Source: Oscillospiraceae bacterium (GTDB taxonomy: Bacteria; Bacillota; Clostridia; Oscillospirales; Ruminococcaceae). From it: DNA of 64,000 nucleotides. The notes below the pieces were generated by a model. It did not search any database and was not told the origin of the DNA. It worked only from the letters and a program-made list of their open reading frames with translations. Of this stretch, positions 1-64,000 are shown piece by piece; position 1 is the stretch's first letter, and each line of letters begins with the position of its first letter. The stretch lies in NCBI GenBank assembly GCA_016281125.1, contig JAEEIA010000010.1, positions 62,001-126,000 on the forward strand. The letters run 5' to 3'. A program made the translations under genes and the position numbers.

Positions 1-300
1 GGCAGATTCGGCAAATTCCTTGCGTGCTCCGGCTTCCCGGACTGCCGCAACACCAAGAAGATCGTCACGCCGACCAAGGGCTTCTGCCCGCTGTGCGGCA
101 AGAAGATCATTCTGAAAAAATCCAAGAAGGGCCGCAGCTTCTACGGCTGCGAGGGCTATCCGGAGTGCAACTTCATGACGTGGAGCACGCCGGTCGAGGA
201 CCGCTGCCCGAAGTGCAAGAATACGCTGTTCAAAAAGGGCGGCAGAGCCGGCAAGCTCGTCTGTGAGAAGCCGGACTGCGGCTATGAGCGACCGCTGTGA
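1..300 (+). CDS. topA: DNA topoisomerase I, C-terminal zinc-ribbon end (partial)
   Basis: Only the last 99 codons are present; the gene enters from the left edge in frame 1 and stops at 298-300. The residues form consecutive Cys-pair zinc ribbons, with motifs such as CSGFPDC, CPLCGKK, CEGYPEC, CPKCKN and CEKPDCGY. This is typical of the C-terminal tail of bacterial type IA topoisomerase I, where the ribbons help bind single-stranded DNA. The catalytic part lies outside the window. The stop overlaps the GTG start of trmFO (GTGA, 297-300), so the two are probably translationally coupled. topA-trmFO is a common Firmicutes order, which supports the name. Confidence 0.93.
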   Translation, partial: GRFGKFLACSGFPDCRNTKKIVTPTKGFCPLCGKKIILKKSKKGRSFYGCEGYPECNFMTWSTPVEDRCPKCKNTLFKKGGRAGKLVCEKPDCGYERPL

Positions 301-1610
301 GTGCGGTGACGGTCGTCGGCGCGGGCATGGCCGGCTGTGAGGCTGCATGGGCGGCCGCACAGGCCGGGCTTTCCGTGACGCTGTACGAGATGAAGCCGGT
401 GAAGTTTTCTCCGGCGCATCATTCACCGGATTTCGCCGAGCTGGTCTGCTCCAATTCGCTCAAGGCCTCGCGGATTGATTCCGCAGCCGGTCTGCTCAAG
501 GAGGAGATGCGGCGGCTGGGCTCCCTGCTGGTGCCCTGCGCAGAGGCATGTGCCGTGGAGGCGGGCGGTGCGCTCGCCGTGGACAGAGAACAGTTTTCGC
601 GGCTTGTGACCGAAAAAATCCGCAGCCACGAAAAGATTACCGTTGTCAACGAGGAGATCACGGAGATTCCGTCAGGGCAGGTGATTATCGCAACCGGCCC
701 GCTGACCTCCGATGCGCTTCATGCACCGATTGCGGCGCTGACCGGTAAATCGCTGTATTTTTACGATGCCGCCGCGCCGATCGTCACAGGCGAGAGCATT
801 GACCTTGACCGCGCGTTCTATGCGTCGCGGTACGGCAAGGGGACAGCGGATTATCTGAACTGCCCGATGACGAAAGAGGAATACCTCGCATTCCACGAGG
901 CACTGATCCATGCGGAATCCGCGCCGCTGCACGATTTTGAGCAGGAGGCGCTCCGCGTATACGAGGGCTGCATGCCGGTCGAAGTGCTGGCAAAGCGCGG
1001 CGAGGACGCAATCCGCTACGGCATGATGAAGCCGGTCGGTCTGACCGATCCGCATACCGGAAAGCGCCCGTATGCCGTTGTGCAGCTTCGCAAGGAGAAC
1101 CGCGAGGGAACGCTCTGGAATCTGGTAGGGTTTCAGACAAACCTCAGATGGGGCGAGCAAAAGCGCGTCTTTTCAATGATTCCGGGGCTGGAGCATGCGG
1201 AGTTTGTCCGCTACGGCGTGATGCACCGCAACAGCTTTCTGGATTCGCCGCGGCTGCTCGATCCGACCTATGCGCTCCGGAAGGAGCCGCGCATCCGCTT
1301 TGCCGGGCAGATGACCGGCGTGGAGGGGTATATGGAATCTGCGGGGAGCGGGATCCTTGCAGGACTGAATACCGTGCGTGCGGTGAATGGGGAACCGCCG
1401 CTGATTCTCCCGCGGGAAACGATGCTCGGTGCGCTGACCGCCTATATTACAGATCCGTATCAGGAAAATTTGCAGCCGATGGGAGCGAATATGGGGATCC
1501 TCCCGATGCCGGCTGAGAAATTCCGCGGAAAGGACGGCAAGCAGCGGAAATATCAGGCGTATGCAGACAGAGCGCTTGCTGCACTGGATGCGGCGCTTGC
1601 AGCGTCATAA
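297..1610 (+). CDS. trmFO: Methylenetetrahydrofolate-tRNA-(uracil-5-)-methyltransferase TrmFO
   Basis: This 437-residue FAD protein should make the 5-methyluridine at position 54 of tRNA using methylene-THF and FADH2. The N-terminus has the dinucleotide-binding motif VVGAGMAGCEAAW. The characteristic segment ELVCSNSLKA follows, and the C-terminal family signature is MTGVEGYMESAGSG. Length fits the family (about 435-440). It starts with GTG at 297, overlapping the topA stop by four bases, so no separate ribosome site is expected. The next 130 bp hold no gene that I can see. Confidence 0.96.
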   Translation: MSAVTVVGAGMAGCEAAWAAAQAGLSVTLYEMKPVKFSPAHHSPDFAELVCSNSLKASRIDSAAGLLKEEMRRLGSLLVPCAEACAVEAGGALAVDREQFSRLVTEKIRSHEKITVVNEEITEIPSGQVIIATGPLTSDALHAPIAALTGKSLYFYDAAAPIVTGESIDLDRAFYASRYGKGTADYLNCPMTKEEYLAFHEALIHAESAPLHDFEQEALRVYEGCMPVEVLAKRGEDAIRYGMMKPVGLTDPHTGKRPYAVVQLRKENREGTLWNLVGFQTNLRWGEQKRVFSMIPGLEHAEFVRYGVMHRNSFLDSPRLLDPTYALRKEPRIRFAGQMTGVEGYMESAGSGILAGLNTVRAVNGEPPLILPRETMLGALTAYITDPYQENLQPMGANMGILPMPAEKFRGKDGKQRKYQAYADRALAALDAALAAS

Positions 1611-1743
1611 TACAGATAAAATAGAAAAGTCTTACGGAAAGAGAAACAGATTCAGACGCAGATGCGGGATGCCGGACGGGGAAACCGGCGCCCGGGAAAT
1701 CATCTGCAAACACAAATGTTTTGGGTGAAATAGGAGAATTGCG

Positions 1744-1932
1744 ATGAAGAATACGGTTCTGATCCTCTGGATCGTCTGGACGGTACTGACGCTTGCGTGT
1801 GCAGGCTTTGCACTGATGTTCCGCGGTGAGATGTATACGCATCTTGCATGTGTGACACTGATGACGGACATTCTGTTCGGCCTGCTCTGCTGTGCTGTAA
1901 TCCAGAAAGAGAATGTCCGGAAAAAGAAATAA
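1744..1932 (+). CDS. Small two-helix membrane protein, unknown
   Basis: A 62-residue frame starts at ATG 1744 behind an acceptable site (AGGAGA, about 6 nt upstream). It encodes two hydrophobic segments, about residues 4-25 and 35-52, joined by a short polar turn (RGEMY) and followed by a basic tail ENVRKKK. I recognise no family. It sits between trmFO and plsX and points the same way. A Cys pair (LLCCA) lies in the second helix. The ribosome site and clean two-helix design make a real gene likely, but small hydrophobic frames can arise by chance. Confidence 0.6.
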   Translation: MKNTVLILWIVWTVLTLACAGFALMFRGEMYTHLACVTLMTDILFGLLCCAVIQKENVRKKK

Positions 1933-1988
1933 GCTATCCCGCAGAGCCTCAGCGTTCTGCAAAAATCCTGAAAAGAGGTTGATCCATT

Positions 1989-3005
1989 ATGCGGATTATT
2001 TTAGATGCGATGGGCGGCGACAATGCCCCGCTTGCACCGCTGGAGGGCGCTGCAAGAGCCGTAAAGGAGCTGGGCGTTGAGGTCGTGCTCAGCGGCGACG
2101 AGAACAAGATCAAGGCGCTGGCAGCCGAACACGGAATCTCTCTGGACGGCATCACGCTGCTTCATACCGATGAGGTCATCACGATGGAGGATCAGCCGAC
2201 CGATGTGGTCAAGGCGAAGAAGAACTGCTCGATGGCGCTCGGCATGCAGGCGCTGGCCGACGGCAAGGGCGATGCATTTGTATCCGCCGGAAATTCCGGC
2301 GCGCTGCTGGTCGGCGCCACGATGATCCCGCGCCGGATCAAGGGCATCAAGCGCGCGGCGATGGCGCCGCTGCTGCCGACGAACACCGGCCATGCGATTC
2401 TGATGGACGGCGGCGCGAACACGGAATGCCGTCCGGAAATGCTGGAGCAGTTCGGCATCATGGGCAGCATCTATATGGAAAAGGTCATGGGGATCGAACG
2501 CCCGCGCGTCGCGCTGATCAACAACGGCGCGGAGGAGTGCAAGGGCAGAGAGCTGGAGCAGGAAACCTATCAGCTGCTGCAAAAGGCAGATGTCAATTTT
2601 GTCGGCAACATCGAGGGCAGAGATGTCCCCTCCGGTGATGCAGACGTCCTTGTGACGGACGGCTTCACCGGCAATATCGTGCTGAAGCTCTATGAGGGGC
2701 TCGGCAAGTTCTTTGCGGGCAAGATCCGGGAAATGTTCACGGGCGCCGGAAAAATCGGCGCAATCTTCATGATGGATAAGCTCAGTGCGCTCAAGGATTC
2801 CTTTGATTACAAAAAGGTCGGCGGCGCAGTGCTGCTCGGTATTTCCAGACCGGTCATCAAGGCGCACGGCAGTTCGGACGGCGAGGCGTTTTTCCATGCA
2901 GTCCGGCAGGCAAAGAACTGCGTGGACGGCAGAATCTGCGAAACCATCGCAGAGGCGCTTGCCGCACGGAAGGAGCAGGAGAAGGCAGACGGATCGGATG
3001 CATGA
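1989..3005 (+). CDS. plsX: Phosphate acyltransferase PlsX
   Basis: This 338-residue enzyme converts acyl-ACP and phosphate into acyl-phosphate, the acyl donor for PlsY in phospholipid synthesis. It is a peripheral membrane enzyme. The start RIILDAMGGDNAP is the family hallmark, and the segments SAGNSGALL and VTDGFTGNIVLK are also typical. A GAGG site lies about 10 nt upstream of ATG 1989. The gene is 18 bp from rnc. acpP, often found between plsX and rnc in Firmicutes, is missing here. Length matches the family (330-345). Confidence 0.97.
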   Translation: MRIILDAMGGDNAPLAPLEGAARAVKELGVEVVLSGDENKIKALAAEHGISLDGITLLHTDEVITMEDQPTDVVKAKKNCSMALGMQALADGKGDAFVSAGNSGALLVGATMIPRRIKGIKRAAMAPLLPTNTGHAILMDGGANTECRPEMLEQFGIMGSIYMEKVMGIERPRVALINNGAEECKGRELEQETYQLLQKADVNFVGNIEGRDVPSGDADVLVTDGFTGNIVLKLYEGLGKFFAGKIREMFTGAGKIGAIFMMDKLSALKDSFDYKKVGGAVLLGISRPVIKAHGSSDGEAFFHAVRQAKNCVDGRICETIAEALAARKEQEKADGSDA

Positions 3006-3023
3006 TCCGCAGGAGGCATAAAC

Positions 3024-3716
3024 ATGGGAGCAAGACCGCAAACGGAATTTGAAGCAAGGATCGGCTATACATTCAAAAACGCCGCGCTGCTGACAGAGGC
3101 GCTCTGTCATTCGTCCTACGCGAATGAAAAGCGCGGGACGCTGCGCTGCAATGAGCGTCTGGAATTTCTCGGGGACAGCGTGCTTTCCATCGTTGTGTCC
3201 AATCATCTGTTCCGGAGCTGTACGCATCTGCCGGAGGGCGAGCTGACCAAGATCCGCGCGTCGCTGGTCTGCGAAAAGTCACTGTTTGAGTGGGCAAAGC
3301 AGATCGGGCTCGGGGAATACCTGCTGCTCGGCCACGGCGAGGATCAGTCCGGCGGCAGAACGCGCCCCTCGATCCTTTCGGATGCATTTGAGGCGGTGAT
3401 CGCCGCAATGTTTCTGGACGGCGGCATGGAGGCCGTCACGCCGTATATTTTACAGTTTTTGCCGGCGAAGTTTGACCGCCCCTCGGAGGCGTTCCACGAC
3501 TACAAGACCGTGCTGCAGGAGGTCATCCAGCAGAACCCGGAGGAGCATGTGGAATATGTGCTCGTCGGGGAGGACGGCCCCGATCACGCCAAGCTGTTCC
3601 ATATGGAGGTGCGGCTCAATTCCAATGTGATCGGCAGAGGCTCCGGCAAATCCAAGAAGATTGCGGAGCAGATGGCAGCCAAGGAAGCGCTGATGCTCAT
3701 GGGTGAGCAGATTTAA
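3024..3716 (+). CDS. rnc: Ribonuclease III
   Basis: This 230-residue double-strand RNA endonuclease matures rRNA and trims structured mRNAs. The signature NERLEFLGDSVLS (about residues 42-54) carries the catalytic acidic residues. The second metal-binding segment is SDAFEAVIAAMFLDGG. A double-stranded RNA-binding domain fills about residues 155-228, ending KKIAEQMAAKEALM. ATG 3024 follows a strong AGGAGG site. It lies in the plsX-rnc-smc order known from other Firmicutes. Confidence 0.97.
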   Translation: MGARPQTEFEARIGYTFKNAALLTEALCHSSYANEKRGTLRCNERLEFLGDSVLSIVVSNHLFRSCTHLPEGELTKIRASLVCEKSLFEWAKQIGLGEYLLLGHGEDQSGGRTRPSILSDAFEAVIAAMFLDGGMEAVTPYILQFLPAKFDRPSEAFHDYKTVLQEVIQQNPEEHVEYVLVGEDGPDHAKLFHMEVRLNSNVIGRGSGKSKKIAEQMAAKEALMLMGEQI

Positions 3717-3747
3717 TCGGTGCGTACATGACAGGAAAGGACATTTC

Positions 3748-4284
3748 ATGGATACGAAAACCGTGTGTGCGCTGCTGACGGATTCTCACCGCTTTGCAGA
3801 AACAGCCCTGCATTTGCAGTGGGCGGATACCGGCGTTGTGCATATCGAGCGGGCAGATCAGAATGTTCACTGGGTATTTCTCACGGAGATCCGCTTTCCG
3901 GCGGGATATGTCGCTGCACATCTTGCAGAAGCTGTTGTTCAGGCGGATATTACGCATCTTTGCTGCACGGAGGAGCTGCCCGCGGATTGCTTTGCGCATA
4001 TGAACGCGGAGGAACGGATGCAGCATCTGGAGATGTTTGCGCCTGATTATTTTTATAAGCCGGAGGAATTCGGCCGGTCCCTCGGGTGCTGGACGCCGGA
4101 GATCTATGCAGAGGAACTGCAAAAGCACCGCGGCGAATCGGATTTTGCGGCGCAGTTTTTCCCGCTGTTTGAACGGGAGAATGAGATGATTTACATCGGA
4201 ATGCACGGGTGTACGCCCTGCTTGGATTATATCACGGTCAGCGGTGACACGGTTCTGATGACAACGCTCAGCGTTTGCTGCTGA
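3748..4284 (+). CDS. Hypothetical 178-residue soluble protein
   Basis: I choose ATG 3748 (MDTKTVCALLTDSH) because AGGAAAGG ends 7 nt upstream; the frame is open further back to 3703, but that would overlap rnc. The protein is acidic, with no signal peptide or membrane segment. It has aromatic-rich stretches (FAPDYFYKPEEFG) and five cysteines, two of them at the very end (SVCC). I recognise no family. It sits between rnc and smc with 31-33 bp gaps, so it is probably co-transcribed with them. Nothing in the sequence gives a function. Confidence 0.75.
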   Translation: MDTKTVCALLTDSHRFAETALHLQWADTGVVHIERADQNVHWVFLTEIRFPAGYVAAHLAEAVVQADITHLCCTEELPADCFAHMNAEERMQHLEMFAPDYFYKPEEFGRSLGCWTPEIYAEELQKHRGESDFAAQFFPLFERENEMIYIGMHGCTPCLDYITVSGDTVLMTTLSVCC

Positions 4285-4317
4285 TACAGGACGTATAAAA
4301 ATGGAGAATGCAGATCA

Positions 4318-7300
4318 ATGTATTTGAAATCGCTGGAGCTTCAGGGCTTCAAATCGTTTCCGGATAAGATCACGCTGACCTTTGACGAGGGCCTGACCGC
4401 AGTTGTCGGCCCGAACGGCAGCGGAAAGAGCAATATCGGCGACGCGGTGCGCTGGGTGCTCGGCGAGCAGTCCACAAAGGAGCTGCGCGGCAAGAGCATG
4501 GAGGATGTGATTTTCTCCGGCACCAAAACGCGCAAGCCGATGGGCTTTGCAGCGGTAACGCTGACCATTGACAACAGTGACCATGCGCTCTCCGATCCGG
4601 AACCGGAGGTCGCGGTCACGCGAAGGCTCTACCGCAGCGGCGACAGTGAATATCTGATCAACGGAAAAAACGTCCGTCTGAAGGACGTCAACGAGCTGTT
4701 CATGGATACCGGCCTCGGCCGTGACGGCTATGCAATCATCGGACAGGGACGCATCGCGGAGATCGTCGGTGCAAAGTCCAATGAACGGCGTGATATTTTT
4801 GAGGAGGCAGCGGGCGTATCGAAGTTCCGCTACCGCAAGCAGGAGGCCGAGCGGAAGCTCTCGCAGGCGCAGGACAACCTGCTGCGCCTGACGGACATCA
4901 CCGCGGAGCTGGAAGGCCGTATCGGGCCGCTGAAAACGCAGGCGGAAAAAGCAGAGAAATACCTGGTGCTTGCTGCGGAGCGCAGAAAGCTCGAGGTATC
5001 CTTCTGGGTATACCGCCTGAACCGCCAGACGGCGCAGCTGCAAACGCTCTCGGACAGCTATTTGCAGCTGACTGCGGAATATGAAAATCTGGAAAGCGAC
5101 CTGCACCGCAGTGAAGAAGCATTGCAGCTCGCGTTTCAGGATATGCAGCAGGCAACGGTGGATATCGAGCAGCTGCAAAACAGGATTGTCGCCTCGGAGC
5201 AGGAAAATGCGGAGGTGACCGCCTCGATTGCGGTCTGTGAGAACGAAATCCGCCACAGCAATGAGAAAATCACATCGCTGGAGGCGCAGCGCGGACAGTT
5301 GAACGATTCCGGCGATTCATGGGAGAAAAAGCTCGCAGAGCAGGACGCGTATCTGGATACGCTCTCTGACCGGCAGAATGTGCTGACGCAGGAAATCGCC
5401 GCGCAGGAGCAGGCGCTGGCCGAGCTTGACCGGCAAGGAACGGCGCAGAACGATACGGTCACCGGGCAGGATACTGCGCTCCGGAAGCTGTATTTGCAGC
5501 AGAACGAGCAGCGCGTCCGGATTCAGAGCATTCTGCATGACCGTGCGGAAACCGCGGATATGATCCGGCGTGCGGAGGCGGACGGCTCGTCCGTAGCAGA
5601 GCGCCTCCGGGAATACGGCAAAGAGGAGCAGAAGCTGCAAAAGCAGGCGGAAGCCGCCGGGCAGAAGATCGCGGAGCAGCAGAACCGGCTTGCGGGCTTC
5701 AAGCAGCTCGCGGGCATCCGGGAACAGAAATATCAGCAGGCACTGGACAAACTGAATCAGTGCAGCAGCGAATACCAGCAGGTGCAGCAGAAGCAGCGGA
5801 TCCTGCGGGATCTGGAGCAGAACATGGAGGGCTATGCCGGCAGCGTCCGGCAGATCCTCAAGGTCGCCGGCAGCGGACGCATCGGCGGTGTCCACGGTAC
5901 CGTGGCGCAGCGCATCACGGTTGCCCCGGAATACGGCACGGCGATTGAAACCGCGCTGGGCGGCGCGCTGCAAAACCTGATTGTGGAAAACGAGGAAACC
6001 GCCAAGCGCTGCATCCGTTATCTGAAAGAGGTGCGCGGCGGCAGAGCGACATTCCTGCCGCTGACGACGATCAAGGGCGGCAGACTGCGCGAGCAGCTGG
6101 ACGGCACAGAGGGCTTTGTCGCGCTCGCGTGCGATCTGGTGAAATACGATGCGGTGTACCGCAATGTCATGGAAAATCTGCTGGGCAGAATTGCCGTTGC
6201 GGAGGACATTGATTCTGCGACGAATCTTGCGCGGAAATTCGGCTACCGGTTCCGCATTGTCACGCTGGACGGCCAGGTGATTCACTCCGGCGGTTCGTTC
6301 ACGGGCGGTTCGGCCGCGCGGTCTGCGGGCGTCATCACCAGAACGCATGAGCTGGAGGAGGCCGCGGAGAAGCTCAGAACGCTCGAAGCAGAGCAGGAAA
6401 CGCTGAAAGCGGAGGCTGCAAAGCGTAAGGCAGAATGGGCAAAGCTGCTGACCGATACCGAGGGCGCGCAGGCGCTCATCAATGAGTATCAGAATGCGCA
6501 GAATGATGTGCAGCAGCAGATTGCGGCATTGCAGGTGCGTGCGGCATCGGACAGGGCATGGCAGGAGAATGAAGCGGAGCAGCGGCAGCGTCTGAATGAA
6601 AAGATCGTGCAGCTGCAAGCCGCAGAAGCTGAGGCGCAGTCCGCACTGGGTGAACTGGAGCAGCAGATCAAAGCAGCAGAGGAACAGCTGCGGCTGGATT
6701 CCGAAACGCAGATCCGGCTCCACAGCGAGCAGGAGATGCTGACGCAGCAGATTGCGCAGCAGCGGATCCGGCAGGCAGAGCTTGCCAAGGATCTGGAAAA
6801 CGAGCGCCACAAGCGCATCAATATGGCGCAGTCCATGGAACAGGCGGCGGATCAGATTGCCGCACTGGAGGAGAATATCCGGCAGGAAAAGGCGAATATT
6901 TCTGAGAAGCAGCAGGAGATTTCGCTGCTGACGTCCGGGCAGGAGGCACGCCGCACTGCAATCACCGAAATGCAGAACGAGATCGGCAAGCTGCGCCGGA
7001 TCCACGAGGAAAAGGAGCGCCATACCCGCGAAATTCAGGACGGCATCGGCGCGCTGCGGGATGCCAAGGAGAAGCAGTCTGCGGAGCGCACCAGAGTCGA
7101 GGAGCGGCAGAACAATGTGCAGCATGAAATCGACGATCTGGTGTTCCGCTTGCAGGATTCCTACGAGCTGACGCGCACGGAGGCAGAGGCTGAGGCACAG
7201 CCGGTCGAGAACGTCAAGGAGGCGGAAACGCAGCTCAGTTCGCTGAAAAACCGCATCCGCGCACTCGGCACGGTCAATGTTGCGGCAGTGGACGAATACA

Positions 7301-7875
7301 AGGAAGTGTCAGAGCGCTACACGTTCATGACCGGTCAGATCAAGGATATTGAGCAGGCGAAGACAGAACTGGAGCAGCTCATCGCGCAGCTGACCGCTGA
7401 CATGTGCGTGATTTTCCAGGAGAGCTTCACGAAGATCAACAAGTATTTCGGGGAGATTTTCACCGAGCTGTTCGGCGGCGGCAGTGCCTCGCTGGAGCTG
7501 ACCGATCCGGATCATATTCTCGAATCCGGCATTGAGATCAAGGTTGCGCCGCCCGGCAAGGTCATCAAGAATCTGATTGCACTGTCCGGCGGTGAGCAGT
7601 CTTTTGTTGCGATTTGTATTTATTTTGCGATTTTGAAGCTGCGTCCGGCACCGTTCTGTATTCTGGACGAGATTGACGCGGCGCTGGACGAGGTCAACGT
7701 GCGCAAATACGCGCAGTATCTGAAACACTTCTTCGGACAGGTGCAGTTTGTCGTCGTGACGCACAGACGCTCTGCCATGGACGAAGCCAATGTGCTGTAC
7801 GGCGTCACCATGCAGGAGGACGGCGTTTCAAGATTACTGCGGCTTGACCAGAGCGGCGAAGCGATTACTGATTAA
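4318..7875 (+). CDS. smc: Chromosome segregation protein SMC
   Basis: This 1185-residue condensin ATPase compacts and separates chromosomes together with ScpA and ScpB, which are not in the window. The N-terminal head has Walker A GPNGSGKS (residues 31-38). Two long Gln/Glu/Ala-rich coiled-coil arms flank a hinge domain, about residues 500-640, which includes GGVHGTVAQ and TALGGALQN. The C-terminal head has the ABC signature LSGGEQ and Walker B FCILDEIDAALDE. Length is normal for bacterial SMC. The smc-ftsY order is conserved in Firmicutes. A MITE-like element begins right after the stop codon. Confidence 0.98.
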   Translation: MYLKSLELQGFKSFPDKITLTFDEGLTAVVGPNGSGKSNIGDAVRWVLGEQSTKELRGKSMEDVIFSGTKTRKPMGFAAVTLTIDNSDHALSDPEPEVAVTRRLYRSGDSEYLINGKNVRLKDVNELFMDTGLGRDGYAIIGQGRIAEIVGAKSNERRDIFEEAAGVSKFRYRKQEAERKLSQAQDNLLRLTDITAELEGRIGPLKTQAEKAEKYLVLAAERRKLEVSFWVYRLNRQTAQLQTLSDSYLQLTAEYENLESDLHRSEEALQLAFQDMQQATVDIEQLQNRIVASEQENAEVTASIAVCENEIRHSNEKITSLEAQRGQLNDSGDSWEKKLAEQDAYLDTLSDRQNVLTQEIAAQEQALAELDRQGTAQNDTVTGQDTALRKLYLQQNEQRVRIQSILHDRAETADMIRRAEADGSSVAERLREYGKEEQKLQKQAEAAGQKIAEQQNRLAGFKQLAGIREQKYQQALDKLNQCSSEYQQVQQKQRILRDLEQNMEGYAGSVRQILKVAGSGRIGGVHGTVAQRITVAPEYGTAIETALGGALQNLIVENEETAKRCIRYLKEVRGGRATFLPLTTIKGGRLREQLDGTEGFVALACDLVKYDAVYRNVMENLLGRIAVAEDIDSATNLARKFGYRFRIVTLDGQVIHSGGSFTGGSAARSAGVITRTHELEEAAEKLRTLEAEQETLKAEAAKRKAEWAKLLTDTEGAQALINEYQNAQNDVQQQIAALQVRAASDRAWQENEAEQRQRLNEKIVQLQAAEAEAQSALGELEQQIKAAEEQLRLDSETQIRLHSEQEMLTQQIAQQRIRQAELAKDLENERHKRINMAQSMEQAADQIAALEENIRQEKANISEKQQEISLLTSGQEARRTAITEMQNEIGKLRRIHEEKERHTREIQDGIGALRDAKEKQSAERTRVEERQNNVQHEIDDLVFRLQDSYELTRTEAEAEAQPVENVKEAETQLSSLKNRIRALGTVNVAAVDEYKEVSERYTFMTGQIKDIEQAKTELEQLIAQLTADMCVIFQESFTKINKYFGEIFTELFGGGSASLELTDPDHILESGIEIKVAPPGKVIKNLIALSGGEQSFVAICIYFAILKLRPAPFCILDEIDAALDEVNVRKYAQYLKHFFGQVQFVVVTHRRSAMDEANVLYGVTMQEDGVSRLLRLDQSGEAITD

Positions 7876-8030
7876 GAGGTATCTCCGATGGATTTATAAT
7901 GGGGCTCTGCCTCAACCCCCGCCAAAGGAACACTGTCCCTTTGGAATCCCAAAATAATATCGTCATAATGGGATTCTGAACGGACAATGTTCCCGATTTG
8001 AATCGCCGGAAAGCATGTGCGGGGAGCCGA
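7876..8030. mobile_element. MITE-like inverted-repeat element, copy 1 (decayed right end)
   Basis: This non-coding stretch starts at the base after the smc stop codon and ends before the ftsY ribosome site. Its left end, with CTCCGATGGATTTATAATG, matches the element at 30784-30976, and the match continues through CCCCCGCCA, a small hairpin around GGAC/GTCC and the segment GGGATTCT. The right end, around GAATCGCCGGAAAGC, is a degraded form of the inverted repeat seen intact at 30.9 kb. There is no transposase frame. Because it lies inside the smc-ftsY operon it would be transcribed. Confidence 0.65.
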
Positions 8031-8073
8031 AATCTGATACAGAACATCATCCCGAAAAATAAGGAGAAACAGC

Positions 8074-9390
8074 ATGGGTATCTTTCAAAAGATCCGTGAC
8101 GGTCTGAAAAAAACGCGCGACAGCCTGATGAAGGGCCTGCGGCGGATGCTCGGAACGTTCACAAAGATCGACGAGGAGCTGTTTGAGCAGCTGGAAGAAA
8201 CGATGATCATGGGCGACATGGGCGCGGAAACCGCCGTGCAGATCTGTGACGAACTGCGCGGACTGGTTAAGGAGCGCGGCATCACCGATCCGAATGACAT
8301 CATGGGGCTGATCCAGGAGATCACCTCCGGCATGATGGGCGAGGACGAGGGACTGGATCTTTCCACGAAGCCGTCCGTGGTGCTTGTCATCGGCGTCAAC
8401 GGTGCGGGCAAGACCACGACCATCGGCAAGATGTGCCACCAGATGAAGAATGACGGCAAGCGCGTGCTCGTTGCGGCGGCGGATACGTTCCGTGCGGCGG
8501 CGATTGACCAGCTTGCGGTCTGGACGGAGCGTTCCGGCGCAGAGCTTGTGCGCCATGCCGAGGGCAGTGATCCCGCGGCGGTCGTGTTCGATGCGATCAC
8601 GGCGGCGAAGGCGCGCGGCTGCGACGTCGTCATCTGCGATACCGCAGGCCGTCTGCACAACAAGAAGAATCTGATGCAGGAGCTTGCAAAAATCAACCGC
8701 GTCATCGACCGCGAGGCCGAAGGCTGCGCAAAGGAATGCCTGCTCGTGCTGGATGCCACGACCGGACAGAACGCGGTCAGTCAGGCACGGCTTTTCCAGG
8801 AGGTCGCGCCGATCACCGGTATTGTGCTGACCAAGCTGGACGGCACGGCGAAGGGCGGCATTGTCATTTCGATCCGCAATGAGCTCGGCATTCCGGTCAA
8901 GCTGATCGGCGTGGGCGAGGGCATTGACGATCTCCAGCCGTTTGAGGCAAAGAGCTTTATTGACGCGCTCTTTGACCGTGACGATACCGCGGAGGCTGCG
9001 GAAAGCAGCGCGGAATCCGAAGAAGCGGCGGCGCCTGCGGAACCGGAAGAAGTCATCGAAGAACCCGCAGAGGAAACGGCGGAGGACATCGCAGAGGAAA
9101 TTGCGGAATATGCAGAACCTGCTGCGGAAACCGTACAGACTGCGGCGTCTTGGACCGAACCGGCATTTGCGGAGCCTGTTTCTGAGATTGCGGAAACGGC
9201 GGAAGAAGCCGCAGAAGAGCAGCCGGAACCTCAGCAGGAAATCGCTGCGCCGGTGACGGATACGGTCACGGCTGCCGAGCAGCTTGCAGAGGAAATCGCA
9301 GCTGCTGCGGAGGAACCTGCGGAAGCATCCGCAGAGGAGGAAGCACCGAAGAAAAAGGGCTTCTTCAGCTTCTTCCGGAGAAAGAAATAA
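8074..9390 (+). CDS. ftsY: Signal recognition particle receptor FtsY, with acidic C-terminal extension
   Basis: This SRP-receptor GTPase docks ribosome-SRP complexes at the membrane. The first residues (GIFQKIRDGLKKTRDSLMK) form a basic amphipathic helix, followed by the N domain. The G domain has G1 GVNGAGKTT (residues 107-115), DTAGR and TKLDGTAKGG. The GTPase core ends near residue 300. A tail of about 138 residues follows, dominated by Glu and Ala, and closes with the basic-aromatic KKKGFFSFFRRKK. In most FtsY proteins an acidic A domain, when present, precedes the NG core; here it follows it. ATG 8074 has AAGGAG upstream. Confidence 0.97.
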   Translation: MGIFQKIRDGLKKTRDSLMKGLRRMLGTFTKIDEELFEQLEETMIMGDMGAETAVQICDELRGLVKERGITDPNDIMGLIQEITSGMMGEDEGLDLSTKPSVVLVIGVNGAGKTTTIGKMCHQMKNDGKRVLVAAADTFRAAAIDQLAVWTERSGAELVRHAEGSDPAAVVFDAITAAKARGCDVVICDTAGRLHNKKNLMQELAKINRVIDREAEGCAKECLLVLDATTGQNAVSQARLFQEVAPITGIVLTKLDGTAKGGIVISIRNELGIPVKLIGVGEGIDDLQPFEAKSFIDALFDRDDTAEAAESSAESEEAAAPAEPEEVIEEPAEETAEDIAEEIAEYAEPAAETVQTAASWTEPAFAEPVSEIAETAEEAAEEQPEPQQEIAAPVTDTVTAAEQLAEEIAAAAEEPAEASAEEEAPKKKGFFSFFRRKK

Positions 9391-9434
9391 GCGCGGCATC
9401 TGCCGCTTGACGGGAAATCAGGGAGGTGTGCCGC

Positions 9435-10040
9435 ATGGCGATGCTGATCCTTGCGACAAACAACAAAAACAAGCTGCGGGAAATACGCGAAATGCTCGCA
9501 GATACGGAAATACAGGTGCTCTCTCAGCGGGAGGCCGGAATCGAAGCCGATGCCGACGAAACCGGCACGACCTTTGCGGAAAACGCCGCAATCAAGGCGA
9601 ACACGATCTGGGAGATCATGCATGCAAAGGGCACGCCCTGCTATGTGCTGGCGGATGACAGCGGTCTGGCTGTCGATGCGCTGGACGGCGCGCCGGGCGT
9701 ATTTTCCGCGCGCTGGGCGTGCGAGGACGCGTCCGATGCCGACCGCATTGCAAAGCTGCTTTCTGAGATGCGCAATGTGCCGGACGGAAAACGCGGTGCG
9801 CATTTTGCCTGCGTGATGTGTCTGATTACCCCGGCCGGGGAGCAGATGTTCTTTGAGGGACGTGCCGAGGGCGTGATCCTGCGGGAATGCCGCGGCGAAA
9901 ACGGCTTTGGCTATGATCCGGTGTTCGGATACGGCGAGCGCTCCTTCGCGGAGCTCTCCGCAGCAGAGAAGAATGCAGTTTCGCACCGGTATTACGCGCT
10001 GACACAGGTCGTTGCGTGGTTCCGGCAGACAGCCGTCTGA
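9435..10040 (+). CDS. rdgB: dITP/XTP pyrophosphatase (RdgB/HAM1 family)
   Basis: This 201-residue house-cleaning enzyme hydrolyses non-canonical purine nucleoside triphosphates such as dITP and XTP. The N-terminal LATNNKNKLREI motif is diagnostic, followed by FAENAAIKA, ADDSGLAVDAL and the C-terminal GFGYDPVF and SHRYYAL. I start at ATG 9435 because GGGAGG lies 8 nt upstream; a GTG at 9426 sits on top of that site. It follows ftsY by 44 bp in the same run. Confidence 0.95.
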   Translation: MAMLILATNNKNKLREIREMLADTEIQVLSQREAGIEADADETGTTFAENAAIKANTIWEIMHAKGTPCYVLADDSGLAVDALDGAPGVFSARWACEDASDADRIAKLLSEMRNVPDGKRGAHFACVMCLITPAGEQMFFEGRAEGVILRECRGENGFGYDPVFGYGERSFAELSAAEKNAVSHRYYALTQVVAWFRQTAV

Positions 10041-10059
10041 AACGGCGGGAGAAACAGAA

Positions 10060-10284
10060 ATGATGTACAACAGAATCTGCCCGAAATGCGGCAGCAATGA
10101 TATTGTGATTGTGGACGGCTCCGCGGGCGCATACGGCTCGGGCAATAATATCATGGTCGGCGCCACGATTTTTTCTGCGGTCAAGGTTGACCGCTGCATC
10201 TGCGTGACATGCGGCTTCACGGAGGAGTGGATCAGCCGTGAAGGGCTGGAAAAGCTCGGAAAATCGAACAAATGGCACCGCTGA
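10060..10284 (+). CDS. Small zinc-ribbon protein, unknown
   Basis: A 74-residue frame starts at ATG 10060 with GGGAG about 8 nt upstream. Two Cys pairs (ICPKCG and CICVTCG) lie about 40 residues apart and look like a zinc ribbon. A Gly/Ser-rich stretch (DGSAGAYGSGNN) and a hydrophobic segment lie between them. It is 19 bp after rdgB and 19 bp before yhbY, so it is part of the operon. I do not recognise a named family. Confidence 0.72.
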   Translation: MMYNRICPKCGSNDIVIVDGSAGAYGSGNNIMVGATIFSAVKVDRCICVTCGFTEEWISREGLEKLGKSNKWHR

Positions 10285-10303
10285 CGCGAAAGGAAGTGTA
10301 GAT

Positions 10304-10609
10304 ATGCTGACAAGCAAACAGCGCGCACAGCTCAGGGGCATGGCCTCGACAATGGAGAGCATTCTGACCGTCGGAAAGGGCGGCATGAGCGAGCAGCTGA
10401 TCAAGCAGGCAGCCGATGCGCTCTTGAAGCGCGAGCTGATCAAGGGGCATGTGCTGGAAACCTGTGAATATTCCGCACGGGAGGCGGCAGAGCTGATTGC
10501 CGGAGAAACCGGCGCAGAGGTCGTCTGCTCGATCGGAAACCGTTTTGTGCTGTATAAGAAGCACCCGAAAAAGCCGGTGATTCAGCTGGTTGACAGCAAA
10601 AAGAAATGA
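10304..10609 (+). CDS. yhbY: YhbY/CRM-domain RNA-binding protein
   Basis: This 101-residue single-domain CRM protein belongs to a family associated with the large ribosomal subunit during assembly. The start LTSKQRAQLRGMA and the VGKGGMSE loop are the family signatures. ATG 10304 follows GGAAG; the frame is open further upstream but would run through the preceding gene. The stop overlaps the nadD start by four bases (ATGA), so translation is coupled. yhbY-nadD-yqeK-rsfS is the standard Firmicutes order. Confidence 0.94.
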   Translation: MLTSKQRAQLRGMASTMESILTVGKGGMSEQLIKQAADALLKRELIKGHVLETCEYSAREAAELIAGETGAEVVCSIGNRFVLYKKHPKKPVIQLVDSKKK

Positions 10610-11238
10610 AGCGGCAGCTCGGGCTGTTCGGCGGCAGCTTCAACCCGATTCACAAGGGGCATCTGCATCTGGTGCGTGCCGTGAAGAAGGAACTGCATCT
10701 GGACGGTGTGATTCTGATGCCGGCCGGAGAGGCGCCGCATAAAAGCACGGCGGAATATGTACCGGCGGCGGACAGGCTCAGAATGTGCCGCCTTGCCGCG
10801 AAAAATTTCCGCTGGCTCACCGTTTCGGATTATGAAACGGCGAAAAGCGGGAAAAGCTATACCGTAGATACCCTGCGTGCGCTCCGTGCGGCATATCCCG
10901 ATGCGGAATGGACGCTGATGATCGGCAGCGATATGCTGCTCACCTTTGAAACATGGCGGGAATGGCAGGAAATCCTGCGCATGGCGCGGCTCTGCGCCGT
11001 ATCCCGGGAATCCGGCGATCTGCCGCAGCTTCGGGAGAAAGCGGAATCGCTGAAAGCACTCTGTCCCGGCGCGGAGATTCTTGTGCTCTCCGTACAGGCT
11101 GTTCCCGTATCCTCAACGGAAATCCGGCAGAATCTGAAAAAGAATGCAGATTGCTCTTGCCTTTTGCCGGAAAATGTAGTACAATATATAAGAAAAAAAC
11201 ATCTTTACGGGAATGATCCGGAACAGACAATGGGGTGA
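10606..11238 (+). CDS. nadD: Nicotinate-nucleotide adenylyltransferase
   Basis: This 210-residue enzyme joins ATP and nicotinate mononucleotide to make deamido-NAD. The nucleotidyltransferase motif GLFGGSFNPIHKGHLHL lies at residues 5-21, and the second motif PVSSTEIR is near the C-terminus. It starts inside the yhbY stop (ATGA). NadE, the next enzyme of the pathway, is encoded separately at 20391-21137 in this window. Confidence 0.96.
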   Translation: MKRQLGLFGGSFNPIHKGHLHLVRAVKKELHLDGVILMPAGEAPHKSTAEYVPAADRLRMCRLAAKNFRWLTVSDYETAKSGKSYTVDTLRALRAAYPDAEWTLMIGSDMLLTFETWREWQEILRMARLCAVSRESGDLPQLREKAESLKALCPGAEILVLSVQAVPVSSTEIRQNLKKNADCSCLLPENVVQYIRKKHLYGNDPEQTMG

Positions 11239-11244
11239 GTCGCT

Positions 11245-11880
11245 TTGAGCAAGGAAAGTCAGAATGAAGAGGTACGCACGATGACCGCGCTGCTGAAAGC
11301 GCGCCTTTCCAAAAAGCGCTTTCAGCATTCTGTGAATGTTGCCCGTGCTGCATTTGCACTGGCGGAGCGCTGGGGCGCAGATCCGCAGCGCGCGTATCTT
11401 GCAGGTCTGCTGCATGACTGCTGCAAGGAGCTTCCCTTTGAGGAACAGAAGCTGCTGATGCAGCAGGGGCCGTTTCTGGTCAGCGATACCGAATGGCTCT
11501 GCAAGCCGGTCTGGCACGGGATTGCCGCTGCATCCTATATGCATACAGAGCTCGGCATCGAGGACGCGGAGCTGCTCGGCGCGGCGCGCTGGCACACCGT
11601 CGGACATGCCAATATGACCAGGCTGGAGGAGATCGTCTATATGGCCGATCTGATTTCCGCTGACCGTACCTACCGCGATGTGGACCGCTTCCGGAAAATG
11701 GCACAGAATGATCTGGACAAGGCGATGCTTGCCGCTTTTGAATACGCGATTGACAGCGTGATGAAGAAGCAGGCGCCGCTGCCGGTTTCCACCGTGGAGG
11801 CTTATAACTACTATCTGGCGCGCGTGGCTGCAAAAACGGAGGATAAGAGCAAATCCGCCGAACGGCGCAAAAGCCCGTGA
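11245..11880 (+). CDS. yqeK: HD-domain hydrolase YqeK (probable diadenosine tetraphosphatase)
   Basis: This 211-residue HD-domain phosphohydrolase belongs to the YqeK family, whose characterised members cleave Ap4A symmetrically to ADP. The metal-binding residues are seen in KKRFQHSVNVA, LLHDCCKE and RWHTVGH. The start is TTG at 11245, with GGGGTGAG about 6 nt upstream; no in-frame ATG is better placed. It is 6 bp from nadD, as in other Firmicutes. The tail is Lys-rich. Confidence 0.92.
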   Translation: MSKESQNEEVRTMTALLKARLSKKRFQHSVNVARAAFALAERWGADPQRAYLAGLLHDCCKELPFEEQKLLMQQGPFLVSDTEWLCKPVWHGIAAASYMHTELGIEDAELLGAARWHTVGHANMTRLEEIVYMADLISADRTYRDVDRFRKMAQNDLDKAMLAAFEYAIDSVMKKQAPLPVSTVEAYNYYLARVAAKTEDKSKSAERRKSP

Positions 11881-11910
11881 GCAGATACACTAAAGGGGTT
11901 TTTATACCGC

Positions 11911-13248
11911 ATGAGTAACCGTGAAAACGGCAGACGGGATCTGAACGGTTCTGATTCTGCATATGTGCCGAAGCACGGCGCCGAACCGGTGCGCCAGAAG
12001 CGTCCGGCACAGGAAAACGTGAAGCATGCAGGAAAAATAAAGAAGAAGCGCCGCCGCATGAACGGAAAGGAACGCGTCGCGCTGGTGATTGCGATTGCCG
12101 CCGCGCTGTTCCTTTGCATCATGATGGTGCTGAATATGAAGGTCATCCCGCTGACGGAGTACGATCAGTTCGGCCGGGTGATCGAACCGCCGCGCCGCGT
12201 TTCGGTGATGGATAAGTTCCGCATGTGGCAGCCGTTCCTTGCAATCGACGGCGAGCTGGAATCCAAGGAATACTCCATGAAGCCGACGCAGGAGGCGCTG
12301 GAAACGCCGCGGAGCGAATTTGACGACGGCCTTGACCTGGAGCAGATTCAGGAGGGGCAGTTCAGCGTGCTGTTCCTCGGCACGGACGAATCCCGCTCCA
12401 ATACGGATGTCATCATGCTTGTGATGTTTGATATCCGCTGCAATCAGATTCACATTCTGCAAATCCCGCGTGACACCTTTGTGCCGGGATACACCTCGTT
12501 TGAGGCGGGCAAGCTGAACAGCGTGTATACGCTCGGCAATCCGGACAAGCAGCCGGTGCAGCGCGTCGTGGACTGTCTGGAGGGCATCTTCCGCGTCCCG
12601 ATTGACCGCTATGTGACAACGAGCTGCTCGGATATCGGCAAGATCGTGGACATTGTCGGCGGCGTGCCGATTGACATGCCGTATGACATTCTGTATGAAG
12701 CGGACAAGGAGATCAAAAAGGGCAAGCAGGTGCTGAACGGTGAGCAGGCGGAATGGATGGTGCGCTTCCGGCACGATTATTCCGAGGGCGACATCGGCAG
12801 AATGAAGGCACAGCGCATCTTTATGGCCGCCGCGATGAAGCGTGTCTGCGACATCGGCTCCATTGAGATGCTGAGCTATATCAACAAGATCGTGGACAGA
12901 AAGCTGATCGGCTCCAACCTGACGGTGGATGAGATCAGCAAGCTCTCGGATTTTGCATCGAGCATCGGCATGGAGAACATCACGATGCACATGCTCCCGG
13001 GCGAGGGCTATGATTACGAGCCGCCGGTCAGCTCGACGGAGGTCACGAAGTATTCGGTCTGGATGATGCACAAGCAGCCGGTGATCCGGGTGCTGAACGA
13101 TTATTTCCGTCCGTATTTTGAGGACGAAAAGGATCTGCCGATTGCGGATATGCTCGGCCCGGGGCGGTATCTGAGCACGGCGTATGACGAGGATGCGGCG
13201 GACTTCCAGTCGATTGAAAACGGCAGCAATACCTTTGACGGCAAATAG
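11911..13248 (+). CDS. LytR-CpsA-Psr (LCP) family cell-wall glycopolymer transferase
   Basis: LCP enzymes move polyprenyl-linked glycopolymers onto peptidoglycan. This 445-residue protein has a basic cytosolic head (cluster KIKKKRRR), one membrane helix at about residues 57-76, and an outer LCP domain. The LCP domain carries FLGTDESRSNTDVIML, QIPRDTF and VDIVGGVPIDMPYD, with the conserved Arg/Asp residues for pyrophosphate binding. It lies between yqeK and rsfS, a position where LCP genes are also found in other clostridia. The polymer cannot be told from the sequence. Confidence 0.92.
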   Translation: MSNRENGRRDLNGSDSAYVPKHGAEPVRQKRPAQENVKHAGKIKKKRRRMNGKERVALVIAIAAALFLCIMMVLNMKVIPLTEYDQFGRVIEPPRRVSVMDKFRMWQPFLAIDGELESKEYSMKPTQEALETPRSEFDDGLDLEQIQEGQFSVLFLGTDESRSNTDVIMLVMFDIRCNQIHILQIPRDTFVPGYTSFEAGKLNSVYTLGNPDKQPVQRVVDCLEGIFRVPIDRYVTTSCSDIGKIVDIVGGVPIDMPYDILYEADKEIKKGKQVLNGEQAEWMVRFRHDYSEGDIGRMKAQRIFMAAAMKRVCDIGSIEMLSYINKIVDRKLIGSNLTVDEISKLSDFASSIGMENITMHMLPGEGYDYEPPVSSTEVTKYSVWMMHKQPVIRVLNDYFRPYFEDEKDLPIADMLGPGRYLSTAYDEDAADFQSIENGSNTFDGK

Positions 13249-13278
13249 CCGGAAACCATGAAGTATAAGGAGGATGTC

Positions 13279-13647
13279 ATGACAACACAGGAAAAGCTGG
13301 AAAAAATCGTAAAAATTCTGGACAGCAAAAAGGCCGAGGACATTCAGGTCATCGGCATCACCAATCTGACGATTATTGCGGATTATTTCGTCATTGCGAC
13401 CGGTACCAGCACAACGCAGGTCAAGTCGCTGGCGGATGAGGTTGATTTTCAGCTCGGAGAGCTGGGCGTCGAGGCACGCGGCATTGAGGGCGTGCGGGCA
13501 GCCAGCTGGATCGTGCTGGATTACGGCGATATTGTCGTGCATGTGTTCTACCGCGACACGAGAGCGGAGTATCAGCTGGAGCGCCTCTGGGCGGACGGCG
13601 ATCAGGTGGACATTTCCGGTCTGCTGATTGACGGGAGCAACGGCTGA
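13279..13647 (+). CDS. rsfS: Ribosomal silencing factor RsfS
   Basis: This 122-residue Iojap-family protein binds L14 on the 50S subunit and blocks subunit joining when nutrients are low. Typical segments are KAEDIQVIGI, DYFVIATGTSTTQVKSLAD, WIVLDYGDIVVHVF and the closing YQLERLW. I start at ATG 13279 because AAGGAGG is ideally spaced; an upstream in-frame ATG at 13258 has no such site. Confidence 0.95.
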   Translation: MTTQEKLEKIVKILDSKKAEDIQVIGITNLTIIADYFVIATGTSTTQVKSLADEVDFQLGELGVEARGIEGVRAASWIVLDYGDIVVHVFYRDTRAEYQLERLWADGDQVDISGLLIDGSNG

Positions 13648-13661
13648 GCCCGGAGCATGCA

Positions 13662-13681
13662 CAGCCCCGGCGGGGGCTTTC
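13662..13681 (+). promoter_or_regulatory. Short GC hairpin between rsfS and leuS
   Basis: AGCCCC, a three-base loop and GGGGCT form a compact GC stem followed only by TTTC. It may be a weak terminator or a pause site 40 bp before leuS. The gap is too short to hold a T-box leader, so leuS is not obviously under tRNA-Leu control here. Confidence 0.35.
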
Positions 13682-13718
13682 AGAAGTATCATCATTCCCG
13701 AAAGAGAGGTTTTCTTAT

Positions 13719-16127
13719 ATGCAGGAATACAATTTTCTGGCAGTTGAAAAGAAGTGGCAGGATTACTGGGATGCGCACAACAGCTTCCGTGCAGTGAACG
13801 GCTCCCCGAAGCCGAAGTTCTATGCACTGGTTGAGTTCCCGTATCCGTCCGGCCACGGGATGCATGTGGGTCATATCAAGGCGTACTCCGGCCTGGAGGT
13901 CGTGAGCAGAAAGCGCCGGCTCCAGGGCTACAATGTCCTGTTCCCGATCGGCTTTGATGCTTACGGTCTGCCGACGGAGAACACCGCCGTCAAGACCGGC
14001 GTGCATCCGCGCGTCGTCACCGACCAGAACATCAAGAAGTTTACCGGTCAGTTAAAGCGCGTCGGCTTCTCGTTTGACTGGTCGCGCGTGGTCGATACGA
14101 CCGAGGAGGGCTACTACAAGTGGACGCAGTGGATCTTCCTCAAGATGTTCGAGCACGGGCTGGTGTTCCGCGACAAGACGCTGGTCAATTACTGCCCGTC
14201 CTGCAAGGTCGTGCTGTCCAATGAGGATTCTCAGGGCGGCAAGTGCGACATCTGCCACAGCGAGATCGTCCAGAAGACCAAGGAGGTCTGGTATCTCCGC
14301 ATCACGGAGTACGCAGACAAGCTGCTGCAAGGTCTGGAAACCGTTGATTATCTGCCGAACGTCAAGCTCCAGCAGGAGAACTGGATCGGCAAATCCACGG
14401 GTGCATTTGTCAACTTCAAGATCAAGGAGCAGGATGAGCAGCTCCGTATTTATACCACCCGCCCGGATACGCTCTACGGCGTGACCTTCATGGTCATGGC
14501 GCCGGAGCATCCGCTGATTGAAAAGTACCGCAGCCAGATTGCGAACATCGCGGAGCTGGATGCTTACAAGGCGGAGTGCGCGAAAAAGACCGAATTCGAG
14601 CGCACGCAGCTGGTCAAGGACAAGACCGGCGTGAAGATCGACGGCCTGACCGCAGTCAACCCGCTGACCGGCAAGGAGATCCCGATCTACATTTCCGATT
14701 ATGTTATGATGGGCTACGGCACCGGCGCAATCATGGCCGTGCCTGCACACGATACCCGTGACTATGAGTTCGCCAAGAAATTCGGCATCGACATCATCGA
14801 GGTCATCAAGGGCGGCGATATTTCCAAGGAGGCCTATACCGGTGACGGCGAAATGGTCAACTCTGACACGCTGAACGGCATCACGAACAAGAAGGACGCC
14901 ATTGCAAAGGTGCTGACCGTGCTGGAAGCCAAGGGCTGCGGCGAGGCCGGCGTGCAGTATAAGATGAAGGACTGGGCGTTCAACCGCCAGAGATACTGGG
15001 GCGAGCCGATTCCGCTGGTTCACTGCCCGCAGTGCGGCATTGTGGCTGTTCCTTACGGGGAGCTGCCGCTCAGACTGCCGCCGCTGGAGAACTTTGAACC
15101 AGGTACGGACGGCGAATCCCCGCTTGCAAAGCTGGATTCCTTCGTCAACTGCAAGTGCCCGAAGTGCGGCGGTGCAGCCAAGCGCGAAACCGATACCATG
15201 CCGCAGTGGGCAGGCTCCTCGTGGTACTTCCTGCGTTACTGCGATCCGGCAAACGACAAGTGCCTCGCGGATATGGACGCGCTGAAATACTGGATGCCGG
15301 TTGACTGGTACAACGGCGGCATGGAGCACGTCACCCGCCATATGATCTATTCCCGCTTCTGGCATAAGTTCCTGTATGACATCGGCGCAGTGCCGACACC
15401 GGAGCCTTATGCAAAGCGTACCGCGCAGGGTCTGATTCTCGGCTCTGACGGCGTGAAGATGTCCAAATCCCGCGGCAATGTCATTGATCCGAATGACGTC
15501 GTCGATCAGTACGGCGCAGACGTCCTGCGTGTTTACGTGCTGTTCATGGGCGCATACGAGCTGGCGGCACCGTGGAGCGATGACAGCGTGAAGGGCTGCA
15601 AGCGCTTCCTTGACCGCATCTGGGCGATGCAGGATCTTGTCACGGACGGCGATGAATACAGCGATGCGCTGCGTTCCGCGATGCACAAGACGATCCGCAA
15701 GGTCAGCGAGGACATCGAGTCGATGGGCTTCAATACGGCAATCGCAGCGATGATGAAGCTGGTGAACCAGATTTATACGAACGGCAGCATCACGCGCGGC
15801 GAGTACCGCACTTTGCTGATCTTGCTCAATCCGTTTGCGCCGCACATCACAGAGGAGCTGTTTGAGGTCATGGGCTTCGGCGGCGTTCTGAGCGAGCAGG
15901 CGTGGCCGGAATTTGACCCCGCACTCTGCGTGGATGAGCAGGTGGAGATCGTTGTACAGCTCTGCGGAAAGATCAAATCCAAGCTGATGATTCCGACCGG
16001 TGCCGATGAGGAAACCGTCGTGAAAATGGCGCTGGCAGACGAAAAAGTTCAGGAAGCGCTTGCCGGAAAAACAATTAGAAAGCAGATTTATGTACAAAAC
16101 AAGCTGGTGAATTTTGTAGCAAATTAA
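13719..16127 (+). CDS. leuS: Leucyl-tRNA synthetase
   Basis: This 802-residue class I synthetase charges tRNA-Leu. The HIGH-type motif is YPSGHGMHVGH near residue 45 and the KMSKS loop is KMSKSRGN. The CP1 editing domain includes TTRPDTLYGVTF and MAVPAHDTRD. Cys-pair zinc-binding segments (YCPSCKV with CDICHS, and CPQCG with CPKCGG) are present. Length is normal for bacterial LeuRS. AGAGAGG lies upstream of ATG 13719. It closes the long + strand run; no clear terminator follows before the rpsU promoter. Confidence 0.98.
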   Translation: MQEYNFLAVEKKWQDYWDAHNSFRAVNGSPKPKFYALVEFPYPSGHGMHVGHIKAYSGLEVVSRKRRLQGYNVLFPIGFDAYGLPTENTAVKTGVHPRVVTDQNIKKFTGQLKRVGFSFDWSRVVDTTEEGYYKWTQWIFLKMFEHGLVFRDKTLVNYCPSCKVVLSNEDSQGGKCDICHSEIVQKTKEVWYLRITEYADKLLQGLETVDYLPNVKLQQENWIGKSTGAFVNFKIKEQDEQLRIYTTRPDTLYGVTFMVMAPEHPLIEKYRSQIANIAELDAYKAECAKKTEFERTQLVKDKTGVKIDGLTAVNPLTGKEIPIYISDYVMMGYGTGAIMAVPAHDTRDYEFAKKFGIDIIEVIKGGDISKEAYTGDGEMVNSDTLNGITNKKDAIAKVLTVLEAKGCGEAGVQYKMKDWAFNRQRYWGEPIPLVHCPQCGIVAVPYGELPLRLPPLENFEPGTDGESPLAKLDSFVNCKCPKCGGAAKRETDTMPQWAGSSWYFLRYCDPANDKCLADMDALKYWMPVDWYNGGMEHVTRHMIYSRFWHKFLYDIGAVPTPEPYAKRTAQGLILGSDGVKMSKSRGNVIDPNDVVDQYGADVLRVYVLFMGAYELAAPWSDDSVKGCKRFLDRIWAMQDLVTDGDEYSDALRSAMHKTIRKVSEDIESMGFNTAIAAMMKLVNQIYTNGSITRGEYRTLLILLNPFAPHITEELFEVMGFGGVLSEQAWPEFDPALCVDEQVEIVVQLCGKIKSKLMIPTGADEETVVKMALADEKVQEALAGKTIRKQIYVQNKLVNFVAN

Positions 16128-16166
16128 CGAATTGTCGGCAGAACAGCACTCTTATGCAAAAACTGC

Positions 16167-16195
16167 TTGACAAAACGTATAAACTATGGTACAAT
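16167..16195 (+). promoter_or_regulatory. Sigma-A promoter of rpsU
   Basis: A perfect -35 box TTGACA (16167-16172) and a -10 box TACAAT (16190-16195) are separated by 17 bp. The leader to the rpsU GTG is about 90 nt. Confidence 0.9.
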
Positions 16196-16289
16196 ATACG
16201 TGTATTCAAATTTAGCTTATAAGGAGTATCTTGCTCAAGGTACTTTTTATAGATAGCCTCTGTCGTAGGACAAAGGGAGGGAAAAATTC

Positions 16290-16463
16290 GTGGCAGAAGT
16301 ACGCGTTGGTAAGAACGAGTCCTTGGATACCGCTCTCAAGCGTTTCAAGCGTTCCTGCGCAAAAGACGGCGTCATCGCTGAGGTTCGCAAGCGCGAGCAT
16401 TACGAGAAGCCTTCCGTCAAGCGCAAGAAGAAGTCTGAAGCAGCTCGTAAGCGCAAGTTCTGA
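16290..16463 (+). CDS. rpsU: 30S ribosomal protein S21
   Basis: This 57-residue basic protein starts at GTG 16290 (read [19 protein letters not shown]) behind GGGAGG. The family pattern is clear: [14 protein letters not shown], then [12 protein letters not shown] and a Lys/Arg-rich tail [15 protein letters not shown]21 is a small-subunit protein that helps in initiation. It is short, begins with GTG and is easy to miss. It stands alone with its own strong promoter and terminator. Confidence 0.97.
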
Positions 16464-16564
16464 TCTCGTCGGGAGTCGTTCGCCGTGCAGCTGCGCACTG
16501 CGCTTCGTGCAGGAGCGAAAATCCGTTTGTCCTCTGACATGACGGGAATCTGACGAAACAAGAG

Positions 16565-16602
16565 AAAAAACACAGCATCGCTTTGGCGGTGCTGTGTTTT
16601 TT
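16565..16602 (+). terminator. Intrinsic terminator of rpsU
   Basis: A stem ACACAGCA(T)CGC pairs with GCGGTGCTGTGT around a TTTG loop, preceded by an A-run and followed by six Ts. The A-tract makes it able to act on both strands. Confidence 0.92.
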
Positions 16603-16951
16603 GTATCAGGGGAGGTGTGCAGTATTCTGCACATATGAATGTTAAATGAAAATTATTTCTTGAAAAGTTGCATGCAAACGTGCAACTTTTCGCATTTTCC
16701 GTCCCCTTATCAGAGAGCGATACGCGCAGTGCAGGTATCCGGGAGAATCCGGAACCGGGCTGCGGCGGCGAGAAAGGCGGAAACCGGACGGCGCATGAAG
16801 GCGGTCCGATGACGGGAACGCCAGGGGACAGGATGCGCTCCGGCACCTTGAAAATTGAATAGTACTTAGCACTTGCAGGGAATGATTTGGAGCTTGCTGG
16901 GCAGTCTGACGGGATTGTTCTGCGAGTGAGTGCGCACAGTTTCGGTTCTGC
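16603..16951. other. Gene-free 349-bp interval with a strong hairpin
   Basis: I see no convincing coding frame. A small hairpin GTGCAG/CTGCAC lies at 16617-16632. A stronger one, GAAAAGTTGCA (16662-16672) with TGCAACTTTTC (16681-16691), has an 8-base loop. From about 16740 to 16840 the sequence is GC-rich with short self-complementary patches (CCGGGAGAATCCGG). The pattern could be a small RNA, but I cannot match it to a known family. Confidence 0.4.
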
Positions 16952-16989
16952 AAAAAAAGCGCCGACTGTTTCTGTCAGCGCCTTTTTTA
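16952..16989 (-). terminator. Terminator of the GH3/UPF0210/ACT operon
   Basis: Read on the - strand, GGCGCTGAC pairs with GTCGGCGC (two G-U pairs) around a 7-base loop and is followed by seven Ts. It lies 15 bp past the stop of the GH3 gene. Confidence 0.88.
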
Positions 16990-17004
16990 TACTGATTACA
17001 AGCA

Positions 17005-18216
17005 TTATGAAACTTCGTCAGGCAATGTGTCCAGCAGCCCCAGCGACTGCTTCCAGGCGAGGATCCGCAGAACGGAGTCGTCGAGCTGCTTCTCGTCGAT
17101 TTCGCCCTCCTGCACCGCCGCCGCAATCGCCGCAACAGATTCCGCAAACTCGCCGAAACAGAGCATGTCATTTCCGGCGAGCACCGCGGCAACAGCGGGA
17201 TTTCTCCCCTCGGTAAACTGCGTGATCGCATTCATGGCGAGGTCGTCCGAGATAATTACGCCGCGGAACCCGAGCTCCTCCCGGAGAATGCGGTGAACCT
17301 CCGGCGAAAGCGACGCGGGATGCGCATTGTCCATGCATTCCACGATGTTGTGGCTCACCATGACGGAATCAGCGCCCGCATCAATCCCGGCCGCAAACGG
17401 CAGAAGATCGCGTGAGGCAAACACGTCGTAGTCGCGGCTGTCGTAAGCCATATTCAGATGCGTGTCCGCGCTGCCGCCGTAGCCCGGAAAATGCTTGAGC
17501 GTCGTGCCGAGATGACATTCCTTCAGGATGCTGACAATGTCTGTGATATAGTCCGCGGTTTCATTGGCGTCCGTGCTGAAACAGCGCGGATAGATGAAAT
17601 CGTTTTCCGTGAGCGGAACGTCACAGACCGGCGCCAGATTGACATTGAGGCCGAGATCCAGCAGGAAATCCGCCTTTTCGACGGCATCGGATCCGATCAG
17701 ATCCATGCCGCCCAGCTCAAACAGATAACGCGGGCTGAAAAAGATGCTGTTCCGGAGCTGCGGGTTCAGGCTGACGCGGTTGACCGTGCCGCCCTCCTCA
17801 TCGACCGAGAGCAGCAGCGGGATGGCCGCCGCCTCCTGAAAGCCTGCGGTCATTGCGCGCACCTGCTCCGCGGATTTGTTCGCAAACGGCTGTGCAAACA
17901 GGCAGAGCCCGCCTGCGCCGTTTTTGCAGGCCTCCGCGCCGAAGGATTCGTCCGTGCAGCCGACCAGCATCATCTGTGCAGCCTTTTCCTCGACCGTCAT
18001 GGTCTGCAAAAGCGATACCAGCGCGGGATCATCCGGCGGAGTATAGACATCGGTCGTGGTTGTTGTGATCACGGTGGTCGTGAGGACTCCCTCCGGATAT
18101 TCGATTTCTCTTTCATCGTGATACGGTGCGATCGGCTCCGTGAGCATACAGCCGCAGAGAATCACGGCTGCCGCTGCCGGAATCAGCGCAGCAGCGTATT
18201 TCCAGAACGGGTGCAT
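17005..18216 (-). CDS. Glycoside hydrolase family 3 lipoprotein (beta-N-acetylhexosaminidase-like, NagZ type)
   Basis: This 403-residue enzyme starts with a lipoprotein signal (lipobox LCGC, Cys at about residue 22), so it is probably anchored outside the membrane. The NagZ motif KHFPGYGGSADTH and the nucleophile segment GVIISDDLAM are present. Such enzymes release GlcNAc from muropeptides or cell-wall fragments. A Thr-rich stretch (TTTVITTTTTDVYT) links the lipid anchor to the catalytic domain. ATG 18216 follows AAAGGAG. It is third in an operon with the ACT and UPF0210 genes. Confidence 0.9.
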   Translation of the reverse strand: MHPFWKYAAALIPAAAAVILCGCMLTEPIAPYHDEREIEYPEGVLTTTVITTTTTDVYTPPDDPALVSLLQTMTVEEKAAQMMLVGCTDESFGAEACKNGAGGLCLFAQPFANKSAEQVRAMTAGFQEAAAIPLLLSVDEEGGTVNRVSLNPQLRNSIFFSPRYLFELGGMDLIGSDAVEKADFLLDLGLNVNLAPVCDVPLTENDFIYPRCFSTDANETADYITDIVSILKECHLGTTLKHFPGYGGSADTHLNMAYDSRDYDVFASRDLLPFAAGIDAGADSVMVSHNIVECMDNAHPASLSPEVHRILREELGFRGVIISDDLAMNAITQFTEGRNPAVAAVLAGNDMLCFGEFAESVAAIAAAVQEGEIDEKQLDDSVLRILAWKQSLGLLDTLPDEVS

Positions 18217-18238
18217 ATGCAGCTCCTTTTGCAGCGCG

Positions 18239-19597
18239 TCAGTTTTTCAGGCTTTGCATCGGTGCAGGTATGCGTCCGCCGCGCGCGATGAATTTTTCAG
18301 CACTTTCGCCTCTGACCGGCATGACGGGGCCGACGCCGAACAGACCGCCGAAGTCGAGCATTTCGCCCTCTTTTTTGCCGATGGCCGGGATCACGCGGAC
18401 AGCGGTCGTCTTGCTGTTGACCATGCCGATGGCGGCTTCATCCGCGATGATTGCGGAAATGGTTGAGGCAGGGGTATCGCCTGGAATGACGATCATATCC
18501 AGACCGACGGAGCAGACCGCAGTCATGGCTTCGAGCTTTTCAATCGAGAGCACGCCGGAAACCGCCGCGTCGATCATACCGGCATCCTCGGAAACCGGGA
18601 TGAATGCGCCGGACAGTCCGCCGACGCTGGACGATGCCATGACGCCGCCCTTTTTGACGGCATCGTTGAGCAGCGCGAGTGCCGCGGTCGTGCCGTGCAT
18701 ACCGCAGACGGAAAGTCCCATGCCCTCGAGAATATGCGCGACGGAGTCACCGACCGCCGGTGTCGGGGCAAGGGAGAGATCGACGATGCCGAACGGGACG
18801 CCGAGCATTTTGGAAGCACGCGTGCCGACCAGCTGTCCCATGCGGGTGATTTTGAACGCAGTGCGCTTGATGATGTTCGCAAGCTCGTCGATGGAGGCAT
18901 CGGGGTATTTTTCGATTGCGGCGCGGACAACGCCCGGGCCGGAAACGCCGACATGCACCTCGCAGTCCGGCTCACCGACGCCGTGGAATGCGCCGGCCAT
19001 AAAGGGGTTATCCTCCGGCGCATTGCAGAGGATGACCAGCTTTGCCGGGCCGAAGCACTGCTGATCGGCGGTCAGGACGGCGGCCTCGCGGACGATTTCG
19101 CCCATGAGCTTCACGGCGTCCATGTTGATGCCTGCTTTGGTTGAGCCGACATTGACCGAAGCGCAGAGATTTTTGGTTTCGGCGAGTGCCTGCGGGATTG
19201 CGCGGATCAGCGCCTCGTCGCCCGCGGAGAAGCCCTTGTGTACAAGTGCGGAGAAGCCGCCGATGAAGTTGACGCCGGTTGCTTCTGCGGCGCGCTGGAG
19301 CGTTCTTGCGAGCAGCACGGGATCGCCGCCGCGGGTTGCGGAAACCAGCATGGCAGCGGGCGTGATGGAGATGCGCTTGTTGATGATCGGGATGCCGTAT
19401 TCGGTTTCGATCTGCTGGCCGGTTGCCACGAGCTTTTCCGCCTTGCGCGTGATTTTCTCGTAGACGCGGTCGCAGACTGTTTGCATATCCTCCGCACAGC
19501 AGTCCAGCAGCGAGATGCCCATGGTGATGGTACGGATATCAAGGCACTCGTCCTGGATCATGCGGATTGTTTCCAGAATATCAGAGGTATTGAGCAT
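18239..19597 (-). CDS. UPF0210 / DUF711 family protein
   Basis: This 452-residue protein belongs to the PFL-related UPF0210 family, which is widespread in Firmicutes and usually encoded next to an ACT-domain protein, as here. Family segments include [16 protein letters not shown] near the start and GCCEDM-like and GGSAALIH-like blocks, here LDCCAEDM and [11 protein letters not shown]. No signal peptide is visible. The biochemical role is not established, so I name none. AGGAGG precedes ATG 19597. The gap to the ACT gene is only 12 bp. Confidence 0.88.
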
Positions 19598-19609
19598 GGC
19601 GTCCTCCTG

Positions 19610-19879
19610 TCAAATGCGGTGCATGGAGTTGAAAATATCCTCATGCATGACATGAATGGACAGTCCAAGCTCCTTGCCCAGCGCAGTGAGCGCGGCGGAC
19701 AGCTCCGAGAAATCGCAGCTGAGGCTGCGGATGTCCACGAGCATGAACATGGCGAACAGATCCTGCAAAACGCTCTGCGTGACCTCGATGACATTGGCGT
19801 TGCGCTCTGCGCAGATGCCGCTGACCTTGTGCAGGATGCCGACGGTATCGTGACCGATGACGGTGATAACAGCTTTCAT
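19610..19879 (-). CDS. ACT-domain regulatory protein (UPF0237)
   Basis: This 89-residue single ACT domain begins MKAVITVIGHDTVGILH, typical of small ligand-sensing ACT proteins of the UPF0237 group. I start at ATG 19879 behind AAGGAGG; the frame is open to 19930, but the extra residues would run into the leader. It is the first gene of the operon and is conserved next to UPF0210 genes, which suggests the two proteins work together. Confidence 0.9.
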   Translation of the reverse strand: MKAVITVIGHDTVGILHKVSGICAERNANVIEVTQSVLQDLFAMFMLVDIRSLSCDFSELSAALTALGKELGLSIHVMHEDIFNSMHRI

Positions 19880-19937
19880 GGCAAATGCCTCCTTATGATG
19901 CTGACGGGTGGTTTGCGTGCATACGCACATTCAGTTT

Positions 19938-19966
19938 ATTATACCATAAAAAAGGAAATTTTGCAA
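19938..19966 (-). promoter_or_regulatory. Promoter of the ACT-UPF0210-GH3 operon
   Basis: Read on the - strand: -35 TTGCAA (19961-19966), a 17-bp spacer and -10 TATAAT (19938-19943). The 5' leader is about 55 nt. Confidence 0.82.
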
Positions 19967-20052
19967 GTGATTCACAGGCGCAAACAGAAGTTTTCGCTTC
20001 CTGTTTTTGGGGAGAAGTGACCATTCTTTTTTCATTGATTCTGAGTGGGAGT

Positions 20053-20370
20053 AGATGCGAAACACTTTTGTTTCCTGTCTTTATTCTTTTGTCCTGCGTT
20101 TATTCTGGCTGGGCGCGGGGCGCGAATTCTGAGAGGAAACCACAAGAGAGGGGAGAGAAGCGCCGCCGGCGGCTTATTCTCTCCCCTCCCTTAAGGTTTC
20201 CTCTCAGACTCTCTTTCCTTATTCCTCTCCTCTCTTGCTCCGCGTTTCAGCAGAGTGCCGGGGAGAAGCAGCTTTACAGAAGCCGCCCCGCGGCGTGAAC
20301 TTGGCAAGTGGGGAGAGCATCGCTTTATTTACCCGTAGGGAAATGCCCGCGGGGGCTCCGCGCCGTTTGC
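20053..20370. repeat. Dispersed palindromic repeat element, copy A
   Basis: This non-coding stretch is homologous to the array at 37.9-38.5 kb. Shared blocks, in order, are a T-rich lead-in, GGCTGGGCGCGGGGCGCGAA, a long hairpin, CTCTCCTCTCTTGCTCCGCG, AACAGAA/TACAGAA-like spacer text, and GGGAAATGCCCGCGGGGGCT. The hairpin at 20128-20208 has a perfect 14-bp outer arm (TCTGAGAGGAAACC with GGTTTCCTCTCAGA) and a 12-bp inner arm (GAGGGGAGAGAA with TTCTCTCCCCTC). It fills the gap between nadE and the ACT-operon promoter. No protein frame is convincing. Confidence 0.8.
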
Positions 20371-20390
20371 AAAATGAAATGCGCTGCCTC

Positions 20391-21137
20391 TTATTCTGCA
20401 TTCGGATCAAACGGGAATGCGGGCTGCATTTTCAGCTTGAACAGGTTCATTTTGTGCTTGCGGTCGATCAGCGCCTTTTTCTCCGGCGCAGGCTCAATGC
20501 CCTCGCGCAGATAAAGATCCAGCTCAGCGTATGTAAAGCCGAGGTTATCTTCATCCGTTTTGCCGCAAAGACCGTCCGAGGGTGTCTTGTCAACGAGCTG
20601 CGCAGGCAGGCCGAGCGCGCGGCCGATTGCCTTGACCTCGGTCACGGTGAAATTCGCAAGCGGCGCAAAGTCACCGACGCTGTCGCCCCAGCGCGTCGAA
20701 TAGCCGACCCAGTCCTCAGAGAGATTGCAGGTGTTTGCCACTCTGCCGTTCACGCTCTGCGATACGGCATAAACGGTCGTCATGCGGATGCGCGGCGGCA
20801 GGTTTGTGGTCGCCTGCACGGACATCGGCAGCACGGCGCTGACAGTACGCTCCAGGGCGTCGGCAGCTTCTCCGATATTGACGGTCACATTGGCAATGCC
20901 GAGGTGCTTGCAGAGCAGCCTGGAATCGTCAATGTCAGGCTGTTCGCCGCGCGGCATCAGCACGCCGACGACTCTGTGGACGCCGAGCGCCTTGCAGAGC
21001 AAAGCGGCACAGACGGAGCTGTCCTTTCCGCCGGAGATGCCGAGGACGGCCTTGCAGCCGTCGCCGTTTTCGGCAAACCAGTCCTGGATCCAGCGGCAGC
21101 AATCTTCGATTGCGCGGTCAACATCAAAACGGTACAT
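20391..21137 (-). CDS. nadE: NH3-dependent NAD synthetase
   Basis: This 248-residue enzyme makes NAD from deamido-NAD, ATP and ammonia. The P-loop LGISGGKDSSVCAALL is seen at about residue 35, with TRWGDSVGDFAPL further on. The length is that of the stand-alone form, without a glutaminase domain. The frame stays open to 21881, but the upstream part is an antisense shadow of the CPBP gene. I use ATG 21137 because AAAGGA lies 9 nt upstream. It is last in the yqfC-to-nadE run. Confidence 0.95.
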   Translation of the reverse strand: MYRFDVDRAIEDCCRWIQDWFAENGDGCKAVLGISGGKDSSVCAALLCKALGVHRVVGVLMPRGEQPDIDDSRLLCKHLGIANVTVNIGEAADALERTVSAVLPMSVQATTNLPPRIRMTTVYAVSQSVNGRVANTCNLSEDWVGYSTRWGDSVGDFAPLANFTVTEVKAIGRALGLPAQLVDKTPSDGLCGKTDEDNLGFTYAELDLYLREGIEPAPEKKALIDRKHKMNLFKLKMQPAFPFDPNAE

Positions 21138-21166
21138 GGGAATCATTCCTTTCTGTTTACGGGCGG

Positions 21167-22294
21167 TTACATCAGATATGCGGCGGCAAACGCCATGCCG
21201 AGGTGTACGGCAACCAGCACCCAGAACAGGGGCGCTGTCATGACGAGCCGTTTGGAGCGGGCGCTCTGGTGCGGTGTCTGGTCGGGCAGACGTTCGGTCA
21301 GCAGCATGTAGAACAGCGAAACTGTCCCGAGCAGCAGCACAAGCAGAATATAGAGCATATGCGCCTTGCGGAATGTGCTGTGCGGCAGCATGGTTCTGCC
21401 GCATTCCAGCAGCACCGCCGCTATATTGACGGCGATATGCGTGATGATGGCCGGCGTCAGCGAATTGTGCCGGATCGTGATGTATGCGAGCATGATGCCC
21501 AGCGGCACGGTAAAGACCAGCTGCGGGAGATTCTCGTGCATCAGTCCGAACAGCAGCGCCGTCATCAGAATGCCGAAGCGCTGGCTGACGCGGCTGAGAT
21601 TTTTCAGCGCAAAGCCGCGCATCAAAAGCTCCTCCGTGATCGGTGCGAGCACGCAGGTGTACAGCACCACGGCGGCGGTTTTCGCGGCGGATCCGGTGAG
21701 GGAAATGTCCGGCGAATAAACCGGAATGCCGGCTGTATCCAGAAATCCTGAGATCCAATCGGCGGCATAGCCTGAAATCAGCTGGAGCCAGAGCCCGAGC
21801 AGCACATAGGACATTATGCGGACGCCGCTCAGATCGCGCAGCCGGAACAGATCGTCCCTGCGCAGATGCGTCAGCCTGCATCCGATCAGAAATGCGCTCA
21901 GGTTGCCGACCGTGAAGGAAATCAGCGTCAGTGCGCTGTTGATTGCGCTGTCATTGAGAAACTGCTTCACGATCATGGGATAGTTCTCAGGCAGCTCCCC
22001 GAGCTTTTGCAGATCCACATGCCGCAGTGCAAAGGTGACGCCGGTTTGCAGCAGGATGTAGATGGTCGAGGATGTGACGAACGCGAACAGCAGCATCAGA
22101 AAGGTCAGTGCGAAGCAGCGCTTCAATGCGGCGCGTTCGTTCTGCTGCGGAATCAGCGGCAGCTTGCAGTCCGGCATGTCGAGCGTCGGGAGAATCTCGC
22201 GGTAATCCGGATTGTAGTCCGGTTCCTCTGTCGGGTTCCGGAACGGATTCTGAAGATCGACCGGGGAAATCTCCGAATAATCAGATTGCTTCAT
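21167..22294 (-). CDS. CPBP-family intramembrane metalloprotease
   Basis: This 375-residue multi-pass membrane protein has about eight hydrophobic segments. The CPBP (CAAX protease and bacteriocin-processing) motif EELLMRGF lies near residue 220, followed by FGLMHENLPQ, which carries the His metal ligand. The first 60 residues are a polar cytosolic head rich in Asn and Pro. GAGGAG precedes ATG 22294, 13 bp after mutS2. The substrate is unknown; family members act in protein processing or in self-immunity to bacteriocins. Confidence 0.88.
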   Translation of the reverse strand: MKQSDYSEISPVDLQNPFRNPTEEPDYNPDYREILPTLDMPDCKLPLIPQQNERAALKRCFALTFLMLLFAFVTSSTIYILLQTGVTFALRHVDLQKLGELPENYPMIVKQFLNDSAINSALTLISFTVGNLSAFLIGCRLTHLRRDDLFRLRDLSGVRIMSYVLLGLWLQLISGYAADWISGFLDTAGIPVYSPDISLTGSAAKTAAVVLYTCVLAPITEELLMRGFALKNLSRVSQRFGILMTALLFGLMHENLPQLVFTVPLGIMLAYITIRHNSLTPAIITHIAVNIAAVLLECGRTMLPHSTFRKAHMLYILLVLLLGTVSLFYMLLTERLPDQTPHQSARSKRLVMTAPLFWVLVAVHLGMAFAAAYLM

Positions 22295-22307
22295 GCGGCT
22301 CCTCTCA

Positions 22308-24704
22308 TCATTTCAGTGTGACAATGGTCACGCCGTCCTCGCCCTCGCCGTATACGCCGGGACGGAACGATTTGACCTGCTTCATGCGGCGGAGGTGGTC
22401 GTGGATGCCCTTGCGCAGGGCGCCGGTGCCTTTTCCGTGGATGATCGTGACGGTTTCAAAGCCGGAGAGCATGGAACCGGCGATGAAATTCTCCGTCATC
22501 ATGATGCCCTCATCGACTGTGCAGCCGCGGATGTCCAGCTCCGTTGCAGCGGAACGGACGCCGCTTCCGCTCTTACTCTTGTCAGAGCGCACGACGGTCG
22601 TGGTGTGTACCTTCTGCTGCTTCTGCTGTTTCGGCTGCTGCTTTTCCAGCCGCAGATTTTCGACCGGGACGCGCGTTTTCATCGCGCCGATCTGCACCGT
22701 GACCATTTTGCCTGCGGGCTCCGCGACGACTGTGCCGCTTCTGCCCATCGAAACGATCAGCACGGAATCACCGATTTCCAGCGGACGCGGGAGCGTATAA
22801 TCGCCCTGCTCGTCGGTATCGGAGTTTTCGTAGAGGCGGTCAATGGTCTGCTTGGCATGTGCTTTGGCTGCTGCGGCTTTTTCCGCAAGCTCCGCCTGAT
22901 CCTTGAGCTTTTTCACGTCGCGGAGCTCATCCAGCAGCGCGTTGGATTCGGAAACTGTCTGCTCCACGATGCGCCTTGCCTGCGCACGGATTTTTGCGAG
23001 CTCCTCCTCGCGCTTTTGCTCCAGCAGCTCGGCCTGCTCGCGCACTTCCTTTTCATGCACGGCAATGCTCTGACGCAGGCGCGTCAGCTCCGCGAGTTCC
23101 TTTTCATGCTCGGCTCTGGCGCGGTCAAGCTGCTCGACGGCGCGCTCAAAACGCTGGTTCTCCGAACTGATCAGCGCCTTTGCATGGGCGATGACGTCCT
23201 CCGGCATACCGAGCGACTGGGAGATTGCAAATGCATTGGATTTGCCCGGCGAGCCGATCACCAGCTTATAGGTCGGTTTCAGCGTTTCCAGGTCAAATTC
23301 GCAGGAGGCGTTCTCGACGTCGTCTGTTTCCAGCGCATAGCGCTTCAACTCCTGATAATGCGTGGTGACAATCAGCTCCGCGCCCTGCATCCGCAGCCGT
23401 TCAATGACCGCGACGGCCAGCGCGGCGCCCTCGACCGGATCCGTGCCGGAGCCCAGCTCATCGATCAGGACGAGCGTGCGGTCGTCCGCAGCCTGTATAA
23501 TTGCAATATCCTGCAAGGTGTGCGCGGAAAATGTCGAAAGATTGTATTCGATGCTCTGGCGGTCACCGATGTCCGCGAGGATGCGGTCAAACACCGCAAC
23601 GCGGCTGCCGTCCGCCGCGGGGATCATCAGGCCGCACATTGCCATGGCGGAGAGCAGGCCGACCGTTTTCAGCGCGACGGTCTTGCCGCCGGTGTTCGGA
23701 CCGGTGATAATCAGCGCATGGTAATCCGTGCCGAGCGCAATGTCAATCGGCACGACGGTTTTCGGGTCAATCAGCGGATGCCGCGCCCGTTTCAGCAGCA
23801 AAGAGCCGTCGTCGCTGATCTGCGGGATCATGCCGCGCTGCATTGTGCCGAGCGAGGCCTTTGCAAAGTAGAGGTTCAGCTCTGCGGTAATATCATAGCT
23901 CTGGATGAGCGCATCGGCATGCTGGCCGCACTCGGCGCAGAGCTTCTGAATGATGCGCTCGATCTCCTCCTGCTCCTGTGTTTCCAGCAGCCGGATATCG
24001 TTGTTCGCATCGACAATCGCCATCGGCTCGATGAAATAGGTCTGGCCGGTCGCGGAGGTGTCGTGAATCAGACCGGCGACATCACCGCGGTGCTCCGCCT
24101 TGACGGGGATGACGTACCGCCCGTCGCGGATGGTGATGATCTGCTCCTGCAAATAGGTCTGCATGGCTGCGGAGCGGATCATTTTCTCGAGCTTTTCGCG
24201 CAGCTTCAGGCCTGCCTGCGTGATCTTTCTGCGGATCTGTCCGAGCGCCGGGCTGGCTGCATCGGCTAAGCGCTCCTCATTCTCAATGGAGCGTTCCAGC
24301 AGGTCTGCAAGGTAGGGGTTCGGCTGTAATCTGCCGAACAGGTCGGAGAGGGTATTCTCCATCTGTCCGCAGTGATCGTACCAGTCTGTCAGCGCGGAAA
24401 TCTGCCGGAGCAGCCGCGCGATTTCCAGCAGCTCCCGGAGCGATACGCGCGCGCCCGACTGTGCTCTCCGGAGCGCGGCGCAGACATCGGAAAAGCTGTC
24501 GAATGCGGGCGAGCCGAAGCGCACCGAGAGCTGAAAGGCGTCCTCGGTCTGCTGCAATGCATAGCGCACGCGGGCGGGATCGTTATCGGGTACCAGTGCG
24601 CGCGCGAGTTCCTTCGTTTTTTCGTTGGCAGCTTCGGCGGCGAGCATTTCCAGTACCTTGTGAAGCTCCAGCGTGATGTAATCCTGAGATAACTTTGTAT
24701 TCAT
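22308..24704 (-). CDS. mutS2: MutS2 (ribosome-splitting / recombination ATPase with Smr domain)
   Basis: This 798-residue protein has the MutS-type ATPase (Walker A GPNTGGKTVALKT, then LIDELGSGTDP) and a coiled-coil region (about residues 500-640). The C-terminal Smr nuclease domain has LDIRGCTVDEG and IIHGKGTGALR. MutS2 lacks the mismatch-recognition domain; it acts on stalled or collided ribosomes and in suppression of recombination. Length matches the family (780-790). ATG 24704 has AAAGGA upstream. Confidence 0.96.
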   Translation of the reverse strand: MNTKLSQDYITLELHKVLEMLAAEAANEKTKELARALVPDNDPARVRYALQQTEDAFQLSVRFGSPAFDSFSDVCAALRRAQSGARVSLRELLEIARLLRQISALTDWYDHCGQMENTLSDLFGRLQPNPYLADLLERSIENEERLADAASPALGQIRRKITQAGLKLREKLEKMIRSAAMQTYLQEQIITIRDGRYVIPVKAEHRGDVAGLIHDTSATGQTYFIEPMAIVDANNDIRLLETQEQEEIERIIQKLCAECGQHADALIQSYDITAELNLYFAKASLGTMQRGMIPQISDDGSLLLKRARHPLIDPKTVVPIDIALGTDYHALIITGPNTGGKTVALKTVGLLSAMAMCGLMIPAADGSRVAVFDRILADIGDRQSIEYNLSTFSAHTLQDIAIIQAADDRTLVLIDELGSGTDPVEGAALAVAVIERLRMQGAELIVTTHYQELKRYALETDDVENASCEFDLETLKPTYKLVIGSPGKSNAFAISQSLGMPEDVIAHAKALISSENQRFERAVEQLDRARAEHEKELAELTRLRQSIAVHEKEVREQAELLEQKREEELAKIRAQARRIVEQTVSESNALLDELRDVKKLKDQAELAEKAAAAKAHAKQTIDRLYENSDTDEQGDYTLPRPLEIGDSVLIVSMGRSGTVVAEPAGKMVTVQIGAMKTRVPVENLRLEKQQPKQQKQQKVHTTTVVRSDKSKSGSGVRSAATELDIRGCTVDEGIMMTENFIAGSMLSGFETVTIIHGKGTGALRKGIHDHLRRMKQVKSFRPGVYGEGEDGVTIVTLK

Positions 24705-24722
24705 ACGGTTCCTTTGTGTCGC

Positions 24723-24741
24723 TGCGGGAACAGTTCCCGCA
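24723..24741. promoter_or_regulatory. Perfect GC hairpin between recO and mutS2
   Basis: TGCGGGAAC, one base, GTTCCCGCA form a perfect 9-bp stem just before the mutS2 leader, with no T-run. It may shape translation or processing of the mRNA, or be a remnant of a repeat. Confidence 0.35.
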
Positions 24742-24764
24742 AAGGGCTCCGGCCGGGTGCCGGG

Positions 24765-25529
24765 TTACGGCAGATCGCCGCCGGGATCGGTCAGATCGTG
24801 GTAAAATTTCAGTGTCGGGAGCGAAAGCGGGAGCCGGTTCAGCAGATAGCGCTCTGCATATTCCGCAAACTGCGATTCGCTTTCGCCCTTCAGCCGGAAC
24901 TGAAAGATCCTGTCTGTTTCTGCATAAACCGCCTGACGGGCGGCAAGCAGCACAGACTGTTTCGTTTCAAAGTCCAGCGGGGAGATTTCGGGGCGGCAGT
25001 TTTTGCAGATCAGATCCGCCTCTCCGATGCGCAGCACCGGCTGTGCGGGCAGATAGGTCATGCAGACGGGACAGCAGACCAGATTCGGCATCAGGCCGAG
25101 CTCTGTCATCAGGCGCAGCTCAAAGACCGCCTTCACAAGCGGCAGCGGCCTGTCATGCTGCGAAAGATGATGCAGAGAAAGCAGATACAGCCGCAGTAGC
25201 TGCGGCTGCGGCTGATCGGTCGCTGTTTTCCGGATCAGCTCGGAGAAATAGGACGCGAGCGCAAGTGCATTGAGGTCATTGCGGATGCCGTAGAACAGCT
25301 CCAGGGAAGCGGCGCTGTCCAGATAATGCCGGTTTCCGCTTTCCCGCAGGCAGAATTCGCCGTAGGAAAAAAGCTGCGTCACGGCGCCGTATTTGCTCCC
25401 GGCCTTGCGGACGCTTTTCGCCTGCACGGTCAGGATGCCGTTTTCGGTGAACAGATCGAACAGCTTGTCCGCATCATGCACAGGTGTTTCCCGGATGACC
25501 AGTCCGCGGACGGTCAGATGTGTCGGCAA
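24765..25529 (-). CDS. recO: DNA repair protein RecO
   Basis: This 254-residue recombination mediator loads RecA with RecR. It has the N-terminal OB fold (LTVRGLVIRETPVHDADKLF) and a Cys4 zinc site (CCPVC with CKNC) in the C-terminal half. I start at TTG 25529 because GGAGGGG lies 8 nt upstream and the OB fold begins right after; the open frame further upstream belongs to yqzL in another frame. The start overlaps the end of yqzL. Confidence 0.9.
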   Translation of the reverse strand: MPTHLTVRGLVIRETPVHDADKLFDLFTENGILTVQAKSVRKAGSKYGAVTQLFSYGEFCLRESGNRHYLDSAASLELFYGIRNDLNALALASYFSELIRKTATDQPQPQLLRLYLLSLHHLSQHDRPLPLVKAVFELRLMTELGLMPNLVCCPVCMTYLPAQPVLRIGEADLICKNCRPEISPLDFETKQSVLLAARQAVYAETDRIFQFRLKGESESQFAEYAERYLLNRLPLSLPTLKFYHDLTDPGGDLP

Positions 25530-25671
25530 TTCCGGTCCCCTCCGATCGTTCCGTGCAGCCGCGGTACTGCAAATAGTCCGCGATGCTGCCGCTCTGACAG
25601 AATGCGTCCCAGCGATGCCTGCGCTGTTCCTCCGCAAATCTGTCGGTAAAAAAAGCATTCTGATTCCGCAT
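25474..25671 (-). CDS. YqzL-like small protein upstream of recO
   Basis: The core RWDAFCQSGSIADYLQYRG matches the short YqzL family, which sits between era and recO in Bacillus and many clostridia. That position is the main support. I use ATG 25671 because GGAGG lies 7 nt upstream, whereas ATG 25677 nearly touches the site. The frame overlaps recO by 56 bp. The C-terminal part after the core (TERSEGTG onward) is low in complexity and could be read-through tail. Function is unknown. Confidence 0.72.
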   Translation of the reverse strand: MRNQNAFFTDRFAEEQRRHRWDAFCQSGSIADYLQYRGCTERSEGTGIADTSDRPRTGHPGNTCA

Positions 25672-25747
25672 ATCCATGCCTCCTTCCGGAGGTAGTATAT
25701 GCGGAATCCGTGTTTTTCTGCATGGAAAAATATGCTGTGAAATGCGT

Positions 25748-26983
25748 TCAGCCCTGCTGATCCGCCAGCATGAATTCGGGGTTGTCCCAGCCGTTCTGCG
25801 TGTAATCGCAGCGGTAGTACAGCTGACCGGAGCTGCGGATGCGGTTCAGATCCGCTTCGGAAATCTCAATCGAGACAGGCTTGTTCTTATGCGTAAAGCT
25901 GACAAACCATTGGATCGTGCGGCCGCGTTCGCGTTCCTTTTCCCCGAGCGTAAAATCTTCGTAGTAAGGCTCTGTGCCGTCACCGCCGCTTGCAGTGATT
26001 GTCCGGCTGTCCACCCACTGATCATATTCATAGTAATACTTCGTGCGCGGTTCGGACGCATAGATCGGCTCGTCATAATACTCTGTTTCGTAGTGGAACA
26101 GGAATGCGCCGGGCTGAACCGTACCGGCTGTCAGCGGGAACGGGAACCGGAATACGCCGAACTGACCGTCGCCGTAATCCTCCCAGTCGTCGTCGTCCCA
26201 GCCGCCGCCCCAGTCATCATCGTCATCGTCATCGTCCCAGTCGTCGTCGTCATAGTCATCTACCCACACTTCGCGGGAACGCCGCTCATAGTGGTCAATG
26301 TACTCATACTGTTCGGTGGCGGTGCGGAGCAGTCTGGCGTCTGCGGGCAGATTCCAGTCGCTGCTCTCAAAGGTTTTCAGCTCCTCCAGATAGACATCGC
26401 TTTCCCATCTGATCTGATAGGAGGATACCGAACGGATCTTGTTGCTGCTGATATTCTGCCAGAGCAGAGAAAGACCGGCCAGTCCGAAAAGCAGTACCAG
26501 CGGAGCCAGCATGGCCAGACAGCAGAACAGATTCTGTTTCTTTTGCCGTTTTCTTTTCGGCGAGGCCGGCTGCGGCGCCGGAGCCGGTTTCGGCTCGGCT
26601 TTGACATCGTGGTACCGTTCGGTGCTTTCCGACCGGTTCGCGCCGCAGTACGGACAGACCTGCACGGCATCGTCATTCTGCTGCAAGCAGTACGGGCAGA
26701 TCCAGTTTGCCCTGCGGATGCGCACGGCATCGTTGCCGGAAACCTCATCGACAAATTCGACGAGGTCATCCCGCAGATAAAATTTGACGTTTCTGGCACG
26801 CGGTTTGCCGCAGCCGGGGCATTCCTTGTGGTCGGCGCGGATGCCCTTGGTCTGGCAGCCTGCGCAGTCCCAGTAGCCCCAGCGGTTGCGCTTTTTGCCG
26901 CAGCGGGGGCACTTGATCCTGTCGCCGCCGATGTCGTTCAGTCCGCACTGCGGACATTTCCAGTTGGAGTGCTGCTGTTCCAT
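25748..26983 (-). CDS. Zinc-ribbon membrane protein with Trp/Asp run, unknown
   Basis: This 411-residue protein has six Cys-x-x-Cys pairs (about residues 10, 25, 40, 55, 96 and 110) forming an array of zinc ribbons. A Lys/Arg-rich stretch and one membrane helix (about 152-176) follow. The outer part holds a run of Asp, Trp and Gly (240-272), with blocks such as WDDDDDDDDWGG, and then a Tyr-rich region. The ribbons would be cytosolic and the acidic run outside or on the far side of the membrane. It sits between era and yqzL-recO, an unusual place. I recognise no family for the C-terminal half. Confidence 0.85.
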   Translation of the reverse strand: MEQQHSNWKCPQCGLNDIGGDRIKCPRCGKKRNRWGYWDCAGCQTKGIRADHKECPGCGKPRARNVKFYLRDDLVEFVDEVSGNDAVRIRRANWICPYCLQQNDDAVQVCPYCGANRSESTERYHDVKAEPKPAPAPQPASPKRKRQKKQNLFCCLAMLAPLVLLFGLAGLSLLWQNISSNKIRSVSSYQIRWESDVYLEELKTFESSDWNLPADARLLRTATEQYEYIDHYERRSREVWVDDYDDDDWDDDDDDDDWGGGWDDDDWEDYGDGQFGVFRFPFPLTAGTVQPGAFLFHYETEYYDEPIYASEPRTKYYYEYDQWVDSRTITASGGDGTEPYYEDFTLGEKERERGRTIQWFVSFTHKNKPVSIEISEADLNRIRSSGQLYYRCDYTQNGWDNPEFMLADQQG

Positions 26984-27018
26984 GCTGTTCTCCTTTGGGG
27001 TATGGTGAGGCTGTCAGA

Positions 27019-27930
27019 TCATTGGTTGAAGTTCAGTCCGAACTGTTCCAGCATCATGTCACGGTTGCGCCAGTCCTCCTTGACCTTTACCCAGGTCTGG
27101 AGATTGACGTGGATCTGGAAGAACTTTTCAAGATCGCGCCTTGCATTGGCGCCGACTTTTTTCAGCATGGCGCCGTTCTTGCCGATGATGATGCGCTTGT
27201 GCGATTCCTTTTCGCAGTAAATCAGAACGGAAATATTGAGCAGATCCTTGTCCTCACGCTCGGAGAAGGATTCCGTCACGACGGCGATGCCGTGCGGCAC
27301 CTCATCCTGTAACAGATAGAGCAGCTGTTCCCGGACGATTTCCGCCGCGAGCACGCGCTCCGGCTGATCGGTGATCATGTCCTCAGGGAAATAGTGCGGC
27401 CCGTCAACGGCACGGTTCAGAAGCTCGTCCAGCACCTCCTGTACGCCGTCATTCTTGGTGACGGAAACCGGGATCAGCGCGGCAGGATGCCAGCGCTCTT
27501 CCGCGGCCACGAGCAGCGGCGCGAGCTTCGATTTGTCGCTCAGCAGGTCGATCTTATTATAGAGGAAAATGACCGGCGTCCCCTGCTTTGTCAGGTTGTC
27601 CAGCATGATCTGCTCCTGCTCCCCGAGGGGCTTGGTGCAGTCCTGCATAAAGATGACGCAGTCGATATCCGACACCGCCTCCCGTGCGGCTTTCAGCATC
27701 TGGTCGCCCAGCTTGGTCTGTGCCTTATGCAGGCCGGGCGTATCGGTGAACACGAGCTGTGTTTCCCCGATGTTCCGGATTCCGGTGATGCGGGTGCGTG
27801 TTGTCTGCGGCTTCGGGCTGACGGACGCGATCTTTTCTCCGATCAGCGCATTGAGCAGCGAGGACTTGCCGGCATTCGTATGCCCGGCAATCGCTGCAAA
27901 GAGAATCTTTGTCTTGCCGTGATCCTGCAT
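27019..27930 (-). CDS. era: GTPase Era
   Basis: This 303-residue GTPase binds 16S rRNA near its 3' end during 30S assembly. G1 is GHTNAGKSSLL, followed by DTPGLHKAQ and NKIDLL. The C-terminal KH domain carries KRIIIGKNGAMLKKVG. G1 reads HTNAGK rather than the more usual RPNVGK, still a valid P-loop. It lies 3 bp from ybeY, and the phoH-ybeY-era order is conserved in Firmicutes. Confidence 0.96.
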   Translation of the reverse strand: MQDHGKTKILFAAIAGHTNAGKSSLLNALIGEKIASVSPKPQTTRTRITGIRNIGETQLVFTDTPGLHKAQTKLGDQMLKAAREAVSDIDCVIFMQDCTKPLGEQEQIMLDNLTKQGTPVIFLYNKIDLLSDKSKLAPLLVAAEERWHPAALIPVSVTKNDGVQEVLDELLNRAVDGPHYFPEDMITDQPERVLAAEIVREQLLYLLQDEVPHGIAVVTESFSEREDKDLLNISVLIYCEKESHKRIIIGKNGAMLKKVGANARRDLEKFFQIHVNLQTWVKVKEDWRNRDMMLEQFGLNFNQ

Positions 27931-27933
27931 GGA

Positions 27934-28443
27934 TTATTCCTGCTCCTCCGGCACGATATAGCTGGTATCTCTGGAGAAGCCGAGCTTTTCCAGCACGGAT
28001 TCCTCTTTTTCGCGCATCTGGCGCTGCTCCAGAGAGGATTTCTCATGATCGTAGCCGAGCAGATGCAGCATGGAATGCACGGTCAGGAACGCGACCTCGC
28101 GCTCCAGCACATGGCCGTACATTTTTGCCTGCTTGACTGCCATTTCCATAGAGATGACGATGTCGCCGAGCAGCACGAAGCCGTTTTCGGCGTTGATCTC
28201 CAGATGGTCGCCCTCGCAGAGCGGGAAGGACAGCACGTCCGTTTCCATATCCTTGTTGCGGTACTGCGCGTTCAGCTTGCGGATCTCCTCGTTGTTGACG
28301 AAGGAAACACTGACTTCGGTGTCATGACCGAAGCCCTCTGTGGTGAGCACGGCCTGGCAGCAGCGGCGGATCAGCAGACGGATTCCGACCGGAATCTTTA
28401 CCTCGTGCTGTGTGTCTTTGATGTAAACCTTCAGCTTAGCCAT
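27934..28443 (-). CDS. ybeY: Endoribonuclease YbeY
   Basis: This 169-residue zinc metallo-endoribonuclease is involved in 16S rRNA 3'-end maturation and ribosome quality control. The metal motif is HSMLHLLGYDH. I use ATG 28443 (MAKLKVYIKDTQ); it overlaps the phoH end by 8 bp and has AAAGGAAAAAGAG upstream. The earlier part of the open frame is phoH read out of frame. Confidence 0.94.
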   Translation of the reverse strand: MAKLKVYIKDTQHEVKIPVGIRLLIRRCCQAVLTTEGFGHDTEVSVSFVNNEEIRKLNAQYRNKDMETDVLSFPLCEGDHLEINAENGFVLLGDIVISMEMAVKQAKMYGHVLEREVAFLTVHSMLHLLGYDHEKSSLEQRQMREKEESVLEKLGFSRDTSYIVPEEQE

Positions 28444-29446
28444 TTTTACTCTTTTTCCTTTCGTGATGATTTTGAGCGTTCTTCTGCTCGGTATTGGTTT
28501 TCGCGTCGTTCGCGTAAGCGGTGATAATATCCTGCACGAGCCTGTGCCGGACGACATCCTTCTCCGAGAAAACGTGGATTGCAATGTCGTCAACGGATTT
28601 GAGCACGCGCATGGCTTCGATCAGGCCGGAGCGTCTGGGATCCGGCAGGTCGATCTGTGTAATATCGCCGGTGATGACCATTTTGCTGCCTTCGCCGAGA
28701 CGGGTGAGGAACATTTTGATCTGCTCCGAGGTGGTGTTCTGCGCTTCATCGAGGATGATGAACGCATGGTCAAGCGTCCGGCCGCGCATATATGCAAGCG
28801 GTGCGATTTCAATGACGTTCTTTTCCAGATTGCGCTCCACGGCCTCGCTGCCGAGCATCTCAAAGAGCGCATCATAGAGCGGACGGAGATACGGATCGAC
28901 CTTGTCCTGCAAATCGCCGGGCAGGAAGCCGAGCTTTTCGCCTGCTTCGACGGCCGGTCTGGTCAGGATGATGCGGGAGATATCGCCGGATTTCAGCGCC
29001 TTGACCGCCATGGCGACGGCAAGGTAGGTTTTGCCGGTGCCTGCCGGCCCGATGCCGAGCACGATCGTATTCGATGCGATCGCGTCCAGATAATGCTTCT
29101 GTCCGACGGTGCGCGGGCGCACGGCCTTTCCCGTGACGGTCAGGCTGACGGCGTCTGCGGAGAGCGTTCTGACCTCCTCCGCGGCGTCCTCCGCGACCAT
29201 GGACACGACATAGCGCGCAGTCTGGTCGTTCAGCCCGGTGCCTCTGCGCACGTTCTGGAGCAGGATGTCCAGTGCCTGCTCTGCCTTTTCGATATTCTCC
29301 TCGGAGCCGGAGATCTTGATGCCGGTGTTGCGGTTGACGATCACGACCTGAAACTGCTTCTGGATCAGGTTGATGTTGGCGTCGTAGCTGCCGAACACCG
29401 CAGAAATCTCATCCGGCCGGGGAGCATTCCAAATTTTTTCTGCCAT
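28436..29446 (-). CDS. PhoH-like ATPase
   Basis: This protein of about 336 residues has Walker A LGIGPAGTGKTYLAVAMA and Walker B AFIILDEAQNTT, typical of the PhoH family. An N-terminal KH-like region includes VVIVNRNTGIKISGSEENI. The biological role is unsettled; it is nearly always encoded before ybeY. The start is uncertain: ATG 29446 gives the usual length, but its best site (AAGGAG) is about 17 nt away. Confidence 0.9.
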   Translation of the reverse strand: MAEKIWNAPRPDEISAVFGSYDANINLIQKQFQVVIVNRNTGIKISGSEENIEKAEQALDILLQNVRRGTGLNDQTARYVVSMVAEDAAEEVRTLSADAVSLTVTGKAVRPRTVGQKHYLDAIASNTIVLGIGPAGTGKTYLAVAMAVKALKSGDISRIILTRPAVEAGEKLGFLPGDLQDKVDPYLRPLYDALFEMLGSEAVERNLEKNVIEIAPLAYMRGRTLDHAFIILDEAQNTTSEQIKMFLTRLGEGSKMVITGDITQIDLPDPRRSGLIEAMRVLKSVDDIAIHVFSEKDVVRHRLVQDIITAYANDAKTNTEQKNAQNHHERKKSKNG

Positions 29447-29614
29447 TCGACTTTCTGTAAAAACTCCTTTGCGGTAGCTTCTGCGCAGTCCGTACCCGGA
29501 CGGCGGCAGTGTCATTCCGGGACAGAGGTGTGCTTTTTCAACATGGCGCACGAATCCCCGGAAAAACTATCTCCATTATACCACAAACCGGTTCAAAATG
29601 GAATAGTTTTAGGA

Positions 29615-30763
29615 TTATTTCACAAAAATTTCACTTGTTTTCCCGATAACCCCCTCGAAAACATAGTTGATTTTCAGCAATATGCCCAAATCTGTCCGGC
29701 GATATTCTGCATCCCGGCTGATAATTATATCTTTTGCATGGAAATTATGCTCAAAACGGGCTGCGGATTCCGCAAGAAGCGCCCTTGCTTCTGCCTCTGA
29801 AAAGACCGTGACGGCGGTTTCCTGCGCGGTATAGCATTTGTGAATGACGGCACAGGGGAGGGCTCTGCCGAAGAGCGTCAGCGGGGTGCGGGTGACGTCG
29901 CAGCGGGTGACGGGCGCGTCCGGCGGTGCTGCGGTGCTGAGCGGGAATTCTCTGCCGAGCAGTTCCAGCACCGTCTGTGTGTGCGACGCGACGCGGACGG
30001 GCAGCTCCGCGGCGAACGGCTGTTCCTGCTCGAACACCGCGGGATAGCGCCCGGTGACGCTGCCTGCCGCGCGGCACCATTTGCTGACGCCGCATTCGTC
30101 CGTCTGCACGCCGGAGATCAGCAGGTCGCCGGGCTTGACCGTATCCCCGATCTTCACCGCGGCAAAGCCGTTCTGCACATCCATTGCGGTGATCTCCGCG
30201 GGGACGGCTGCAACGTAATTGCAGGGCGTTCTGCCGGTTTCCATCGGCGGCGGCTTGCGCTCCTCCGTCAGATCGACGACAAGCCGCCCTCCCTCCTTGC
30301 GCAGGGTGATCCATTCGATGTCGCTGACGGCAAGGCACATCCGCTGTTCAAGCCATGCGTACCGCAGGGTGCGGAACGGGACGCCCTCCCTGACGCCGAG
30401 CCCGGCGAGCGCCTCCCGCAGCTCAGTTTCGGAAATCTCTGCATTGCCGGTGATGCGGATTTCGCGGACAGTCGCATTGCAGCGGTAAAGCAGCAGCCCG
30501 CCGCAGAGCAGTCCGGCGATGATGCCGCAGCGGCTGCGGTAAGGCAGCATGGGATAGCGCAGACCGCGGCGCCGCAGAATCTCCAGCGTGACGCCGTATT
30601 CCGCTGCCAGCGCCGAGAGCCGCTTTTCGTCGGCGGCAGATGCTTCTGCATAGAATGCGTTTCCGCGGATCTGCTGGTTTTTGCACGCGATTCTGCGGCG
30701 CCGCAGCATATCGCGGAACGCCGGAAGCCGTGCGCCGGATGCAGAAAAGCTGATAACAGCCAT
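29615..30763 (-). CDS. yqfD: Sporulation protein YqfD
   Basis: This 382-residue protein has one membrane helix (about residues 78-96) and an outer POTRA-like region (VREIRITGNAEISETELREAL). It matches YqfD, made in the mother cell during endospore formation, and the yqfC-yqfD-phoH order is the Bacillus/Clostridium arrangement. A MITE-like element separates it from yqfC. A 168-bp gap to phoH contains no clear promoter that I could place. Confidence 0.88.
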   Translation of the reverse strand: MAVISFSASGARLPAFRDMLRRRRIACKNQQIRGNAFYAEASAADEKRLSALAAEYGVTLEILRRRGLRYPMLPYRSRCGIIAGLLCGGLLLYRCNATVREIRITGNAEISETELREALAGLGVREGVPFRTLRYAWLEQRMCLAVSDIEWITLRKEGGRLVVDLTEERKPPPMETGRTPCNYVAAVPAEITAMDVQNGFAAVKIGDTVKPGDLLISGVQTDECGVSKWCRAAGSVTGRYPAVFEQEQPFAAELPVRVASHTQTVLELLGREFPLSTAAPPDAPVTRCDVTRTPLTLFGRALPCAVIHKCYTAQETAVTVFSEAEARALLAESAARFEHNFHAKDIIISRDAEYRRTDLGILLKINYVFEGVIGKTSEIFVK

Positions 30764-30783
30764 ACAGACCTCCCGGATGGTAA

Positions 30784-30976
30784 AGAGGGATCTCCGATGG
30801 ATTCAGAATGGGACGCTGTCCCATCCCCCGCCAGAGGGACGATTCCTCTGGACTCCCGAACCAATTGAAAAATAAAGTAAATACACGTTTTTTCGTCGTA
30901 ACGGGATTCTTAAGGGACGAGTCCCTTAAGCAGGGGGTTGGGGGCAGCGCCCACATTATAAATCCGCCGGAGGCAC
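30784..30976. mobile_element. MITE-like inverted-repeat element, copy 2 (complete)
   Basis: The left end reads CTCCGATGGATTCAGAATGG and the right end, reversed, reads CTCCGGCGGATTTATAATG. The two ends form terminal inverted repeats of about 45 bp, continuing through CGCTG and CCCCC. Inside lie two hairpins: CCAGAGG/CCTCTGG and a perfect CTTAAGGGAC/GTCCCTTAAG. The right end touches the yqfC stop codon and the left end stops 20 bp before the yqfD start, so it fills the gap between two operon genes. There is no coding frame. Confidence 0.75.
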
Positions 30977-31204
30977 CTATAACCCGCCGTCAAATTCGAC
31001 CGCGCAGATGCGGCCGGTCACATGCAGGCCGCCTTCTGCATAATCCGATGCGCGAAGCTGATGCCCCCACACCGCGACCTTATGCCCGCCGAGCTCCAGC
31101 AGCACCAGCATCTCGCTGCATTCCAGCAGACGGCGGCAGCGATCCACATACAGATCCGTATTCCCGCACAGCTCCATGCGGTCTGCAAACATCGGCAGCT
31201 GCAT
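30977..31204 (-). CDS. yqfC: YabP/YqfC family sporulation protein
   Basis: This 75-residue protein is of the YabP/YqfC type, with the pattern VLLELGGHKVAVWGHQL and the closing VTGRICAVEFDGGL. YqfC is produced in the mother cell in sporulating Firmicutes and is encoded next to yqfD, as here. GGAAGGAG lies 9 nt before ATG 31204. The divergent neighbour is ylbJ, another sporulation gene, across a 72-bp gap. Confidence 0.82.
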   Translation of the reverse strand: MQLPMFADRMELCGNTDLYVDRCRRLLECSEMLVLLELGGHKVAVWGHQLRASDYAEGGLHVTGRICAVEFDGGL

Positions 31205-31276
31205 CTCATCACGCTCCTTCCGGTTCTCATTGGATTATATTCGGCATATACAACTGACAGAACGGGAGGGATGCGC

Positions 31277-32356
31277 ATGCGGCAAATTCGCAGACGGACA
31301 GGGCTCGCAGCGGCGGTTCTGCTGCTTTTGATCATGCTGCTTCTGGCGCAGCACGGCGCGGAAACCGCCGCAGTCCTGCGGGAGCGGATCATGCTCTGTC
31401 TGCGGCTGCTGATTCCGTCGCTGTACGGCTGCACGGCAGCGGCGCTGCTCTTGCAGCAGACCGGTGCAGCGGCGCTGCTCGGCAGGACATGCAGGCACAC
31501 TGCAAGGCTGCTCAATCTGTCGGAGGAGGGCTTTGCGGTATTCGCGGTCAGTCAGCTGGCCGGGTATCCGGTCGGGGCGCTGCTGCTCCGGAAAATCCGG
31601 CAGCGCGATCCGCAGGCGGCAGCGACCTGTACACAGCTCAGCGGCATCTGCTTTGGATGCGGCCCCGCGTTTGCGGTCGGATTTGCGGGCGGGGGACTGT
31701 TCGGGAATCCCGCGGCAGGCTGGATGCTCTACGCGGCAAATATCCTTGCCAATCTGCTGCTTGCGCTTCTCACACGGCATCAGCGGACGGTTCCCGCACA
31801 GGGGGCGCAGCCTGCGGAGATCCGATTTTCCGCGGCAATGCTCCCGGATACGGCGGCGGGGGCTGTCCGGAGCATGACGCAGATCTGCGGCATGGTGCTG
31901 CTGTTCGGCGTTGTGAACGTGCTCTGCGGCGTGACCGGGATGACGGCGGCCGCCGCAAGGCTCGGCGGGCTCTGCGGGATACCCGCGCAGACTGTAAACG
32001 CACTGCTTGCGGCGGTGCTGGACGTCACGCAGCTGCCTGCGGTATGCCGCTGCGCACTGCCGTACCGCTTGCTGCTGGCACTGACAGGCGCGCTGCTTTC
32101 ATTCGGCGGGTTCTGCGTGCATATGCAGTGCATGGCGGCCGGAGAGGGGATCTGCCGCCCCGGACGGCTTCTGCTGATGCGCTTTTTTGCAGCAATATTG
32201 GCGTTTTTTCTGCTGTATGCTGCCGCGCCGCTGCTCCCGGTTCCGGAGACTGCGGCGGTCTTTGCTCCGCGGACGGCAATCTCCGGAACCGGCTCCGTAC
32301 TGCCCGCTCTGCTGATTTTTTGTACAGGATTTCCATTTCTTATAAAAAAGGACTAG
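31277..32356 (+). CDS. ylbJ: Sporulation integral membrane protein YlbJ
   Basis: This 359-residue protein has about eight hydrophobic segments. The blocks RLLIPSLYGCTAAA, SQLAGYPVGALLL and SGICFGCGPAFAVGF match YlbJ/nucleoside-gate proteins needed for spore formation. I use ATG 31277 because GGGAGGG lies 6 nt upstream; the open frame runs back to 31022 across yqfC. It is Ala/Leu-rich and Cys-containing. It faces away from yqfC, so the short gap should carry promoters in both directions. Confidence 0.82.
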   Translation: MRQIRRRTGLAAAVLLLLIMLLLAQHGAETAAVLRERIMLCLRLLIPSLYGCTAAALLLQQTGAAALLGRTCRHTARLLNLSEEGFAVFAVSQLAGYPVGALLLRKIRQRDPQAAATCTQLSGICFGCGPAFAVGFAGGGLFGNPAAGWMLYAANILANLLLALLTRHQRTVPAQGAQPAEIRFSAAMLPDTAAGAVRSMTQICGMVLLFGVVNVLCGVTGMTAAAARLGGLCGIPAQTVNALLAAVLDVTQLPAVCRCALPYRLLLALTGALLSFGGFCVHMQCMAAGEGICRPGRLLLMRFFAAILAFFLLYAAAPLLPVPETAAVFAPRTAISGTGSVLPALLIFCTGFPFLIKKD

Positions 32357-32382
32357 ACAAATTCAAAAAAATATGCTATAAT
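32354..32382 (+). promoter_or_regulatory. Promoter of the Ala-rich Cys4 gene
   Basis: -35 TAGACA (32354-32359), 17-bp spacer, -10 TATAAT (32377-32382). The -35 box overlaps the end of ylbJ. Confidence 0.8.
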
Positions 32383-32453
32383 GGAGAAAATCGGAGGCGT
32401 ATGCGCAGAGTCAGCCGGATTCTGCGGCCTGCCTGCTGAATGAGGTGAATATA

Positions 32454-33218
32454 ATGGGACTTTTTGATGTATTCTCCAAGGGCGGAAAGTACTTTGGAAA
32501 AGCAATCGAACCGAAATGTGAATATTGCGATTACGGTAATCGCTCGAAGGACGGCAATAAGGTGCTCTGCACGAAAAAGGGTCTGGTCGATGCCGGTTAT
32601 CATTGCCCGAAATTCCTGTATTCCCCGCTGAAGCGGATTCCGGTCAAGCAGCTGGAGCGCGTCGGCTGGCTGGAAGGCGACTATGAGGAAAAGGATTTCG
32701 ACGAGATCAAAAAGCAGAAGGACGAAGCCGAACAGAAGATTTCTGCCGAGGCACAGCAGGCCGCTGCCGAGATGACCGCAAAGGCCAAGGCTGAGGCGGA
32801 CGAAATCCGCAAGAAGGCAGAGGCAGAGGCTGCGGCGATCCGCAGAAAGGCTGAGGCGGACGCAGCAAAGAAGACCGCAGAGGCTGCAAAGGCTGTGGAG
32901 GCTGCCAAAAAGGCTGCTGCCGCGGCGGCGCCTGCTGCACCTGCGAAGCCTGCCGCACCGGTCAAGCCTGCCGTGACAACGGCGCCTGCCGCACCGGCTG
33001 CACCGCAGACCGCTGTGCGCACGCCTGTGACGACGCAGACCGCGACACGTCCGACAACGCCTGTTACGGGCGGCAATGATCTGGCCTCCCTTGCTGCAAT
33101 GGCGGAATCCGCCGGTGAGTACATCCCGCCGGCTGAGGAAGTCGCAAAGCAGGAAAAGCCTGCGGATGCCGCGCCGGATCTGAGCGCGCCGGATCTGAAC
33201 ACACTGAGCAGCATGTAA
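32454..33218 (+). CDS. Ala-rich coiled-coil protein with N-terminal Cys4 motif, unknown
   Basis: This 254-residue protein starts at ATG 32454 behind GAGGTG. Residues 1-80 form a compact domain with four Cys (22, 25, 39, 50: CEYC, LCTKKG, HCPKF), probably a metal site. A charged Ala/Glu/Lys coiled coil follows (about 85-160), then a Pro/Ala/Thr linker (160-210) and a short acidic end. There is no signal peptide or membrane helix. I do not recognise the N-terminal domain. It has its own strong promoter. Confidence 0.8.
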   Translation: MGLFDVFSKGGKYFGKAIEPKCEYCDYGNRSKDGNKVLCTKKGLVDAGYHCPKFLYSPLKRIPVKQLERVGWLEGDYEEKDFDEIKKQKDEAEQKISAEAQQAAAEMTAKAKAEADEIRKKAEAEAAAIRRKAEADAAKKTAEAAKAVEAAKKAAAAAAPAAPAKPAAPVKPAVTTAPAAPAAPQTAVRTPVTTQTATRPTTPVTGGNDLASLAAMAESAGEYIPPAEEVAKQEKPADAAPDLSAPDLNTLSSM

Positions 33219-33258
33219 GCAGCATGAAATGATAAAGAGGGATTGAAAAAAGGACAGT

Positions 33259-33291
33259 ATCAGCCTGAGAGCCGCGCGCTTTCAGGCTGAT
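33259..33291 (+). promoter_or_regulatory. Hairpin before the nucleoside phosphorylase gene
   Basis: ATCAGCCTGA (33259-33268) pairs with TCAGGCTGAT (33282-33291). No T-run follows, so it is more likely an mRNA structure or weak terminator than a full terminator. It lies 24 bp before the start codon. Confidence 0.5.
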
Positions 33292-33314
33292 GCCGTATCA
33301 GACGGAGGAACATT

Positions 33315-34634
33315 ATGGCTTTTCACATGAACGAATGCATCCGCAAAACCAAGCAGGGAATCCCGCTGACCAATGCGGAAATCACAGAGTTGGTCAGAGG
33401 CATCACAAAGGAACCGCTGATTCCGGATTATCAGCTTTCCGCATGGCTGATGGCGGTCTGCTTTTCCGGGCTGACCGACGCGGAAACCGCCGCGCTGACC
33501 ATGGCAATGCGCGATTCCGGGCAGACGATGCACTGGGATCTCGGCGGGCCGGTCGCGGATAAGCACAGCACGGGCGGCGTCGGGGACAAGACCACGCTGA
33601 TTCTTGCGCCGATTGTCGCGTCCTGCGGCGTGTTTATGCCGAAGATGTCCGGGCGCGGGCTCGGGCATACCGGCGGCACAATCGACAAGCTGGAGAGCAT
33701 CCCCGGATTTTCAACCGCGCTGGCGCCGGACGCGTTTCTGAAGCAGGTACAGGACATCCGCTGCGCTGTTGCCATGCAGACCGGTGACCTTGCGCCTGCG
33801 GATAAAAAGCTCTACGCGCTGCGCGACGTTACCGAAACCGTGGACAGCATCCCGCTGATCTGTGCGAGCATCATGAGCAAGAAGCTCGCAACCGGCGCGG
33901 ATCATATCCTGCTGGACGTCAAGGTCGGCAGCGGCGCGTTCATGAAGAATGATGAAGATGCATCAGAGCTCGCAAGGCTGATGCTCGCGGCGGCAAAGGC
34001 GGACGGCAGGGACTGCACCGCCGTGCTCACCGATATGGACAGGCCGCTCGGCATGTGCATCGGCAATGCGATTGAGGTGCGCGAGGCGATTGAGGTGCTG
34101 GCCGGGGACGCGGACTGCGAGCTCGGACAGTTCTGCATTTCCCTTGCCGCAGAGCTGCTGCGCATGGCGGGCATCGGGACAAAGGAAATCTGCCTGAACA
34201 AAGCGCGCGAAGCCGTGACCGGCGGCGCAGCGCTGGAGCGCTTTGCACAGATGATCGTGGCGCAGGGCGGCGACGCCTCTGTGACAGAGCAGCCGGAAAA
34301 GCTGGCGCTCTCTCCGTGCAGCAGAACGCTGACCGCTGCTTCTGCGGGCTGGATCAGCTCCATGCAGAGCGAAACGATCGGCAGAGCATCCGTGCTGCTC
34401 GGTGCGGGACGCATGACCAAGAACGACAGCATCGACTTCGGTGCGGGCATCCGTCTGCATGTGAAATACGGCGATGCGGTTTCCAAGGGCGATCCGCTGC
34501 TGACGATGTATGCGGCAAAGGAATCGCAGCTCGATGAGGCAGAGCAGATGCTGAAACAGGCGGTCGCTGTTGCGGAAAACAAGCCGGAAACGCGTCCGCT
34601 GATCCGGAATATGTACAGCACGGCGGACGAATAA
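33315..34634 (+). CDS. Pyrimidine-nucleoside (thymidine) phosphorylase
   Basis: This 439-residue enzyme splits thymidine, deoxyuridine or uridine with phosphate into base and (deoxy)ribose-1-phosphate. The phosphate-binding signature DKHSTGGVGDKTTL and the following MSGRGLGHTGGTIDKLE are diagnostic for the DeoA/Pdp family. Length is normal. GGAGGA lies about 6 nt before ATG 33315. Whether it is specific for thymidine or broad cannot be seen here. The methyltransferase gene follows 24 bp later. Confidence 0.94.
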   Translation: MAFHMNECIRKTKQGIPLTNAEITELVRGITKEPLIPDYQLSAWLMAVCFSGLTDAETAALTMAMRDSGQTMHWDLGGPVADKHSTGGVGDKTTLILAPIVASCGVFMPKMSGRGLGHTGGTIDKLESIPGFSTALAPDAFLKQVQDIRCAVAMQTGDLAPADKKLYALRDVTETVDSIPLICASIMSKKLATGADHILLDVKVGSGAFMKNDEDASELARLMLAAAKADGRDCTAVLTDMDRPLGMCIGNAIEVREAIEVLAGDADCELGQFCISLAAELLRMAGIGTKEICLNKAREAVTGGAALERFAQMIVAQGGDASVTEQPEKLALSPCSRTLTAASAGWISSMQSETIGRASVLLGAGRMTKNDSIDFGAGIRLHVKYGDAVSKGDPLLTMYAAKESQLDEAEQMLKQAVAVAENKPETRPLIRNMYSTADE

Positions 34635-34658
34635 GGACGAAAGGAACATCAGCGGCAA

Positions 34659-35450
34659 ATGGATATTCAGAATGAAAAAATCGACGGCGGAAAGGCATTT
34701 GACTGGGGCAGAACCTCGGAGGATTATGCGAAATTCCGCGATATTTATCCGGCGGCGTTCTATGAGAGCATCATCAGCCGGGGCTTTGGCGTCAGGGGAC
34801 AGCATGTGCTTGACCTCGGCACCGGAACGGGTGTTCTGCCGCGGAATCTGTATGCGCAGGGCGCGAAATGGTGCGGCACGGATATTTCCCCGGAGCAGAT
34901 CGGACAGGCAAAGCAGCTTGCGATTGCGGCGGGCATGGACATTGACTTCCGCACGGCGTCTGCGGAAACAACCGACTATCCGGACGAAACCTTTGACGCT
35001 GTGACCGCGTGTCAGTGCTACTGGTATTTTGACCCGCCGAAGGCGTATCCGAACATTGCGCGGATGCTGAAGCCGGGCGGAAAGCTGGTGCTGCTCTATA
35101 TGGGCTGGCTGGCTGCGGAGGACAGCATTGCGAACGCCTCGGAGGAGCTGGTGCTGAAATACAATCCCGCATGGACGGGCGGCGGTGATACGCGGCATCT
35201 GATTACCCCGCCGGACGAGGCGCTCAAAACCTTTGAGATTGCGGAGCAGACCATGTTTGATCTGCCGGTGCATTTCACAAAGCCCGCCTGGCACGGCCGG
35301 ATGCGCGCGTGCAGAGGCGTCGGGGCCTCGCTGGATCCGGCGGCGCTGGCTGCATGGGATGCGGAGCACCGCGCCGTGCTTGACCGCATTGCACCGGATG
35401 AATTTGACATTCTGCATTACGCTGCAATCACGGTGCTGGAGAAAAAATAA
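34659..35450 (+). CDS. Class I SAM-dependent methyltransferase
   Basis: This 263-residue soluble protein has the SAM-binding glycine motif VLDLGTGTGVLP (about residues 48-59), the acidic second motif, and the motif FDAVTACQCYWYFDP. It resembles UbiE/Methyltransf_11 small-molecule methyltransferases. The substrate cannot be inferred. It is probably co-transcribed with the nucleoside phosphorylase gene. AAGGA lies upstream of ATG 34659. Confidence 0.88.
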   Translation: MDIQNEKIDGGKAFDWGRTSEDYAKFRDIYPAAFYESIISRGFGVRGQHVLDLGTGTGVLPRNLYAQGAKWCGTDISPEQIGQAKQLAIAAGMDIDFRTASAETTDYPDETFDAVTACQCYWYFDPPKAYPNIARMLKPGGKLVLLYMGWLAAEDSIANASEELVLKYNPAWTGGGDTRHLITPPDEALKTFEIAEQTMFDLPVHFTKPAWHGRMRACRGVGASLDPAALAAWDAEHRAVLDRIAPDEFDILHYAAITVLEKK

Positions 35451-35531
35451 ACAGATATTGCCCGGTGTGCGCTGAAATCTGTTCCTTTCACGGGCATTTC
35501 AGGCTGTTTTCATTTTATTTTCAGTTTTGTA

Positions 35532-35540
35532 TGGTATCAT
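35532..35540 (+). promoter_or_regulatory. Extended -10 promoter of the MBL lipoprotein
   Basis: TG-G-TATCAT (35532-35540) forms an extended -10 element about 30 bp before the start codon. No good -35 box is seen at the usual distance. Confidence 0.5.
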
Positions 35541-35569
35541 GGGGAAAATTACAATGGGAGGCATATACT

Positions 35570-36451
35570 ATGAAGCATTCTGTTCTGAAAAAAACTGCCG
35601 TACTGTTCGCTGCCGTGACCGTTCTGTCCCTCACCGGCTGTGCGGGCGGCACTGTACAGAGTTCCTCTGAACCGGATACACCGGCGGTCACGGGCAATGT
35701 GACGGTCACGGCGTTCAATGTCGGCAAGGCAGATGCACTGGTCGTGCAGACGCAGAATACCGTGACGGTCATTGACGCGGGCAACAAGGGCGACGGAAAA
35801 TATATCGACAAGTTCCTGAGCGCGCAGGGCATTGACACGGTTGATCTGATGATTATTACGCATTTTGACAAGGATCATGTCGGCGGCGCGTCCCGCGTCA
35901 TCAACAAGCTGACCGTCAAGGAGGTGCTCGTCCCGGACTATACCTCGGAGATTGACGAGTACAAGAGCTTTATCGAAAAGGCGGAGGAAACCGAAACCAA
36001 GGTGACGCCGCTGGCCTTCGGCGGCAAATACGAATGGAGCCCGGATGACACGCTCGGCACGGTCTATGCGTCCGAAAAGGACAATTACGGCAGGGACGAG
36101 GAAAACGATTTCTCGCTGGTGCTGTACATGCGGCACGGCGACAACAAATTCCTGTTCGCAGGTGATGCGGAGGATCCGCGGCAGCAGGAGATTATGAATC
36201 TGAACCTCGGCAAGGTCGATTTCCTCAAGTTCCCGTATCACGGAAACTATCTGTCAACGACGGAAGCATTTCTCAATGCATTTGCTCCGAAATATACGGT
36301 CGTCTGCTGCTCGGAGAAGGAATACGCCGATCCGAACACAGTCGAAACACTGGAAAAGCGGAAGATCGAAGCCTTTTACACATGTGACGGCAATGTGACG
36401 GCTGTCAGCGACGGCAAAACGCTGACCTGCTCGCAGGCGGCTGCGGAATAA
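35570..36451 (+). CDS. Metallo-beta-lactamase-fold lipoprotein (ComEC C-terminal-like)
   Basis: This 293-residue protein has a lipoprotein signal with lipobox LTGC (Cys at about residue 24). A metallo-beta-lactamase fold follows, with VIDAGNKGDG, ITHFDKDHVGG, LFAGDAE and FPYHGNY. It resembles the stand-alone version of the C-terminal nuclease-like domain of the DNA-uptake protein ComEC. Such proteins are often extracellular hydrolases of unknown substrate. I start at ATG 35570 (GGGAGG upstream), which gives a proper signal peptide. Confidence 0.88.
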   Translation: MKHSVLKKTAVLFAAVTVLSLTGCAGGTVQSSSEPDTPAVTGNVTVTAFNVGKADALVVQTQNTVTVIDAGNKGDGKYIDKFLSAQGIDTVDLMIITHFDKDHVGGASRVINKLTVKEVLVPDYTSEIDEYKSFIEKAEETETKVTPLAFGGKYEWSPDDTLGTVYASEKDNYGRDEENDFSLVLYMRHGDNKFLFAGDAEDPRQQEIMNLNLGKVDFLKFPYHGNYLSTTEAFLNAFAPKYTVVCCSEKEYADPNTVETLEKRKIEAFYTCDGNVTAVSDGKTLTCSQAAAE

Positions 36452-36480
36452 CGCTTACGCTTTCAGAGAGGTGACATTCT

Positions 36481-37668
36481 ATGCGACAGAAGGATAATCT
36501 GCTGATTCCGGCCATGCTGGATGCGCACTTTCCGCTGATGAAATATGCGTTCTATTCCAGGCAGTATCAGCCGGTGATTCTGAACAACCGCCGGGATGTG
36601 ACAGAGCTCGGACTGCGCTGGGTTCACAATGATATGTGCTATCCCTGCATCCTGAACACCGGGCAGATGCTTGGCGCACTGCGCAGCGGACGGTTTGACA
36701 CGGATCATACCAAACTGCTGATGCCGACTGTTGGTGATGCCTGCCGCGGCTCAAACTATGCGGACCTGATCCGGAGGGCAGTCAGGCTTGCCGGGTATCC
36801 GCAGGTGAAGGTTCTGACGATGAACCTGCGGCATATTGACGATGATAATCAGCTGCCGATCACGCCGAAAATGGTGTGGCGGGCGCTGTTCAGCCTCTAC
36901 TACGGTGATCTGCTGATGCTGCTCGTGCAGCAGGTGCGGCCTTACGAGCTGCACCGCGGCGAAACCGAAAGGCTCCGGGATTACTGGTACGGCGTGCTCG
37001 GCGCGGAGCTGCGGGATTTCCGGAATCTGCGGATTTCCGTGCTCAAACAGCGTTTTACCCAAATCACGCAGGCGTTTTCCGAAATTCCGCGCAGCAGCGA
37101 GAAAAAGCAGCGCATCGGCATTGTCGGGGATCTGTATACGCGCTATTGCAGCCTCGGAAACTGGGACATTGTGGACTTTCTGGAGCGTTCGGGCTGCGAG
37201 AGCTTTACGGACGGCCTTTCGTGGTATGTGCTCTATTACATCGACTCGCATCTTAGAACTGTGAATCCAGTTGAAGCGGCCGTTTACCGGATTGCGGAAC
37301 AGCTGCTTGCACACTTGCAGGACGCGATGATTGCGGCGCTGGAGAAACACGGTTTCTTTACGCTGCCGCGGCTGCAAACGCTCAAAAAGGAAACCGAGGG
37401 CATCGTCAGCCACAATGTCGCAATCGGGGACGGCTGGCTGATCGGCGCCGAGGTCGCGGGGTATCTCCTGCACGGATGCAGAAAGGTGCTTGCGATTCAG
37501 CCGTTCGGCTGCATGGCGAACCATGTTGCGGGACGCGGCATTTATGCTTCGATTCAGCGGAAATGTGGCGGTGCGGTCGTCAGTGCGGACGTGGACGCCA
37601 GCGGTACGCCGGTCAATGTCTATAACCGCGCACGGATGCTGATTGATCTGTCTGACGTGCTCTGCTGA
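36481..37668 (+). CDS. DUF2229-type acyl-CoA dehydratase activase-related protein (stand-alone)
   Basis: This 395-residue soluble protein matches the C-terminal part of large 2-hydroxyacyl-CoA dehydratase activase-related proteins. Blocks include NDMCYPCILNTGQM, MPTVGDACRGSNY, RIGIVGDLYTRYC and IQPFGCMANHVAGRG. Its Cys residues are in positions that could hold an Fe-S cluster. The ATPase activase domain usually joined to it is absent and no dehydratase genes lie nearby. AGAGAGG precedes ATG 36481. The function of this group is not settled. Confidence 0.78.
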   Translation: MRQKDNLLIPAMLDAHFPLMKYAFYSRQYQPVILNNRRDVTELGLRWVHNDMCYPCILNTGQMLGALRSGRFDTDHTKLLMPTVGDACRGSNYADLIRRAVRLAGYPQVKVLTMNLRHIDDDNQLPITPKMVWRALFSLYYGDLLMLLVQQVRPYELHRGETERLRDYWYGVLGAELRDFRNLRISVLKQRFTQITQAFSEIPRSSEKKQRIGIVGDLYTRYCSLGNWDIVDFLERSGCESFTDGLSWYVLYYIDSHLRTVNPVEAAVYRIAEQLLAHLQDAMIAALEKHGFFTLPRLQTLKKETEGIVSHNVAIGDGWLIGAEVAGYLLHGCRKVLAIQPFGCMANHVAGRGIYASIQRKCGGAVVSADVDASGTPVNVYNRARMLIDLSDVLC

Positions 37669-37715
37669 TACGGATTTGCAGTGAGGGCTCTGTCCTCAAT
37701 ATCAAAGGATTTCGT
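37669..37715. mobile_element. MITE-like element, fragment 3 (left end only)
   Basis: GGATTTGCAGTGAGGGCTCT, followed by GTCCTCAA and CAAAGGA, resembles the left part of the element at 7876 (GGATTTATAATGGGGCTCTG, CCTCAA, CAAAGGAA). It begins within 3 bp of the preceding stop codon. The rest of the element is absent or unrecognisable. Confidence 0.45.
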
Positions 37716-37940
37716 TTATCAGAGAAGGTATAAGCCGTAGTATTTCTGATGTGCAGTCAGAAGTGCTGCGGCGTTTTGTTTGGCGGAGCGGCGGTGCTGC
37801 GCTGTCATTTTACGAATATATCATAGTGGTTTCAGGCATCCTCGCTTGCTCCGCGCTTTATTGGGGTGCGGCAACACGGATAAGGAAGCGGATTTTTAAG
37901 GAGGGCAAGGGGGGCAGGAAAGCGGGGGCTCTGGGGCGAA
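37716..37940. other. Gene-free lead-in to the repeat array, with a decayed repeat end
   Basis: I see no credible gene; a frame at 37751-38110 runs through repeat sequence and looks random. Between about 37840 and 37940 the text CTTGCTCCGCG and then AGCGGGGGCTCTGGGGCG resembles the downstream blocks of the palindromic repeat family, suggesting a degraded extra copy. Confidence 0.45.
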
Positions 37941-38293
37941 AATGCAAAGATTATTGTCCCCGTTCTTTATCCTTTCGTTCGGTGTATATTTTGGCTGGGC
38001 GCGGGGCGCGAATGCGAGAAGGACAACCCAAGAAAGAGGGGAGGCGCTCCCTACGGTCGCTTATCTCCCCTCTCTCTAAGGTTTTCCCTCTCGCGCTCTC
38101 TCTTTCCTGACTCTCTCCTCTCTGTGCGCTCAATTTCGGCTCTGCGGAAAAGGTGAGGGGAGCGTTGGTTCAGGCGCCCCCATTGCTGAGAGAAGAAGCG
38201 TAACAGAAACCGCAAAAAGCGGCGTATATTCGGTAAAAAGGGAGCGCATTGGTCAATCCACCCGGAGGGAAATGCCAGCGGGGGCTCCCCGCC
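37941..38293. repeat. Palindromic repeat element, copy B
   Basis: This is a full-length relative of copy A (20053-20370), with the same order of blocks: T-rich lead-in, GGCTGGGCGCGGGGCGCGAA (37993-38012), the hairpin at about 38013-38095, a CT-rich block, a spacer with AACAGAAACCGC, and GGGAAATGCCAGCGGGGGCT. The segment 38003-38123 is repeated almost exactly at 38294-38414 (one difference seen), a 291-bp tandem period. Confidence 0.85.
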
Positions 38294-38480
38294 GGGGCGC
38301 GAATGCGAGAGGGACAACCCAAGAAAGAGGGGAGGCGCTCCCTACGGTCGCTTATCTCCCCTCTCTCTAAGGTTTTCCCTCTCGCGCTCTCTCTTTCCTG
38401 ACTCTCTCCTCTCTTGCTCCGCGTTTCAACAGAGCGTTTGGAGTGCAGCGGTCAGTTTACTCGAAGGGCACTGCCCGCCT
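38294..38480. repeat. Palindromic repeat element, copy C (tandem, shortened)
   Basis: Begins with the 121-bp segment shared with copy B. The hairpin arms GCGAGAGGGACAACC and GGTTTTCCCTCTCGC pair with one mismatch. The CT-rich block and TTGCTCCGCGTTTCAACAGAG follow as in copy A, then a shortened tail with TTTACTCGAAGGGCACTGCC. It ends right at the promoter of the peptidase-dockerin gene. Confidence 0.8.
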
Positions 38481-38481
38481 C

Positions 38482-38510
38482 TTGCATAAAACGGAAAAGT
38501 GTGATATAAT
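38482..38510 (+). promoter_or_regulatory. Promoter of the C39-dockerin gene
   Basis: -35 TTGCAT (38482-38487), 17-bp spacer, -10 TATAAT (38505-38510). It directly follows the repeat array. Confidence 0.85.
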
Positions 38511-38541
38511 AGTTCTGCAAAAAAATAAACTGGAGGTTCCG

Positions 38542-40614
38542 ATGAAACAGAAACGGGTGTGCAGTCTGCTGATGGCGGCAGTGCTGCTCTGTCATACGGG
38601 TACGGCAATGATGCGGGATTCCGTTCCTCTGAGAGCCCATGCTGCGGACGGCAGACTTTACAATCAGTGGGACGAGAAATGGAAGGACGTCACGTTCACA
38701 AAGTATTCCAAATCCGGCAATTCCCTTTACACATCTGCGTGCGGCATCTTTTCGTTCTGCAATGCGATGTACGGGCTGAACAGCAGAAAGATCGACGTTG
38801 TGGAGCTGGCAACCTGGGCAGTGGACATCGGTGCGCTGCGCCCCGGCGCGGGCGGTACCTACCGCGATATTCTGTATAAGCATATTGAGGAAAAATGGGG
38901 CGAGAGCTACGGCTTTACGCTCGGGGAGCAGAAGCTCGGCACGGTGCGGGATGAGGAGTTCATTGAGCACATGAAAACAGGCGGCGTGGCCGTGCTGTAT
39001 GTGCCCGGACACTTCATTGCCGTGACCGGATATGATGAGAGCACGCAGCTCTACCATGTCATTGAGAGCGCGGTTTCTTCCAGCCGCGGGCTCCAGCCGG
39101 ACAGCTGGGTCACTGCAAACAAGCTGACCGACGGCAGCACGAACGGTACATGGTATGTGCTGATTTCCAACACGACCGCTCCGGAATATGCAGAGGTGAC
39201 GCTGCAGAAAACGCTCTGCGGCGTCGAGGAAATCATGCAGTATACGGTGGACAGCAATACGCGCAATGACTATACGCTGCATTTTTATCAAAAAGGCAGC
39301 AGCACGTCGCTGTACGATGTTGATGTGAAGGATCATGCGAAATCCACCAGACAGTATTTGCAGGCCGGATTGACGCAGCCGGGCGACTATGAGGTCGATG
39401 CGACCGGCGGCAACGAATTCGGCAATGTGCAGAGCCTGCGCGTCGGGTTCCGCGTCTATGACAAAAAGGTTTCGGGTGCGTCATTCAAGCTGCTGACGGA
39501 TCATGCGGAAGCCGGAAAGCCGGTGAAGTTCCGCACGGCGGGCAGTCCTGCGGCGGGCTATACGCTGAAAATGACCGACGGCACAGGCGCAGTCGTATAT
39601 GAAAAATACATCGGGGATATGCTGGACGGCGAAACACTGAAAAGCTCGGATGCCGAATGGATTCCGGAATTCCCCGGCGAGTACACATGCACAGCGACGC
39701 TCTCCAATTACTACGGCGATGCGACGCCTGCGGCGATCCGGATGACCGTGGACGGCGAGGTGAAGTTCACGCTCGATGCGGCGGGCGGTACGCTGACGGA
39801 AACAAAGGAATATGCTGCGCCGTATCAGGGAAAGTACGGCAGCCTGTCGGTTCCCGTGCGGGACAATCACCGCTTCGACGGCTGGTTTACGGAGAAGGAC
39901 GGCGGTACGCAGGTCACGGCGGATACCGTGATGACGCAGACGCATCCGCATTCGGTTTATGCGCACTGGACGAAGGTGCTCGAACGCGGCGACGTCAACG
40001 GCGACCACAGTATTGATATTGCGGACGCACAGCTCGCGCTGCGGGAATATGTGGCGCATCTGAGCGAGCAGCCCGGCAAGCTGGATGCCGCGGAAATCAA
40101 GGCTGCGGACGTGGACGGCAACGGGGAGGTCAGCATTGAGGATGCGCAGAATATTCTCCGGTATTACGTCATGAATTCGCTTGCGGAGCTGCCGGTCACA
40201 TGGGAGGCGCTGCTGGCGGAATATGCGCCGGTGACAACCACGACGGCCGTGACAACCACGACCGCGCCGGTCACATCGACAACGACACACACGACCGCGA
40301 AAACGACGGCTGTTACAACCAAACCGGTCACGACAACTGCCAAAACGACGGCTGTTACAACCAAGCCGGTCACGACAACTGCCAAAACGACGGCTGTTAC
40401 AACCAAGCCGGTCACGACAACCGCCAAAACGACTGCTCAAACGACCAAGCCGGTCACGACAACGGTGAAAACGACGGCTGTTACAATCAAGCCGGTCACG
40501 ACAACCGCGAAAACGACGGCTGCTGCGGCCGATTCGGTCACGACAACAGCCGGAACGACATCCCAAACGGCCAGGCCGGTCACCACGACAGCCGGTTCTG
40601 TGACAGCGGGATAA
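38542..40614 (+). CDS. Secreted C39-like cysteine peptidase with dockerin and Thr-rich tail
   Basis: This 690-residue protein starts at ATG 38542 (GGAGG upstream). A signal peptide ends near residue 35 (AHA-AD). A papain/C39-like domain has the probable catalytic Cys67 in SACGIFSFCN and His157 in PGHFIAVTGYD. A beta-rich middle follows, then a Listeria-Bacteroides type repeat (HRFDGWFTEKDGGTQ). A type I dockerin (about 483-550) has two calcium loops, GDVNGDHSIDIADAQ and ADVDGNGEVSIEDAQ. The last 130 residues are Thr-rich repeats with no anchor motif. It is likely to be exported and to bind a cohesin scaffold. Confidence 0.88.
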   Translation: MKQKRVCSLLMAAVLLCHTGTAMMRDSVPLRAHAADGRLYNQWDEKWKDVTFTKYSKSGNSLYTSACGIFSFCNAMYGLNSRKIDVVELATWAVDIGALRPGAGGTYRDILYKHIEEKWGESYGFTLGEQKLGTVRDEEFIEHMKTGGVAVLYVPGHFIAVTGYDESTQLYHVIESAVSSSRGLQPDSWVTANKLTDGSTNGTWYVLISNTTAPEYAEVTLQKTLCGVEEIMQYTVDSNTRNDYTLHFYQKGSSTSLYDVDVKDHAKSTRQYLQAGLTQPGDYEVDATGGNEFGNVQSLRVGFRVYDKKVSGASFKLLTDHAEAGKPVKFRTAGSPAAGYTLKMTDGTGAVVYEKYIGDMLDGETLKSSDAEWIPEFPGEYTCTATLSNYYGDATPAAIRMTVDGEVKFTLDAAGGTLTETKEYAAPYQGKYGSLSVPVRDNHRFDGWFTEKDGGTQVTADTVMTQTHPHSVYAHWTKVLERGDVNGDHSIDIADAQLALREYVAHLSEQPGKLDAAEIKAADVDGNGEVSIEDAQNILRYYVMNSLAELPVTWEALLAEYAPVTTTTAVTTTTAPVTSTTTHTTAKTTAVTTKPVTTTAKTTAVTTKPVTTTAKTTAVTTKPVTTTAKTTAQTTKPVTTTVKTTAVTIKPVTTTAKTTAAAADSVTTTAGTTSQTARPVTTTAGSVTAG
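40297..40548 (+). repeat. 42-bp tandem repeat coding Thr-rich tail
   Basis: Six units of 42 bp encode AKTTAVTTKPVTTT and variants; the first three are almost identical and the last ones drift. This kind of array changes length easily by slippage. Confidence 0.88.
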
Positions 40615-40630
40615 CATACAGATGAAACGG

Positions 40631-40668
40631 AAAGCCCGAAGGCGTTGTGCCTTCGGGCTTTGTGTTTG
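40631..40668. terminator. Bidirectional terminator between C39-dockerin and SMI1 genes
   Basis: AAAGCCCGAAGGC and GCCTTCGGGCTTT form a 13-bp stem around GTTGT, followed by TGTGTTTG on the + strand and preceded by A/T-poor sequence. It separates two convergent genes. Confidence 0.75.
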
Positions 40669-40693
40669 CAGGATCAGAATACACCGGCGCCGG

Positions 40694-41338
40694 TCACTGC
40701 ACGGCGTCCTCAGATTTCAGGTAATCCGTGAGATGCTGGTAAGCCTCGTCCTCGTCAGCCGAGCCGAGATACACAACCTCCTCACCGACAAATTCGTCCT
40801 CCACGACAAAGAAATCATCGCTCAGCACGATCCGCGTGAGCCGTTCAAAGAACGCATTGAGATCGGCTGCCAGAACGAGCTTGCTGTGTTCATCTCTGCC
40901 GAAGTTGATGATCTGTCCTGCCCGGCCGCTGACATCGGGATCCAGGTCGATGCCGATGAAGTTTCCGCCGTCATCGGAGCAGAACGGGATCCATTTCGCA
41001 TCGGCATACCGCCGCTTGATGCAGCCTGCCGGTACAGAGGTGAAATGGCTTTCCGCATTGCGTTCGGCGTCCTCTGCATATTCCTTCCAGCGGCGCCACT
41101 CTGAGCGCAGCTCGTCAAGGCTGAGAAAGTGAAAGCCGAGGATCATTCCGCAGGCGGCCTCGTGGTCGTCGCCGTTGTTTGTGCGGTAGAGCGCCGCCAG
41201 CTCCGCCGGGAATGCAATGCCGGTTTCTGCCTCTGCCGCGCGGATGTCGTCCTCGGATACGCCTGCACCGAGTGTTTCCGCCAGGAACGGCATCCGTTCC
41301 AGAAGCGCCTCCTTGTAAGTGTTCCATGCGTTGTTCAT
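40694..41338 (-). CDS. SMI1/KNR4 family protein
   Basis: This 214-residue soluble acidic protein has the SMI1/KNR4 pattern: GVSEDDIRAAEAETGIAFPAELAALYRTNNG at the start (in two parts), FHFLSLDEL, then WIPFCSDDGGNFIGIDLDP. The fold is common in immunity proteins paired with contact-dependent toxins, and also in other roles. No toxin gene is adjacent, so it may be an orphan. I start at ATG 41338 (AAGGAG 7 nt upstream) rather than 41386. Confidence 0.88.
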   Translation of the reverse strand: MNNAWNTYKEALLERMPFLAETLGAGVSEDDIRAAEAETGIAFPAELAALYRTNNGDDHEAACGMILGFHFLSLDELRSEWRRWKEYAEDAERNAESHFTSVPAGCIKRRYADAKWIPFCSDDGGNFIGIDLDPDVSGRAGQIINFGRDEHSKLVLAADLNAFFERLTRIVLSDDFFVVEDEFVGEEVVYLGSADEDEAYQHLTDYLKSEDAVQ

Positions 41339-41398
41339 AAGCTCACTCCTTCGTTTCAGAATCATCATCGTCCGGAATCGCTCCACGATGATAATTTC

Positions 41399-41427
41399 AT
41401 TTTATCAAATAAATACTGCTTTGTCAA
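41399..41427 (-). promoter_or_regulatory. Promoter of the SMI1/KNR4 gene
   Basis: On the - strand: -35 TTGACA (41422-41427), 17-bp spacer, -10 TAAAAT (41399-41404). Confidence 0.82.
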
Positions 41428-41447
41428 GTGTGCGGAGCGGATGGGAC

Positions 41448-41485
41448 AAAAAGTCCCGGAAGCAGTTGCGTGACTGCTTCCGGGA
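41448..41485 (-). terminator. Terminator of the trp operon
   Basis: On the - strand, TCCCGGAAGCAGT pairs with ACTGCTTCCGGGA around a short loop, followed by CTTTTTG. It lies 21 bp past the trpA stop. Confidence 0.88.
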
Positions 41486-41506
41486 TCCTGTGTTTGTATG
41501 TGCTGT

Positions 41507-42286
41507 TTATGCTTCACCTGAAATGGCCTGCTTCATCGCGCGGACAAAGTCTGCGACCGGTTCTGCGGCATTTTTGCCGTGCTCCGCAATCAGCTTCATA
41601 ATCGCAGAGCCGACGATTATGCCGTCAGCGCAGTCCGCGAGCGCCGCTGCCTGCTCCGGCTTCGAGATGCCGAAGCCGATTGCACACGGCGTATCCGTGT
41701 TTTCGCGGATTTTTGCGGTGATCGTGTTCAGATCTGTCCGGATCTCCGAGCGCATACCGGTCACGCCGAGGCTGGATACCAGATACACAAAGCCCTCTGC
41801 CTCTTTGGCGATCATTGCAATGCGGTTTTCAGAGGTCGGAGCAATCAGCGAGATGAAGTCGATGCCGTGTTCCTTGCAGACCGGCGCAAAATCTTCCTTT
41901 TCCTCAAACGGGACATCCGGCAGAATCAGGCCGTCAATGCCGATTTCCGCACAGGTCTTTACAAAGCGCTCCGTGCCGTAGGAGAATACGACGTTCGCGT
42001 AGGTCATGAACACCAGCGGGATCTTCACGTCTTTCCGCAGCTCTTTGACAAATGCAAAGATTTTGTCCGTGGTGACGCCGCCTGCGAGCGCGCGGATATT
42101 TGCGCCCTGAATGACGGGCCCCTCTGCGGTCGGATCGGAGAACGGGATGCCGAGCTCAATCAGATCTGCGCCCGCCTGTTCCATCGCGCGGACGATTTTG
42201 CCGGTTGTTTCCAGATCGGGATCGCCGCAGGTGATGAACGGGATAAACGCCTTGCCGTTTTTGAATGCATCGCGGATCTTACTCAT
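41507..42286 (-). CDS. trpA: Tryptophan synthase alpha chain
   Basis: This 259-residue TIM-barrel subunit cleaves indole-3-glycerol phosphate to indole, which passes to TrpB. Signatures are [29 protein letters not shown] (with the catalytic acid residues) and [10 protein letters not shown] start at ATG 42286 (GGGGAGG upstream); the frame is open to 42313 within trpB. Its first 8 bp overlap the trpB end. It is the last gene of the operon. Confidence 0.96.
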
Positions 42287-43469
42287 GGATATCCTCCCCT
42301 CTGTACCGGGCAATCGCGGCGCAGTCCTTGTCGCCTCTGCCGGAGATTGTCACAACGATAATCTTGTCCTTGTCCATTTCCGGTGCGATCTTCATCGCAT
42401 GTGCGACGGCATGTGCGGATTCAATCGCCGGAATGATGCCCTCCGTGCGGGAGAGATACTCAAATGCATTGACGGCTTCGTCATCGGTTACGGCGACGTA
42501 TTCCGCGCGGCCGGTGTCATGCAGATGCGCATGCTCCGGGCCGATGCCGGGGTAGTCCAGACCTGCGGAGATGGAATAGACCGGTGCAATCTGGCCGTAT
42601 TCATCCTGGCAGAAATAGGACTTCATGCCGTGGAAGATGCCGAGCTTTCCGGTGCTGATTGTGGCGGCGGTTTCAAACGTATCAATGCCTCTGCCCGCTG
42701 CCTCGCAGCCGATCAGGCGCACACCCTCGTCCGGGATAAAGTGATAGAACGTGCCGATTGCGTTGGAGCCGCCGCCGACACATGCCATGACGACATCCGG
42801 CAGACGGCCTTCCTTTTCCAGAATCTGCTGACGGATTTCCTTCGAGATGACCGCCTGGAAATCGCGTACAATCGTCGGGAACGGGTGCGGCCCCATGACC
42901 GAGCCCAGGCAGTAATGCGTATCGTCGATGCGGTTTGTCCATTCGCGCATCGCCTCGGAAACAGCGTCCTTGAGCGTGGCGGTGCCGGTCGTGACCGGGA
43001 TGACCTCCGAACCGAGCAGACGCATCCGGTAGACGTTCAGCGCCTGCCGCTTCGTGTCCTCCTCGCCCATGAAGACGACGCACTCCATGCCCATGAGCGC
43101 AGCGGCGGTCGCGGTCGCAACACCGTGCTGACCTGCGCCGGTTTCCGCGATCAGGCGGGTTTTGCCCATTTTCTTTGCGAGCAGCGCCTGACCGAGCACA
43201 TTGTTGATCTTATGTGCGCCGGTGTGGTTCAGATCCTCGCGCTTTAAGTAGATTTTTGCGCCGCCGAGCGCCTTCGTCAGCTTTTCGGCATAGTACAGCC
43301 GGGACGGGCGGTTGGCGTATTCATTGAACAGCGTTTCCAGCTCCGCATTGAATGCGGGATCGTTTTTGTAATGGTTGTATGCCTGCTCAAGCTCGATGAC
43401 AGCATTCATAAGCGTTTCCGGGATATACTGCCCGCCGTGAATGCCGAATCGTCCGTTGGGATTTGTCAT
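42279..43469 (-). CDS. trpB: Tryptophan synthase beta chain
   Basis: This 396-residue PLP enzyme condenses indole with serine to give tryptophan. The PLP lysine lies in [11 protein letters not shown], and [17 protein letters not shown] and [10 protein letters not shown] are typical. It is the ordinary TrpB1 type in length and motifs. GAGGAGG precedes ATG 43469. A membrane protein gene, not a trp gene, lies just upstream of it. Confidence 0.97.
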
Positions 43470-43516
43470 AATGAACCTCCTCTTATGATGTGAAACGGAT
43501 CAGCCGTCTGCCTGTT

Positions 43517-44209
43517 TCAGATCAGACCGTCCGGATGCTGTTTTCCGTGCAGATACACGAACATACAGAGCGCTGCCGTCAGCATGACGTCTGCTGCCGT
43601 GCCGAAGCAGAAAATCGTAAAGTCTGTAACCAGGTGTATCAGAATTGCAATGGGAAGCAGCTTTTTGCAGCCCTCATAATGCACCGCTCGCGCAATGAGC
43701 ACCGACATCATCATGTGAAATATCAGATTGACTGCATTGCCGAGCAGAATCTCTGCGGCCGTCAGCATGCCCTGTCCGGCCAGCGCCGTCAGATGCTCCT
43801 GCGTGCCGCGCTGCCCGAGCGCATCCGCAAGCAGAACAAACTGTGCCTTTGCGCTCATGATGACCTCTGTGCTGCCGTGCCCGATGCCGTAGCATAGGGC
43901 GTCCGCGCGTGTGTCGTATGCGGGAATCGCATGCTTCATGGCAATGTACCGGCCGCCTTCCTCAAAGACGGAGCCGATCAGCCAGACCGTCAGCCATTTG
44001 CCTGTGAGCGTTTCTGCGCCCTGCACGAAGATGCTGCGAACCAGCGCGCGCGGAATCAGAATCAGCATGACGGTGATGACGCCGACAAAGACCGGAACGC
44101 TCCTGCCGCCGTGCCGCTTTTTCAGATAGAAATATGCTGCAAACGGCAGCGCCGCTGTCAGCAGTCCGCGGAGGACAAATAAAAAAATCTGACCGGATGT
44201 GAATTCCAT
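43517..44209 (-). CDS. YhfC-like membrane protein (putative intramembrane protease) inside the trp operon
   Basis: This 230-residue protein has about six to seven membrane segments. The motifs SVFEEGGRYIAMK, GIGHGSTEVIM and an Asn/His pair in NAVNLIFHMMM match the YhfC family, related to CPBP-type membrane proteases. I use ATG 44209 (MEFTSGQIFLFVL); the open frame back to 44356 is trpF in another frame. It lies 22 bp after trpF and 47 bp before trpB on the same strand. No function in tryptophan synthesis is known for the family. Confidence 0.85.
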   Translation of the reverse strand: MEFTSGQIFLFVLRGLLTAALPFAAYFYLKKRHGGRSVPVFVGVITVMLILIPRALVRSIFVQGAETLTGKWLTVWLIGSVFEEGGRYIAMKHAIPAYDTRADALCYGIGHGSTEVIMSAKAQFVLLADALGQRGTQEHLTALAGQGMLTAAEILLGNAVNLIFHMMMSVLIARAVHYEGCKKLLPIAILIHLVTDFTIFCFGTAADVMLTAALCMFVYLHGKQHPDGLI

Positions 44210-44231
44210 GATGCGCCTCCGCCCTGTTTGG

Positions 44232-44834
44232 TTATAGGCTGCGGACAGCCTCAACAAATGCACGCATTTTCTGCGGATCCTTGCGCCCGTCTGTTTCGGT
44301 GCCGCTGCTGACATCCACAGCATAGGGATGCAGTGCGCCGACCGCTTCCGCGACATTATCCGGCGCCAGGCCGCCCGCGAGGAAATACGGTCTGCCGATG
44401 TCTTTGATCAGCGAGTGGTCAAACGGCTTTCCCGTGCCGGTGCCGGAATCAAGGAGCACAAAGTCTGCCTTGCTCTGCCGCGCACGCTGCACGTCGTCCG
44501 TGCAGGTGATCTTGAACGCCTTGATGACCGGTTTTCCGGTGCGTTCTTTCAGCTGTGCGATATATGCATCGTCCTCGTTTCCGTGCAGCTGAATCACGTC
44601 GAGCATCTCAGCATAGCGGAGAATATGCGCTATCGGCGCGCTGACGAATACGCCGACCTTTTTGGCGCAGCTTTTGCTGTCGGCATGACAGCGAACCAGT
44701 TCACGGAATGTTTCCGGCCCGACTGTGCGCCGGAACCCGTCCGAGAGAATGAACCCGACGTAATCTGCGCCGAGCGCACATGCTGTGATGACGTCCTTTG
44801 GCTGCATCAGCCCGCAGAGCTTGATTTTCGTCAT
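44232..44834 (-). CDS. trpF: Phosphoribosylanthranilate isomerase
   Basis: This 200-residue TIM-barrel enzyme converts phosphoribosylanthranilate to the carboxyphenylamino sugar phosphate. The start KIKLCGLMQPKDV has the catalytic Cys, and VIQLHGNEDDAYI and FLAGGLAPDNVAEA are typical; the closing VDVSSGTETDGRKD fits as well. The start overlaps the trpC stop (ATGA). Confidence 0.95.
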   Translation of the reverse strand: MTKIKLCGLMQPKDVITACALGADYVGFILSDGFRRTVGPETFRELVRCHADSKSCAKKVGVFVSAPIAHILRYAEMLDVIQLHGNEDDAYIAQLKERTGKPVIKAFKITCTDDVQRARQSKADFVLLDSGTGTGKPFDHSLIKDIGRPYFLAGGLAPDNVAEAVGALHPYAVDVSSGTETDGRKDPQKMRAFVEAVRSL

Positions 44835-45619
44835 GCCTGCGTCCCTTTCAGATACCGGAGCATGGACGCCTTGTCGGATGCGCGCATCAGCGTTTCCCCG
44901 ATCAGCACGGCGTCTGCGCCTGCATCTCTGGCCGCCTGAATATCGGCGGGGGTTTTCATGCCGCTTTCCGTGACGAACAGCGTATCGGCCGGTGCGTACT
45001 TCCGCATTGCGGATGCACGGTGCGGATCGACGGAGAAATCATGCAGATTCCGGTTGTTGACGCCGATAATCCTTGCGCCGATCTCTGCTGCCGCTTCAAT
45101 CTCGGCTTCGTCATGCGCTTCGACCAGCGCGGACATGCCGAGCGATACAACGATATTATTGTACTCGAAAAGCTGTGATTTGTCAAGCAGCGCACAGATC
45201 AGCAGCACCGCGGAGGCGCCGAGCAGCTTTGCCTCGTAGATCATGTAGGGATCCACGGTGAAGTCCTTGCGCAGGCAGGGGATTTTCACCGCCGCCGCAA
45301 TCTCCGCGAGATAGCGGTCATCCCCGAGAAAGCGCGTCGGCTCGGTCAGCACGGATATGCAGTCCGCACCGGCTGCTTCGTAGTCCTTTGCGATTTGCAG
45401 ATACGGGAATTCCGGTGCAATCAGTCCCTTGGAGGGCGACGCCTTTTTGCATTCGCAGATGAATGCGATGTCATCTGTCCGGAGCGCGTTCTCAAAGCGA
45501 AAGTCACCCTTCGGGAGCAGCTCTGCATCCCGGCGGACGGAATCAAGAGAGCGGTACTGCTTTGCCTTTTCGGTGCGCTCCTTTGCAGCGGCCGCCAGTG
45601 TTTCCAGGATCGTTTCCAT
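44831..45619 (-). CDS. trpC: Indole-3-glycerol phosphate synthase
   Basis: This 262-residue TIM-barrel enzyme closes the indole ring. The signature ICECKKASPSKGLI, LTEPTRFLG, LRKDFTVDPYMIYEA and GVNNRNLHDF are present. ATG 45619 has GGTGAG close upstream. A GTG at 45628 overlaps the trpGD stop (GTGA) and is an alternative three codons longer. Confidence 0.95.
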   Translation of the reverse strand: METILETLAAAAKERTEKAKQYRSLDSVRRDAELLPKGDFRFENALRTDDIAFICECKKASPSKGLIAPEFPYLQIAKDYEAAGADCISVLTEPTRFLGDDRYLAEIAAAVKIPCLRKDFTVDPYMIYEAKLLGASAVLLICALLDKSQLFEYNNIVVSLGMSALVEAHDEAEIEAAAEIGARIIGVNNRNLHDFSVDPHRASAMRKYAPADTLFVTESGMKTPADIQAARDAGADAVLIGETLMRASDKASMLRYLKGTQA

Positions 45620-45624
45620 GCTGC

Positions 45625-47316
45625 TCACCGGTTGGAGGCTGCGATGAAGGTTTCCAGCTGTGCTGCCGCCTTGCCGCTGTCAATCAGCTCTGCTGCGAGC
45701 TGCACGCCCTCTGCGATGCTTGATGCCCGTTCTGCCAGATACAGCGCAGCACCGGCATTGATCAGGACGGCATTGCGCTTTGCGCCGCGCTCCTCACCGC
45801 TGAGAATGGCACGGGTGATTGCAGCATTTTCCTCCGGCGTGCCGCCGCGCAGGTCATCCTTGCCGCAGCGCGGGAGGCCGAAGTCCTCCGGCGAAATCGT
45901 GTAGGTCTTGGTCGATTCAATGTCAAATTCGCAGACCAGCGTTTCCGAGCTCATGGAGATTTCGTCGAGCTTGTCAAGGCCGTAAACGACCATGCCGCGC
46001 TTGACGCCGAGCCGCTGGAGCACCTCTGCAATCGGATTGACGAGCGATGCGTCATACACGCCGATCAGGGTGCGGCGGGCATTGGCGGGGTTCGTCAGCG
46101 GGCCGAGAATATTGAACACAGTGCGGACGCCCAGCTCCTTGCGGATCGAGCCGACATATTTCATGGAGGTGTGGTAGAGCTGTGCGAACAGGAAGCACAT
46201 GCCTGCTTCATTGAGCATCTGCACGGCCTTTTCCGGATCCTGCTTGATGTTGACGCCGAGCGCCTCCAGGCAGTCCGCAGTGCCGCACTTCGAGGATGCC
46301 GCACGGTTGCCGTGCTTTGCGACCTTTGCGCCGCCTGCCGCCGCGACGAGCGCGGAGGTCGTGGAGATGTTGAAGCTGTCGGAGTGGTCGCCGCCCGTGC
46401 CGACAATTTCCAGCACGTCGAAGTCATGCTCCACATGCAGCGCGTGCTCGCGCATGGCCGCTGCACAGCCGGTGATCTCGTCAATGGTTTCGGCCTTTGT
46501 GCTCTTGGTGGAGAGCGCCGCAAGGAATGCGGCATTCTGCGTCGGGGTGGTTTCGCCGTTCATGATTTCGTTCATGACGGTGTATGCCTCTGCATAGGTC
46601 AGGTCCTGCTTATCAACGATTTTCTTGATTGCCTCTGCGATCATTTTCGGTTCCTCCATGCGGACTGTATCCGCTGTTTTATTTTCATCATGCTTCTGTG
46701 CGGGTGCTTCTGTGATTTCGGGCTGCGCGGTTCTTCTGACAGGCTCCGGCGTATCCTGCAAAAAGTTCAGGAGCATCTGTCTGCCCTCCGGCGTCAGGAT
46801 GGATTCCGGATGGAATTGCAGTCCGTAAACCGGATACTCTTTATGCTGCACGGCCATGACCTCGCCGTCGTCGGTTTTTGCGGTGATGCGCAGGCAGTCC
46901 GGCAGCGTTGCGGGATCCGCCGCAAGCGAGTGGTATCTTGCAACCGTGATGCGCTCCGGCAGACCGCGGAACATTCTGCTGTCCTGTGCGGCGGTGACGG
47001 TTGACTGCTTGCCGTGCATCAGCTGCTTTGCGTGGACGATCACTGCGCCGTATGCCGCGCAGATTGCCTGATGCCCGAGGCAGACGCCGAGGATCGGGAT
47101 TTTTCCGCCGAGCTTCTTCACGGTTTCAATGATGATGCCTGCATCCTCCGGACGGCCGGGGCCGGGGGAGAGGATGATGTGCGAGGGGTTCAGCGCCGCG
47201 ACCTCGTCAACGGTCATGGCGTCATTGCGGATGACCTTGATGTCCGGCGTGAGCTCGCCGAGCATCTGATAAAGGTTATAAGAAAAGCTGTCGTAGTTAT
47301 CAATCAATAAAAGCAT
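45625..47316 (-). CDS. trpGD: Fused anthranilate synthase glutaminase / anthranilate phosphoribosyltransferase
   Basis: This 563-residue fusion carries two activities. Residues 1-190 are a class I glutaminase (Cys79 in GVCLGHQ, His in QFHPESILT) that feeds ammonia to TrpE. A charged linker follows, about 192-225. Residues 225-563 are TrpD, with [17 protein letters not shown] and KHGNRAASS for PRPP binding. The fusion is unbroken in one frame. Such fusions are known, for example in enteric bacteria, but separate genes are also common in Firmicutes. It overlaps trpE by 17 bp, and GGAGGAG precedes ATG 47316. Confidence 0.95.
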
Positions 47317-48778
47317 CGTCGGGCTCCTCCGCTTCCTTCAGCGCACGGATGACCGCCGCTGCCTTGTTCAGACATTCCTGATATTCGTTTTCCGGAACGG
47401 AATCCGCGACGATTCCCGCGCCGCTCCGGACATAGACCGTATTGTCCTTTCTGTATGCAAGGCGGATAGCAATGCAGGTGTCAAGATCGCCCTGGAACGA
47501 GAGATACCCGACTGCACCGCCGTAAATGCCGCGCTTTGCGCCCTCCAGCTGACCGATCAGCTGGCAGGCACGGATTTTCGGTGCGCCGGAGAGCGTTCCG
47601 GCGGGGAGCACTGCCGCGACGGCATCGAGCGCGTCGCAGTCATCCCGGATTTCACCGCGGACGGCCGAGCCGATATGCATGACGTGCGAATACCGTTCGA
47701 TTGTGCGGAGCCGTTCGACCTCCACCGTGCCGAATTTGCTGATTCTGCCGAGGTCGTTCCGGCCGAGATCAACGAGCATGTTGTGCTCTGCAAGCTCCTT
47801 TTCATCCCGGAGCAGGTCGGCCTCCAGCGCCTGATCTTCGGCCTCTGTCCGGCCGCGCGGTCTGGTGCCGGCAAGCGGGAACGTATGCAGCACGCCGTTT
47901 TCCAGCTTGACGAGCGTTTCCGGAGAGGCGCCTGCAATCTCCACATCCGTGCCGGAGAAATAGAACATATACGGCGACGGATTGATTGTCCGGAGCATCC
48001 GGTAGGTGTTCAGCAGCGAGCCCTCAAACGGTGCGCTGAACCGGTTGGAGAGCACAATCTGGAAAATATCGCCCTCCGTGATATAATGCTTTGCCTGTTC
48101 GACCATGTCGCAGTAGGCGTCCTTCTCAAAGAGCGGCGTCATTTCGCCGGTCATGCGGCTGACGGGCTCTTCCGCGGGCTTTCCGGTGCGGAGGAGATCC
48201 GCCATCTGCTTAAGCGCCATTTCCGCGCGGCGGTATTCGGTTTCCGGCTCGTCAAGGCGGATGTTTGCAATCAGAATAATCTTCTGCCGGAAGTGGTCGA
48301 ATGCGATGACCTTGTCAAAGAGCATGAGATCCATGTCATTGAAATGCGCGTCATCCGATGCGGCGGTGCGGGTGGAAGGCTCCTGATAGCCGAGGTAGTC
48401 ATAGGAGAAGTATCCGACCAGGCCGCCCGTGAACGGCGGCAGACCGGCGATCCGCGGGCTGCGGTATTTTGCGAGCAGCTGCCGCAGATACTGCGCGGGA
48501 TCCTCCGTTTCCAGTTCCAGATCCCCGAGCTTTAAGTGCCCGTTCCGGCAGGAGATGCCGAGCTTCGGATCATAGCCGAGGAAGGTGTAGCGTCCGCGGT
48601 GATCGGGGCCGGAGATGGATTCCAGCAGGTAGGTGTGGGCGGAGATGTGTCTGAGGATCCGCAGCACCAGCATGGGTGTCAGCGAATCTGCATGCAGCTC
48701 GCAGCTGACGGGCAGTACACGGTAATCCGTTTCCGCAGCGTAGCGTTTTGCCTCCTCCGGTGTGATGGACAGTTTCAT
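47300..48778 (-). CDS. trpE: Anthranilate synthase component I
   Basis: This 492-residue chorismate-using enzyme makes anthranilate with TrpG. The chorismate-binding region has [36 protein letters not shown] and [15 protein letters not shown]. An N-terminal tryptophan-binding (feedback) region is present, with [13 protein letters not shown] use ATG 48778 (GGAGG 6 nt upstream). It is the first gene of the operon, behind a T-box leader. Confidence 0.96.
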
Positions 48779-48803
48779 ATGCATCCTCCGTTTCCGGACG
48801 GGC

Positions 48804-49100
48804 AAATAAAAAAGCCCGTCCCTGAACTTTGTTGTTCAAGGACGAGCTGATATATCTTTCATGCTCGCGGTGCCACCTTGATTCATCTGCGCTTCGGTTC
48901 AAAGCGCGGATGCACTTTTGCGGGATACCAGCATACCCCTGACAACTGACGTATGTCTGCACGTCGCAGTTTTACCGGCTGCTGCCGACTGCGCCCTCAG
49001 CGGGCCATTTGCGAAACTGGTTCCCGTCCGGCTCTCAGCCTCCCGGACTCTCTGTGGGGTCATATCACGCTTTATCTCCGCTTCAACGGTTTGATTGTTG
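48804..49100 (-). promoter_or_regulatory. T-box leader (tRNA-Trp sensing) of the trp operon
   Basis: On the - strand the leader contains Stem I text with GGCTGAGAGCC, a candidate Trp specifier codon TGG at 49005-49007, and the T-box core AAGGTGGCACCGCGAGC near 48863-48879. The variable base in TGGC is C, which would pair with the G discriminator of tRNA-Trp. An intrinsic terminator follows, GTCCTTGAAC/GTTCAGGGAC with a run of Ts (about 48804-48844). Uncharged tRNA-Trp should stabilise the antiterminator and switch on the operon. Confidence 0.9.
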
Positions 49101-49105
49101 CATTA

Positions 49106-49134
49106 AGCATACCGCATTTTCGGAAATTTGTCAA
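49106..49134 (-). promoter_or_regulatory. Promoter of the trp operon
   Basis: On the - strand: -35 TTGACA (49129-49134), 17-bp spacer, -10 TATGCT (49106-49111). Transcription would start near 49100. Confidence 0.8.
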
Positions 49135-49295
49135 GTGCTTTTCAATAAATTCTTATGTTTTAACAATAAAGTTTTTCTGACGCTTGGAAATGCTTTCCTT
49201 AATTCTGTCGTAATATCCGGCGTTTTTTGTCTGGAATCGACAAAATCTGCGGTTGAATTTCAGCAATTTACCGCTTTCCAACTGCCTGCGGAATG

Positions 49296-49304
49296 TGCTA
49301 TAAT
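49296..49304 (+). promoter_or_regulatory. Extended -10 promoter of the transglutaminase-dockerin gene
   Basis: TG-C-TATAAT (49296-49304) is an extended -10 element; a weak -35-like TTCCAA lies 17 bp before it (49276-49281). Confidence 0.7.
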
Positions 49305-49377
49305 AAAGCTGTGGATGCCGGGCATCCTGAGAGGAAGGAAAGAAAACGTATTATACACTTTCACGGAGGTGTTCAGA

Positions 49378-51360
49378 ATGAAACGATGTATCAGCAGACT
49401 GGCGGCCGGGATGCTGTCCGCCGTGATGCTCTTTGCGGCATTGCCCGCGGATGCCGTATCTGCGGAAACCACGGCGGAGGCGACCTTTCGCCGCGTGCTC
49501 CGGCAGGCGTGGCCGATGTACAAGGAGCGTCTTAACATATCCTCGCTGCGGCTGACCTTTGACCAGGTCGCGGATATTTACTACGATACGCTGTATACGG
49601 ACTCGGACTGGTTCTATGTGGACTCCAGCTTCTCCTATGTGCTGGATGCGCAGAAAAGAGTTTCGACCATTGTTGTGAAGTATGCATACGACACGGACAA
49701 GATCCCTGCGATGATTGATAATTTCAACGCGGAGGTTGACCGCCTGACCGGGCTGGTGAATCCGGAATGGACGGATGCGGAGAAGATTCTGTTCCTGCAC
49801 GATCATCTCGGCGAGGTCTGCGAGTATGATCTGACCTATGAAAAGAATGATGCCTATGCGGCGCTGCTCGGTGGCACGGCGGTCTGTCAGGGCTATGCAC
49901 TGGCGATGAACGTGCTCTGCCGAGAGCTGGGAATCCCGTGCTGCGCGGTCACGAGCGATAAGCTGAACCACATGTGGAATGCCGTGAAGATTGACGGGCA
50001 CTGGTATCATGTGGATGCGACCTTTGACGATTCCGCGCCGGATATGCTCGGGCATATCACGCACAGGTATCTGCTGTGCAGCGATGCCTACATGATGGCG
50101 GACAGTATGCACAGCGCAACAGACTGGAATTTCATTTCAGATGACGGTGCGGTTGTCTGCGATTCCGATGCGTATGAAAATGCGTTCTGGTGCGGTGCGA
50201 TTGACACCTGTGAACCCTTGCCGGAGGGCGGCTGGCTCTTCTCGGTTGCGGCGGATCCTGCAAAGGTGCGGTTCGTTTCGGATATTGTTTCGGACATTAC
50301 CGTGGCAACGCCGGACGTTTCCGAAATAATCAGCATCGTGCGCGCGGCATGGCCGACGGAAACCGGATCCTATTACACGACCTGTTATGTGATGAGCGAT
50401 TACTATAACGGGAAGATTTATTACAGCACGGCCGAGCGGATCATGGCGATGCCGCTTGCGGGCGGGGAGGCGGAAACGGTTTATACGCTTTCGGCTTCTG
50501 AGCAGGCATACGGCAGAATTTACGGCTTCAAAATCGACGAAAACGGTCTGCTGACCTATCAGGTCATGCCGCTGCCGGCTTTCCGCGACGCGGATCATTA
50601 CGAGAGCGAGGCGGAATTCCATACGCTCCAGCTGCCGCAGCAGTCTGAGCCGGTCACGACGACCGCGCCGCCGGAAACAACGGTGCTCTATACCACAACG
50701 ACACCGATCATCTATTCCGACGGGCCGTTTACGGTCACGACGCTGCCGCCTCCGACCGCGCCGCCCGTTACGACCACGACTGCGCGGATCCTGACGGATG
50801 CGCCGCCTGTTGTTACGACACTGCCGCCGGTTACAACAACCCGGACGGAAACGACCGCAGCGGTCACCACCCCGGTCATTCCTCCTAACGGGCCGTCTGT
50901 GACAACGCTGCCGGTGACCACAACCGCAAAGACTACGACGACAAAGACTGCGACCACAACGAAAGCAGTCACCACGACGAAGGCTGCGACCACGACAAAG
51001 CCGGTCACCACAACGAAGGCTGCGACCACGACAAAGCCGGTCACCACGACCGTCAGGACGACGACCGCAGCGGTTCCGACGACAGCCGCTGTCACGGCGA
51101 CGGCGCCGGTCACAACCGCGTCGGAAACCGTCACGACAATCCGCCAGCTCACAATCACCAGGCGCGGTGACCTCAACCTGGATAACGCCGTTGATGTGTC
51201 CGATGCCGTTATGCTCGCGCGCCTGCTGGTGGAGGACAAAAATCTGAAGCTGTCGGATCAGGGCATGATGAATGCCCACTGTACCGCTGACGATGAAATC
51301 ACCGGCGACGATCTGGTATGGATTCTGAGAGTCATCGCCCGCATCATTGCCGGCGACTGA
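49378..51360 (+). CDS. Secreted transglutaminase-like protein with C-terminal dockerin
   Basis: This 660-residue protein starts at ATG 49378 (GGAGG upstream). A signal peptide covers about residues 1-29. A transglutaminase/protease-like domain has the triad Cys170 (AVCQGYALAMN), His198 (NHMWNAV) and Asp213 (HVDATFDD). A region that may be a beta propeller or sheet follows. A Pro/Thr-rich linker runs from about 425 to 590. It ends in a type I dockerin with two calcium loops, RGDLNLDNAVDVSDA and CTADDEITGDDLV. It should be exported and displayed on a cohesin scaffold. Bacterial members are often peptidases or cross-linkers; which one applies here is unknown. Confidence 0.87.
   Translation: MKRCISRLAAGMLSAVMLFAALPADAVSAETTAEATFRRVLRQAWPMYKERLNISSLRLTFDQVADIYYDTLYTDSDWFYVDSSFSYVLDAQKRVSTIVVKYAYDTDKIPAMIDNFNAEVDRLTGLVNPEWTDAEKILFLHDHLGEVCEYDLTYEKNDAYAALLGGTAVCQGYALAMNVLCRELGIPCCAVTSDKLNHMWNAVKIDGHWYHVDATFDDSAPDMLGHITHRYLLCSDAYMMADSMHSATDWNFISDDGAVVCDSDAYENAFWCGAIDTCEPLPEGGWLFSVAADPAKVRFVSDIVSDITVATPDVSEIISIVRAAWPTETGSYYTTCYVMSDYYNGKIYYSTAERIMAMPLAGGEAETVYTLSASEQAYGRIYGFKIDENGLLTYQVMPLPAFRDADHYESEAEFHTLQLPQQSEPVTTTAPPETTVLYTTTTPIIYSDGPFTVTTLPPPTAPPVTTTTARILTDAPPVVTTLPPVTTTRTETTAAVTTPVIPPNGPSVTTLPVTTTAKTTTTKTATTTKAVTTTKAATTTKPVTTTKAATTTKPVTTTVRTTTAAVPTTAAVTATAPVTTASETVTTIRQLTITRRGDLNLDNAVDVSDAVMLARLLVEDKNLKLSDQGMMNAHCTADDEITGDDLVWILRVIARIIAGD
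50971..51042 (+). repeat. 36-bp tandem repeat in the Thr-rich linker
   Basis: Two nearly identical 36-bp units encode TTTKAATTTKPV, within a longer Thr/Lys-rich linker of weaker repeats. Confidence 0.8.
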
Positions 51361-51431
51361 CGGATTTAGGCACTGGCAGTCAGATGTCCAAAAACCGGAC
51401 AAAACAGTCCGGCTGCCCGAATTTCAGACAC

Positions 51432-51467
51432 AAGCCCGCGGATGCCCGTTGCATCCGCGGGCTTTTT
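51432..51467 (+). terminator. Terminator after the transglutaminase-dockerin gene
   Basis: AAGCCCGCGGATGC pairs with GCATCCGCGGGCTT around CCGTT and is followed by a T-run (GGGCTTTTTG). Confidence 0.9.
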
Positions 51468-51507
51468 GCGCTATCATAAATACAGAAACACGAAAGGAGT
51501 GAGCAAT

Positions 51508-52113
51508 ATGCGTACAGTGCGTTCCGTTCTGCCGATGCAGACAGCCAAGACAGGCTATGCCGTGATTTCGGTGATTCTCGGGATGCTCGGCGTGTTCCTG
51601 ATCTGCAAGCCGGAGGTGAGCACGGCGGCGGCCGGGACGGCGGCAGGCATTCTGCTGGTCGTGTTCGGCTGCATCAAGCTGGTCGGCTATTTCTCAAAGG
51701 ATCTGTACCGGCTGGCGTTCCAGTTTGATCTGGCGTGCGGACTGCTGCTGCTGATTCTCGGCGCCGTGCTGCTGACAAAGCCGCAGGATCTGATGCGCTT
51801 TCTGTGCGCTGTGACCGGCTTTTACGTCACGGCGGACGGCCTGATGAAGATTCAGACCGCACACGACGCGCGGCGCTTCGGGCTCCGCAGCTGGTGGGCG
51901 ATTCTGCTGACAGCGGTGCTGACGGCAGGCGCGGGCATTCTTCTGCTGGTGCGTCCGTCACAGAGCGCCCGGCTGCTGACACAGCTGCTCGGCTGTGTGC
52001 TCTGCGCAGAGGGCTTGCTCAATCTGCTGACCGTCCTGATGACGGTGAAGATCGTCCGGAACCAGAAGCCGGATATGATCGAGGTACAATTTGAGGAGGC
52101 GAACAAACAATGA
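51508..52113 (+). CDS. DUF308 / HdeD-like membrane protein
   Basis: This 201-residue protein has about six membrane segments in three pairs (for example GYAVISVILGMLGVFLI), typical of the DUF308 (HdeD) family. AAAGGAG lies 8 nt before ATG 51508. Its stop overlaps the transporter start by four bases (ATGA), so the two are coupled. In enterics HdeD is linked to acid stress; in Firmicutes the role is unknown. Confidence 0.85.
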   Translation: MRTVRSVLPMQTAKTGYAVISVILGMLGVFLICKPEVSTAAAGTAAGILLVVFGCIKLVGYFSKDLYRLAFQFDLACGLLLLILGAVLLTKPQDLMRFLCAVTGFYVTADGLMKIQTAHDARRFGLRSWWAILLTAVLTAGAGILLLVRPSQSARLLTQLLGCVLCAEGLLNLLTVLMTVKIVRNQKPDMIEVQFEEANKQ

Positions 52114-54218
52114 TCCGGTTCGGAGAATGGATCACTAAGCACCGACTGTTCGTGCTGATTGCGGCGGTGCTGCTGCTGATTCCGTCAGCGGTCGGTTATC
52201 TGCATACAAGAGTCAATTACGATATCCTGTCGTACCTGCCGGATGACATCAACACGATGCAGGGGCAGGAGATTCTGAAAGAAAACTTCGGCAAGGGCGG
52301 CTTTTCGTTCGTGATTACGGAGGGAATGCAGCCGCGGGAGGTGCAGCAGACGGCGGAGCAGCTGAAAACAATCAGCCATGTCGCGGATGTGGTCTGCTAC
52401 GAATCGCTGACGGATCTGCGCGTGCCGAAGGAGGTGCTCCCGCAGAAGCTGCGCGAGGCGTTCAACCGGGACAACACAGAGGTCATGGCCGTCTTTTTCG
52501 ATGACACGACCTCTGCGGACGGCACGCTCGCAGCAATCGACGAGATGCGCAGCACGGTTTCGGAAAACTGCTATATCAGCGGCATGTCTGCGGTCACGGC
52601 GGATATGAAGCACCTGACGGAGCGCGAATCGGTGATCTACGCAGTCATCGCGGTGATTCTGACGAGCATCGTTCTGCTGGTGACGATGGATTCGTTCCTG
52701 ATTCCGCTGTTCTTCATGCTGAGCATCGGTTTTGCGGTGGTGTGGAACCTCGGCAGCAATTTCATGCTCGGTGAGATTTCGTTTATCACGCAGGCGCTGG
52801 CGATGGTACTCCAGCTCGGCGTGACGATGGACTATTCCATCTTCCTGTGGCACAGCTACAAGGAGATGCAGCAGCAGTATCCGGATGACCGGAACGCTGC
52901 AATGGCGCATGCGATTTCGATGACGGTCGGCTCGGTCGTGAGCAGTTCGCTGACGACGGTCGCAGGCTTTCTGGCCATGTGCTTCATGAGCTTCACGCTC
53001 GGTCTGGATCTCGGCATTGTCATGGCAAAGGGCGTCATCTGCGGCGTCATTTCCTGCGTGACGGTTCTGCCGGCGATGATTCTGCTCTTTGACGGCGCAA
53101 TCCGCAAAACGGCGCATAAAGCACTGCTGCCGGAATTCCGCAGGATACCGGAGTTCATCATGCAGCATGCATTCGGCTTTCTGACGGCAGCAGTCGTGCT
53201 GCTGATTCCCGCGCTGTTCGGCTACCGGAATTACGGCGTGTATTACAACCTCGACAGCACGCTCCCGCCGGAGCTCGCAAGCGTGGTCGCCAATACAAAG
53301 CTGTCGGAGGAATATGACATGAACAGCACGCATCTGCTGCTGACAGATGCATCTATGAACGCAGCGGATGCCGCACGGATGACCGCGCAGATCGAGCAGA
53401 CAGAGGGCGTACAGTTCGTGCTTGGACTGCCCTCGCTGACCGGGGCGGCGGTTCCGGAGGAGATTGTTCCGCAGGAGATGCAGGACGTGTTCCGGCAGGG
53501 TGACTGGCAGCTCATGCTGATCGGCTCGGAATACAAGGTCGCAACGGACGCGGTCGGCCGGCAGATCGAAACGCTGAACGGCATCGTGCAGTCCTATGAC
53601 AAAAGCGCGCTGCTGATCGGAGAAGCGCCTGCGACCAAGGATCTGATTGAGATTACAGCGCGGGATTTCAAAATCGTCAGCATTCTATCCATCGCGGTGA
53701 TCTTCTTCATTATCGCGCTGAATTTCCGTTCCGTTTCCCTGCCGGTGATCCTCGTTTCGGTCATCGAGCTGGCAATTATGATCAATCTTGGCATCGCATA
53801 TTTCACGGGTACGCAGCTGCCGTTTATCGCATCGGTCGTCATCGGTACGATTCAGCTGGGTGCAACGGTCGATTACGCAATCCTGATGACAACGCGTTAC
53901 CGGACGGAGCGCAGCAGCGGCAGGGAGAAACAGGAGGCGGTCGGCATCGCGCTGCAAACCTCGGTGCAGTCGGTCGTGACCTCGGCGCTGGGCTTTTTCG
54001 CGGCGACGGTCGGCGTCGGCGTGTACTCGGAGATCGGCATGATCTCGTCGCTGTGCATGCTGCTGGCGCGCGGCGCACTGATTTCCATGGCGGTTGTCAT
54101 CGCGGTGCTGCCGTCGATGCTCCTGGCCTTTGACCGGGTGATCTGCAAAACCAGTGCGGGATTCACCGCAGCACAGGAACGCAGGCGGATCTTCCGGCGG
54201 CGTCATGCACAGGCATAA
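52110..54218 (+). CDS. MMPL/RND-superfamily membrane transporter
   Basis: This 702-residue protein has two halves, each with one early helix, an outer domain and five clustered helices, so about 12 helices in all. Segments such as NYDILSYLPDDINTMQGQ and LQLGVTMDYSIFLWHSY, and its partner IQLGATVDYAILMTTRY, are typical of MMPL-type exporters; the Asp in each VDY/MDY is probably part of the proton path. The coupling to a heptad-repeat protein downstream resembles known Firmicutes operons that move lipids or other envelope material. The cargo is not known. Confidence 0.9.
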   Translation: MIRFGEWITKHRLFVLIAAVLLLIPSAVGYLHTRVNYDILSYLPDDINTMQGQEILKENFGKGGFSFVITEGMQPREVQQTAEQLKTISHVADVVCYESLTDLRVPKEVLPQKLREAFNRDNTEVMAVFFDDTTSADGTLAAIDEMRSTVSENCYISGMSAVTADMKHLTERESVIYAVIAVILTSIVLLVTMDSFLIPLFFMLSIGFAVVWNLGSNFMLGEISFITQALAMVLQLGVTMDYSIFLWHSYKEMQQQYPDDRNAAMAHAISMTVGSVVSSSLTTVAGFLAMCFMSFTLGLDLGIVMAKGVICGVISCVTVLPAMILLFDGAIRKTAHKALLPEFRRIPEFIMQHAFGFLTAAVVLLIPALFGYRNYGVYYNLDSTLPPELASVVANTKLSEEYDMNSTHLLLTDASMNAADAARMTAQIEQTEGVQFVLGLPSLTGAAVPEEIVPQEMQDVFRQGDWQLMLIGSEYKVATDAVGRQIETLNGIVQSYDKSALLIGEAPATKDLIEITARDFKIVSILSIAVIFFIIALNFRSVSLPVILVSVIELAIMINLGIAYFTGTQLPFIASVVIGTIQLGATVDYAILMTTRYRTERSSGREKQEAVGIALQTSVQSVVTSALGFFAATVGVGVYSEIGMISSLCMLLARGALISMAVVIAVLPSMLLAFDRVICKTSAGFTAAQERRRIFRRRHAQA

Positions 54219-54287
54219 GGCGTCTGATACCGCATACACTGCGCCCGTCTGAGCGCATTCCATATCATCGAACAGGAGGCAATTCTG

Positions 54288-56909
54288 ATGAAAAGCTATA
54301 AGAAATGGATCGCAGCCGTTCTGGCCGTCATGCTTTCGGCCGGTGCGACCGGTTCTCTGGCATATGCAAAGAATAACGCGGAGAACAGCGCGGAAACGGC
54401 TGTTGTGACCGATGCGGCAGAGCCCGCGGCGGCTGTCCGCACGGCGGTATCCGGTGACGTCTGCAAGGACGAAACGGTCTATGTGCTCTGCAATGCGGAT
54501 GCGTCCGTGAAGGACGTGATCGTCAGCGACTGGCTGAAAAATCCGCAGGCACTCGCTACGCTGGCAGATTTTTCCGACCTGACGGACATTGTCAATGTCA
54601 AAGGGACAGAATCATTTTCGCAGCACGGCGCGGCACTGGACTGGAAGGCGTCCGGTGATGACATCTACTATCAGGGCAAGACCGACAAGCAGCCGCCGGT
54701 AAATGTGAAAATGACGTATTATCTGGACGGAAAAGAGATCGCGCCCGAACAGCTTGCGGGAAAGAGCGGGCATCTCCGCATCCGCTGGGATTATGAAAAC
54801 AGCACAACCGTGACGGTCAGCGGTCAGCGCGTGAAGGTGCCGTTCCTGGCGGTCAGTGCGGCGGTGCTCGACAGCAGGAGCTGTGTCAACGCATCCGTCA
54901 AAAACGGAAAGCTGATCTCCGACGGCGACAGACTGATTGCTGTCGGCGCGGCGTTCCCGGGCGTGAACGAAACGCTCCGCCTGGAGGAAACCGGACTGGT
55001 GGATTATCAGCTGCCGGAATATGCGGAACTGGAAACGGATGTCACGGATTTTCACATGAATACGTCGGTTACGGTGGTATCCGATGAACTGTTCAGTAAG
55101 CTGGACACAGATGAACTCCTCAATACGGAGGATCTGCAAAAGCAGGTCGGGGCGCTGCGGGACGGTGCTGCGCAGCTCTGTGACGGCACAGCCTCCCTGT
55201 ATGACGGCATTGCAAAGCTGGCGGACGGCTCCGGCGATCTGACTGCGGGCATCGGGCAGCTGCTCGGCGGCGCGGGTACGCTGAAGGACGGCGCGGCCGA
55301 GCTCAGCAGCGGCGCAAAGCAGATCACGGACGGTGCGGGTACGCTCGCCGGTGCGGCAGAGCAGCTGACCGGCGGCATTCAGCAGGCTGCCGACGGCGCC
55401 GACGCGCTGACCGCCGGTTATGACGCGGTGACAAAGGGAGCAGATACGCTGAAAAACGGTCTGCACGATGCAAAGGACGGCTCCGCACAGCTGAAAGCCG
55501 GTCTTGCGGAGGCAGAAAACGGCGCGGATCAGCTGGAGAGCGGATGCGCTGCGGTCACTGCCGGTGCAGATCAGCTGGCGGAAGGCGGCGTGCAGGCGCA
55601 GTCCGGTGTCAAGGCACTGGCTGACGGCAGCGCGAAGCTGCATTCCGGCGCGGAACAGCTGGCAGACGGCATGGAGCAGCTGACTGCGGGCGCGGGCACT
55701 CTGGACAGCGGCGCGGCGGCAGTTTCCGCGGGCATCGGGCAGGCGGGCTCCGGTGCGGAAACGCTGGCAAAAGGAATCAGCGATGCGAAAAACGGTGCAG
55801 ATACGCTGAAATTCGGTGCGGATCATCTGCAAGAAGGCGCAGAACAGCTCTCTGCGGGCATCACACAGGCGGGTACGGCGCTCAGCACGACCGTCGCGGC
55901 AAACACGCAGGCGCTGACCGCATTGAAGGCGCTGTATCAGCAGACGCCCTCTGAGGAGCTGGCGGCGGCCATCGGCGCGCTGGAACAGACGACTGCCGCA
56001 CAGCAGCAGATCGCGAATGCCATGCAGACGGAGGGAACACTCGGCGCGGGGGCAGCCGGTCTGCATCAGGGTGCGGAACAGCTCGCGGACGGGCTGGAGC
56101 AGCTGACCGGCGGCATCGCGGCGGCGGAAACAGGCGCACAGAATCTGCAAAAGGGACTGTCTGATCTGGACGCAGGCGGCAAAACGCTTGCGGCGGGTGC
56201 GGCAAAGCTCAGCACCTCCGCACAGCAGCTCAGCGACGGCGCAAAGACGCTCTCCGGCGGTGCGGCAGAGCTGGACACCGGCATCGGGACGTTCTCCGCG
56301 AGCAGCGGAAAGCTGTTTGCGGGACTCGATCAGCTCCGCAGCGGCATCGGGCAGATTTCCGGCGGTGCTTCGCAGCTGCATACCGGCATGACCGCGCTGA
56401 CAGCGGGTGCGGATCGGCTGGACGGCGGCATCGGCGCGCTGTACGACGGTGCGCAGGCACTCGGCGGCGGTATCGGACAGCTGCAAACCGGCACGGTCAC
56501 GCTGGACGGCGGTCTGCATACGATTCTGGACGGCAGTACGCAGCTTTCGGGCGGCGCAGGAACGCTGTATCAGTCGCTGACAAAGCTGCTGACCGGCGCG
56601 GAACGGCTCTACGGCGGCGCGGATACGCTCTACGGCGGCGTACAGGCGCTGCAAACTGGCGGTGCGGCGCTTGATGACGGCATCGCGCAGCTGAAAACCG
56701 GCGCAGATACGCTGAATCAGGGCATGCAGCGCTTTGATGCAGAGGGCATTGCGAAGATCGCAAAGGCCGCAGACGAAACGCTCCCGGCCTTGACGGAACG
56801 GTTCCGCACTTTACGTGCGGCGGCGCAGTCCTACCGCAGCTTTTCCGGCATCCCGGAGCAGATGAACGGCAGCGTGCGGTTCATCTATGTGACGGACGGC
56901 ATTCAGTAA
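54288..56909 (+). CDS. YhgE/Pip-like secreted protein with Leu-x-x-Gly heptad repeats
   Basis: This 873-residue protein has an N-terminal signal or anchor (about residues 1-27), then a globular part (50-265). From about 285 to 820 it consists of dozens of heptads of the form LxxGxxx (for example LADGSGDLTAGIGQLLGGA), rich in Ala, Gly, Thr and Gln. It is interrupted around 540-590 by a helical insert (LKALYQQTPSEELAAAIGAL). This heptad type is known from phage-infection (Pip/YhgE) and related EsaA-like proteins. Unlike full YhgE it lacks C-terminal membrane helices; the multi-pass part may be supplied by the MMPL partner. GGAGG precedes ATG 54288. Confidence 0.85.
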   Translation: MKSYKKWIAAVLAVMLSAGATGSLAYAKNNAENSAETAVVTDAAEPAAAVRTAVSGDVCKDETVYVLCNADASVKDVIVSDWLKNPQALATLADFSDLTDIVNVKGTESFSQHGAALDWKASGDDIYYQGKTDKQPPVNVKMTYYLDGKEIAPEQLAGKSGHLRIRWDYENSTTVTVSGQRVKVPFLAVSAAVLDSRSCVNASVKNGKLISDGDRLIAVGAAFPGVNETLRLEETGLVDYQLPEYAELETDVTDFHMNTSVTVVSDELFSKLDTDELLNTEDLQKQVGALRDGAAQLCDGTASLYDGIAKLADGSGDLTAGIGQLLGGAGTLKDGAAELSSGAKQITDGAGTLAGAAEQLTGGIQQAADGADALTAGYDAVTKGADTLKNGLHDAKDGSAQLKAGLAEAENGADQLESGCAAVTAGADQLAEGGVQAQSGVKALADGSAKLHSGAEQLADGMEQLTAGAGTLDSGAAAVSAGIGQAGSGAETLAKGISDAKNGADTLKFGADHLQEGAEQLSAGITQAGTALSTTVAANTQALTALKALYQQTPSEELAAAIGALEQTTAAQQQIANAMQTEGTLGAGAAGLHQGAEQLADGLEQLTGGIAAAETGAQNLQKGLSDLDAGGKTLAAGAAKLSTSAQQLSDGAKTLSGGAAELDTGIGTFSASSGKLFAGLDQLRSGIGQISGGASQLHTGMTALTAGADRLDGGIGALYDGAQALGGGIGQLQTGTVTLDGGLHTILDGSTQLSGGAGTLYQSLTKLLTGAERLYGGADTLYGGVQALQTGGAALDDGIAQLKTGADTLNQGMQRFDAEGIAKIAKAADETLPALTERFRTLRAAAQSYRSFSGIPEQMNGSVRFIYVTDGIQ

Positions 56910-56913
56910 CGAA

Positions 56914-56957
56914 AAAAGAACCCGGACGCGATCGGCTGACCGCGCACGGGTTCTTTT
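56914..56957. terminator. Bidirectional terminator between heptad protein and GNAT
   Basis: AAAAGAACCCG and CGGGTTCTTTT form the outer stem, with a CGCG/CGCG inner pairing; A- and T-runs flank it on both strands. It separates convergent genes. Confidence 0.85.
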
Positions 56958-56958
56958 G

Positions 56959-57417
56959 CTATCCGATTTGTTTTTTGTCTGTGACGGCAAAGCCGGTCTG
57001 CGTATACAGCTGTACCGCGCGGTGATTCCATTCTGCGGCTGTCAGCCGGATCGGTGCATCCGTGGTTTCACGGATCCGGTTGATGGCCCAGATCAGCAGC
57101 CGCCTGCCGAAGCCTTTGCCCTGATAAGCAGGGCTTATGAGCAGGTCGTCGATATCTGTGCCGGAGATGCTGACGCTGCCGATCAGCGCGTCACGGTCTG
57201 TCAGCAGAAAGATCTGCGCCTGTTTTTTCAGTATCTGCAGCAAATCCGGGCAGCAATGATACGGGCGGATTTCAAGCGCCCTGCGCATCTCATAATAGCA
57301 TTTGTTATAGATGTGCTGATATTCCGGATAATACGCCGCGCTGAACGGAATGACCGGCAGCGGATCTGCCGCAATCTGCGCGCCCGTATACTCCATGTGA
57401 TATACGATAAACTGCAT
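56959..57417 (-). CDS. GNAT-family N-acetyltransferase
   Basis: This 152-residue acetyltransferase has the acetyl-CoA motif ISPAYQGKGFGRRLLIWA (about residues 93-110) and a C-terminal WNHRAVQLYTQTGF. The N-terminal part is short and the substrate is unknown. It is the last gene of the run led by the 61.2-kb unknown, 29 bp after ligA. Confidence 0.88.
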   Translation of the reverse strand: MQFIVYHMEYTGAQIAADPLPVIPFSAAYYPEYQHIYNKCYYEMRRALEIRPYHCCPDLLQILKKQAQIFLLTDRDALIGSVSISGTDIDDLLISPAYQGKGFGRRLLIWAINRIRETTDAPIRLTAAEWNHRAVQLYTQTGFAVTDKKQIG

Positions 57418-57446
57418 GGCGATTCCCCGTTTTCCGCGGTTTTCGG

Positions 57447-60101
<2,655 letters not shown>

Positions 60102-60105
<4 letters not shown>

Positions 60106-60806
60106 GCGGGTTCTCCTTTTTCCCGCAGATATGCACGGATGACCGGCTCTGCGTCGCGCATTCTGACCGGGAAGCCGTGCCCGCAGGCCAGCCATTTCGG
60201 ACGGATTTCCAGTATTTTTCTCAGGGATGCGTTCATCTGCGCCGGATCCGTCGCATGCGGCGTGATGTCCGGCTTGCCGAAAATCGCCGTAAATGCGTCC
60301 CCGCAGTAGAGCACGTCCCCGCAGAGAATGCCGGATGAACCGCGCGTATGCCCGGGCAGGTGTACGATTTCTGCATCAAAGCCGTATGTTCTGAGCAGAC
60401 CGCCGTCCGCCTCGCCGAACAGAATATCCGGCGTATACGCGGGCGTTTTCACAAGCGCGCCGCCGAAATTCTGCGTCAGATTCCGGAGCCGCCAGCGATC
60501 TGCGGTCGGCTGCACCGGCTGGGACCGAAAATTGCGCGGCAGATTCCTGTCCGCTTCATGCAGCAGGATCTTCGCGCCCGTTTTCTTGGCGGCAGCCGCG
60601 GCATTCCAGTCGTGATCCGGATGCCCGTGCGTCAGGAAAATCCATTTGACGTCATAATCCGCGATCCATTGCAGCAGGCTGCGGCGGTGCATGTAAAAGC
60701 CCGTATCTACGAGCAGATCACCTGCCTGCCCGCGGAGAATATACAGGGTCACATCAGACTGCGCGAATAGATTGATATGCCCAGTGCGAATGATCGGTTT
60801 TGCCAT
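60102..60806 (-). CDS. Metallo-beta-lactamase-fold hydrolase
   Basis: This 234-residue soluble hydrolase has the zinc motif FLTHGHPDHDWN and the later ligands in HLPGHTRGSSG, YCGDAF and ACGHG. It belongs to the general MBL-fold group (glyoxalase II-like). There is no signal peptide. I start at ATG 60806 (GAGGA upstream). The substrate is unknown. It is coupled to the GNAT-DUF4926 gene by an ATGA overlap. Confidence 0.9.
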
Positions 60807-60829
60807 ATACTGTTCCTCTTTCCGGATTC

Positions 60830-61207
60830 TCAGACCATTTTGCCGTCCTTCACGGTTACTGCGACCTGCCATTCATCTTCATATACAACTGTACCGACAG
60901 CATTCGTGTACACCACATCATAGGGGACATGATACTTGTCCAGCAGCCTGACGGCCGGCTCTAATTTCCGGAGCATCTGTTCCGTGCTGCCGCATTTGAA
61001 AAACGTAATGACCTGCTCGTGCTGTTTGCAGGGCTCCGGCTCCGGGAGCTCTGCCTTAAACCATGCATCCACGGAGCGAAACATCGCTTCTTCTTCCGCG
61101 GTAAGCACCTGTGCTTTGATTAAATTCCAGCAAAGACTGAATATTCCTTTCGGATACCCCGTGGCATAGGAATTGTCTCTGCCCTGAATGCGCATATACT
61201 GATACAT
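60830..61207 (-). CDS. Hypothetical 125-residue protein
   Basis: ATG 61207 follows GGAGAAAG. The protein is soluble and has no signal or membrane segment. Segments are GRDNSYATGYPKGIFSLCW, a helical middle rich in Glu, and the closing VYEDEWQVAVTVKDGKMV. I do not recognise a family. It is the first gene of the run that ends with the GNAT gene at 56959. It is well spaced (23 bp) from the MBL gene. Confidence 0.72.
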   Translation of the reverse strand: MYQYMRIQGRDNSYATGYPKGIFSLCWNLIKAQVLTAEEEAMFRSVDAWFKAELPEPEPCKQHEQVITFFKCGSTEQMLRKLEPAVRLLDKYHVPYDVVYTNAVGTVVYEDEWQVAVTVKDGKMV

Positions 61208-61265
61208 TTTCTTTCTCCGTAAACCATCTGCATCTGCTGCTGTTCACATTTCACTTCATACGATA

Positions 61266-61309
61266 ATCCGGCACGGGAGCTGCGGTCAGCAGGTGATCCC
61301 GTGCCGGAT
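61266..61309. terminator. Strong hairpin downstream of the Cys-rich gene
   Basis: ATCCGGCACGGG (61266-61277) pairs with CCCGTGCCGGAT (61298-61309) over 12 bp. A T-run lies beyond the stem only on the + strand (after a 3-base gap), while the - strand end continues ATTATCG. It probably ends transcription of the - strand gene, but the polarity is not clean. Confidence 0.55.
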
Positions 61310-61316
61310 CCGTTTT

Positions 61317-62090
61317 TTATGCAGGCTGCCATCCGGTGAAGCCCTCATACCGCAGCGTTTCCGCTGCGGGCGGCTGCTGGAACGCATCGGCGGACGGCAC
61401 AAATTCCTCGGTCGGGAATGAGATGCGGTTGAAGATCTCGCAGGGCGAATCCGTGTCTGCCGAGCAGGTCTTGGCCGGTACGTTATAGGGATAGGCCGCC
61501 GCGGTCATCGTGACGGGCCGCGTCAGCTCCACAACCGAGAATACGCCGAGCGTCAGCACGACGGTTCTGCGCGGCACAGACGGCTCGGCGGGATCCTGCT
61601 GCACCGGCGGAAGCACGCAGATACGCGTTTCCAGTGCAATCGGATCGACGCACTGACAGCTTGCTGTCGGCAGATTGACGACCTCGCAGCAGCCGTTGGT
61701 TTCGCCGACTCTTGCGCCGCTGCTGAAAAAGGTCTTGGTGCTGGATTCGCTGCCGTACAGAATCACGCTCTTGGATGCGGACGCCGTTCCGCGCATCACG
61801 GCGGGGCTGTCGCAGGCGCGCGTATAGCACAGCAGCTCCACCCCGAACGTATAGGTAATGTCCACGGTGTAATAGCCGCGGTTGAACGGAATCGGCTCCA
61901 CGCTCATGCAGATGTTGTCGATTGTGCAGCAGCGCGTCTTGACGGACGTGAACTGCGGCGGCAGCTCGCCGCCGGAATCCAGCATCACCTGCAAATTCGT
62001 GATGCAGTCCTTATCGCTGCAGCTGTCAAACACGCGGTCGAGCTTCACCGGCACGGCGCTGATGCTCTCGGCATTCGGAATGTCACTCAT
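61317..62090 (-). CDS. Cys-rich protein, possibly spore- or envelope-associated, unknown
   Basis: This 257-residue protein starts at ATG 62090 behind GGGAGG. It has no signal peptide or membrane helix. It is rich in Cys, with pairs such as CSDKDC, TRCC, NGCCEV and CQCVD, and in beta-forming segments (GYYTVDITYTFGVEL). The opening pattern VKLDRVFDSCSDKDC is one I associate with clostridial proteins of unknown role that may belong to the spore coat; this is recollection and not proof. The lack of a signal peptide fits a cytosolic or mother-cell product. Confidence 0.75.
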   Translation of the reverse strand: MSDIPNAESISAVPVKLDRVFDSCSDKDCITNLQVMLDSGGELPPQFTSVKTRCCTIDNICMSVEPIPFNRGYYTVDITYTFGVELLCYTRACDSPAVMRGTASASKSVILYGSESSTKTFFSSGARVGETNGCCEVVNLPTASCQCVDPIALETRICVLPPVQQDPAEPSVPRRTVVLTLGVFSVVELTRPVTMTAAAYPYNVPAKTCSADTDSPCEIFNRISFPTEEFVPSADAFQQPPAAETLRYEGFTGWQPA

Positions 62091-62202
62091 ATGTATTCCT
62101 CCCGGACTGAGATTGGAGTTCCGTGTGCAGCGCTTTGCGTGCAGTCTGCGGAATCCTCAGTTCAATATATTCCGGAGGAGGCAGAATCGTGACTGTTTTG
62201 AT

Positions 62203-62541
62203 TCAGGTGTTCTTGTCCACCTGATGGAACTGCTTGAGATTGCCGATTTTTTCGTTGCGCTCTTCAAGCACCTTTTCGACGTCTGCCCAGTCGAGCCCCT
62301 GATTGGCAGCCAGCACCATGACGTGATAGAGCAGGTCGTTGATTTCGTTTGCAAGCTCGCTGTTATCGTTGTTCTTGGCGGCAATGACGGTTTCGGTGGC
62401 TTCCTCGCCGACCTTCTTGCAGATTTTGTCCACGCCCTTGTCAAACAGGTACGCGGTGTAGGAATTCTCCTGCGCGGTGCCTGCCTCAAAAGCAGCCTTG
62501 CGCGCCTTGATCACTTCAAAAATTTCCTGATAGACGGTCAT
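62203..62541 (-). CDS. hisE: Phosphoribosyl-ATP pyrophosphatase
   Basis: This 112-residue enzyme removes pyrophosphate from phosphoribosyl-ATP, the second step of histidine synthesis. It has the MazG-like helical pattern [15 protein letters not shown] and [14 protein letters not shown] with the metal-binding Glu/Asp residues. The start overlaps the hisI stop by four bases (ATGA). HisI and HisE are fused in many bacteria but separate here. Confidence 0.95.
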
Positions 62542-62897
62542 TTTTCATTCTCCTCATCGTTTTCGGTATAGAGCTCCTTGAAGAAGCAGCTGTAACTGCC
62601 GGTGTGGCAGGCGACGCCTGTCTGCCGGACGTTGACCAGCAGCGTGTCGTCATCGCAGTCCGCATAGACGGAAACGACCTTTTGCAGGTGGCCGGAGGTC
62701 GCGCCCTTGTTCCAGTATTCCTGCCGCGAACGGCTCCAGAACCAAGTGTAACCGGTTTCCAGTGTGCGGCGGAGGCTCTCCTCATTCATATAAGCGAGCA
62801 TCAGCACGGTTTTCGTATCGACCTCGTAGCAGATCGCGGGGATCAGCTCACTCTTTTTGAAAAAGCGGCCGAGATCGTTCAGATCAACTTTTATCAT
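62538..62897 (-). CDS. hisI: Phosphoribosyl-AMP cyclohydrolase
   Basis: This 119-residue zinc enzyme opens the adenine ring in the third step of histidine synthesis. Signatures are [34 protein letters not shown] and [10 protein letters not shown] (zinc Cys and His). I use ATG 62897 because GAAGGAG lies 6 nt upstream; ATGs at 62903 and 62912 are in or before that site. No other his gene is in the window. Confidence 0.94.
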
Positions 62898-62941
62898 AAG
62901 CATCTCCTTCATATATCTGATCTGTCTGGAACTTACGCTTT

Positions 62942-62970
62942 ATTATACCATAGACAGCCGGAAAATGCAA
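62942..62970 (-). promoter_or_regulatory. Promoter of hisI-hisE
   Basis: On the - strand: -35 TTGCAT (62965-62970), 17-bp spacer, -10 TATAAT (62942-62947). Confidence 0.82.
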
Positions 62971-62979
62971 GGATAAATA

Positions 62980-63009
62980 TTGACTTTTCTCTGCCCCGTA
63001 TGGTATAAT
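62980..63009 (+). promoter_or_regulatory. Promoter of the PH-like membrane protein gene
   Basis: -35 TTGACT (62980-62985), 18-bp spacer, -10 TATAAT (63004-63009). It is divergent from the hisI promoter only 10 bp away. Confidence 0.83.
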
Positions 63010-63062
63010 CATGCATAACAGGATTGCCGTTCATTCTGCTGACATATCAGGGAGGGACTGAA

Positions 63063-63653
63063 ATGAGATTCAAAGTCAGGCATACCACAAAGTTGTTCTT
63101 CCGGTACAAGGATTACCTTCTGCTGGTTCCGTTTGCGCTGCTGAATCTGTTTGTGGCATTCGGCTTTTCAATCCAGGATACAATCCCGACCTATATTTTG
63201 TTCGGTCTCATTGTTTTCTGCATCGCCGCCTTTTTTATCCTGCTGATTCTGTATATCATTGAACTCTTCTGCGGTGCAAAAATCATCATCAACAGCGATT
63301 CCGTCGAAATCCGAAAGCTGCTGCGGCCGCGGAAAAAGATCCGCTTTGCCGAGATCGAAGAGGTCAAATATACGCATGACGAGGAACTGGTCCGGTCACA
63401 CCGCGGCCGTCACAGCGGGCCGTACAGAAGGCGGTATTACGAGCTCCGTGCGAAGCTGACCTTTTTCCTGACCTCCGGCAAAAGCGTCTGCGTCAACGAC
63501 AAGGGCACGGGATATCTTGAAAAGCGGGATCGCGCAAAGGTGGATCCCTCGGTGAATCCGGACGAGGATATCACGCTGTATCAGGCCTATCAGTGCTACT
63601 GTGCAGCGGTTGATGAATACGCACGGCAGCACGGTTTGCAGATTCCGCGGTAA
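63063..63653 (+). CDS. Membrane protein with PH-like domain, unknown
   Basis: This 196-residue protein starts at ATG 63063 behind GGGAGG. Two membrane helices (about 20-42 and 48-74) are followed by a basic cytosolic domain with KIIINSDSVEIRKLLRPRKK and RFAEIEEVKYTHDEE. The pattern is that of small bacterial PH-domain (bPH) membrane proteins. A polybasic patch (RSHRGRHSGPYRRRYYE) is striking. It is just upstream of the SCIFF gene but separated from it by that gene's own promoter. Confidence 0.78.
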   Translation: MRFKVRHTTKLFFRYKDYLLLVPFALLNLFVAFGFSIQDTIPTYILFGLIVFCIAAFFILLILYIIELFCGAKIIINSDSVEIRKLLRPRKKIRFAEIEEVKYTHDEELVRSHRGRHSGPYRRRYYELRAKLTFFLTSGKSVCVNDKGTGYLEKRDRAKVDPSVNPDEDITLYQAYQCYCAAVDEYARQHGLQIPR

Positions 63654-63679
63654 CACGAATGCCGCTGCTTTCAAAACGC

Positions 63680-63708
63680 TTGACTTCTGCGGAAAAGTAT
63701 GCTATAAT
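63680..63708 (+). promoter_or_regulatory. Promoter of the SCIFF precursor
   Basis: -35 TTGACT (63680-63685), 17-bp spacer, -10 TATAAT (63703-63708), preceded by an A-rich patch. It looks strong. Confidence 0.88.
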
Positions 63709-63793
63709 AGTACCGAGTTTCGGTGTCTGCACGTTCAGACATACTCATGCTGCGTCATCGCGCAGACATTCCGACCGAAGGAGGGAAAGAATC

Positions 63794-63943
63794 ATGCGTC
63801 ACATCCAGACGATTGAAACCCGCGATCTTTGCGAGAGCGCAAAGAAGGGCGGCTGCGGCGAGTGCCAGACTTCCTGCCAGTCCGCATGCAAGACCAGCTG
63901 CGGCATTGCAAATCAGCAGTGCGAGAGCAAGAAGCAGAAGTAA
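63794..63943 (+). CDS. scfA: SCIFF (six-cysteine) ranthipeptide precursor
   Basis: A 49-residue peptide starts at ATG 63794 (GGAGGG upstream). Its core, CGECQTSCQSACKTSC then GIANQQC, is the hallmark of SCIFF precursors, found in almost all Clostridia. These are modified by a partner radical-SAM maturase that forms thioether bridges to Cys. The six core Cys are at 21, 24, 28, 32, 36 and 43. A seventh, Cys13, lies in the leader (RDLCESAK). The maturase gene (scfB) normally follows directly and is expected just beyond the right edge. Confidence 0.94.
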   Translation: MRHIQTIETRDLCESAKKGGCGECQTSCQSACKTSCGIANQQCESKKQK

Positions 63944-63962
63944 TGCTTTCACCAGTCAAGCG

Positions 63963-63989
63963 AAATGCCGCCCGTTTGTGGCGGCGTTT
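63963..63989 (+). terminator. Hairpin after the SCIFF gene (leaky terminator)
   Basis: AAATGCCGCC (63963-63972) pairs with GGCGGCGTTT (63980-63989) with one wobble. The T-run is short (TTTG), as expected of a partial terminator that lets some transcripts continue into a downstream maturase gene. Confidence 0.7.
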
Positions 63990-64000
63990 GCTGTCTATGA

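Follow-up and report, generated by a model that had tools for sequence, protein, structure and literature searches.

The repeats upstream of a dockerin gene in the window, a stretch of 64,000 nucleotides from an Oscillospiraceae bacterium, belong to a dispersed family in which a hairpin is followed by a third tract that mirrors one of the hairpin's own arms. On balance, the comparison of copies modestly favours a non-coding mobile DNA element of the MITE or BIME kind, the core of which would be an intrastrand purine-motif DNA triplex maintained by selection. More broadly, it points to natural selection acting on an unusual three-stranded fold of bacterial DNA. The sequence-only reading had offered three possibilities: an RNA, a structured DNA site or a non-autonomous mobile element. 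The latter two are jointly supported because of the many dispersed copies, the inverted pairs, the hairpin duplications in the complete genome G184 and a conserved structure that fits a triplex of DNA type. The RNA has little support in this genus.

Three full copies, A, B and C, lie in the window (Table 1), and one covariance model matches all of them. Copies B and C had been described as nearly identical and spaced by 291 nt, and are so: 38002-38123 and 38293-38414, 122 nt each, differ at the single position 38020 (A/G). Their kinship to copy A (~20107-20244) was also correctly recognized, with 73% identity over 105 nt. The single block order proposed for all copies is kept in part, C having no leader box and B no TTGCTCCGCG. 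Thus, GGCTGGGCGCGGGGCGCGAA is found in A and B only, C retaining just GGGGCGCGAA, and TTGCTCCGCG stands at 20235 in A and at 38414 in C, B carrying TGTGCGCTCAA instead at 38123. The block that had been labelled simply as CT-rich is the mirror of the hairpin's own 3′ arm, a key feature that was missed. As had been stated, B and C have no coding frame: the sole ORF of at least 100 aa over either copy, 37751-38110, has no Pfam match. The window hairpin is more stable than its shuffled counterparts, with z values of −3.2 on the + strand and −4.9 on the − strand.

Table 1. Coordinates of the element copies and of neighbouring features in the window.
Feature	Position	Strand	Remark
Copy A leader box GGCTGGGCGCGGGGCGCGAA	20107..20126	+	Exact match; genus-conserved leader (50 copies)
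Copy A purine-rich 5′ hairpin arm	20129..20157	+	
Copy A pyrimidine-rich 3′ arm	20179..20207	+	
Copy A third (mirror) tract	20208..20236	+	21/30 aligned columns equal the reversed 3′ arm
Intrinsic-terminator-like host hairpin, just 5′ of the array	37734..37772	+	Within another dispersed repeat, 37723-37820
Relic, inverted copy of the G-rich type, 5′ of B (fourth copy)	~37894..37966	−	Covariance model match at G000:C16:99894-99966:-, E 2e-7
Copy B leader through GGCTGGGCGCGGGGCGCGAA	37951..38012	+	Start approximate; conservation from ~46 nt before GGGCGCGGGGCGCGAA (50 copies)
Copy B purine-rich 5′ arm	38014..38043	+	
Copy B hairpin loop, 21 nt	38044-38064	+	
Copy B pyrimidine-rich 3′ arm	38065..38094	+	
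Copy B third (mirror) tract	38095..38122	+	22/30 aligned columns equal the reversed 3′ arm
Separate dispersed repeat, module M2, between B and C	38185..38293	+	GGGAAATGCC at 38267; several blastn matches span only query ~245-353
Copy C purine-rich 5′ arm	38305..38334	+	
Copy C pyrimidine-rich 3′ arm	38356..38385	+	
Copy C third (mirror) tract	38386..38413	+	
Copy C end block TTGCTCCGCG	38414..38423	+	
Promoter-like TTGCAT-17-TATAAT of the dockerin gene	38482..38510	+	By eye; 58 bp past the element

The claim that the array ends exactly at the promoter of the dockerin gene was too strong, the last block stopping at 38423 and TTGCAT-17-TATAAT beginning at 38482. This motif was spotted by eye and went unflagged in a promoter scan. 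Proximity to the dockerin gene appears to be coincidental. Upstream of the array, the 395-aa ORF at 36481-37668 has no Pfam match at E ≤ 0.001. Further repeats were encountered in the window. Module M2 (CAGAAGCCGC..GCGGCGTG..GGGAGCG..GGGAAATGCC..GCGGGGGCTCCCCGCC) is present several times in this genome at places that lack the triplex hairpin. The terminator-like hairpin of 37723-37820 is repeated, together with its conserved surroundings, in many genomes of the genus (on several contigs of G026 and G011, and in G015 and G018). A 63-nt repeat pair of 81% identity at 7869-7931 and 30778-30840 (TGATTAAGAGGTATCTCCGATGG...) apparently bears no relation to the element.

A search of the whole genome (G000) located the repeats beyond the window as well. 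According to blastn, there are 42 matches, more than expected by chance, many of them partial and some to only the separate repeat between B and C. A covariance model built from 37 copies returned 53 rows, many of which are opposite-strand echoes of the same hairpins; counting each hairpin once leaves 25 distinct sites at E ≤ 1e-9 and some five relics. In the genus, the model matched 26 of the 29 other genomes at E ≤ 0.001 (27 of 30 with the window's own), the exceptions at this threshold being G006, G014 and G015. Searches of the family and the order were run with stricter filters. In the family, 16 of 148 genomes matched at E ≤ 1e-4, corresponding to 16 of 123 genera including the window's own and often with many copies; up to 15 genera besides the window's own have related hairpins. 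At the level of the order, matches came from 14 of 345 genomes, 11 of them in the same family. Lone weak matches in G031, G069 and G174 may be due to chance. Exact matches to the leader were present in 33 stretches attributed to Oscillospiraceae, Clostridiales or Clostridia bacteria and to uncultured Ruminococcus, several of them from rumen or omasum. Some copies sit at contig ends. A phage or plasmid origin was discarded, a 176-bp query having no match in the phage and plasmid collections. In other genera and families, L209, L222, L396, L399, L400 and L404 carry short hairpins, such as GGGGGAAAACCTTTT..AAAAGGTTTTCCCCC followed by CCCTCTTTCCAAAACTTTT, which are possibly a simpler, more widespread version of the element. 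A literature search of titles and abstract openings, covering few subscription journals, gave no such elements in Ruminococcus or its relatives among the matches listed.

Every copy is built in the same manner: a purine-rich 5′ arm, a loop, a pyrimidine-rich 3′ arm and, after a turn a few bases long, a third tract of pyrimidines. In the consensus hairpin, 10 of 15 pairs display two-sided changes. The 5′ arm contributes AACC, the 3′ arm GGTT and the third tract TTCC to an invariant or well conserved core; here CC interrupts the purine arm and the triad rule is broken. When copies are read side by side, the third tract mirrors the 3′ arm of the same copy. By eye, almost the entire tract mirrors in L139 and L142, both from divergent genomes, the centre is perfectly mirrored in the G-rich type, and the mirror relation also holds for asymmetric tracts (L103 and L142, for example). 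Three genomes (L090, L096 and L117; L114; L103) have copies in which, by eye, the turn that joins the 3′ arm to the third tract holds an extra small palindrome, the tract resuming past the palindrome where the record is long enough.

To quantify the mirror relationship, the reversed 3′ arm of each copy was aligned to its own third tract and to third tracts swapped in from other copies. The main set started from 414 matches, of which 275 remained after removal of opposite-strand echoes. From these, 12 that were too short or contained N, 66 duplicates, 35 without a clear hairpin and 15 that were unparsable were dropped, leaving 147 copies in 46 clusters. As parsing was anchored on GGTT and TTCC (with fallbacks), copies that have lost both anchors are missing from the set. 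Across the 46 clusters (<80% identity), the mirror score was 12.54 for own tracts versus 8.90 for swapped ones (0/10,000 permutations), with a z of 14.0 that, as with all z values of the mirror test, is not an independent-sample statistic because pyrimidine tracts are of low complexity and clusters share ancestry. In the direct-orientation control, the scores were 9.02 versus 8.49 (z 2.5). Shared ancestry inflates z in both orientations, and the excess of mirror over direct is therefore the telling result. This excess was present in 26 clusters at <70% identity (z 10.2 mirror, 1.4 direct), within the same genus (n = 29; 10.6 and 2.3), within other genera (n = 17; 6.9, with 0/10,000, and 0.5) and with one copy per genome (n = 28; 11.1 and 3.3). 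An earlier set of 42 clusters yielded z values of 14.3 and 3.0, the own tract being the top match in 14 of 42 and having a median rank of 2 of 41. In the main set, comparisons inside single genomes favoured the own tract over the mean of swapped ones for 33 of 42 copies, with two ties.

The two blocks of the tract were also scored apart. The inner block gave a mirror z of 11.0 and a direct z of 2.5, and the outer block 10.0 and 6.6. For the inner block, the own mirror score was 10.00, as compared with 6.21 for letter-shuffled tracts (0/200) and 7.46 for swapped tracts. Direct scores likewise exceeded those of letter-shuffled tracts; this excess and the direct signal of the outer block reflect words that are short and nearly symmetric. 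Overall, we regard the covariation of the three tracts as solid on these alignments. Mirror images are not made by ordinary DNA copying, so selection would be the simplest cause.

The kinds of mismatch bear on the type of triplex. Triads were scored with the third base on the element's + strand. In the inner block, the third base at A-T pairs was T in 157, A in 46, C in 14 and G in 2 cases (n = 219), and at G-C pairs it was C in 328, T in 39, A in 14 and G in 2 (n = 383). Across both blocks, the ratio of A to C at A-T pairs was 66:29 in own tracts versus 1776:3052 in swapped tracts (p 2e-10), swapped tracts being an imperfect null for kinds of mismatch, which renders this step less secure than the mirror test. 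Third-base A occurred at 66 of 341 A-T pairs versus 23 of 611 G-C pairs (p 1e-14). For A-T pairs of the outer block, a larger set had no clear preference (T 75, A 20, C 15, G 12; n = 122), and a preference was present in a smaller set (T 85, A 18, C 0, G 1; n = 104). Read on the purine strand, the inner-block pattern corresponds to A·AT, T·AT and G·GC. These three triads make up the antiparallel purine motif (R-motif) according to the main text of Holder et al. 2015 (PMC4666352), in which purine-motif triplexes are also described as impossible in RNA. The inner-block mismatches thus appear to fit an antiparallel purine-motif DNA triplex, the outer block being less clear. DNA is favoured because a third A at A-T pairs is not a pyrimidine-motif triad and because the purine-motif triplex is barred from RNA. 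In the terms of Holder et al., the element is of class I, with the order third strand, purine arm and pyrimidine arm (Pu-Pu-Py). Judged by sequence, three consecutive tracts on one strand are capable of Watson-Crick and reverse-Hoogsteen pairing, with mismatches and an interrupting core.

Several observations concern mobility. Neighbouring copies within 450 bp of each other are inverted in 43 of 48 distinct pairs, an alternation of inverted palindromes of the sort that defines REP/BIME arrays; the direct B-C pair of the window is an exception. Of 33 fetched loci in relatives that have one orthologous flank, 14 belonging to the array and 19 to copy A, none matched the model. Relatives in which both flanks were located had them at non-adjacent places among the matches listed, and no exact empty site was detected. 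G068, from the genus of G184, was too diverged for comparison of empty sites. The hairpin of G184 occupies the centre of a dispersed unit of ~510 bp (507-640) with imperfect terminal repeats CAG[AT][TC]TGT. Thirty loci were fetched from this genome and 26 tested, L385, L390, L391 and L392 being excluded for an unclear core. A hairpin specific to the site stands on either side of the copy in 14 of the 26, the two being direct repeats of identical or nearly identical sequence; the remaining 12 have no such flanks. The duplicated hairpins are 21-35 nt long in 13 of the 14 cases and look like intrinsic terminators. L380, with a 15-nt palindrome, and L389, with a 66-nt repeat, are outside the 14 counted. 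We take these flanking duplications, clear in this genome only, as a likely sign of mobility.

More widely, flanking direct repeats passed a hairpin filter in 15 of 134 tested clusters, six from G184 and nine from the window's genus. Those at L005, L010, L061, L062, L066, L081 and L125 of the window's genus appeared by eye to be other dispersed repeats and were left uncounted. The flanks of the window array have just a weak 21-nt repeat, below threshold. The other two of the nine, L017 and L341, are possible cases. At L017 (G000:C1 ~77.2-77.6 kb), an element pair lies between exact direct repeats of at least 58 bp that include the start of an apparent HAD-type gene (type judged by eye). At L341 (G010:C29 ~47-49 kb), a 54-nt hairpin stands on either side of the element, with its loop inverted between the two. 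In genus g88, the unit is ~365 bp. When the hairpin was masked and 290 nt per side were compared (24 loci, 11 genera), the flanks were similar within most genomes compared and had no similarity between genera at E ≤ 1e-3. In this sample, the triplex hairpin is therefore the only part common between genera. Gene-orientation bias was absent, with counts of 27, 25, 20 and 18 for 90 copies (raw counts from crude ORF calls), and an ORF of at least 100 aa spanned 17 of the 90. Copies in G184 presented no pattern of chromosome strand bias by eye. Another dispersed repeat of ~178 bp, L349:17436-17614, has many copies in G184.

In general, REP/BIME and REPIN elements are dispersed palindromes that occur as inverted pairs and as mosaics with other repeats, and are associated with RAYT (Y1) transposases. 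The present family shares with them the dispersed palindromes, the inverted pairs and the mosaic with other repeats. By contrast, its hairpin is far longer, a third tract is added and no Y1 transposase was matched in the window's own genome. Dependence on Y1/IS200/RAYT enzymes was accordingly rejected for this genome, G000 having no PF01797 match. With MITEs the family shares dispersed units (~365 bp in g88, 507-640 bp in G184), and the flanking duplications in G184 may be a further likeness. It differs in that whole hairpins of 21-35 nt or more are duplicated, the terminal repeats are imperfect and the hairpin is central. Homopurine-homopyrimidine mirror symmetry is shared with H-DNA mirror repeats as described in PMC4060949; unlike in the latter, the complementary arm here is on the same strand, which would permit a full intrastrand triplex without the strand separation of a duplex mirror repeat.

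Intrastrand triplex repeats of bacteria have already been listed, and the nearest known kind is PIT/BoxC/TMECO of enterobacteria. As described in the main text of Holder et al. 2015 (PMC4666352), these are intergenic, multi-copy, G/C-rich purine-motif intrastrand triplexes with a short turn between purine tracts, and they include some inverted pairs, with no reported bias of strand or gene function; these properties are shared, the triplex of the present family being a predicted one. In the same text, TMECO is a 37-nt, class II (Py-Pu-Pu) repeat with 9-nt stems and loops of 3-6, present in 23 K-12 copies with an 'extraordinary' degree of identity. The present family is, by contrast, of class I when read on the purine strand. 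Its matching positions, ~20 in number, fall into two blocks on either side of a conserved core, the loop of the window copies measures 21 nt, sequence identity is low, the three strands covary, and the hosts are gut bacteria of the Oscillospiraceae type. Identity with TMECO/PIT was rejected, the copies departing from the consensus CCCTCNCCC N3-6 GGGNGAGGG N3 GGGNGAGGG in their Pu-Pu-Py order and in their sequences. They also fall outside the ITxF search definition, which allows stems of 6-15 nt, loops of 1-6 nt and no more than a single mismatch, copy B having a 21-nt loop and interrupted stems. The main text of PMC4666352 makes no mention of Ruminococcus, Clostridi or Firmicutes.

The explanation that competes most directly is that of a plain MITE or REP/BIME-like repeat, in which the third tract would play no part in a three-stranded structure and the hairpin would either serve transposition or arise as a by-product. 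The dispersal of copies and the inversion of neighbours are as such a repeat would have them, as are the ~510-bp unit of G184, its imperfect terminal repeats and its hairpin duplications. However, the mirror-wise tracking of arm changes by the third tract across genera is left unexplained, the hairpin of G184 is central rather than terminal, and the Y1 (IS200/RAYT-type) transposase, searched as PF01797, had no match in 12 of 16 element-bearing genomes, G000 included, as against matches in five of nine genomes without elements. We consider this explanation unlikely. Quite unlikely, in our estimation, is a transcribed, structured and pseudoknotted RNA, such as a cis-regulator, attenuator, terminator or small RNA, whose mirror tract would form a pyrimidine-motif RNA triple helix. 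The strong hairpin and its two-sided covariation are compatible with an RNA, as is a pairing found in other genera, where the apical loop is complementary to sequence just 3′ of the third tract, in the topology of an H-type pseudoknot (own run 7.42, swapped 5.19; 12 representatives; 0/20,000). This complementary sequence is located where the far end of the third tract would lie if the tract were bound to the arm. The pairing is absent from the window's genus, however (5.23 versus 5.29; 30 representatives), and a loop-tail pseudoknot was thus rejected as a general feature. Moreover, orientation to flanking genes is even, the sites turn over between relatives, and an A of the third tract facing an A-T pair, as seen in the inner block, is no pyrimidine-motif triad. 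Rfam 15 had no match in the window at the gathering score, which counts against a known RNA family; sub-threshold matches over the array were almost all microRNA hairpins.

Two further accounts concern the composition of the tracts. Each lineage might reuse CT, CCC or CTCC words in all of its tracts, the mirror signal then being an artefact of low complexity. Words like CTCTC and CCCCC are self-mirroring, and the raised direct control (particularly in the outer block) and its excess over letter shuffles are what such reuse would produce. Mirror scores nevertheless far exceed direct ones, most clearly in other genera, own inner blocks outscore both shuffled and swapped ones, and the asymmetric tracts of L103 and L142 mirror nonetheless, so that we hold this account to be very improbable. 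Less credible still is a G-quadruplex or i-motif element: one type does have runs of five G on the purine strand, yet its architecture is shared by the window copies and many others, whose tracts are of the GAGAG type and lack these runs.

The favoured purine-motif triplex would form on the strand opposite to that of the sequence-only reading. There, a purine tract comes first and is joined by a short turn to the hairpin, which consists of the purine arm, the loop and the pyrimidine arm in this order. This strand might become single-stranded as lagging-strand template, in a transcription bubble or under strong supercoiling. The first purine tract would then fold back antiparallel onto the purine arm of the hairpin, forming two blocks of G·GC, A·AT and T·AT triads, between which lies a conserved, non-triplex core (AACC..GGTT with CTTTCC). 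Against this fold stand the imperfect match in the window copies (21-22 of 30 columns) and the interruption of the purine strand by the conserved core. Alternatively, a triplex of the pyrimidine motif could arise on the complementary strand. We infer that the triplex may form in the cell, stall or recruit the replication or repair machinery and so help the element to copy or persist. The element's acting on replication or repair, to the benefit of its own persistence or copying, is probable, at a weaker grade than the structure itself. More tentatively, and as something short of probable, this may be the first case of a three-stranded DNA helix seen, from three-tract covariation and purine-motif triad rules, to be maintained by selection in a bacterial element, on a mobile carrier of which at least one lineage would insert at terminator hairpins and duplicate the whole hairpin, the triplex being part of the life cycle.

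A further point against the fold is that in vivo DMS footprinting of the enterobacterial analogue revealed no stable triplex, according to the main text of PMC4666352. Given this negative footprint in E. coli, a family of low identity, in which the third strand changes along with the hairpin, provides an evolutionary answer on the cellular importance of intrastrand triplex repeats that is independent of footprinting, and it offers natural compensatory variants. If the proposal is true, the triplex would have a part in the life cycle, for example as a replication stall that invites template switching. It would also account for a set of intergenic repeats in rumen Ruminococcus and its relatives, and would tie DNA structure to the mobility of the element.
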